Positions 1-34,811 of a stretch of 34,811 nucleotides of DNA are shown piece by piece. Position 1 is the stretch's first letter. Every line of letters begins with the position of its first letter. Source of the stretch: Saprospiraceae bacterium (GTDB lineage Bacteria; Bacteroidota; Bacteroidia; Chitinophagales; Saprospiraceae); NCBI GenBank assembly GCA_030728245.1, contig JANQZX010000040.1, forward strand, positions 1-34,811, in the 5' to 3' direction. Both the position numbers and the translations under genes were made by a program. A model generated the notes under the pieces. It saw nothing but the letters and a program-made list of their open reading frames with translations, was not told the origin of the DNA and ran no database searches.

Positions 1-2502
1 CAAAAAACAGAGGTGGTTGCTGGCGTTACCTGGGATTTAGCCAGTGAAAGAGCTCAAAATATCAGTGGGTTAGCTTATCAATTATTTTTTGATATTCCAG
101 CAGAAAAATCGGCGCCAATTCCTGCCAAAGTAGATATATCTTTAAACCTAAAGCATAAGGCTCAGCCCTTACTACTTGATTTCAAGGTTTCCCGGGAGAA
201 TCTTCAAAAGGTAACCGTAAATAAAAAAATAGTCTCCATTGATTTTTTGGCGGGTCACCTGATCATTGATCCGATACATTTAAATGTGGGGGAGAATAAA
301 ATTCAAATTGAATTCATTGCTGGAAATCAATCCCTTAACCGAAATGCTGATTTTCTTTATACCTTATTAGTGCCCGACCGTGCCGCCACGCTTTTCCCCT
401 GTTTTGACCAACCGAACTTGAAAGCCAGGTTTACGCTCTCCCTTCAGGTTCCAAAATCCTGGGATGCCTCTGCCAATGGTGCCCTGATGAAAAGTACCTC
501 TACCGGACCTAAAAAAATGCTACATTATAAGGAAACTCAACCAATAAGTACCTACTTGTTTGCCTTTGCCGCAGGAAAATTTAATAGGGTGACTCAAGAA
601 AAAAAAGGTAGAAGTATGAGCATGCTCTTCAGGGAAACTGATTCCCTAAAAGTAGCTCAAAACCTGGATAAAATTTTTGACCTGCATGTTACTTCCATTT
701 TATGGCTGGAAGATTATACCCAGATTCCAATGCCCTTTGAAAAGTTAGATTTTGTTTTGCTTCCAGGATTTCAATATGGTGGCATGGAACATGTCGGAAA
801 TATTTTCTATAAAGAAAGCGCACTCATTTTAGAAGAAAGCTCTACAGATAATCAAAAATTAGCACGTGCCAGATTAATAGCTCACGAAACGGCTCATTAT
901 TGGTTTGGAGATCTGGTTACCATGAACTGGTTCAATGATGTTTGGCTTAAGGAGGTCTTCGCAAATTTTATGGCAGCCAAAGCGGTCAATCCCGATTTCC
1001 CCGAGGTAAATCATGAATTAAGCTTTTTAATTTCTCATCATCCTACGGCTTATAGTGAAGATCGCTCTGGCGGAAGTCACCCCATTCAACAGGCTTTGGA
1101 AAATTTAAAGGATGCCGGATCCTTGTATGGTGGCATCATTTATCAAAAAGCACCCATTGTAATGCGCCAACTGGAAAAGTTGATGGGAACGGAACCTTTT
1201 CAAAAGGGTCTTCAAATATATTTGAAAAACTTTTCTTATGCCAATGCGACCTGGGACGATCTTATCAGTATTTTAGATGAATTAACCCCCATATCTTTGA
1301 AAGAATGGGCCGGTATTTGGGTAAAAGAAGCTGGAATGCCCCATCTTTTAACGACTGCCTTGATGAATGAAGATTCAAATATGGAGGAAATAACTATCCA
1401 ACAGGTTAAATCTTCCCCATCGGACAAGCATTGGCAACAAGAAACCGAGATAGCGCTCTTTTATGCCGACACAATAATCAAATTACCTGCCCGTATAAAT
1501 GGTTTAAAAACAAGTTTACCCATATCAAAAGGATTAAAAAAAACTTTAGCGATATTACCGAATGCTTCTGCTATAGGTTATGGTTATTTCCAATTGGATG
1601 ACCTGTCTTTGCAGACCTTTTTATCGGGTAAATTAACTGTAAAGGATGAATTCTTGCGTGGAGCCATTAGCATTGCCTTAATGGAAGAATTAATCAACAG
1701 GAAAATTTCGGGCAATGATTATTTAGGATATCTGTTACATTCCTTAAAAAATGAAAAGGAATCCCTAAACAGGCAACTACTTCTAGGCCAGCTGAATATG
1801 GTCTTCTGGACTTTCCTTTCCGATGAACAGCGAAGTGTATCTACCCCTAAAATAGAGCGTCTTCTTTGGCAACTGATAAATGAAAACACCTCTGTCAGTG
1901 CAAAATCTGCCTATTTTTCAACCTTTAGGGACATCGCTTTGTCTAAGGAAGCTACTCAAACATTATTTGATATTTGGTCTGGAAAAACCAACATTCCAGG
2001 ATTACCCATTTCAGAACCACAGCAGATTGACCTTGCCGCAACATTAGCTTTACTACTTCCCGAGCAAGCCTCCGGAATAATAGATACTCAATTAATAAAA
2101 ACCCTGAATCCAGATAGAAAAAAGAGGTTACAATTCATAAAACCTTTTTTATCCCCCGATACAAAAATAAGGGATGCCGCTTTTGAATCCTTGTACGACG
2201 CAGAAAACCGAAGTGTAGAACCTTGGGTAGTTGACGCCGTCCGTTATTTAAATCATCCCTTAAGAGCCAAAGAATCAACTCATTATATTACACAAAGCCT
2301 GGAACTTTTAGAGGAGATTCAAAAAACGGGAGACATCTTTTTCCCAAGACAATTCATTACAGCTGTATTAAGTGGACATCAATCACCCACTGCATCCTAT
2401 TATGTAAAAAAATTCCTTCAGGAACACCCAGATTTCCCCTATAGACTAAAAAACAAGGTACTTATGGCGGCCGATTTACTTTTTACCATCCAACGCCCTT
2501 GA
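1..2502 (+). CDS. M1 family metallo-aminopeptidase (5' end cut by window)
   Basis: A zinc exopeptidase of the M1 (aminopeptidase N) family, expected to remove N-terminal residues from peptides in the periplasm. The reading frame is open to base 1, so the true start and any signal peptide lie outside; the first possible start inside is GTG at 13, but sequence before it already fits the family. Numbering from the base-13 codon, the exopeptidase motif GGMEH is at 256-260, the zinc site HETAH at 291-295 with the third ligand Glu314, and the transition-state Tyr at 377. The N-terminal beta domain precedes these and a long helical C-terminal part follows to residue 829. The GXMEN motif ends in His rather than Asn. 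The gene ends 22 nt before the convergent mog gene, with no clear hairpin between. Family assignment is firm; substrate preference is unknown. Confidence 0.95.
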   Translation, partial: QKTEVVAGVTWDLASERAQNISGLAYQLFFDIPAEKSAPIPAKVDISLNLKHKAQPLLLDFKVSRENLQKVTVNKKIVSIDFLAGHLIIDPIHLNVGENKIQIEFIAGNQSLNRNADFLYTLLVPDRAATLFPCFDQPNLKARFTLSLQVPKSWDASANGALMKSTSTGPKKMLHYKETQPISTYLFAFAAGKFNRVTQEKKGRSMSMLFRETDSLKVAQNLDKIFDLHVTSILWLEDYTQIPMPFEKLDFVLLPGFQYGGMEHVGNIFYKESALILEESSTDNQKLARARLIAHETAHYWFGDLVTMNWFNDVWLKEVFANFMAAKAVNPDFPEVNHELSFLISHHPTAYSEDRSGGSHPIQQALENLKDAGSLYGGIIYQKAPIVMRQLEKLMGTEPFQKGLQIYLKNFSYANATWDDLISILDELTPISLKEWAGIWVKEAGMPHLLTTALMNEDSNMEEITIQQVKSSPSDKHWQQETEIALFYADTIIKLPARINGLKTSLPISKGLKKTLAILPNASAIGYGYFQLDDLSLQTFLSGKLTVKDEFLRGAISIALMEELINRKISGNDYLGYLLHSLKNEKESLNRQLLLGQLNMVFWTFLSDEQRSVSTPKIERLLWQLINENTSVSAKSAYFSTFRDIALSKEATQTLFDIWSGKTNIPGLPISEPQQIDLAATLALLLPEQASGIIDTQLIKTLNPDRKKRLQFIKPFLSPDTKIRDAAFESLYDAENRSVEPWVVDAVRYLNHPLRAKESTHYITQSLELLEEIQKTGDIFFPRQFITAVLSGHQSPTASYYVKKFLQEHPDFPYRLKNKVLMAADLLFTIQRP

Positions 2503-2524
2503 TTATAAAAGACAAAAACCACAA

Positions 2525-3067
2525 TTAACCTGATTTAGGTCTGAACGCCTTTATGTTTTGCTCATTTGCCAATATGAAAGGACCTTCTATGAGGTCAATA
2601 CAATAAGGTATAGCAGGAAAAACGGCTTGCAAACATTGTGAAATGGCAGCGGGTTTGCCCGGCAGGTTTACAAGCAAAGTATTTTCATAAATGCCTGCCG
2701 TTTGCCTGGAAAGAATAGCGGTAGGCACATATTTTAAACTTTCCATCCGCATCAACTCGCCGAATCCAGGAAGTATTTTTTGACAAAAAGCCTCCGTGGC
2801 CTCTACCGTCACATCTCTTTTTGCAGGCCCTGTTCCCCCAGTAGTTAATATTAAACAGCACTTTTCCTCTACTGCAAGAGTATGAAATGTTTTTAAAATA
2901 AGATCATACTCGTCGGGAATGATGTTGAAAATAGTTCTGTATGGAGACTTTATATACGATGTCAAAACCTCTAAAATGGCATCTCCCGACAGGCTGGAAT
3001 ATGCGTTTGTATCCAGACTTGCCCGATCAGACATTTGTAAAACCCCTATGATTATTTCCTTTTCCAT
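2525..3067 (-). CDS. mog: Molybdopterin adenylyltransferase (MogA-type)
   Basis: Cytoplasmic enzyme of molybdenum cofactor synthesis that adenylylates molybdopterin before metal insertion. The MoCF-binding fold is clear: an N-terminal IGVLQMSDRAS strand, the glycine-rich TTGGTGPAKRDVT segment in the middle, then PGFGELMR, PTAILSRQ and NLPGKP, all matching E. coli Mog more than MoaB. Length (180 aa) is near the family norm. I chose ATG at 3067, giving MEKEIIIGVLQ; a GTG at 3076 would add three residues (MGF) but lies right against the stop of the upstream gene. It is 12 nt downstream of the DUF547 gene and probably co-transcribed with it. No other Moco genes are in the window, so the molybdoenzyme served cannot be named. 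Confidence 0.9.
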   Translation of the reverse strand: MEKEIIIGVLQMSDRASLDTNAYSSLSGDAILEVLTSYIKSPYRTIFNIIPDEYDLILKTFHTLAVEEKCCLILTTGGTGPAKRDVTVEATEAFCQKILPGFGELMRMESLKYVPTAILSRQTAGIYENTLLVNLPGKPAAISQCLQAVFPAIPYCIDLIEGPFILANEQNIKAFRPKSG

Positions 3068-3079
3068 GAATCCCACTTA

Positions 3080-3802
3080 TTATTTCACTACATCATTTAG
3101 CTCCCATTGATACTCTAAAAAATCTATTTTAGCATTTGATTGCACCCGTTTTTTTGCATATTTGTTTAAATAATCAACGACAGACGAACCATTTAACTTA
3201 AAATCACCAGCGAACCAACTAAATATTTTTGAGATTTTAATATTTGATTTGTCTAACTGATTTCGTTGAGAATCATTTACAAACCTCCTCATAGCATCAT
3301 TTAATTGCTCGTCCAAACGGGAGGCATAATAAGCTTCATTTCTTAATAATGGGCAAGAAAAGGAAGCACAATTTATTGCGGCGTGAATTCTTGGATCCTT
3401 AAATTCTTTTCTTAAAATGGTATGTTCAATATAATTTAAGTCTATTTTTTCTTTCCCCATTGGAATAAAGGCGATATCCCAAACAGAATTAACAAAAGGA
3501 ATACCTCTCTTGATATCTTTAATACTTTTTATTGGATAATTATCCAATATTAGCTTCACGGTAAAAGCATTATATGCATTTATCCAAAAAGCCATTTTTT
3601 CATTTTTACTCCATTTCGAAGTAGGCCTATTGGCAGAAAGTTTGTCCAGATATACCTGCAATTGCTTTTTATCTTTCAAAAAGCCTTGGTAATCGACCAT
3701 GCCATTTTTTGAAACATGTTTTTTAACCAATACATCCCATTCTCCATGCTGTACTGGATTTGCATAATTTAAGGAGACAAAAAGCATTATAATTAACCAC
3801 AT
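3080..3802 (-). CDS. DUF547 secreted protein
   Basis: A 240-residue protein with a short hydrophobic leader (residues 1-14) likely cleaved after about Ala14, so exported to the periplasm. The body matches DUF547: the FWINAYNAFTVKLIL block near residues 72-86, and the INCASFSCPLL block with two cysteines further on. The function of DUF547 is not established; a papain-like fold has been suggested for some members, and the Cys-rich INCAS block would be the place to look for a nucleophile. It ends 12 nt before the mog start, so the two probably share a transcript. ATG at 3802 directly precedes the leader. Confidence 0.85.
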   Translation of the reverse strand: MWLIIMLFVSLNYANPVQHGEWDVLVKKHVSKNGMVDYQGFLKDKKQLQVYLDKLSANRPTSKWSKNEKMAFWINAYNAFTVKLILDNYPIKSIKDIKRGIPFVNSVWDIAFIPMGKEKIDLNYIEHTILRKEFKDPRIHAAINCASFSCPLLRNEAYYASRLDEQLNDAMRRFVNDSQRNQLDKSNIKISKIFSWFAGDFKLNGSSVVDYLNKYAKKRVQSNAKIDFLEYQWELNDVVK

Positions 3803-3876
3803 ATCAGTATATATATTTGTAAGGGTTCAATGTAATCAATTTCTAAAAAATACAGCACAAAAAGAGACGCCTCATT

Positions 3877-4767
3877 CTATGGAACTTCATTTCCCATCGC
3901 TGCCTCATATAATTGAAACCATTCCTGAAGTTCTAAATCAATAGAACATGCTTTTACCGCTGAAATGATGCGCTCTGTTTTGACTGTTCCAATAACGGGA
4001 ATCAATTGAGCAGGATGTTTTAACAACCAGGCTAAGGATAAAACATCGGCTCCTACCTGATATTTAGCCCCAAGAAGTTGAAATTGCTTATTTAAAGCAA
4101 CTTTCCCATGTTCAAAAATACTACCACCACCTAAAGGACTCCAAATCATTGGTTTTATTTTCCTTTCATATAAAAAATCAATGCTACCATCGATTAATGG
4201 TTGAAGTTGATTGAAATTTAATTCTATTTGATTGGTTATTAAAGGTATATCTAAACGAGATTGTAATAATTGAAATTGAGCGGGTGTGAAATTTGAAACC
4301 CCGATATGTTTTACTTTTCCCGACAATACCAACGAGGAGAGGGTTTGAGCGACTACATCAGCATTTAAAAGGGGACTAGGCCTATGCAGCAATAATAGAT
4401 CTATATAATCCGTATTTAGATTAGTAAGAGATTGTTCCACTGAAGAAGTAATATGATCCTTACTATAATCGTAATGTTTAACCTTTGTCAATGGTTTTTT
4501 CTGACTTAGTAATTGGATTCCACACTTGGTTATAATTTTAATCTGATGTCTTTTGGAAGGATTCTCTTTCAAAAGCCTTCCAAAAAATGCTTCATTAGCA
4601 TAATCATTATATATGTCCGCATGATCAAAGGAATCAATGCCTAAAGAAAGGCAGCTATCAAATAATTTTGAAATTTCTTTTTCCGATTGGGTTTTTTCGT
4701 CCCATCTCCAAACGCCATATACTAGCTGGGAAAGAGAAAATGTAGGTAAAAGTTCTATTTGTTTCAT
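3877..4767 (-). CDS. Aldo/keto reductase (YdhF-like)
   Basis: An NAD(P)H-dependent oxidoreductase with a TIM-barrel fold, probably reducing aldehydes or ketones in the cytoplasm. Starting at ATG 4767 gives MKQIELLP and 296 residues. The catalytic tetrad is complete: Asp51 (in DHADIY), Tyr56, Lys81 (in ITKCG) and His128 (in LLLHRPS). Overall layout resembles E. coli YdhF. The frame stays open upstream to 4848, but that extension would run through the transcription terminator of the neighbouring gene (4813-4850), so the later start is preferred. It sits between that terminator and the DUF547 gene (74 nt gap), so it probably has its own promoter. Substrate is unknown. Confidence 0.9.
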   Translation of the reverse strand: MKQIELLPTFSLSQLVYGVWRWDEKTQSEKEISKLFDSCLSLGIDSFDHADIYNDYANEAFFGRLLKENPSKRHQIKIITKCGIQLLSQKKPLTKVKHYDYSKDHITSSVEQSLTNLNTDYIDLLLLHRPSPLLNADVVAQTLSSLVLSGKVKHIGVSNFTPAQFQLLQSRLDIPLITNQIELNFNQLQPLIDGSIDFLYERKIKPMIWSPLGGGSIFEHGKVALNKQFQLLGAKYQVGADVLSLAWLLKHPAQLIPVIGTVKTERIISAVKACSIDLELQEWFQLYEAAMGNEVP

Positions 4768-4812
4768 TACGCTAATATACTCATTTTGTATATTATTAAT
4801 TATCTGGAAATA

Positions 4813-4850
4813 AAATGCCTTACACCAAATCATTTCAGTGTAAGGCATTT
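4813..4850 (-). terminator. Rho-independent terminator after the secreted-paralogue pair
   Basis: A perfect 13-bp inverted repeat (4813-4825 with 4838-4850, arm AAATGCCTTACAC) around a 12-nt loop, beginning 17 nt after the stop of the 4868-5314 gene. Read on the minus strand, the stem is followed by TTTTATTT. The flank on the other side is also A-rich, so it could work in both directions. Confidence 0.85.
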
Positions 4851-4867
4851 CTATTAAAAAAGACTCA

Positions 4868-5314
4868 TTAAAATATGATATAACCTAAGGTTACTGAAGC
4901 GCCTGCTGTCGAGGCACCTGCATCCATTTCCATTTTAAACAATTTTCCAGATCTTCCACCAGAAAAACTTAAACCTCCTAATGGTGCTCCCGATGTATAA
5001 ATGGTAGTGCCTGTAGCTGAGTCGACAATCTTCCAAACGGGAGTTCCAACAGATGAAACAATGCTAAAACAACTTATTGTTTTTCCAGCTGGAACAAAAA
5101 TTTCATTTTTCAAAGGATCATAAGTTCTAAATGGGGCAACATTACATATAGAACGATTAAAGTAATCTCCCGGAATGGTATTGCATTTTTTCTTTCCAAC
5201 AGGGGGAGTTTCAACCATTCTGGTGTCAGGCCTGCAAGCTTGGGCTAGCGTTGAAGTGGTGTTAGCAAGTTGAATGAAAAGAACAGCTAAAACGAAATAA
5301 AAAAGATTTTTCAT
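4868..5314 (-). CDS. Small secreted four-cysteine protein, paralogue 1
   Basis: A 148-residue protein with an N-terminal signal peptide (MKNLFYFVLAVLF... ending LAQ at 25). I do not recognise a named family. It is clearly homologous to the next upstream gene: both have cysteines at 27, 44, 57 and about 81/82, a Y/F-DP motif, then CF-I-V, WKI-D-ATG and a C-terminal TLG strand. The four cysteines could form two disulphides in a small beta-rich domain. It lies 24 nt downstream of its paralogue and is followed by a strong terminator, so the two form a short operon. The mature protein probably stays in the periplasm or is released; there is no lipobox or sorting domain. Function unknown. Confidence 0.7.
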   Translation of the reverse strand: MKNLFYFVLAVLFIQLANTTSTLAQACRPDTRMVETPPVGKKKCNTIPGDYFNRSICNVAPFRTYDPLKNEIFVPAGKTISCFSIVSSVGTPVWKIVDSATGTTIYTSGAPLGGLSFSGGRSGKLFKMEMDAGASTAGASVTLGYIIF

Positions 5315-5338
5315 GATGTTTTTATTTATGATGATTTA

Positions 5339-5803
5339 TTAGGGTTGGTAATCTACAAATCCCAGAGTAATCCAGGAGCTTTTGATAGAAGTGGTCCTGT
5401 TTAGCACGATCTTATAGACTTTATCCTTGATAGGTGCCGTTAATTTTAAAGTGCCCAATCGAGGTGCGGTGGTAGGCATTACCGGGTCAAAGACCACTGC
5501 ACCGGTAGCTTCATCTATGATTTTCCAATCTGGCTTTCCACTATATCCCACTATAGTGAAACAAGCTGCTTCTCTTCCTTTTGGGAGAGAAATGGAATGC
5601 GTTGAAGGGTCAAAAGTAGTTGATGACTGCTCACAAACGGTGCGCTGAAGGTAATTTCCCGTTTTTCCACTGCATGATCTAGTTCCGTAAGGCAAAAGTT
5701 CTGCGGAACGCAATGCGGCATCACATTTTTGAGCGGTCATATTCGTAAATACGAATAAGGACAATCCAAGAGACAATAGATTTAAAAAAAGATTCTTTTT
5801 CAT
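5339..5803 (-). CDS. Small secreted four-cysteine protein, paralogue 2
   Basis: A 154-residue exported protein: a lysine-started hydrophobic leader (MKKNLFLNLL... to TAQ25), then a compact domain with cysteines at 27, 44, 57 and 81. It aligns over its whole length with the downstream neighbour (148 aa), for example GNYLQRTVC against GDYFNRSIC and DWKIIDEATG against VWKIVDSATG, indicating a tandem duplication that has diverged to well under half identity. It is the first gene of the pair and so the promoter should lie in the 98 nt separating it from the divergent methyltransferase gene. No recognised domain; role unknown. Confidence 0.7.
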   Translation of the reverse strand: MKKNLFLNLLSLGLSLFVFTNMTAQKCDAALRSAELLPYGTRSCSGKTGNYLQRTVCEQSSTTFDPSTHSISLPKGREAACFTIVGYSGKPDWKIIDEATGAVVFDPVMPTTAPRLGTLKLTAPIKDKVYKIVLNRTTSIKSSWITLGFVDYQP

Positions 5804-5855
5804 GATTCAGAAATTTAACGTTGAATAATTGGTTTTATAATTAATTTCACGAGCG

Positions 5856-5868
5856 GTTCAGAACGTTC
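5856..5868. promoter_or_regulatory. Possible operator: alternating GTTC/GAAC repeats
   Basis: The 98-nt space between two divergent genes holds GTTC-A-GAAC-GTTC, two overlapping palindromes (one with a single central base, one GAACGTTC). Its placement between divergent promoters suits a regulator site, but it is short and no regulator gene is near. Confidence 0.25.
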
Positions 5869-5901
5869 CCTTTTATTCCAATTATTTTCAATATTTTTTT
5901 G

Positions 5902-6699
5902 ATGAATACTTTTGATACAAACAAACAAGCCTGGAACCAAAGAGTAGATGTTCATTATCAATCTGAATTTTATGATGTCCCAGGGTTTTTAAAGGGTAAA
6001 GAGGTCTTAAAACCTATTGAATTAGCATTGTTAGGTGATGTTAGGGACAAAACACTTCTTCATTTACAATGTCATTTTGGACAAGACACCCTCTCTTTAG
6101 CTCGTTTAGGAGCTAAAGTTACCGGTATTGATTTTTCGCAGGTTGCCATTGATAAGGCAAATATGTTAGCCAATGAACTTGATATAAAGGCAACTTTTGT
6201 ATGTGGGAATGTATTGGAAACACCCCAGCTCGTTTCTGAAAAATTTGATATTGTTTTTACTACTTACGGAGTATTAGGCTGGTTGCCTGACATGAATGAT
6301 TGGGCAAAAGTGGTAAAAACCATGCTCAAACCTGGTGGAAAATTGATTTTGGTGGAATTTCATCCTGTGATATGGATGATGGATGACGAATTCAAAGGTA
6401 TCGAGTATTCCTATTTTAAAGGTGACCCCATCATAGAAACAAAAAATACTACTTACACGGATCAAAGTGCCGTTCAAATGGATACTTTTCAGGAAATAAC
6501 CTGGAATCACTCGTTGGATGAGGTGTTAAATGCCTTATTAGAGGTAGGATTAACATTAACTCACTTCAAGGAGTATGCCTACTCACCTTATCCTTGTTTT
6601 AGCCATATTAAAGAAACCTCGCCCGGGCAATACCAAATCATTGGGCTGGAAGATAAAATACCTATGGTTTACTCCTTAACAGCAGAAAATGAAAAATAA
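5902..6699 (+). CDS. Class I SAM-dependent methyltransferase
   Basis: A soluble methyltransferase of about 265 residues. SAM-binding motif I is HLQCHFGQD at 54-62 (the usual CGxG is CHFG here), followed by the motif II acidic residue Asp77 in VTGID and a motif IV-like DIVFTTYGVLGW segment. The subgroup with HLQCHFGQDT is common in Bacteroidota and Firmicutes but its substrate is not known. ATG at 5902 is preferred to a TTG one codon earlier. Its last 11 nt overlap the start of the downstream nucleoside transporter-like gene, so the pair is translationally coupled, which hints that the two products act on related small molecules. Confidence 0.85.
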   Translation: MNTFDTNKQAWNQRVDVHYQSEFYDVPGFLKGKEVLKPIELALLGDVRDKTLLHLQCHFGQDTLSLARLGAKVTGIDFSQVAIDKANMLANELDIKATFVCGNVLETPQLVSEKFDIVFTTYGVLGWLPDMNDWAKVVKTMLKPGGKLILVEFHPVIWMMDDEFKGIEYSYFKGDPIIETKNTTYTDQSAVQMDTFQEITWNHSLDEVLNALLEVGLTLTHFKEYAYSPYPCFSHIKETSPGQYQIIGLEDKIPMVYSLTAENEK

Positions 6700-7906
6700 A
6701 AAATACGTTCAACTCTCCATTTTATTATTACTTCAATTTATGATTTGGGGATCCTGGTATGTAACAACAGGAACCTATCTGTTACAAACGCTACATTTTT
6801 CAGGCAGAGAAGTGGGACTTGTATATGGTGCCATGTCCGTTGCGGCATTCATTTCGCCCATTTTTGTAGGATTTATTACCGATAAATATTTTTCAGCATC
6901 AAAAGTACTGGCGTTTCTTCACCTTGGAGGTAGTATATGCTTAGTTGCCATGTATTCATTTACGGACTTCAATGTTTTTTATCCACTCACCTTACTTTAT
7001 GCCGTTTTGTACCTACCTACCTTCGCGTTATCAAGCTCTTATGTTCTTCAACAACTGGAAGACCCTTCAAAACAATTTCCCGGGGTGAGGGTATGGGGAA
7101 GTATAGGATGGATCATAGCGGGTAACATTGTTGGCTTATTAAGTTGGGAAAAAACAGCCAACCCGCTGTTACTTTCTGCCAGTTTGAGTTTAATACTAGG
7201 TGTTTATGCCTTATTCTTACCCAAGGTTCCTTCTATAGAGGGAAAAAGTAGTAATTCTATTAAAGAATTTTTCTCTGTCGAAATAATTCAGCTTTTCAAA
7301 CAGAGAGATTTTTTAGTTTTTATGATAAGCCTTACCCTATTGTATGCTATTCCTATTGCCTACTATTATAGTTTTGTAAATAATTTTTTAACAACCATTC
7401 AGGTAAAAAATGCAGCAGGTTGGATGTCCATTGGACAAATAACAGAGATTCTGGTTATGTTACTTCTGCCCTTTTTCCTACGGCATTTTTCATTTAAATG
7501 GGTGGTCTTTACCGGACTATTTTTATGGGGTGCGAGATATGGTATTTTCGCCTACGCTGCTGAAAATCCAGGCATTCAGCTCGTTTGGCTTCCCGCTATA
7601 CTGGTTCACGGATTCGCCTACGTATTTACCGGATTAGCCGGACAATTATATATTGATGAGAAAGCACCGAGACATTTAAGAAATACAGCACAAAGCATTA
7701 TCACTTTTGCTATGCAAGGAATGGGAACTTTGTTCGGTACTTATTTTGCCGGATGGATGGTCGAGAGAAATGTAACTGCCTCGGGAGATTATAACTGGAC
7801 TAATATTTGGATTTTTCCTACGGTGGCTGGGATAGCTTTGTCCTTGTTTTTCCTTCTACTTTTTAAGCAAAAAGAAAAACAAGAACAAAGATTACCCAAT
7901 AATTAA
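6689..7906 (+). CDS. MFS nucleoside:H+ symporter-like transporter (NupG/XapB family)
   Basis: A 405-residue inner membrane protein with about 12 hydrophobic segments. The opening LLQFMIWGSWYVTTGTYL and the following GLVYGAMSVAAFISP and GFITDKYFSA match the nucleoside:H+ symporter branch of the major facilitator superfamily (NupG, XapB), including the G-x-x-x-D-K-(Y/W)-(F/L)-x-A loop 2-3 motif. The RVWGSIGWI segment in TM5 is also typical. Role inferred: proton-driven uptake of nucleosides. The start overlaps the methyltransferase stop by 11 nt. Its stop codon directly abuts the stop of the convergent TonB receptor gene (no intervening base). Confidence 0.85.
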   Translation: MKNKKYVQLSILLLLQFMIWGSWYVTTGTYLLQTLHFSGREVGLVYGAMSVAAFISPIFVGFITDKYFSASKVLAFLHLGGSICLVAMYSFTDFNVFYPLTLLYAVLYLPTFALSSSYVLQQLEDPSKQFPGVRVWGSIGWIIAGNIVGLLSWEKTANPLLLSASLSLILGVYALFLPKVPSIEGKSSNSIKEFFSVEIIQLFKQRDFLVFMISLTLLYAIPIAYYYSFVNNFLTTIQVKNAAGWMSIGQITEILVMLLLPFFLRHFSFKWVVFTGLFLWGARYGIFAYAAENPGIQLVWLPAILVHGFAYVFTGLAGQLYIDEKAPRHLRNTAQSIITFAMQGMGTLFGTYFAGWMVERNVTASGDYNWTNIWIFPTVAGIALSLFFLLLFKQKEKQEQRLPNN

Positions 7907-10762
7907 TTAGAAGCTATAAGTAACTTTAGCTACAGCCCTTCTGCCAATAACTGGCATATTTGGCAAAGCTCTGTATTGTTGGTTAAATAAATTTTGACAG
8001 GTAGCGTCAATCGCTAAACCATTCTTCAATTTATAACCAACACCTATGTCAACAAGGTTTTTAGGATCAGAAAATCCTGTAAACTGACCTGCATTTGAGT
8101 AGAATGAATCGTCATGTTGGAAAGCAATATTTCCCCTCCAACCTGTTTCTGGTGCGTAAATAGCCCCTAAACGATATTTATTTTTAGGTATTCCCAGGTT
8201 GAAAACTAAGCCTGAACCTGGTGCCTCACCTAAGTCTTCTTCAGTAAAATCAGTTTGATTTACCGCAGAAAAGTTAGCAAAAACACTCAAATCATTATTT
8301 ATCGCATAGCCAAAACCTAAATCAATACCCACATAAGCTAATGAACCGAAAGTTCTGTAGCCTGCTGCACTATGAACCATACCGTCCTGAGGAACGCCTG
8401 TCGTTTCAACAGCGCCAAAGATAGAAGAAAGAGGAGCAATTTGTGCAGCAAAAGCAGCACCACCTTGAGCATAAGCGCCAGCTACTGCTGCGCTTATCTG
8501 CGCCGCTGTTGCCGCTGCAGTAGCTGCTGGAAGACCTGCACCAATCAATGCAGCTTCTAATTGAGTTCTTACTGTAGCGCCAACTTTTGAACTTAAATCA
8601 GCTGCAATATTTTGCCCTGTGTAACTGATGGTAGGACTTATAGCTGTAAAATTAATGAATCCTGAAGATGCAATTCTGTAAACGTCAGCAGAAACCATTA
8701 ATTTTTTATTAATTACGCCTTTATAACCAAGCTCCAGGGTTCTTTCTGTTCTAATCTGTGGTGCGGTCGTATTGATTGGTGCTAATGGTAAACCTGTAAA
8801 TAGGTTATATCCTGTAAATTTACCACTTACTCCTGTTGGCGTATTAGCTGGGTTCGTTAAGATAGCTTGTACTATGGGGAAAATAGTAGCAGGAAGCCCT
8901 GCTTGTAAGGCTGTTAATATACCAGGTGTTACTGCCCCATAAGGTATAGCCAAAGGTAAACCTGGTGTACCGTAAGGTAAATTAGGGAATCCTGGTGCGG
9001 TAAAATCAATTGTTGGGTTGGCTGGGAACTGTGCTATTTCTTTCTGACCTTTTAACCAAACATCAAAAAGACCAGGAGCAGGTGTTGCTACAGGAAAGTC
9101 AATATACATTACCAAGGCATCTGGTGGCGCAGCCGTTTGGTTGTAAGAAGCTCTGAAAGTATGATTTTTAGATGCCTTATACACTAAAGCCAATCTTGGA
9201 GAAACCGCCTGTGCATCTATAAAGTTGAAACGGTCAAAACGACCTGCTGCAACAAATTCAAAACGCTCGCTTAATTCAAAAGATGCTTGTGCATAAGCTC
9301 CCAAAATATTATAATCGTCATTTTCCTCATTACGACCATATACTTGATTATAGGTATTACTTCCCGCTTGACGATAGTCAGCACCCACCGTAATATCAGC
9401 ATTTAAAAACTTTTTCAAATTGAAGTTATATTGAACTTGACCCTCTAACTGACTTCTTTCAATAGCCGTCCTATTTCCTGTCTGATAAAGGAATGTTGGT
9501 CTTTCAGGACTACCACCGTCGTTGTAATTATAAAATACCTGAGCAAATAGACCACCTTTTTGTACTCTTGCCTGACCCCAGTAAGCTATGGACTGAGAAA
9601 GACCTTCCCCCTGAGAATTGTAAAAAACAGAACTATTGGCATTCATACCACCGGCAAGAACAACCTTAGTATCTCCAGATGGTCTCATTTCTAAAGTACC
9701 ATTGATGGCGCTGTTAGACCAAAAATCCTGCATCATGTTTCCATCACCATCTGGATCAAGATCTGCTTTTGATAAAAGCACCTTTGCCTTTGACTGGTCT
9801 GCGGAGACAACCCCATTAGCAACCGTTGGCTCAACAATAGTCGTTCTGAATCTGCTGATTTGCCTGGTGAAGACACCCGCAGAAGTTGTTCCTTCAGAAC
9901 CATCTAATACAAACTCTCCACCTCTCTTATTGTGTGCATTGATTTTGAAACCAATTTTTTTGTTTTTTGAAGCGGCAGCCACTCTGGTAGAAATACCCCA
10001 GGTTGACATTTCCCCACCCATTAATTCAACGGTTGTTCCAGGAAAGTCAATGGGACTTTTAGAGATAAAGTGAACTACACCTGCTGTTACGCCAGGACCG
10101 TAAAGCGCACCTCCCGCTCCACGAACCACCTCAATTCTCTGTAAATCGATAGAGTTTAAGCCAGATGCATCAGACTGAAAAGTTCCAGTACCCGCGCCAA
10201 CCAAACTTCTATAATCAAGAATCGGAAATACACCCGTTCCAAATAAGCCTGCAGAACCTCTCATTTCAATGTTCATACGAGCAGCAGATTGCTGTTGAAT
10301 TTGAACACCAGGAACGTTTATCAATTCTCTGATAGGATCTACCGCAGAAGATGCTGCCTGCATTGTTTTTGCTGATATAACAGAAACTGAAGCAGGTGCT
10401 TCCTGTACTTTCTCCGCTCTTCTTGAGGCAGAAACCACGATTTCATCTAATGTGCTGATGTTTTCGTCAAGAACAACATCTAGTTTTTCGTTGCCTGAAG
10501 TTACATCAAGGACTTTTGCATTGTATCCTATAAAACTAAATTCTACTTTAAAAGGTGGTTTTGCACTGGTTTCTAACCGGTACATACCATCTAAATCAGC
10601 TGAAACTCCTGTTGAGGTTCCTACAACCACAACACTGGCTCCAACCAATGGCTCACCTTTTGAATCGGTAATTTTACCGCTTACTATGGTTTGCGCATTT
10701 AAGGCAAAACAAAATAATAAGGCCGGTAATAAAAAAATGTTTCTAAGTTGTTTTCTTAACAT
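7907..10762 (-). CDS. TonB-dependent outer membrane receptor with carboxypeptidase-like N-domain
   Basis: A 951-residue outer membrane importer driven by TonB/ExbBD. After a signal peptide (cleavage near NAQ24) comes a CarboxypepD-regulatory-like beta sandwich (VSGKITDSKGEPLVGASV..., about 27-110), a plug domain starting at LDEIVVSASRR and including VEVVRG-type residues (IEVVRGAGGALYGPG), and a 22-strand barrel ending VTYSF, with the terminal Phe used by the BAM machinery. Two unusual loops stand out: a Pro/Leu-rich stretch near 566-669 and an Ala/Gly-rich stretch near 733-779, probably extracellular. There is no SusD partner next to it, so it is not a classic polysaccharide locus; the ligand (siderophore, vitamin, peptide) cannot be told. 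Confidence 0.93.
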   Translation of the reverse strand: MLRKQLRNIFLLPALLFCFALNAQTIVSGKITDSKGEPLVGASVVVVGTSTGVSADLDGMYRLETSAKPPFKVEFSFIGYNAKVLDVTSGNEKLDVVLDENISTLDEIVVSASRRAEKVQEAPASVSVISAKTMQAASSAVDPIRELINVPGVQIQQQSAARMNIEMRGSAGLFGTGVFPILDYRSLVGAGTGTFQSDASGLNSIDLQRIEVVRGAGGALYGPGVTAGVVHFISKSPIDFPGTTVELMGGEMSTWGISTRVAAASKNKKIGFKINAHNKRGGEFVLDGSEGTTSAGVFTRQISRFRTTIVEPTVANGVVSADQSKAKVLLSKADLDPDGDGNMMQDFWSNSAINGTLEMRPSGDTKVVLAGGMNANSSVFYNSQGEGLSQSIAYWGQARVQKGGLFAQVFYNYNDGGSPERPTFLYQTGNRTAIERSQLEGQVQYNFNLKKFLNADITVGADYRQAGSNTYNQVYGRNEENDDYNILGAYAQASFELSERFEFVAAGRFDRFNFIDAQAVSPRLALVYKASKNHTFRASYNQTAAPPDALVMYIDFPVATPAPGLFDVWLKGQKEIAQFPANPTIDFTAPGFPNLPYGTPGLPLAIPYGAVTPGILTALQAGLPATIFPIVQAILTNPANTPTGVSGKFTGYNLFTGLPLAPINTTAPQIRTERTLELGYKGVINKKLMVSADVYRIASSGFINFTAISPTISYTGQNIAADLSSKVGATVRTQLEAALIGAGLPAATAAATAAQISAAVAGAYAQGGAAFAAQIAPLSSIFGAVETTGVPQDGMVHSAAGYRTFGSLAYVGIDLGFGYAINNDLSVFANFSAVNQTDFTEEDLGEAPGSGLVFNLGIPKNKYRLGAIYAPETGWRGNIAFQHDDSFYSNAGQFTGFSDPKNLVDIGVGYKLKNGLAIDATCQNLFNQQYRALPNMPVIGRRAVAKVTYSF

Positions 10763-10940
10763 GGTACACTATTTTTGTTCATCAATCCAATTTAAATTTA
10801 CATTCTGAATAACTGGATGTTTTACTATCCTACCACAAAATAATCAAAATTTTATATGGATTTATCTTTTTTTGTGTTTTAAAAATTGCTTGCTAAGCAA
10901 TTCCTACTTTTATATTCTTTTTTACAAAAAATTAATTCCC

Positions 10941-11708
10941 TTGGAAACAAATAATGACGGTTCAATTAGTTTAAATAAATTTATTTCTTCTACGGGGATT
11001 TGTTCCCGCCGAGAAGCAGATACCTGGATTTCAGCAGGTAGAGTCACTATAAATAATCTTCCAACCCAACTGGGAAACAGGGTTTTTCCAGGCGACCTGG
11101 TGCATATAGACGGAAAACCCATAAAAGAAAACCCACCCTTACTTTATATTGCTTATCATAAGCCCGTAGGTATTGTGTGCACTACTGACCTAAAAGAACC
11201 CAAAAATATAATTAGCCAAATCAAACATAATCAACGTCTTTTTCCTATCGGAAGGTTAGATAAAGCTTCCCATGGTCTGATTTTTCTTACCAATGACGGT
11301 GACATTGTCAATAAGGTGCTTCGTGCTGGAAATAATCATGAAAAAGAATACATCGTATCGGTAAACAAACCAATTACTGCTATTTTTTTACAAAAAATGA
11401 GAACGGGTATTCCCATTTTAGGGACGGTAACTAAGCCTTGTGAAGTAGTTCAAATAGATACATTTTCCTTTAAAATTATTCTAACCCAAGGCTTAAACCG
11501 ACAAATTCGCAGAATGTGTGCTTTCTTGGATTACGAGGTTTATTCCTTAAAAAGAATTCGGATCATGGACATTACCATTGATGGGATTAAATCTAATACA
11601 TGGAGATATTTCACGCCTGCCGAAATGACGAAACTGGAAGATAAATTGAAATTTTCCTCTAAAACTGCCGAAGCCTCCCTGCCAAAAAAGGAATTTAATA
11701 AAGATTAA
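10941..11708 (+). CDS. rluF: 23S rRNA pseudouridine synthase RluF-like
   Basis: Converts uridine to pseudouridine in 23S rRNA (E. coli RluF acts on U2604). An N-terminal S4 RNA-binding domain (LNKFISSTGICSRREAD, GRVTIN, GD-V-I-DG) precedes the RsuA-type catalytic domain with GRLDKASHGL, where Asp107 is the catalytic aspartate, RAGNNHEKEY, and GLNRQIRRMC. I chose TTG at 10941 (METNNDGSISLNKF) because it places the S4 domain a few residues from the N-terminus as in relatives; the frame also opens at TTG 10872, but the 23 extra residues are hydrophobic and unlike the family. The last bases overlap the convergent universal stress gene by 4 nt. The C-terminal tail after about residue 235 is Lys-rich. 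Confidence 0.9.
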   Translation: METNNDGSISLNKFISSTGICSRREADTWISAGRVTINNLPTQLGNRVFPGDLVHIDGKPIKENPPLLYIAYHKPVGIVCTTDLKEPKNIISQIKHNQRLFPIGRLDKASHGLIFLTNDGDIVNKVLRAGNNHEKEYIVSVNKPITAIFLQKMRTGIPILGTVTKPCEVVQIDTFSFKIILTQGLNRQIRRMCAFLDYEVYSLKRIRIMDITIDGIKSNTWRYFTPAEMTKLEDKLKFSSKTAEASLPKKEFNKD

Positions 11709-12511
11709 TACTTAAAAACTAACATAGGATTTTTTATGGCCCCCGTTATTTCCCGCACAAGGGAATGCTCCATTAATCTTTCCCAAAAAGATCTTTCGTG
11801 AAATGTTACGGCTAACATTACCTCTGGGTATTCGCTAAGAAAATCAAGAATTGCGGCAAAGGGTTCCCCTTTCAAAATTTTGAAATCCATACCAACCTCC
11901 TCATGGTCTTCAGCAAAAGAATGTAATATTTGTTTCATCTTTGCTATGGCCTTATACTCGTCTTCTTCTGTTTCTGAAACATGTAAAAGATGTAATTTTA
12001 TACCTAATATCGAACACCACGGCAGGAGAACGTCTAAGGTTGATATACTTCCCGATGAAAAATCTGTGGCGTAATAAATAGAGGTGAGTGGCGCTTCATT
12101 GGCTTCTTCTGGGATAATAATTACAGGAAAATCGACGCGATCTATTATTTTTTGGGTTGATTCTCCCCAAAAAATTCCTTCTAATATTTTCTTCTTCCTC
12201 TTTCCAATAATTAATAAAGATGGAGTGTATTTTTCTGCCAATAGCTCACACTGATCAATAATATTCCCATAAACGAGCTCATGCTGAATTAAATTATCGC
12301 TTTTTCCTGATTGATTTTTTACATTCTCATCTGAGAATTTATATAGTTTTGACCTGCTATCTTCTTGAAATTCAATCCGATCTATGGGTTCTACATGTGC
12401 CAATACTATTTTATAGTTCAATCTTTCAGCAAAACGCATAGCTATACCTAAAGCAATCTTGCTGGAAGGGGTATAGTCTGTAAGGCATAAGATTGTTTTC
12501 ATTGAACCCAT
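11705..12511 (-). CDS. Universal stress protein, two Usp domains
   Basis: A 268-residue cytoplasmic protein with two tandem Usp folds. Domain 1 begins MKTILCLTDYTPSSKIAL and ends with PSLLIIGKRKKK...GESTQKIIDRVDFPVIIIP; domain 2 begins SIYYATDFSSGS and ends HSLVREITGAIKNPMLVF. The G-2X-G-9X-G-S/T ATP-binding pattern is only partly kept in domain 1 and is absent from domain 2, so nucleotide binding is uncertain. ATG at 12511 (MGSMKT) and ATG at 12502 are both possible; the second begins right at the conserved strand. It lies 22 nt after the TerC-family gene and is probably co-transcribed, which suits a stress-related membrane function. Confidence 0.85.
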   Translation of the reverse strand: MGSMKTILCLTDYTPSSKIALGIAMRFAERLNYKIVLAHVEPIDRIEFQEDSRSKLYKFSDENVKNQSGKSDNLIQHELVYGNIIDQCELLAEKYTPSLLIIGKRKKKILEGIFWGESTQKIIDRVDFPVIIIPEEANEAPLTSIYYATDFSSGSISTLDVLLPWCSILGIKLHLLHVSETEEDEYKAIAKMKQILHSFAEDHEEVGMDFKILKGEPFAAILDFLSEYPEVMLAVTFHERSFWERLMEHSLVREITGAIKNPMLVFKY

Positions 12512-12533
12512 TTCATACCATTAAGATAATCAT

Positions 12534-13487
12534 TTATTCCATTTTTGTCTTATTTTCCTTCAACATAGATAAAACTACGCCCACTGTTAAAGCGAACACA
12601 ATAAAAGCTAAAGACAACCAATCTGGCAAATGAATTTGATGAGAAACCAACATTTTTATCCCCACAAATGCCAGTATCGCTACGAGGCTATACTTCAAAT
12701 ACTCAAATTTGTCAATAAAAGCTGCCAGAACGAAGTACAAGGAACGCAATCCTAAAATGGCGAAAATATTTGAAGTAAATACAATAAAAGGATCTGTTGT
12801 GATGGCAAAAATAGCTGGAATACTATCGAATGCAAACATTATGTCTGTTGTCTCCACCACCATTAAGGCGATAAATAGGGGTGTTGCCACCCAAAATTTT
12901 CCCTCTTTAATAAAAAAATGATCCCCGTGAAATTTCGTCGTCACCGGAAAAAAGCGCTTCACCAATTTAATGGTCGGATTGTTTTCCGGGTGAATGCTTT
13001 CATGGGTTCCTGACTTTAGCATTTTATAAGCGGCATACAATAAAATAATACCGAAAATATAGACAATCCAAGTAAAACTCTCCATCAACACAGCCCCAAC
13101 GCCTATCATTAATCCTCTAAAAATGATAGCACCTAAAATACCCCAGAATAAAACCCTGTGCTGGTTTGCCTGCGGGATGTTAAAGTAAGAAAAGATGATA
13201 ACTATGACAAAAACATTATCAATACTCAAAGATTGTTCAACAAGATAACCTGTTAAGTAAGTTATGACCGCCTCTTTTCCTGTTAACACTTGACTTCCTT
13301 GGGGCAGCCAGTTATTGCTATAGGCAAAGTAAATAAATACGCTGAATAATAAAGACAAACTCACCCATAAGCCAGTCCATCGTAAAGCCTCCTTTGTACT
13401 TACATTATGCGGGTTTTTATTTAAAATCCCAAGATCTATCCCTAATAAAACAAGGATAAGTAGAATAAAGCCCGTCCAGATAATCAT
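12534..13487 (-). CDS. TerC/Alx family membrane protein (probable metal exporter)
   Basis: An integral membrane protein of 317 residues with about eight to nine hydrophobic segments. Family hallmarks are present: the acidic EQSLSIDN motif (Glu84, Asp90, Asn91) and the VETTDIMFAFDS motif (Asp215, Asp221) that form the proposed metal path in TerC/Alx/MeeF/MeeY proteins, some of which export Mn2+ or help metalate secreted enzymes. Those roles are from relatives; the metal here is an inference. ATG at 13487 follows the tRNA-Cys gene by only 56 nt, most of which is a terminator hairpin, leaving no obvious room for a separate promoter. The universal stress gene follows after 22 nt. Confidence 0.88.
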   Translation of the reverse strand: MIIWTGFILLILVLLGIDLGILNKNPHNVSTKEALRWTGLWVSLSLLFSVFIYFAYSNNWLPQGSQVLTGKEAVITYLTGYLVEQSLSIDNVFVIVIIFSYFNIPQANQHRVLFWGILGAIIFRGLMIGVGAVLMESFTWIVYIFGIILLYAAYKMLKSGTHESIHPENNPTIKLVKRFFPVTTKFHGDHFFIKEGKFWVATPLFIALMVVETTDIMFAFDSIPAIFAITTDPFIVFTSNIFAILGLRSLYFVLAAFIDKFEYLKYSLVAILAFVGIKMLVSHQIHLPDWLSLAFIVFALTVGVVLSMLKENKTKME

Positions 13488-13513
13488 AATTTCAGCTTGA
13501 TGTTAAAACAAAA

Positions 13514-13539
13514 AAGCCCCTGATTTACTTCAGAGGCTT
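13514..13539 (-). terminator. Terminator after tRNA-Cys
   Basis: Inverted repeat 13514-13523 with 13530-13539 (10 bp with one G-U pair, 6-nt loop) that on the minus strand reads AAGCCTCTGA...TCAGGGGCTTTTTTG, a typical GC stem and T run. It begins five bases past the tRNA 3' end and lies 26 nt before the TerC-family start codon. Confidence 0.8.
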
Positions 13540-13543
13540 CATG

Positions 13544-13614
13544 AGGTCGGAGGCGGATTCGAACCGTCGTACGAGGTTTTGCAGACCTCTGCCTAGCCAC
13601 TCGGCCACCCGACC
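13544..13614 (-). tRNA. tRNA-Cys (anticodon GCA)
   Basis: A 71-nt cloverleaf on the minus strand. The acceptor arm GGTCGGG pairs with TCCGACC (one G-U), the anticodon stem GAGGT/ACCTC encloses the loop CTGCAAA with anticodon GCA, and the T loop is TTCGAAT. The discriminator base is U73, the identity base for Cys. CCA is not fully encoded (the next bases are CA then T), usual for this phylum. The T stem has an A50-C64 mismatch where relatives normally pair. Confidence 0.95.
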
Positions 13615-13641
13615 CTATTTTCACATATTTTATATGAACCG

Positions 13642-13672
13642 CAAATATACGTGTTTTTTTATTATTAGGCAA
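13642..13672 (-). promoter_or_regulatory. Promoter of tRNA-Cys
   Basis: Minus-strand TATATTTG (13649-13642) fits the Bacteroidota -7 box TAnnTTTG, and a TTG (13672-13670) lies 20 nt upstream as the -33 element. The predicted start is about 20 nt before the tRNA. Confidence 0.7.
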
Positions 13673-13703
13673 TACTTATTTGATTATTTAAAAAATATAG
13701 AGC

Positions 13704-14486
13704 CTAGTTAATTATTTTTTCCTTTTCCCACTTTTTTTCTAATTCTTCCATATTCGTTCCCCTTACAAACCGATAGGCCATTATAGCCTCTTTTGTTACC
13801 TTTTTTTCATAATAAACCAAGCCAATGCCTTTGGCATATATTTCCATACCCTCAAATAACTGTCCGGTAACCCCCTCGTTTTTCACTTCAATTTTTTCTT
13901 TTACCCTAAAAATAATGGCAGGAATTTCCTGTTTATTTAAATAAAACGTGGTGTCTCCCATAAATATCCTGTTTTTTATAACGCTATAGGTCGTTGAATC
14001 ATTATCATTTGATTTCCATTTTATATGATAAAGAAAAATACCAAACCTATCTTTCACTACAAAGGGAAAACTATTTCCAGCCACAATTTCCACCTCGGTT
14101 CTTTGTTGTTTGTACCCTTTCGTAGCATCGGGCAAGTCATAAATATACAGGTCCTTTAGGAGTAATCCATTTTTAACTACCTCTTCTTGTACCTGTTGTA
14201 AAGGGACCATATAGTTTTCATAAAAAGTACTCGAAAATATTTTTTGTTCCCCTTTTAAAAAACTCCTGTGATACCAGTAAACACTATCTGTTCCCGTATT
14301 TCCTGCCGATTCATAAACATAGACTTCTCCATTTGCCAATTTTTCCATTGGGAAATAATAACCCCTGATATCTCTTTGATTATTTTCTGAAACACAGGCA
14401 GACAGGGTAAAACACCACAGAATATAAGCAGGAACACCTATATAAAACCATGTATTAAAAGGGTGTTCCCAACGTTTTTTATTCAT
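13704..14486 (-). CDS. Hypothetical lipoprotein
   Basis: A 260-residue protein with a basic N-terminus, a hydrophobic segment and a lipobox LSAC ending at Cys31, so probably lipid-anchored and facing the periplasm. The leader is longer than usual, with a charged stretch of about ten residues before the membrane part. The mature part is hydrophilic, rich in Tyr, Lys and Glu, with predicted beta strands and a charged C-terminal helix (MEELEKKWEKEK). I do not recognise a domain. It diverges from secA across a 115-nt space. Function unknown. Confidence 0.75.
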   Translation of the reverse strand: MNKKRWEHPFNTWFYIGVPAYILWCFTLSACVSENNQRDIRGYYFPMEKLANGEVYVYESAGNTGTDSVYWYHRSFLKGEQKIFSSTFYENYMVPLQQVQEEVVKNGLLLKDLYIYDLPDATKGYKQQRTEVEIVAGNSFPFVVKDRFGIFLYHIKWKSNDNDSTTYSVIKNRIFMGDTTFYLNKQEIPAIIFRVKEKIEVKNEGVTGQLFEGMEIYAKGIGLVYYEKKVTKEAIMAYRFVRGTNMEELEKKWEKEKIIN

Positions 14487-14537
14487 TTATCTCATATTAT
14501 TTGTTCAGCTTTACAATGACAAATGACTTTTTATGTC

Positions 14538-14567
14538 TTGTAATACCTATAAAAGGTCGTATATTTG
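14538..14567 (+). promoter_or_regulatory. secA promoter
   Basis: TTG at 14538-14540, 19-nt spacer, TATATTTG at 14560-14567: a full match to the Bacteroidota TTG/TAnnTTTG pattern. The start of transcription would be near 14573, giving a leader of about 30 nt before ATG 14602. Confidence 0.75.
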
Positions 14568-14601
14568 CCTACTCACAAAATTAACCTAAATAGGAAATAA
14601 A

Positions 14602-17600
14602 ATGTTTGAAAATATAGGCAAGTCTTTGCAAAAATTATTCGGTAGCAAACAGGAAAAAGATATTCTTAAGTTCAACCCTATCATTGAACAAATTCATCAA
14701 TTTGGGGACAACTTGAAAAATCTTTCTCATGACGAGCTGAGGCAAAAGACCACAGAATTTCGGGAAAGAATTAGCGATTATCTTTCCGATATAGACGACG
14801 CTATCGAAAACTTACGTCAACAAACCATTGATTCTGAAGAGCTTTCCGATAAAGAAAATCTTTTCCTGGAAATTGATACTTTAAAAAAACAGAGGGATCA
14901 GGAACTGGAAGTTATATTAAATGAGATTCTTCCCGAGGCCTTTGCGGTAGTTAAGGAAACGGCCATTCGTTTTAAGAATAATCCAACCCTTTCTGTTATT
15001 GCCACAGAACATGATAAAAATCTGGCCGTACAGTCCGGAAAATCTTATGTTTCCATTACAGGAAATCAAGCTACCTGGAAAAACCAGTGGACTGCGGCAG
15101 GTGGTGCCATTACCTGGGATATGGTGCATTACGATGTTCAGCTTATCGGTGGTATGGTTCTTCATGAGGGCAAAATTGCTGAAATGGGAACGGGTGAAGG
15201 TAAAACTCTTGTAGCTACTTTACCCGCTTATCTGAATGGATTAAGTGGCCTGGGCGTACATGTTATTACCGTAAATGACTATTTAGCCCGTCGTGATGCT
15301 GAATGGATCGGCCCAATCATGGAATTTCTCCTTTTAACCATCGATTGTATCGATAAATATACCCCTCACTCCGAACAACGTATTCAAGCCTACAGTTGCG
15401 ATATAACTTACGGAACAAATAACGAATTTGGTTTCGATTATCTTCGTGATAACATGGTCCGTACTACTGAAGAAAAAGTTCAGGGTAAACACCATTTCAG
15501 TATGGTTGATGAGGTCGATTCCGTTCTTATCGATGATGCGCGAACGCCTCTTATTATTTCAGGTCCCGTTGGCCCAGCCGCCGAAGATCAGGAATATTTT
15601 GAGCTTCGTCCAAGTGTTGAAAAACTGATAAATGAACAGAAAAAATTAGCCAACGAATATCTGATTGAGGCAAAAAAATTATTCGCCGCCGGAGCTATTG
15701 GAGTAGAGGAAGGAACTGCAGGTATGGCCCTACTTCGGGCTTATCGTTCGCTCCCAAGAGCAAGACCTTTGATTAAGTTCCTAAGTGAGGAAGGGGTTCG
15801 TGTTTTATTACAAAAAACAGAGAATTATTACATGCAGGAGCAATCCAAAAATATGCATTTGGTCGATGCACCACTCCTTTTTAATATAGATGAAAAAAAT
15901 AGACAAACCGAACTTACCGAAAAGGGTGTAGAATATTTGTCCACAAACTCCAATGATCCCAGTTTCTTCATGCTTCCGGATATCGTTTCTGAAATGGTGG
16001 AAATTGAAAATCGAAAGGACTTTTCTAAAGAAGATAGTGAAAATGCAAAAACTAAACTAGCTCAGGATTATGCCGTTAAAGCGCGCAGAGTACATACTAT
16101 AAATCAGCTTTTAAAGGCTTTTACTCTTTTTGAAAAAGACGAGGAATATGTGGTAATGGAGGGTCAGGTTAAAATTGTCGATGAACAAACCGGACGTATG
16201 ATGGAAGGTAGAAGATATTCTGACGGTCTTCACCAGGCGCTGGAAGCTAAGGAAAATGTGAAGATTGGAGAAATCACACAAACTTATGCCACCGTTACTC
16301 TTCAAAATTATTTCCGTATGTACCACAAATTAGCAGGTATGACGGGTACAGCCGAAACCGAAGCCAATGAGTTTTGGCAAATTTATAAACTCGATGTCGT
16401 TGTTATTCCTACCAATAGACCTATTCAAAGAATTGATCATGAAGATTTTGTGTTCAAAACAAATAGGGAAAAATATAATGCGCTCATCGACCAGATCAGT
16501 TTATTAAGCAAAGCCGGTCAACCAATTCTCGTAGGTACTACCTCTGTTGATATATCTGAAAAGTTAAGCCGGATGCTCCAGCTTAAAGGTCTCGACCATA
16601 ACGTACTTAACGCAAAACAACATCAAAGAGAAGCAGAAATTGTTGCTGAAGCAGGTCGTCCGGGTAAAATTACCATTGCAACCAATATGGCCGGTCGTGG
16701 AACAGATATCAAGATAAACGATGAGGTTAAAAAAGCAGGAGGATTAGCTATTATAGGTACAGAAAGACACGAATCGAGGCGAGTTGACAGACAGCTTCGT
16801 GGACGTTCCGGCCGTCAGGGTGACCCAGGTTCCTCCCAATTTTATGTTTCCCTGGAAGATAATCTGATGCGACTTTTTCAGTCCGATAGAATCGCTTCTC
16901 TTATGGACAAAATGGGCCACAAAGACGGAGAGGTTATTCAACATTCTATGGTTACTAAATCTATTGAAAGGGCTCAGAAAAAAGTAGAGGAAAATAACTT
17001 CGGTATTCGTAAACGCCTTCTGGAATATGATGACGTTATGAATATTCAAAGAGAAGCTATTTATAAGAAAAGAGATAATGCCCTCTTCGGCGATCGCCTT
17101 TCCGTGGATCTTTACAATATGTTTTTCTCTATCATTGAAAATATTGTTCATGACCATAAAGGCGGAGGTTCCTTCGAGACGTTTAGAAGAGACATGCTTA
17201 GTTTATTGGGACAGGTTCCAGAGATTTCAGAACATGATTTTCAAAAGAAAAACTCAAACCATCTGAGTGAAGAAACTTTCCACCAGTTTCAAGCCTATTA
17301 CCACAGAAAATCGGAGCACATTCAGGAGGTTCTCTTCGACCATATTAAAAATGTCCACGAAACTCAGGGTAACCGATTCAAAAGAATCATTGTTCCTTTT
17401 ACAGACGGTAGGACAAATCCTTACATGATTACCGCAGAAATGGAGGAAGCCTATAACTCTAAAGGTAAAACCATCATGAGGGATATAGAAAAGGCAGTAA
17501 CTCTTTCTATTATCGACGAAAAATGGAAAGAACATTTACGAGCGATGGACGAATTAAAAGAATCGGTTCAATCTGCTTCTTTCGAACAAAAAGACCCATT

Positions 17601-17931
17601 GGTTATCTATAAAATGGAGGCCTACAAGCTTTTTGAAGGCCTGGTGATGGAAATAAATACGGACGTTTCTTCCTATCTTGCAAAAGGTACCCTTGTTTTT
17701 TCTGACGGTACTACGCTTGAACAAGCGAGAGAAATGAGAGCTATTTCTAATAAAACTAAAACAAATAAAGACAGAGAACAAGAGGATTTAGCCAGAAGAA
17801 AGGCTGCCATGGAGGCCAATCAAAGTAGCGTAAAAGTAGAAACCATACGCCGTCAGGAACCTAAAGTAGGTCGTAACGACGCCTGTCCCTGTGGAAGCGG
17901 TAAAAAATATAAAAATTGCCACGGACGGTAA
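14602..17931 (+). CDS. secA: Preprotein translocase ATPase SecA
   Basis: The motor that pushes unfolded preproteins through SecYEG. The 1109-residue length is longer than the roughly 900 of E. coli because of a charged, coiled-coil-like N-terminal insertion (about 45-135), as in other Bacteroidota SecA proteins. Walker A GTGEGKT is at 196-202 and the DEVD Walker B box at 303-306; the second RecA-like domain has MAGRGTDI and the arginine-finger segment [14 protein letters not shown]. The C-terminal SEC-C zinc module is intact with Cys1095, Cys1097, Cys1106 and His1107, for SecB or lipid contact. The stop lies 3 nt from the stop of convergent kynU, and a 6-bp palindrome (17926-17940) spans both stop codons. 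Confidence 0.98.
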
Positions 17932-17934
17932 TAT

Positions 17935-19248
17935 TTACCGCCCGCAAAAGGAAGAAACGTAATCAGCAAACTGATAAACTTCTTCAAAAGTATTATACAT
18001 AGGAGTAGGCGCAACACGGATAACACCCGCTGCGCCTACTCCTTTTTCGGTCAGATTGTTTTCCCGCCAATCACAAACTACGCCTCTTTCCGATAAATAT
18101 TGGAATAGTGCTTTACCCTGATGGTCTGTAAATAAAGATAATTGTGCCCCTCTTGCAGACGATTCTCTGGGCGTAATGATCTCGAAAACCCGCTCCTTCG
18201 CAGGAATACTATCCAGTAAGTAAGTTAAATAACTGGTTAACCTAACACTCTTATTTCTAAGCCTTTCCATACCCGCTTGTTGAAATAAAGTATGGCTGGC
18301 TATAAGCGGAGCAAATGATAAAATGGGGGCGTTACTCAGCTGCCATCCTTCTGCTGTTGGCGTCGCCTGAAATTTTTTCTGCATTAAAAAACGCGTAGCT
18401 GCGTTGTAACCGTACCATCCGGCTAATCGCGGAAAGGTAGGATCTGTCGCGTATTTTTTGTGAATATAAACTCCTCCAATAGCACCAGGCCCACTATTTA
18501 GATATTTGTAAGTACACCAAGCCGCAAAATCTACTCCCCATTCATGAAGCTTCAAAGGCACATTTCCTACTGCATGAGCAAGGTCTAATCCCAAAAAAGC
18601 ACCCGTTTCGTGTGTTACTTTTGAAATTTCAGCCATATCAAGGCACTGACCCGTAAAATACTGAATGCCCCCAAACAAAACCAGCGCCGTTCTATCTCCA
18701 TTTTTCCTAATAAGCTCCTTTATTTGATCTGTGGAAATAAGCGTTTCACCGTCCACCGGTGAAACTTCCACGATGCTCGTTTCAGGATCAAAACCATGCA
18801 TTCGAACCTGACTTTCTACTACATATTGATCAGATGGAAAAGCACCAGCTTCCATGATAATAAGATGCCTGTCTTTCGTTGGTTTATAAAAACTAGCCAT
18901 TAACAAATGTAGGTTAACGGTCAAGGTATTCATGTGAATAATTTCCTCCTCTTTGGCTCCCACAATGTCCATAGCAGGGTGAACTACAGCCTTATGGTAC
19001 TGCGTCCATGGCCATTCTCCTTTAAAATGTCCTTCTACCCCTAAGTCCCGCCATCGGTTCATTTCATTTTCAACCAAACCAGCAGCTTCTTTCGGCTGCA
19101 GGCCTAAAGAATTACCACAAAAGTAAATGGCATCCTTCCCCTCTTTTTTGGGAATATGATATTGATTCCTAAAATTTCTAAGCTCATCCTTCGAATCCAT
19201 CTCCAGCGCGAATGTCTTATTCCCCTCAAACCTGATTTGATCTGTCAT
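17935..19248 (-). CDS. kynU: Kynureninase
   Basis: PLP enzyme that cleaves kynurenine (or 3-hydroxykynurenine) to anthranilate (or 3-hydroxyanthranilate) and alanine. The fold type I pattern is clear: the N-terminal YFCGNSLGLQP, the WPWTQYH and MNTLTVNLH segments, the cofactor aspartate in LDLAHAVGN, and the Schiff-base lysine Lys248 in CTYKYLNSGPG. Length 437 is near the 420-430 norm. No other kynurenine pathway gene is in the window, so whether it serves tryptophan breakdown or NAD synthesis is open. It is the last of three closely spaced genes (17 nt after the GH127 gene). Confidence 0.95.
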   Translation of the reverse strand: MTDQIRFEGNKTFALEMDSKDELRNFRNQYHIPKKEGKDAIYFCGNSLGLQPKEAAGLVENEMNRWRDLGVEGHFKGEWPWTQYHKAVVHPAMDIVGAKEEEIIHMNTLTVNLHLLMASFYKPTKDRHLIIMEAGAFPSDQYVVESQVRMHGFDPETSIVEVSPVDGETLISTDQIKELIRKNGDRTALVLFGGIQYFTGQCLDMAEISKVTHETGAFLGLDLAHAVGNVPLKLHEWGVDFAAWCTYKYLNSGPGAIGGVYIHKKYATDPTFPRLAGWYGYNAATRFLMQKKFQATPTAEGWQLSNAPILSFAPLIASHTLFQQAGMERLRNKSVRLTSYLTYLLDSIPAKERVFEIITPRESSARGAQLSLFTDHQGKALFQYLSERGVVCDWRENNLTEKGVGAAGVIRVAPTPMYNTFEEVYQFADYVSSFCGR

Positions 19249-19265
19249 TTAAAAATTCGTTTACG

Positions 19266-21227
19266 TCAATAATTTACTTTAATATCTTCCATTCTGGTTG
19301 GCAGCCAAACCTGCATTGGCGTTTGACCTCTGTTACACCAGGAAAAGTAAGGAATGGCAGTAATATTTTGTTTTGAAGTACTCACATTGAGTCCATCTGC
19401 TGATATTTTCACAGAAGGCGCATTAAATTGCAAAGTCATAATACCTCCCAGCATATTTTTATCAAAAGCAGCCTTAACAGGTTCATTGTCAGGCAATACA
19501 AAATGCCATGCTTTTCCCTCATTATCAGTCCCTTCTACACAATAAATGATTGGACCTCTTTGCAATGCTACTCTGTTATTTGCTGCTTTCACTTCTGGTC
19601 TTGCGGTTACTCTTTTTACCTCCATAGGCAATTCAAAAGAAATTTTATCCCCCTTACGCCATTCTCTTTCAATGATCGCATAACCCAATTCCTCTTTATA
19701 AGGAACAGACACACCGTTTAGTAAAATGGTTATCTGCTGAGAATTCACCTCTTTAAACTGGTATAAATCTCCAGGCACTGCTTGCCCTTTTAACCATCCT
19801 GGCAGGCGAATCCGCAAAGCGAAAGAAATATTTTTCGATGGATTTACCTCCAAAGCAACCATTCCGTTCCAGGGATATTCCGTAACCTGACGAAGGTCAA
19901 CTTTCGTTTGTTGAACCGTTAAAGAAGTGGAACTACCAATAAATAAATTCACATAAATATCTTTCTCTGAAACACCGTAAACATAATCACCCAGGGAGGC
20001 AACTAATCTGGCAATATTAGAGGGACAGCAGGCGGTACCGAACCATTCTTTTCTAAAATGCTGCCCATTTGATGCGAGCGGATTCCCATAAAAAAACCGA
20101 TCTCCTTCAAAGGACAAGCCATCTAAAGCACTATTGTACAACACCTTTTCCAGCACATCAATATACTGTGCATTTCCACTTAACGCATTCATTCTCTGAT
20201 TCCAGAAAACCATACCCACGGAGGCACAGGTTTCGCAATAGGCCTTTTCATTAGGTAGGTCATAGTCGATACTAAATCCTTCATTACTTCCCGACGAACC
20301 AATACCGCCGGTGACATACATATTTCTATGAACGACGTCTTCCCAAACTGTTTTCATTGCCTTAAAATATTCGCCATCACCCGTCATAGCGGCAACATCG
20401 GCGGCGCCGGTATATAAATACATGGCCCTAACGGCGTGACCTGTAATTTGAGTTTGTTGTTTTACCGGCAAAACATCCTGGGCATAAGCGGTGTCCCTCC
20501 AATCGGTCCAGGTATAACCCACGGCATGTTTATGGCCTCTTTCTGAGAGGAGCCAATCTGCCAGATTCAGATATTTCTTATTTCCTGTTGTTTTATATAA
20601 CTTCACTAAAGCCAGTTCCAATTCCTGATGACCGGTCACCCAATGTCTTTTTCCAGGACCAAAAAGAGCGTCGAAATGGTCTGCAAACTTAATAGCCACA
20701 TCCAACAATTTCCTTTTCCCTGTGGCATTAAAATAGGCGACGCCCGCTTCAATCAAATGTCCCCCATTATAATCTTCGTGCATACTCATGTCGCTCCATT
20801 TCTTGTCTGGTTCCTTCAATGTGTAAAAAGTATTGATATAACCATCGGATTGCTGGGATGCCGCAATTTTATCGATCCAACCATCGGCTCTTTTTTCAAT
20901 ATCTGGATTAGCTTTTACTTTCAGGGAATAGGCGATGGCCTCGAGGGCTTTAAAAACGTCAGAATCGTCATAAAAAATACCTTCAAAATCTCCTTTGCGC
21001 AAGCCCGCTGTAATTTCAAAATTTCGAATGCGTGGCGTTTTAAATTCTGTTTGATCCATACAAACCGGAATAGTAACATCTGCTACTTTTTCCATTCGGG
21101 GCTTCCAGAATGCGTCTTCAATAGTGACCTTTGAAAAATTGATATTTTCCAACTTCCTGTTAACATTTTGACCAAAATGAGGATTGTAAAAGGCTATAAA
21201 GAGAAATAAACCAATGATTTTTCGCAT
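19266..21227 (-). CDS. GH127 family glycoside hydrolase (beta-L-arabinofuranosidase-like)
   Basis: A secreted 653-residue enzyme with a short signal peptide (MRKIIGLFLFIAF...). It belongs to the former DUF1680, now GH127, an (alpha/alpha)6 barrel with C-terminal beta domains. In the reference enzyme HypBA1 a zinc is held by Glu338, Cys340, Cys417 and Cys418, with Cys417 the nucleophile; here the counterparts are Glu332 and Cys334 (in YCETC) and Cys400-Cys401 (in TACCPSN), so it should be active. The general acid Glu is likely in the SNEGFSIDYDLPNE region or nearby. Role inferred: trimming L-arabinofuranosyl groups from plant-derived glycans or glycoproteins. It sits 17 nt after tsaE and 17 nt before kynU, an odd mix in one operon. 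Confidence 0.9.
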   Translation of the reverse strand: MRKIIGLFLFIAFYNPHFGQNVNRKLENINFSKVTIEDAFWKPRMEKVADVTIPVCMDQTEFKTPRIRNFEITAGLRKGDFEGIFYDDSDVFKALEAIAYSLKVKANPDIEKRADGWIDKIAASQQSDGYINTFYTLKEPDKKWSDMSMHEDYNGGHLIEAGVAYFNATGKRKLLDVAIKFADHFDALFGPGKRHWVTGHQELELALVKLYKTTGNKKYLNLADWLLSERGHKHAVGYTWTDWRDTAYAQDVLPVKQQTQITGHAVRAMYLYTGAADVAAMTGDGEYFKAMKTVWEDVVHRNMYVTGGIGSSGSNEGFSIDYDLPNEKAYCETCASVGMVFWNQRMNALSGNAQYIDVLEKVLYNSALDGLSFEGDRFFYGNPLASNGQHFRKEWFGTACCPSNIARLVASLGDYVYGVSEKDIYVNLFIGSSTSLTVQQTKVDLRQVTEYPWNGMVALEVNPSKNISFALRIRLPGWLKGQAVPGDLYQFKEVNSQQITILLNGVSVPYKEELGYAIIEREWRKGDKISFELPMEVKRVTARPEVKAANNRVALQRGPIIYCVEGTDNEGKAWHFVLPDNEPVKAAFDKNMLGGIMTLQFNAPSVKISADGLNVSTSKQNITAIPYFSWCNRGQTPMQVWLPTRMEDIKVNY

Positions 21228-21244
21228 AATATATTATTTAATTC

Positions 21245-21706
21245 TTAAAGTTGCGAAAAAAAAGGAACAACCTGTAATTTTCTGGATTCATTTTCCATTG
21301 CCGTAAAAGATATCTTAATTGTATCCTCAGGTAAAAGCTCTGACATAAGCTCAGGCCATTCAATGAGGCAATAATCTCCACTTTCCAAATAAGACAAAAT
21401 ACCCATTTGTAAAGCCTCTTCCAATGATCCTAATCTATACAAATCAAAATGATAAATTTTACCCCTTCCCTCATTATTGACGTAGTCATATTCATTCACG
21501 ATAGAAAAACTTGGACTACTAACCCAGTCTTTACTACCAAGGATTTCACAAAACACGCGGGCGAAAGTTGTTTTACCTGCCCCCATTTCCCCGTGTAAAG
21601 CGAATATCTTATAATCCTTACATGCATTTAAAATTAAAGTAGCTGCCGATGATAATTCACTTAATTGATTTATTTCAATAGACAAAAACACTTCTGATTT
21701 TTTCAT
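21245..21706 (-). CDS. tsaE: tRNA t6A37 biosynthesis ATPase TsaE
   Basis: ATPase that works with TsaB and TsaD to add threonylcarbamoyl to A37 of ANN-decoding tRNAs. At 153 residues it has the family's usual size. Walker A is GEMGAGKTT at 39-47; the switch-like SSPSFSIVNEY and the Walker B-like HFDLYRLGSLEE and CLIEWPE segments follow as in other members. It is the first gene of the apparent tsaE-GH127-kynU operon; a TAnnTTTG box lies upstream. Confidence 0.95.
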   Translation of the reverse strand: MKKSEVFLSIEINQLSELSSAATLILNACKDYKIFALHGEMGAGKTTFARVFCEILGSKDWVSSPSFSIVNEYDYVNNEGRGKIYHFDLYRLGSLEEALQMGILSYLESGDYCLIEWPELMSELLPEDTIKISFTAMENESRKLQVVPFFSQL

Positions 21707-21743
21707 ATATAATTACATATAAGCGCTAAAAAATTCTTTCCCA

Positions 21744-21751
21744 CAAAGCTA
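21744..21751 (-). promoter_or_regulatory. Probable tsaE -7 box
   Basis: Minus-strand TAGCTTTG matches TAnnTTTG 38 nt before the tsaE start, giving a leader of roughly 30 nt. No TTG is found at the usual distance upstream, so support is partial. Confidence 0.5.
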
Positions 21752-21775
21752 AAAAATAGCATCATTATGTGATAA

Positions 21776-24614
<2,839 letters not shown>

Positions 24615-24656
24615 TTCATTTTCATTTAATTCGGGAGAATCCCTTGCTGGATAAAA

Positions 24657-25628
24657 TCAACCCAAGCCAGGTACTCGTTCTCCAATGACTGCATGGGAAA
24701 CAAAGGTTCCCCAGGTAAGGTTCATGGTATTTGGCTTGAAAGCCTCCGCCCTGCGGATAGCCAGATTTGCAGAAGCCTCAACCACCCATTCAAAATTTTC
24801 CTGTCCAACAGAGTTAATATCAGCATCCGGTGCTGGATTACAAAAATCGATAGCATAAGGAATTCCATCCCGCACTGCAAATTCTACCGTATTGAAATCA
24901 TACCCCAGGGCAGTATTTAACCTGAGAACATAATCTTCTATGGTGCTTAATAATTTCTTCGCTTCCTCTCCCTTTGCCTGAATAGCCGCGTTGTAACGAG
25001 ACTCATGTGGATTCAGCGGGTTATATGGCATAATCCTTACCTCACTTCCTCCAATAGCATAACACCGAAAATAATCGTCAAACTTTATCTCTTCTTGTAA
25101 CATCATAACCAGTTGACCTGTCTGATTATGCTTTTGCCACATATCCTCCAGACTATCCACCTGATAAACATTTTTCCACCCTCCACCGTCATGTGGTTTC
25201 ATATATGCTGGAAAACCAACCTCGTCAGACATTCCTTGCCAATCCAAAGGCATTTTTAAATTCCTAAACGATTGTGAGGTAGTACCATCCGGATTATCTT
25301 TTGAGGGCAGCAACGCGGTTTCTGGTACGGGAACGCCTAATGATTTAGCTAAACAATTATTGAAAAATTTTTCATCGGCACTCCACCAAAAAGGATTATT
25401 TATGACGGCAGTACCTTGTAATGCCGCATTTTTTAAGTAGGCTCTATAAAAAGGAACATCTTGAGAAATGCGGTCAATGATTACCGAATATTCCGTCTCC
25501 CTTCCTTGCAATAATTTATCAATAGTAACAGATTCTGCTACCGTTTTACCTAGTTTTTCATTTACCCGTGCAATAAAAGCCTCAGGAAATGAATTTTCCA
25601 TACCATATAAAATACCGATTTTCTTCAT
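24657..25628 (-). CDS. ATP-grasp family ligase
   Basis: A 323-residue protein with an ATP-grasp layout: an N-terminal pre-ATP-grasp Rossmann-like part (MKKIGILYGMENSFPEAFI), a central lysine strand (GFPAYMKPHDGGGWKNVY) with the glycine-rich loop, the hinge MMLQEEI, and C-terminal metal-binding residues in NTVEFAVRDGIPYAIDFCNPAPD, where Glu, Asp and Asn fit the Mg2+ sites. Enzymes of this type form amide, peptide or ester bonds through an acyl phosphate. It is followed after 42 nt by the amidotransferase gene, and preceded by DUF3127 with 99 nt between. Similar pairings were noted by Iyer and Aravind in their survey of amidoligase systems; the product here is not known. Confidence 0.85.
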   Translation of the reverse strand: MKKIGILYGMENSFPEAFIARVNEKLGKTVAESVTIDKLLQGRETEYSVIIDRISQDVPFYRAYLKNAALQGTAVINNPFWWSADEKFFNNCLAKSLGVPVPETALLPSKDNPDGTTSQSFRNLKMPLDWQGMSDEVGFPAYMKPHDGGGWKNVYQVDSLEDMWQKHNQTGQLVMMLQEEIKFDDYFRCYAIGGSEVRIMPYNPLNPHESRYNAAIQAKGEEAKKLLSTIEDYVLRLNTALGYDFNTVEFAVRDGIPYAIDFCNPAPDADINSVGQENFEWVVEASANLAIRRAEAFKPNTMNLTWGTFVSHAVIGERVPGLG

Positions 25629-25727
25629 ATTGTAATTTTATTTTCTATTTGAAAACACCCCTTACATTGAATTCAACATTCAAAAAATCAAATATTCCCT
25701 CCTTAAAAAAATGAAATCCAATGATAT

Positions 25728-26126
25728 TTAGAAAGGTAAATCTTCTGCTTCAGCTGACGATAATCCCGAAGAGGTTGAAGTAGGGAAAGACGAAGGAGTA
25801 TTATCAAAACTACCTGAGGCATTGCCACTTGGTGCCGCCGAAGGAGATGGGCTATTACTTGATTTTTCAATACGCCAGGCATTCAGATTGGTAAAATATT
25901 TGTCCTGCCATTGTCTGCCTCTCAAATCAAAAGAAACCTTTATGATTTCTCCTTCCTGAAATTGATTTAATAGATCACATTTATCTTGAACAGATTGAAA
26001 TTTTACGAACTGAGGATAAGTTTCCATTGTTTCTATTACAAATTCTCTTGTTCTGAAACTACCCGTTCCTTTAACTTCCATGTCATAAGCTTTGACAAGT
26101 TTTCCTTCAATTTCGAATCCGGCCAT
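25728..26126 (-). CDS. DUF3127 protein with SSB-like C-terminal tail
   Basis: A 132-residue protein. Residues 1-85 are DUF3127: strands in FEIEGKLVKAYDMEVKGTG, REFVIETMETYPQFVKFQ, and GEIIKVSFDLRGRQWQDKYFTNLNAWRIE, a pattern that looks like an OB fold. It is followed by a Ser/Pro/Gly-rich linker (about 88-122) and the acidic-hydrophobic end AEDLPF. This plan (OB-like domain, disordered linker, D/E-rich tip ending in PF) is that of single-stranded DNA-binding protein, whose DDDIPF tip recruits repair partners. The fold and function are inference; the DUF has no established role. Two TAAATTTG boxes lie just upstream. Confidence 0.8.
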   Translation of the reverse strand: MAGFEIEGKLVKAYDMEVKGTGSFRTREFVIETMETYPQFVKFQSVQDKCDLLNQFQEGEIIKVSFDLRGRQWQDKYFTNLNAWRIEKSSNSPSPSAAPSGNASGSFDNTPSSFPTSTSSGLSSAEAEDLPF

Positions 26127-26140
26127 GATATTTTTTTTTA

Positions 26141-26159
26141 CAAATTTAGCTCAAATTTA
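26141..26159 (-). promoter_or_regulatory. Two tandem -7 boxes upstream of the DUF3127 gene
   Basis: On the minus strand TAAATTTG occurs twice (26159-26152 and 26148-26141), 11 nt apart, the nearer ending 14 nt before the start codon. Each fits TAnnTTTG, but no TTG was found at the right distance, so one may be fortuitous. Confidence 0.45.
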
Positions 26160-26270
26160 CTTATTTACACTAAAATATAATTTAGAACCTGCAATTTAAA
26201 AAAAACCAGTGATTTAAATTAGCAAAAGCACTAAGATTTTATACCTAACTAAAGTTTCGGAGTAAATTAA

Positions 26271-26525
26271 GCAGCATTTTTATTTGGACATTTTAAAAAT
26301 TGCCTAGAAAAATTTGTTAGTATTAAACCCTAGTCGACCCATTTGTTCTTAAGGCACTCCTTTGGATCTTTGTTGCTTAACATAAAAGGGGACAAATCGG
26401 TGGATTTGTGCTCATTAATGAATGCAATGGGCCATGCCAATATAAAACAGACTGTTGATTATATCCAGAGCTTATCCAATGCGAGAAAAGTTGACTTAAT
26501 AAAGAGTTTGTCTGATAGAATCTGA
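26271..26525 (+). pseudogene. Remnant of a tyrosine recombinase/integrase (C-terminal part)
   Basis: One frame reads, from about 26298, NCLEKFVSIKP, stop (TAG at 26331-26333), STHLFLRHSFGSLLLN, then LMNAMGHANIKQTVDYIQSL and a natural end at 26525. The LRHSFG block supplies the second catalytic Arg, MGHANI the His/Trp-box residue, and Tyr nine residues after that His is the nucleophile. The N-terminal arm-binding and core domains with the first Arg are missing; the frame is closed by a TAA at 26268. One extra residue separates the first His from Arg compared with the usual H-x-L-R. It is a decayed integrase, a trace of a past mobile element next to the accessory block. Confidence 0.75.
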
Positions 26526-26621
26526 TTTATTCAAAAAATATATCACACAATCAATTTTTTATAACATCTGACCTAAACTTAAAATTTAGATATTTCCGAA
26601 TGATTTATTCATAGACAAGAC

Positions 26622-27872
26622 TTAATTGTTTTTCTTTTTTGTAGGAATTGTAAAACCAAAACCACCATTGATTGATAAGCCTGTAAACGCATTAACAGAA
26701 CCAATAGGCTGTTTAAGTTTCGATTGGTTGTATTGTATATTTCCGTTTAAATAGAAGAAACTGTTCAACCTGTAATTAATTCCGGTCGAGAGATTATAGT
26801 AGTTAGTTTGCTCATTTTTTTGATTAATTTCTGTGCTATTGCTGTTTCCGCTACCACCAATAGTTCTTGAGACAGAGCCGCCACCGGCTTTGGCGGTTAG
26901 TTGTCCAGCCGCAAGAATAAGCAAAATATCGAGTCTGTTCCTACTGTAAGGACGCCAGCCCATTCCAAGGCCGTACCTTATCATAGCTCCGACATAGCCT
27001 GAGCCACTTACAGTAATTCCTCCGTTATTGTTAAAAGTAACACTATTAATGTTTTTCTGTTCGCCAGTATATATAAATGCAAAATCAATAGTGGAAAACA
27101 ATCGAGGTGTAAAAGAGTAGCCAATATTTATGTTCCATATTGTTTTGAATTTTGTAAAATCAAGTGCTATACTAGAATCAATTTCTGTTTTGGATTCTTT
27201 GTTGATATAGTGAAGCCCGTTTGTAAACTGAAAATAAATACCACCATTTTTTTCGTTCATTTTATTTAGTTCTTCTTTTCTTAATTTTTCATTTTCTTCC
27301 ATTTCCAAAAAACTAGGCACAAGATAACTTGTAATATTTGCAGAACTTTTACTTTCGTCCCAAATTTGCTCTGGTGTAGAAAAAATGTAAGACCTATCGC
27401 TTATACTATCGCTATCGTTTAAAATAAATTTGCTGCTTATAATAGTATCTGGCTTTGTAAATATATAATTGGGTATCCTATGTTTATTGGTTTGCCAAAC
27501 AAGATTTACGGAATTTCTATCGATGTAGTCGCTCTCATAATTCTGATTGACAAAGCCTTTCAGAAATTTTTTAATAGTTGTATTATTCAGTAAATTAGTA
27601 TCCTTTAAATAATAAAAGCAGGCATAATCATTCGTTCCAGAAACAGGGAATTGTCTGAGCTTATCCGACGTGTAGATATCAATTAATGATTTTGAACTAT
27701 CCCCAATAATAATAAAAGCTTTCATGCCCGGGAAACTGAAAATATTTTGCATCCTATTGTTTTGTGCGATAAACTCAATGGATGTTCCTTCATATATGAA
27801 ACTTCTTTTAACCTGAGCATTAACGCTATGGAAACAAAAAGCTAAAAATAGTATTGTATAATATCTTTTCAT
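26622..27872 (-). CDS. Unrecognised secreted protein with barrel-like C-terminus, last gene of efflux operon
   Basis: A 416-residue protein with a signal peptide (MKRYYTILFLAFCFHSVNAQ). Residues about 21-200 form a soluble region without a domain I recognise; a short charged helix (EEELRKEELNKMNEKN type) follows near 205. From about 215 on, alternating polar/aromatic strands (GIYFQFTNGLHY, WNINIGYSFTPR, YVGAMIRYGLGMGWR, YNLSTGINYRLN, LNGNIQYNQS, SINGGFGFTIP) suggest an outer membrane beta barrel of perhaps eight or more strands, though the last residues (TKKKNN) are not the usual terminal aromatic. Its ATG overlaps the stop of the ABC ATPase gene by 4 nt (ATGA), so its synthesis is coupled to the transporter, implying a functional link. 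Function unknown. Confidence 0.7.
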   Translation of the reverse strand: MKRYYTILFLAFCFHSVNAQVKRSFIYEGTSIEFIAQNNRMQNIFSFPGMKAFIIIGDSSKSLIDIYTSDKLRQFPVSGTNDYACFYYLKDTNLLNNTTIKKFLKGFVNQNYESDYIDRNSVNLVWQTNKHRIPNYIFTKPDTIISSKFILNDSDSISDRSYIFSTPEQIWDESKSSANITSYLVPSFLEMEENEKLRKEELNKMNEKNGGIYFQFTNGLHYINKESKTEIDSSIALDFTKFKTIWNINIGYSFTPRLFSTIDFAFIYTGEQKNINSVTFNNNGGITVSGSGYVGAMIRYGLGMGWRPYSRNRLDILLILAAGQLTAKAGGGSVSRTIGGSGNSNSTEINQKNEQTNYYNLSTGINYRLNSFFYLNGNIQYNQSKLKQPIGSVNAFTGLSINGGFGFTIPTKKKNN

Positions 27873-28552
27873 TTGTTTTGTATTTTTCCGTCCATCATTT
27901 CAATTATTCTGTCGCAATTGTTGGCAAAATCGTCATCGTGGGTTACTGTAATAATTGTTTGCCCTCTTTCTTTGGAGATTTCTCTAAATATGTCAAAAAC
28001 TACTTGGGAGTTTTTTGAATCTAGATTTCCGGTAGGTTCATCACCCATTATAATGGATGGCTTGTTAATAAGAGCTCTTGCTATGGCAACCCTTTGTTGT
28101 TGACCACCCGATAATTTATTGGCCTTTTTTAATGCTTGGTCGCCTAAGCCTAATAACTTTAAATTATCAAAGGCACTTGCTTCTATTTCTTCTTTTGATT
28201 TTTTATTGAGCTTTAAAGCCGGAATCATCACATTCTCTAATGCTGAAAATTCAGGCAACAAATAATGAAACTGAAATACGAAACCTATATGTTCATTGCG
28301 AAAAGCTGCTAACTCATTTTGCTTCTTGTTACTGAGTAGTGTATCGTTGAATGTTAAATCGCCTTCATAGTCTGTATCCAATGTAGATAGCACGTATAAT
28401 AAAGTAGATTTCCCACTGCCTGATTTACCTACTAAAGCTACGAATTCGCCCCTTTTAACTTCAAAGCCTACTCCTTTAAGCACTTGAAATTTGTCCGGTT
28501 GGTAAAAATATTTAACAATGTTATCTGCTTTTAAAATTATTTTGTTCTGCAT
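27869..28552 (-). CDS. ABC transporter ATPase (MacB/LolD type)
   Basis: A 227-residue nucleotide-binding subunit, the usual size for the MacB/LolD/FtsE group. Walker A GKSGSGKST at 42-50, Q-loop in FVFQFHYLLPEFSALENV, signature LSGGQQQR from 147, Walker B ending Asp171-Glu172, D-loop NLDS and switch His205 are all present, so it should be active. It directly follows the permease gene (2 nt gap) and overlaps the next gene by 4 nt. With the permease, HlyD-like adaptor and TolC it would power a tripartite pump acting on substrates in the periplasm or inner membrane. Confidence 0.95.
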   Translation of the reverse strand: MQNKIILKADNIVKYFYQPDKFQVLKGVGFEVKRGEFVALVGKSGSGKSTLLYVLSTLDTDYEGDLTFNDTLLSNKKQNELAAFRNEHIGFVFQFHYLLPEFSALENVMIPALKLNKKSKEEIEASAFDNLKLLGLGDQALKKANKLSGGQQQRVAIARALINKPSIIMGDEPTGNLDSKNSQVVFDIFREISKERGQTIITVTHDDDFANNCDRIIEMMDGKIQNK

Positions 28553-28554
28553 AA

Positions 28555-29796
28555 TTATCCTCTTAAAATGGTTACTGGATCAATTTTTGAAGCCTTCCTT
28601 GCAGGTATGTACCCTGCTATAAATGTGGTTACTAAACCAAACATAAATGCTAGTATATAATCTTTTAATGTATATGCCATTGGTAACGTAGACATGCCAG
28701 CCAATTCAAAAGGAATTTTATTTACTAAGTTGGCTGTTAAGTAACCGAACCCTAAACCTATAAAGCCACCAATTATTCCGATTACAATTGCTTGAGTTAA
28801 AAAAATTTGAGTGACGTCTGGTCCAGAAAAACCCATTGCTTTTAGGATGGCTATTTCACGAATTTTTTGATTTATAGTCATATTCATAATGTTGTAAATT
28901 CCAAATCCTGCCACTAATAAAATAACTAATGATACTGCTATCGCTATAATATCACGTAAACTTGAACCAGCAGCCAATTGCTGATTAGCCATTTGCCAAG
29001 ACTCTGTTTTATATGGAATTATTGATGTAATTTGATTAATAATATTCTTTGTTTTATTATAATCCTTAATGTTGATTTGAATATCGCTTACATAGCTTTG
29101 ATTGGCTCCGATTAGTTGTCTTGCAGCATTGATGTTGATATAGGCTTTCGATTTATCTATGCTTGCAACATCAGTTTTAAATAGCCCAATTACTTTGTAA
29201 TTTTTACTTATACCATCTGAAGTAAAAATATTGAGATTATCACTTACTTTTAGACTTAAGTTATTAGCTAAATCAACTGACACAAAAATACCATCAGAAC
29301 GTTGCTTCAATTCATTCCAATTGCCCTCTGTAATATATTTACTGGTATTGAATACTTTATTTTCATTTACCACATCTACCCCTGAAACAGAACCATTTAT
29401 TTTATTCCCTGCGTTTTTAAAAAAAACATTAATATTTACTTGAGTTGTAACTCCTGTAATGTCTTTTTGAGATTTTAGTGCGTCTAAAATGACGTTAGAA
29501 TTTTTTATACCATCTGTATATTTAATTATTTTAGGATGGCGTAAATTAACAACAGTGCTTGGAAAAACCTTTGAAACTATATTGGTGTTGTCTGCCGGAC
29601 GATCGTTATACACTCTTACATGTGCAAGAGAACTAAATGCCAAATCGTTTTGTGCATTGTTAACACCAGTCATAAAGCCAGTCATAAACACATACATACT
29701 GATACCAAAAATTACACCTAGCATTGCTACAATGGTTTGCCTGATATTGCTTGTTAAATGAATTTGTGATATTCGATAATTTATATAGGATGCCAT
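28555..29796 (-). CDS. ABC transporter permease, FtsX/MacB type
   Basis: A 413-residue inner membrane protein with the MacB layout: one N-terminal membrane segment (about 20-42, IVAMLGVIFGISMYVFMTGF), a large periplasmic MacB_PCD domain (about 45-285), then three membrane segments in the C-terminal FtsX domain (about 285-310, 335-360, 380-402). The coupling-helix region INQKIREIAILKAMGFSG and the closing GYIPARKASKIDPVTILRG are typical of the family. In MacB-type systems the permease works as a lever passing force to the adaptor and outer membrane channel rather than carrying substrate across the inner membrane. Gaps to its neighbours are 5 and 2 nt. Confidence 0.93.
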   Translation of the reverse strand: MASYINYRISQIHLTSNIRQTIVAMLGVIFGISMYVFMTGFMTGVNNAQNDLAFSSLAHVRVYNDRPADNTNIVSKVFPSTVVNLRHPKIIKYTDGIKNSNVILDALKSQKDITGVTTQVNINVFFKNAGNKINGSVSGVDVVNENKVFNTSKYITEGNWNELKQRSDGIFVSVDLANNLSLKVSDNLNIFTSDGISKNYKVIGLFKTDVASIDKSKAYININAARQLIGANQSYVSDIQINIKDYNKTKNIINQITSIIPYKTESWQMANQQLAAGSSLRDIIAIAVSLVILLVAGFGIYNIMNMTINQKIREIAILKAMGFSGPDVTQIFLTQAIVIGIIGGFIGLGFGYLTANLVNKIPFELAGMSTLPMAYTLKDYILAFMFGLVTTFIAGYIPARKASKIDPVTILRG

Positions 29797-29801
29797 AGTG
29801 C

Positions 29802-30893
29802 TTATTTTTTAGGTAGTTCCAATTTTTCATTATCATTTAATCCGCTCACTACTTCTACCCATTCTAATGTTTTTATTCCTGTTTTTATGGCTATCTTTTG
29901 GTGATTATTTTTTGCAATTACCGAATCTCCGTCTAACAAATAAATAGATGGAATGACTAGTGCATTATTCTTTTGAGAAATAATAATATTAGCTTGTAAT
30001 TGGGTGGCATTTTTCAGTTGCATTGGCAAATCATCAAAAGATGCTTCAACAATAAATGATTGAGATGCTACATCAAATGATGGGTAAATTTTAGTAACTT
30101 TTGCTTTATATACTTTATCTTTATTCGTATTTAAAGTAATAAGTGTTTGTTGACCTAATTGTATTTTTTCAATATCATTTTCCACAACATACAACTTGGC
30201 TAAGGTTTTGCCAGAACCAACAATAGCTATACCTTCGCCTTTCTTTACTAAATCGCCATTCTTTTTTGAAATACTTAAAACGATGCCAGAATACGTACTA
30301 AATAATGAATAATATTGGTTGTTGTTTTGTTGTAATTGATATTGCGTTTTAGCATTTTTTTCATTTAACGAGAGACTTTGTTTTAAATCAGCCAGTGATT
30401 TTTGTAATATTACTAGGTTAGTTACATCGTTCATGTAAGTCAATTTCACTTTGTCATAATCAACTTGGGAAACAGCATTTGTTTTTATTAAATTTTCATA
30501 TCGTTTTAAATTAGCGCCATCTATATCTATTGTATTTATAGCTTGCTTAATTTGCTCTTCAATCTTTACAAGTTGTGGCGCATTATTATCTAAATTATTT
30601 TTTGCATAATCATAATTATCATATGCATTACTTACCTGAATTTGCTGTGCATCATTGATTAGTTTAAACAATAACTGCCCATTATGTACTGTATCGCCTT
30701 CAGTTACAGATGAAGTGCTTAAATATCCTTCAACTTGAGATGTAATCGTATATTGGTTGCTGGTGATTATGCTACCGCTTGCAAATACAGCATCTATAAG
30801 AACCTTGCGTTGCGGTTGTGTTTCTGGTGTCTGATTACAAGAAACTGTTAATATAGCTATGGCTAGAACGATATAATATTTACTGTTTTTCAT
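29802..30893 (-). CDS. HlyD/MacA-like periplasmic adaptor lipoprotein
   Basis: A 363-residue membrane fusion protein. A lipobox LTVSC places the lipid-bearing Cys at 19. The order is that of MacA/AcrA adaptors: a first lipoyl half (ITSQVEGYLSTSSVTEGDTVHNGQLLF, about 48-75), a long coiled-coil hairpin (about 78-195), the second lipoyl half (YSGIVLSISKKNGDLVKKGEGIAIVG), a beta-barrel domain and a membrane-proximal domain at the C-terminus (VIAKNNHQKIAIKTGIKTLEWVEV). It would bridge the MacB-like permease and TolC. The gene is spaced 5 nt from each neighbour within the operon. Confidence 0.92.
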   Translation of the reverse strand: MKNSKYYIVLAIAILTVSCNQTPETQPQRKVLIDAVFASGSIITSNQYTITSQVEGYLSTSSVTEGDTVHNGQLLFKLINDAQQIQVSNAYDNYDYAKNNLDNNAPQLVKIEEQIKQAINTIDIDGANLKRYENLIKTNAVSQVDYDKVKLTYMNDVTNLVILQKSLADLKQSLSLNEKNAKTQYQLQQNNNQYYSLFSTYSGIVLSISKKNGDLVKKGEGIAIVGSGKTLAKLYVVENDIEKIQLGQQTLITLNTNKDKVYKAKVTKIYPSFDVASQSFIVEASFDDLPMQLKNATQLQANIIISQKNNALVIPSIYLLDGDSVIAKNNHQKIAIKTGIKTLEWVEVVSGLNDNEKLELPKK

Positions 30894-30898
30894 ACTTT

Positions 30899-32218
30899 TT
30901 ATTTTCTTGAAATTACAATGGCATGATTATAAAGAAGCGTGGATAAATTGCTGAGGTATGTGTTTTCCGATTTTAAATAATCGTCAAACGCTTTATAATA
31001 TATATCTACACCAATTATACCTTCATTAAATTTTTGAAGATTTAGGTTTAAGTTGTTACTATATAACTCAAAGTTTTTTTTAGAAGTACTTGTCATTGAA
31101 AAGTAATTATCAATAGTTTCCTGCAAACTTTTATCATTAATTTTTGACTGTTCTAAGGCGGCATTATATTGTTGTTTTACAATTTCAGTTTGAATGTTGT
31201 TGCTTTTAAGTTTATTCTTATTAGCAAATCCAGTAAAAATGGGAACACTCATATTTATAGCTACATATCTAATATCTTTCCATAAGTTGGAATCAAAATC
31301 TATCCCGAAATTATCCCGAAATTGCTGATAGCCCCAATATGAATTAATACTGAATTTGGGTAGAGTAGCAGCTTTTATAATTTTGTATTGCCACTTTTGT
31401 ATTTCAACATTATGAGAATAAACTAGCAAATTTTTATCTTGGTCAAATGAACTAATATCTGCCTTATACAAACTTTCGATGTTATCTATTGGCTTAAAAT
31501 AAATATGGGTGTGTTCAGTCATCCCAGCCAAAATTTTTATGCTCACCAAAGCATTTTTGTATAGCTCTTTACTTTGGGAAATACTTAATAAGATATTGTT
31601 ACTATTCACGAATGCCTGATTTACTAAAATGGCATCCGCCAAACCTTGCTTAAATTTTTGCTTAGAGATCGACAGAATGCTGTCAGATATTTTAAGGTCA
31701 TTTTCTGAAATCTCTATAGCCTTTTTTGCGACCATTAAGGTAAAGTAAGATTGAGCCATTTGGGTTTTTAAATTTTGCTCATTTGCCAATTGTTGAACGG
31801 TATTCAAAACAATATTTTCTTTCGCTAGATTAGATTGTGCTTTGGCCTGCCAGTCGAATAATGACTTAGAAATGGTTATAGCGGTATTGTAAACGAATTG
31901 CGTTCCAAATTGCAGATATTGTGTAGTGTTTGGCTGACCCAAAAACTCGCCCGGTACAGGTGTAGTAGCAAGTTTAGTATTATCCTGGCCTGAAAAAATA
32001 CCGGTTATTTGAGGAAGTAGATAAGCTCTTGATGTATTATAATCAACCTTTGCTTGTTGATTTTTAAATTGGTAAATTTTTTGAGAACTATTCCTTTCAA
32101 TAGCTAATTTCCATAGTGTAGTAAGATTATCAATATGAATAGTATCTACCTTTTCCTGTGCAAATACAGAGAATTGAAAATTAAATAAAAGCAAAATAAT
32201 TAAACATTTATTTATCAT
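30899..32218 (-). CDS. TolC family outer membrane efflux channel
   Basis: A 439-residue outer membrane factor with a signal peptide (MINKCLIILLLFNFQFSVFAQ). Two OEP repeats of long helices and short barrel strands are visible: the first from LWKLAIERNSSQKIYQ to about 220, the second from about 225 (ISSFDQDKNLLVYSH) to the end, each with an AxxxNxxL-like opening and an SKSLFDWQAK or PIFTGFANKNKL strand region. Trimers of such proteins form the exit duct of tripartite pumps. Its start overlaps the end of the DUF2147 gene by 11 nt, and the adaptor gene follows after 5 nt. Confidence 0.93.
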   Translation of the reverse strand: MINKCLIILLLFNFQFSVFAQEKVDTIHIDNLTTLWKLAIERNSSQKIYQFKNQQAKVDYNTSRAYLLPQITGIFSGQDNTKLATTPVPGEFLGQPNTTQYLQFGTQFVYNTAITISKSLFDWQAKAQSNLAKENIVLNTVQQLANEQNLKTQMAQSYFTLMVAKKAIEISENDLKISDSILSISKQKFKQGLADAILVNQAFVNSNNILLSISQSKELYKNALVSIKILAGMTEHTHIYFKPIDNIESLYKADISSFDQDKNLLVYSHNVEIQKWQYKIIKAATLPKFSINSYWGYQQFRDNFGIDFDSNLWKDIRYVAINMSVPIFTGFANKNKLKSNNIQTEIVKQQYNAALEQSKINDKSLQETIDNYFSMTSTSKKNFELYSNNLNLNLQKFNEGIIGVDIYYKAFDDYLKSENTYLSNLSTLLYNHAIVISRK

Positions 32219-32642
32219 AACGCTTCCATTTTTTTGTTGACGAGAATATACCTTTAGATGCGATTAGGGCAAACTCATTTTTGTTGTTAAGCCTAATTTT
32301 ACAATCTACTGTTACCCCTTTCTCGGGGCTATAAATTTTGCCACTAATCCACATTAAATCTTTAGCAGAAAATTGCAACCCAGTTAGTATTACCATTCCA
32401 AGAATTGGTCTATTACGAAGTTTTTTAACTGGATTGTTTTTATCTACCTTTTGCTCACCATTTTCATTTTGGGGTTTAGCCAGCCAAATGATTTTGGCAT
32501 TGTAAGTATTGCCCGTTTTAAAAAATTCAATACGAGCATTAGCATCTTCATTTACCCATTCTCCCAACAAGTCATCAGATTGATTTTGTGCAGAAATAAA
32601 TAAAGAAAGGATAGCAAACACGAAAGTTAATAGTAGTTTCAT
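32208..32642 (-). CDS. DUF2147 secreted protein
   Basis: A 144-residue exported protein (signal peptide MKLLLTFVFAILSLFISAQ) whose mature part matches DUF2147: LLGEWVNEDANARIEFF, the turn DKNNPVKKLRNRPILGM, the GKIYSPEKGVTVDCKI strand pair and a final SSTKKWKRY. The family is a small lipocalin-like beta domain found in proteobacteria and Bacteroidota; its role is not established, though it may bind a hydrophobic or envelope ligand. It is the first gene of the efflux operon, overlapping the TolC gene by 11 nt, and its promoter region carries a -7 box and a direct repeat. Confidence 0.85.
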   Translation of the reverse strand: MKLLLTFVFAILSLFISAQNQSDDLLGEWVNEDANARIEFFKTGNTYNAKIIWLAKPQNENGEQKVDKNNPVKKLRNRPILGMVILTGLQFSAKDLMWISGKIYSPEKGVTVDCKIRLNNKNEFALIASKGIFSSTKKWKRYDK

Positions 32643-32661
32643 TGCATCTTATTTATTGATG

Positions 32662-32669
32662 CAAAACTA
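32662..32669 (-). promoter_or_regulatory. -7 box of the efflux operon
   Basis: Minus-strand TAGTTTTG matches TAnnTTTG 19 nt before the DUF2147 start. A TGCATC/GATGCA inverted repeat (32643-32648 with 32658-32663) lies in the leader. No proper TTG -33 element is present, as expected of an activator-dependent promoter. Confidence 0.5.
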
Positions 32670-32682
32670 AGAAATAGGATTT

Positions 32683-32708
32683 TAGGCTTAAACGAACAAC
32701 TAGGCTAA
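32683..32708 (-). repeat. Direct repeat upstream of the efflux operon, possible LytTR-regulator site
   Basis: TAGGCTTA (32683-32690) and TAGGCTAA (32701-32708) repeat with an 18-bp period in the 103 nt between the DUF2147 gene and the LytTR regulator gene. They occupy the -33 region of the -7 box at 32662. LytTR proteins bind pairs of direct repeats, which suits this layout, but the bases are not a known LytTR consensus. Confidence 0.4.
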
Positions 32709-32745
32709 GCAACCAAAATGGCAAAAGAAACGGACAGAGGGGAAA

Positions 32746-33501
32746 TTAAATAGAAGTAAGCCAAGCTAAAAAAGCAGGTGTTTTTTCTTTACTTATAAAA
32801 ATTTGTTCATCAAAAGGTACGGCAAGGCGAACCAAAAGCTTTCTATTAAAATGTTGTACAACATCTTTTACTATTTTTCTGTGAAGTATAAATTGTCTGT
32901 TTGCTCTAAAAAAGAAAAGTAGATTTAGCTTTTCTATTTCTTCTAAAGATTGAGTGGTGAAATAAGTAGTACCATTAAATGCCACCAATTTTACTATACC
33001 ATTATTTAATTGAACGATAGCTATATCATAGGTATTTATGGGTATAATAACATCTTTTTGGTACACGAGTATTGATACATTATTCGCCGTAGGCTGCTTT
33101 ATTGAAAGATATTCCAGTAACTTATTAATAGATACTTCGTTTTTATTAGTAAGTAGTTCAAATTTTTCAATTGCCTTTTTTATTTCGGCAATGTTAAACG
33201 GCTTTAGAATATAATCTATTCCGTTTGCCTTAAACGCTTCAAGAGCATATTCGTTGTAAGCAGTACAAAATATTATTGGAACTTTAATCTTAACTTTTTT
33301 GAAAATATCAAAACTTAAACCATCCCCCAATTGAATATCTGAAAAAATTAAATCAACTTCTGGTTGCTGTTGAAAGAATGCTAAAGCTTCGGATATAGAT
33401 TTGAGTATTTTTACAATTGTGTAATTGGGTTTAACTGCCAACAGATTTTCTATCAAATCATCAGCTGTTATTTTTTCATCTTCAATTACTACTATTTTCA
33501 T
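32746..33501 (-). CDS. LytTR family response regulator
   Basis: A 251-residue two-component regulator. The receiver domain (about 1-120) has the acidic pair Glu7-Asp8, the phospho-acceptor Asp55 (LIFSDIQLGDG), Thr80 in FCTAYN and Lys100 in YILKPF. The C-terminal LytTR DNA-binding domain (about 145-250) shows FFRANRQFILHRKIV, the usual conserved core. Its start lies 2 nt after the stop of the histidine kinase gene, so both are made from one message. The efflux operon begins 103 nt downstream in the same direction and is the natural target. Confidence 0.93.
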   Translation of the reverse strand: MKIVVIEDEKITADDLIENLLAVKPNYTIVKILKSISEALAFFQQQPEVDLIFSDIQLGDGLSFDIFKKVKIKVPIIFCTAYNEYALEAFKANGIDYILKPFNIAEIKKAIEKFELLTNKNEVSINKLLEYLSIKQPTANNVSILVYQKDVIIPINTYDIAIVQLNNGIVKLVAFNGTTYFTTQSLEEIEKLNLLFFFRANRQFILHRKIVKDVVQHFNRKLLVRLAVPFDEQIFISKEKTPAFLAWLTSI

Positions 33502-33503
33502 TA

Positions 33504-34472
33504 CTACAACAATTTTATTTTAACAGTAAATCGATCTTCCTCATCAAATATTTGTATTTCGGTGCCATTTAAAATTTTACTACGTTCGTTTATATTTTTT
33601 AAGCCCGATTTGTCAGAATTTAATACGATTTTATGTTGTTTGTTATTTTGTACTAAAACATAATCGTCTACTACGTTAATCTCTATTTTCAAAGGATTCT
33701 CTAATGTAAAAGAATTATGCTTTATTGCATTTTCAAGTAAAGTGACTAAAGCGAAAAATGGCAACAGCTTGTTTTTATTCCCTTCAATGTTATTAGTTGC
33801 GTATTGTAACGCATCACCAAATCTTACCATTTGCAGATTAATATAATTATTGCACAAATTTATTTCTTGGGATAGTATCGCAGATTTGTGATTGTAATCA
33901 ATAGATGATCGAATAAAACTAGCAAGTTGCAACAAATATTGTTCTGCTTTTTCAGGTTGCTTTTTAATTAGTGATTTTGAAATATTCAGTGCATTGAATA
34001 AGAAATGTGGATTTATTTGGTCTTTCAATAATTTATACTGGGCTTCTAAACTCGCAAACTTTAAATCAGCAATTTCTTTGTTTAGCAATAATTGTTTTTC
34101 TTTTGATACTATTAAATCTATTAAGACAGTAATAATCAAATTTATGGACAGTAAACTTAAACCGCGGTATAAAAGAATTCGGAATTGATTAAAGTTTGTT
34201 TGACTGGGTATAACTTTAAAGTAATAAATAACAGTTGTACCAATTAAAAGGAATGAACTATATATAATTAAAAATCTTAACCAATTTATTTTTATACTTT
34301 TTAATAGAAAATAATTTAGTATCCAGCACAAAAAAGTTCCGAAAAAAATAAAACACCAAAGCGGGATGAAATTATATTGAACATCTGTTTTAACAATAAA
34401 TATGGGAGCCACTACCAAAAATGAAATTATTGGAGAGGTTATGATTGCTGTTTTTATTATTTGCTTTTTCAT
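33504..34472 (-). CDS. LytS-type sensor histidine kinase
   Basis: A membrane sensor kinase of 322 residues from ATG 34472 (a TTG at 34487 would add five residues). Four hydrophobic segments fill residues 8-125 with almost no periplasmic domain, then a short linker helix leads to the His_kinase (PF06580) box, with phospho-acceptor His156 in NPHFLFNALN, and an HATPase_c domain (LLENAIKHN near 225-235; a glycine-rich SGLKNINERSKIL near the end). It partners the adjoining LytTR regulator. The lack of a ligand domain suggests it senses something in or near the membrane, such as a membrane-active compound exported by the pump; this is inference. Confidence 0.92.
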   Translation of the reverse strand: MKKQIIKTAIITSPIISFLVVAPIFIVKTDVQYNFIPLWCFIFFGTFLCWILNYFLLKSIKINWLRFLIIYSSFLLIGTTVIYYFKVIPSQTNFNQFRILLYRGLSLLSINLIITVLIDLIVSKEKQLLLNKEIADLKFASLEAQYKLLKDQINPHFLFNALNISKSLIKKQPEKAEQYLLQLASFIRSSIDYNHKSAILSQEINLCNNYINLQMVRFGDALQYATNNIEGNKNKLLPFFALVTLLENAIKHNSFTLENPLKIEINVVDDYVLVQNNKQHKIVLNSDKSGLKNINERSKILNGTEIQIFDEEDRFTVKIKLL

Positions 34473-34558
34473 TATTATAAAATCCAAAGATTAATCGTAT
34501 TTTAATATTTGGTCAATATGGGTTAAAAATTTAAGACAATATCGGATTTTTTTCAGTT

Positions 34559-34811
34559 TCAGACAGAAAGGGAAATGGTTGGTTCTACATACCATTCTCC
34601 ATTCCTTTTCAATAAACCCCTCCTTCCATTTTCTGTCTGGATTAGGGCCATATCTGCTCCATTAAATTCAGCATCTTGATTGAAAAAGTTAACCCTTCAA
34701 AAAATTTGGGCATGCCCGTTCATAAAGATGTATTCTCTATCTTTTAAGAAAACGGCATTGCCATCTGAAAGGCTGATAAGGTAAGTGAACCCCTCCTTTA
34801 ATAAATTACTA
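34559..34811 (-). pseudogene. Broken fragment resembling a WG-repeat protein (runs off the window)
   Basis: From the window end one minus-strand frame reads NLLKEGFTYLISLSDGNAVF, then KDREYIFMNGHAQIF, a TGA stop (34697-34699), and in the same frame NFFNQDAEFNGADMALIQ, RRGLLKRNGEWYVEPTI and a second stop at 34559-34561. The phrase G-L-L-x-R-N-G-E-W-Y-V-E-P is close to the repeat unit of WG-containing proteins (G-x-I-x-x-x-G-x-x-V-x-P), and the whole piece is about one and a half repeats. One nonsense change explains the break. The upstream part of the gene is not visible, so a sequencing error cannot be excluded. Confidence 0.45.

Follow-up and report, generated by a model that had tools for sequence, protein, structure and literature searches.

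A 34,811-nucleotide stretch of the genome of a Saprospiraceae bacterium (hereafter the window; its draft genome, G000, comprises 3.92 Mb in 157 contigs) contains two adjacent genes whose products an initial annotation, made from the DNA itself, could not name. It described them as a duplicated, fast-diverging family of small exported domains with four cysteines, which raises the questions of what kind of proteins these are, how they have diverged, and what they might do for the cell.

A pair of paralogous genes and their products

Both genes lie on the minus strand at the coordinates originally given. The first gene of the pair, P2 (5339-5803), encodes a protein of 154 residues with cysteines at positions 27, 44, 57 and 81, and the second, P1 (4868-5314), lies downstream of it and encodes 148 residues with cysteines at 27, 44, 57 and 82, confirming their near-identical placement. 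Neither protein has a cysteine elsewhere, and in the mature numbering used below the four fall at positions 3, 20, 33 and 57 (P2) or 58 (P1). P1 and P2 are paralogues whose homology goes beyond chance, as the annotation had supposed: they are 32% identical (BLASTP E 1e-24), and their mature parts alone align with a score of 193, compared with a maximum of 56 among 1000 shuffles. A third copy of the family was not found in G000 at E<=0.01. All four cysteines are kept in each of the 10 full-length copies that we collected, while two partial copies retain whichever cysteines fall in their readable parts. Of the motifs proposed as common to the pair, WKI together with the D and TG after it is unchanged in every one of the 12 aligned copies, whereas the A of the "ATG" and the C-terminal "TLG" vary; the P1 copies of five other genomes have PGTG or PSTG in place of the former and TIA in place of the latter.

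By inspection, both proteins begin with a hydrophobic signal sequence, in keeping with the earlier view that they are exported, and in both this sequence ends in A24-Q25, a pair of residues present in 10 of 10 full-length copies. Signal peptidase I of Bacteroidetes typically exposes a glutamine, a tendency known as the Q-rule that is described in PMC5837995. Because the A24-Q25 pair has the feature that this rule expects, cleavage after A24 is the more likely, although the site itself was placed by inspection. A signal peptide is thus likely, as annotated, with Q25 probably the first mature residue rather than the last residue removed. The inferred signal peptides correspond to codons 1-24 (5803-5732 in P2 and 5314-5243 in P1), and the mature parts, from Q25, to 5731-5342 and 5242-4871, respectively. 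We saw no lipobox, the residues before C27 being AQK or AQA, so the proteins lack this feature of substrates of signal peptidase II. Nor did a Pfam search at E<=10 match a C-terminal sorting domain of the type IX secretion system (T9SS), and in both predicted structures nothing follows the last strand of the single domain. As each protein has a signal sequence without a lipobox and without a match to a T9SS tail, the default location would be the periplasm.

The 24-bp gap between the genes (5315-5338, minus strand) contains no stem-loop, which is consistent with P2 and P1 being carried on one transcript. Downstream of P1, a stem-loop of the intrinsic-terminator type is found at 4812-4851 (minus strand; -23 kcal/mol, z -6.1), and its position is conserved in all five genomes that could be compared. 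That this is a real terminator is supported by folding of the same place in the four other genomes (z -4.3 to -5.6), given that in three of the four the stem sequence is clearly different; it also differs between the allele types of P1 described below. The "strong terminator" of the annotation is borne out as far as the stem is concerned, but not in its U-tract: the full stem is followed by few U, and the stem-loop at 4812-4851 was absent from the output of a simple terminator scan. On the other side of the pair, the intergenic region upstream of P2 (5804-5901, minus strand) is common to P2 and a divergent methyltransferase gene. The roughly 45 nt adjoining P2 are nearly invariant in five genomes, and we identified no promoter upstream of P2, the scan returning 3 hits where shuffled sequences averaged 8.0. 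The region between P2 and the methyltransferase gene occurs in two sequence types, one in the window, G048 and G213, and the other in G258 and G148.

Distribution and genomic setting of the family

The annotation recognised no name for these proteins, and neither did the libraries that we searched: none of 10 members matches Pfam at E<=10, and there is no significant match in NCBIfam, PHROGs, PADLOC or the sequences of the PDB. No enzyme family of Pfam or NCBIfam matches P1 or P2. The NCBIfam model of the PG1828 lipoprotein was considered (E 0.018-0.09 for two P1 copies) and set aside, as it covers only residues 1-39, which are mainly signal peptide. We use "unnamed" with respect to these family libraries and to literature searches of a more general kind.

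To follow the spread of the family, as the annotation had proposed, we used a profile of 10 copies, which found members in all seven genomes of the genus to which the window belongs. In five of these both genes can be read, and all five keep the pair at one locus. In the other two the assembly interrupts the locus: in G290 a run of N spans the start of P1 and the place where P2 is expected, and in G298 the contig ends within P1. Four of the closely related genomes are metagenome-assembled. Outside the genus, no convincing member was detected in genomes sampled from the family (298), order (396), class (395) and phylum (395), sets that overlap and include genus members; the first family search covered 150 genomes with one protein as query. 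Outside matches at E<=0.01 numbered 2 in the 150 and 2 in the 298 family genomes, 1 in the order, 1 in the class and 2 in the phylum, the best having an E-value of 4.9e-4 (among the 150 family genomes). A few such matches are expected because the E-values were calculated per genome.

Five of the outside matches were inspected (L034, L035 and L036 were left out), and four of them we take to be chance. The match in L010 is to the C-terminal part of a 520-residue protein that is presumably CotH-like, that in L011 is to an open reading frame overlapping a longer one in another frame, that in G107 contains a stop codon, and that in G922 exists in raw DNA only. The fifth, L033, is a protein of 599 residues, the first 119 of which match P1 at 25% identity (E 0.003, searched against a small database), and it is a possible distant relative. 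The divergent methyltransferase provides another view of the same locus. At E<=1e-60 it is related to proteins in 79 of the 120 family genomes searched, and 30 of these loci were fetched; at the 28 belonging to other genera, no relative of P1 or P2 lies within about 1.5 kb (blastp E<=1e-3; best profile E 0.049). Viral contigs, phages and plasmids likewise contained no relative. The family therefore is apparently restricted to the genus and unnamed in the libraries searched, with the proviso that its profile is shallow (10-12 sequences, Neff 1.8) and could miss very distant relatives.

The neighbours, a methyltransferase and an aldo-keto reductase by Pfam and a transporter that we take to be of the MFS type, give no functional hint. 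A neighbour in G148 is presumably moaB-like. In all six other genomes of the genus, a 319-residue LLM-class monooxygenase is encoded between the aldo-keto reductase and P1 (L026:2819-3778, and at the same position in L027-L031). Its nearest NCBIfam model, alkanesulfonate monooxygenase, scores below cut-off, and the corresponding place in the window, between 4767 and 4868, has no tblastn match to it.

Selection and probable allele replacement at P1

In the 10 pairwise comparisons of the five genomes, P2 has a dN/dS of 0.11-0.16 and P1 one of 0.08-0.30, against 0.04-0.16 in the four flanking genes (one aldo-keto reductase pair was not computable). P1 and P2 are under purifying selection, somewhat weaker than that on their neighbours. 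P2 is 89-96% identical among the five genomes, and P1 is 63-68% identical between two groups of genomes. The mature part of P1 exists in two types, one in the window and G048, the other in G258, G213 and G148, as well as in the readable parts of G290 and G298. Between the types, dS of P1 is 0.95-1.57, as against 0.17-0.41 for P2 across these six pairs, and it is this excess that points to replacement by a diverged allele, rather than fast evolution of the protein, as the source of the large differences in P1. The description "fast-diverging" was therefore mostly wrong, since P1 combines low dN/dS with divergence that goes together with high dS.

We located the limits of the exchanged segment with a maximum-chi-square scan of eight genome pairs (1000 permutations each). 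The scan puts sharp breakpoints near the border between the signal peptide and the mature part of P1, at 5212-5234. Between the window and G258 the break falls at 5232, just past the codon of Cys27, with 12 differences in 113 positions before it and 152 in 442 after it (0 of 1000 permutations as extreme); the window and G148 break at 5234 (0/1000) and G048 and G258 at 5232 (1/1000). The comparison of G213 with G258 breaks at 5212 in the opposite sense, the signal-peptide side being diverged (42/133) and the mature part alike (27/428; 0/1000), and G213 with G148 agrees with it (5212, 0/1000). A downstream breakpoint between the window and G048 was placed at 4816, in the 3' arm of the terminator (9/529 versus 12/27; 0/1000). 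For two pairs, window-G213 and G258-G148, equally extreme values came from 157 and 381 of 1000 permutations, respectively, and neither break is significant. Together, the breakpoints suggest that the mature domain of P1 has been exchanged almost as a unit.

P1 is not alone in this respect. Of the four flanking genes compared, three are each represented in one genome by a deeply diverged allele. The aldo-keto reductase of the window (3877-4767, minus strand) is 74.7-75.8% identical to that of the six other genomes of the genus, with dS of 2.3-2.6 in the three computable pairs as against 0.10-0.31 among the other four genomes, and the DUF547 gene of G148 (dS 0.97-1.22) and the transporter of G258 (dS 0.82-0.97) are outliers of the same kind. 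With the DUF547, moaB-like and transporter genes also standing out, the region looks like a recombination mosaic. Locally, the DUF547 and moaB-like genes of G148 (L030, 1-1251) are 80% identical to their counterparts, and the transporter of G258 (L028, 7124-8347) is 88-89% identical.

Predicted fold and possible roles

Structure prediction with AlphaFold2 gave an eight-stranded model of the mature part of P1 (12 sequences; pLDDT 82.8, pTM 0.78) and a model of P2 with a similar strand order (10 sequences; pLDDT 78.4, pTM 0.72). Both proteins probably fold as a jelly-roll-type β-sandwich, GOLD- or CUB-like in outline, with no assignable family. Foldseek found nothing in the PDB at E<=1e-3 for either model. 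The first-ranked entry for both was the GOLD domain of p24gamma2, 5gu5 (P1: E 3.9e-3, probability 1.00, TM 0.43/0.47; P2: E 0.015, probability 0.93), followed for P1 by the collagen-binding domain 3jqw at ranks 2-3 and two further GOLD entries, 7rrm and 5azw, at ranks 4 and 5, and for P2 by the agarase CBM6 domains 2cdp and 2cdo at ranks 2-3. In a second structural comparison, Kremen entries led for P1 (Z 6.8, rmsd 3.2, 95 aligned), while the P2 list was headed by a double-stranded β-helix protein, its maximum at Z 6.9, together with nucleoplasmin-type folds; no match reached Z 8, below which a score may mean merely a common arrangement. A viral structure library likewise gave P2 nothing at E<=1e-3; its matches included uncharacterised phage proteins with probabilities of up to 1.00, among them A0A6J5N5T7 (E 5.3e-3) and A0A8K1XVX5 (E listed as 1.0e-3, probability 0.99). 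As no match reaches E<=1e-3 or Z 8, the fold class is a generic one that reveals no function. Nor does GOLD stand out within it: for P2, phage proteins attain those high probabilities and the second comparison is led by other folds. The PPC domain (PF04151) was also tried and rejected: no member matches it in Pfam, and hhalign of the family alignment A3 with 20 of 29 listed PPC stretches gave a probability of 0.2% and a score of 10.9, within the 5.6-13.4 of 30 column-shuffled controls.

The closest folds differ from P1 and P2 in several respects. The GOLD domains of the p24/TMED proteins may share the eight-stranded β-sandwich predicted for P1, but no member shares a sequence profile with them (0 of 10 in Pfam at E<=10; 10-14% identity), and P1 and P2, judged by length and inspection, are without the transmembrane and coiled-coil parts. 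The disulphide of TMED9, C49-C121, joins cysteines 72 residues apart according to PMC11414720, whereas the aligned copies of P1 and P2 have no cysteine after position 82 and a widest spacing of 54-55, and so have no counterpart of the GOLD disulphide. The CUB domains of Kremen and neuropilin are jelly-roll sandwiches, a fold that P1 and P2 may share. The part of Kremen matched by P1 is, we assume, its CUB domain. CUB domains contain four cysteines, although those of P1 and P2 presumably lie elsewhere along the strands than in the CUB pattern, there is no Pfam match, and the Z-score of the P1 comparison lies below the range that distinguishes relatives.

Pairing of the cysteines as C27-C44 and C57-C81, the arrangement raised by the annotation, may be too simple a picture. 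The first ten residues of the mature P1 model, including mature Cys3 (C27), form its lowest-confidence block (mean pLDDT 47), and block 21-30 of the P2 model has a mean pLDDT of 60. Profiles of DsbA, DsbB and VKOR matched in none of the seven genus genomes, against 8, 6 and 3 of 14 control genomes, respectively. The position of C27 in a low-confidence tail and the lack of detected DsbA, DsbB or VKOR weaken the simple disulphide picture, although disulphides could form without these enzymes. The genus has exported proteins with conserved sets of cysteines, yet no DsbA, DsbB or VKOR profile match.

Tentatively, and with rather less than even confidence, we favour the view that P1 and P2 are co-expressed, non-enzymatic exported binding proteins of the periplasm or cell surface, each a jelly-roll-type β-sandwich. 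A two-gene transcription unit would yield two Sec-exported, soluble, small basic proteins of one lineage-specific family, each of which, after signal-peptidase cleavage, would fold as a single sandwich nearest to the GOLD/CUB type in outline. Through its loops or its edge, each sandwich may hold a ligand or a protein partner; in GOLD domains, cargo is bound by the sandwich edge, as described in PMC11414720. Cysteine links would make the domain more rigid and tether its N-terminal tail, and the paralogues, having diverged, may bind different things or form a mixed complex.

Several other roles have to be weighed against this one. P1 could be an antigen-like or toxin-like protein, on the surface or secreted, with a mature domain that is swapped as a cassette because phage, grazers or rivals select for variants. 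In its favour are the breakpoints that two kinds of comparison place near the border between signal peptide and mature part, and the one in the terminator. The window and G258 share 100% identity over 5317-5257, where P1 starts, but 54-77% when the mature part is taken in 60-bp windows. We nevertheless consider this unlikely: replacement is common among the flanking genes, only two mature allele types occur among seven genomes, dN/dS remains at 0.08-0.30, and the window and G213 show no significant break. Inhibition of an incoming enzyme such as lysozyme, in the manner of PliG, would suit small basic exported β-sandwiches of a Gram-negative bacterium, and PliG entries are among the Foldseek matches of both models: 4dzg for each (probability 0.82; E 0.045 for P2 and 0.069 for P1), and others (4dy3, 4dy5, 4dxz) at probability 0.54-0.69 for P2. 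With E-values of 0.045-0.14, a TM-score of about 0.3-0.4 and no demonstrated sequence relation, a periplasmic inhibitor is improbable. There is a slim chance of the four cysteines making up a metal site or a redox centre instead of two disulphides: they are invariant in a genus in which DsbA, DsbB and VKOR went undetected, but they are spread across the tail and strands and contain no CxxC motif, and exported four-cysteine domains usually carry disulphides.

A more far-reaching alternative is that the proteins are subunits of a disulphide-linked polymer, a flexible N-terminal tail with mature Cys3 entering neighbouring subunits so that P1 and P2 co-assemble into a covalent surface fibre, by analogy with Ena1A and Ena1B of Bacillus. 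As described in PMC8619143, these are 38% identical paralogues that work together, with an N-terminal connector whose Cys10 and Cys11 bond to other subunits, and Ena self-assembly in vitro without a specific enzyme would fit a genus in which Dsb enzymes were not detected. The plan is the same in P1 and P2: two paralogues, a predicted jelly roll, a cysteine-bearing N-terminal tail, which in P1 includes the low-confidence Cys3 block, and further cysteines in the sandwich. Ena structures were also found by Foldseek (P2: 9i0y, E 0.038; P1: 8pdz, E 0.082; 9i0y, E 0.11; 7a02, E 0.16). Yet their match probability of 0.20-0.38 is no better than that of many jelly rolls, the tail of P1 and P2 has one cysteine, at mature position 3, and no adjacent pair, none of 10 members has a Pfam match (the Pfam family of Ena being, we believe, DUF3992), and Ena comes from Bacillus spores, in a phylum other than the Bacteroidota. 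We regard a fibre of this kind as improbable too, and give the least credence of all to its fullest form, in which P1 and P2, both jelly rolls, would assemble by themselves through disulphide links into a fibre or coat around cells of this Bacteroidota genus. It would resemble the Ena1A/Ena1B fibres without sharing their sequence, and strains would exchange the mature domain of one of the two proteins. If the fibre reading held, Gram-negative bacteria would gain a covalent surface fibre of a new type.

The best reading of P1 and P2 is thus that they form a small lineage-specific exported β-sandwich family, ordinary in kind and new as a family. The pair adds an unnamed exported protein family that is seemingly confined to one Saprospiraceae-type genus, and its history indicates that a misleading signal of fast divergence can arise by allele replacement with a breakpoint near the border between signal peptide and mature protein.
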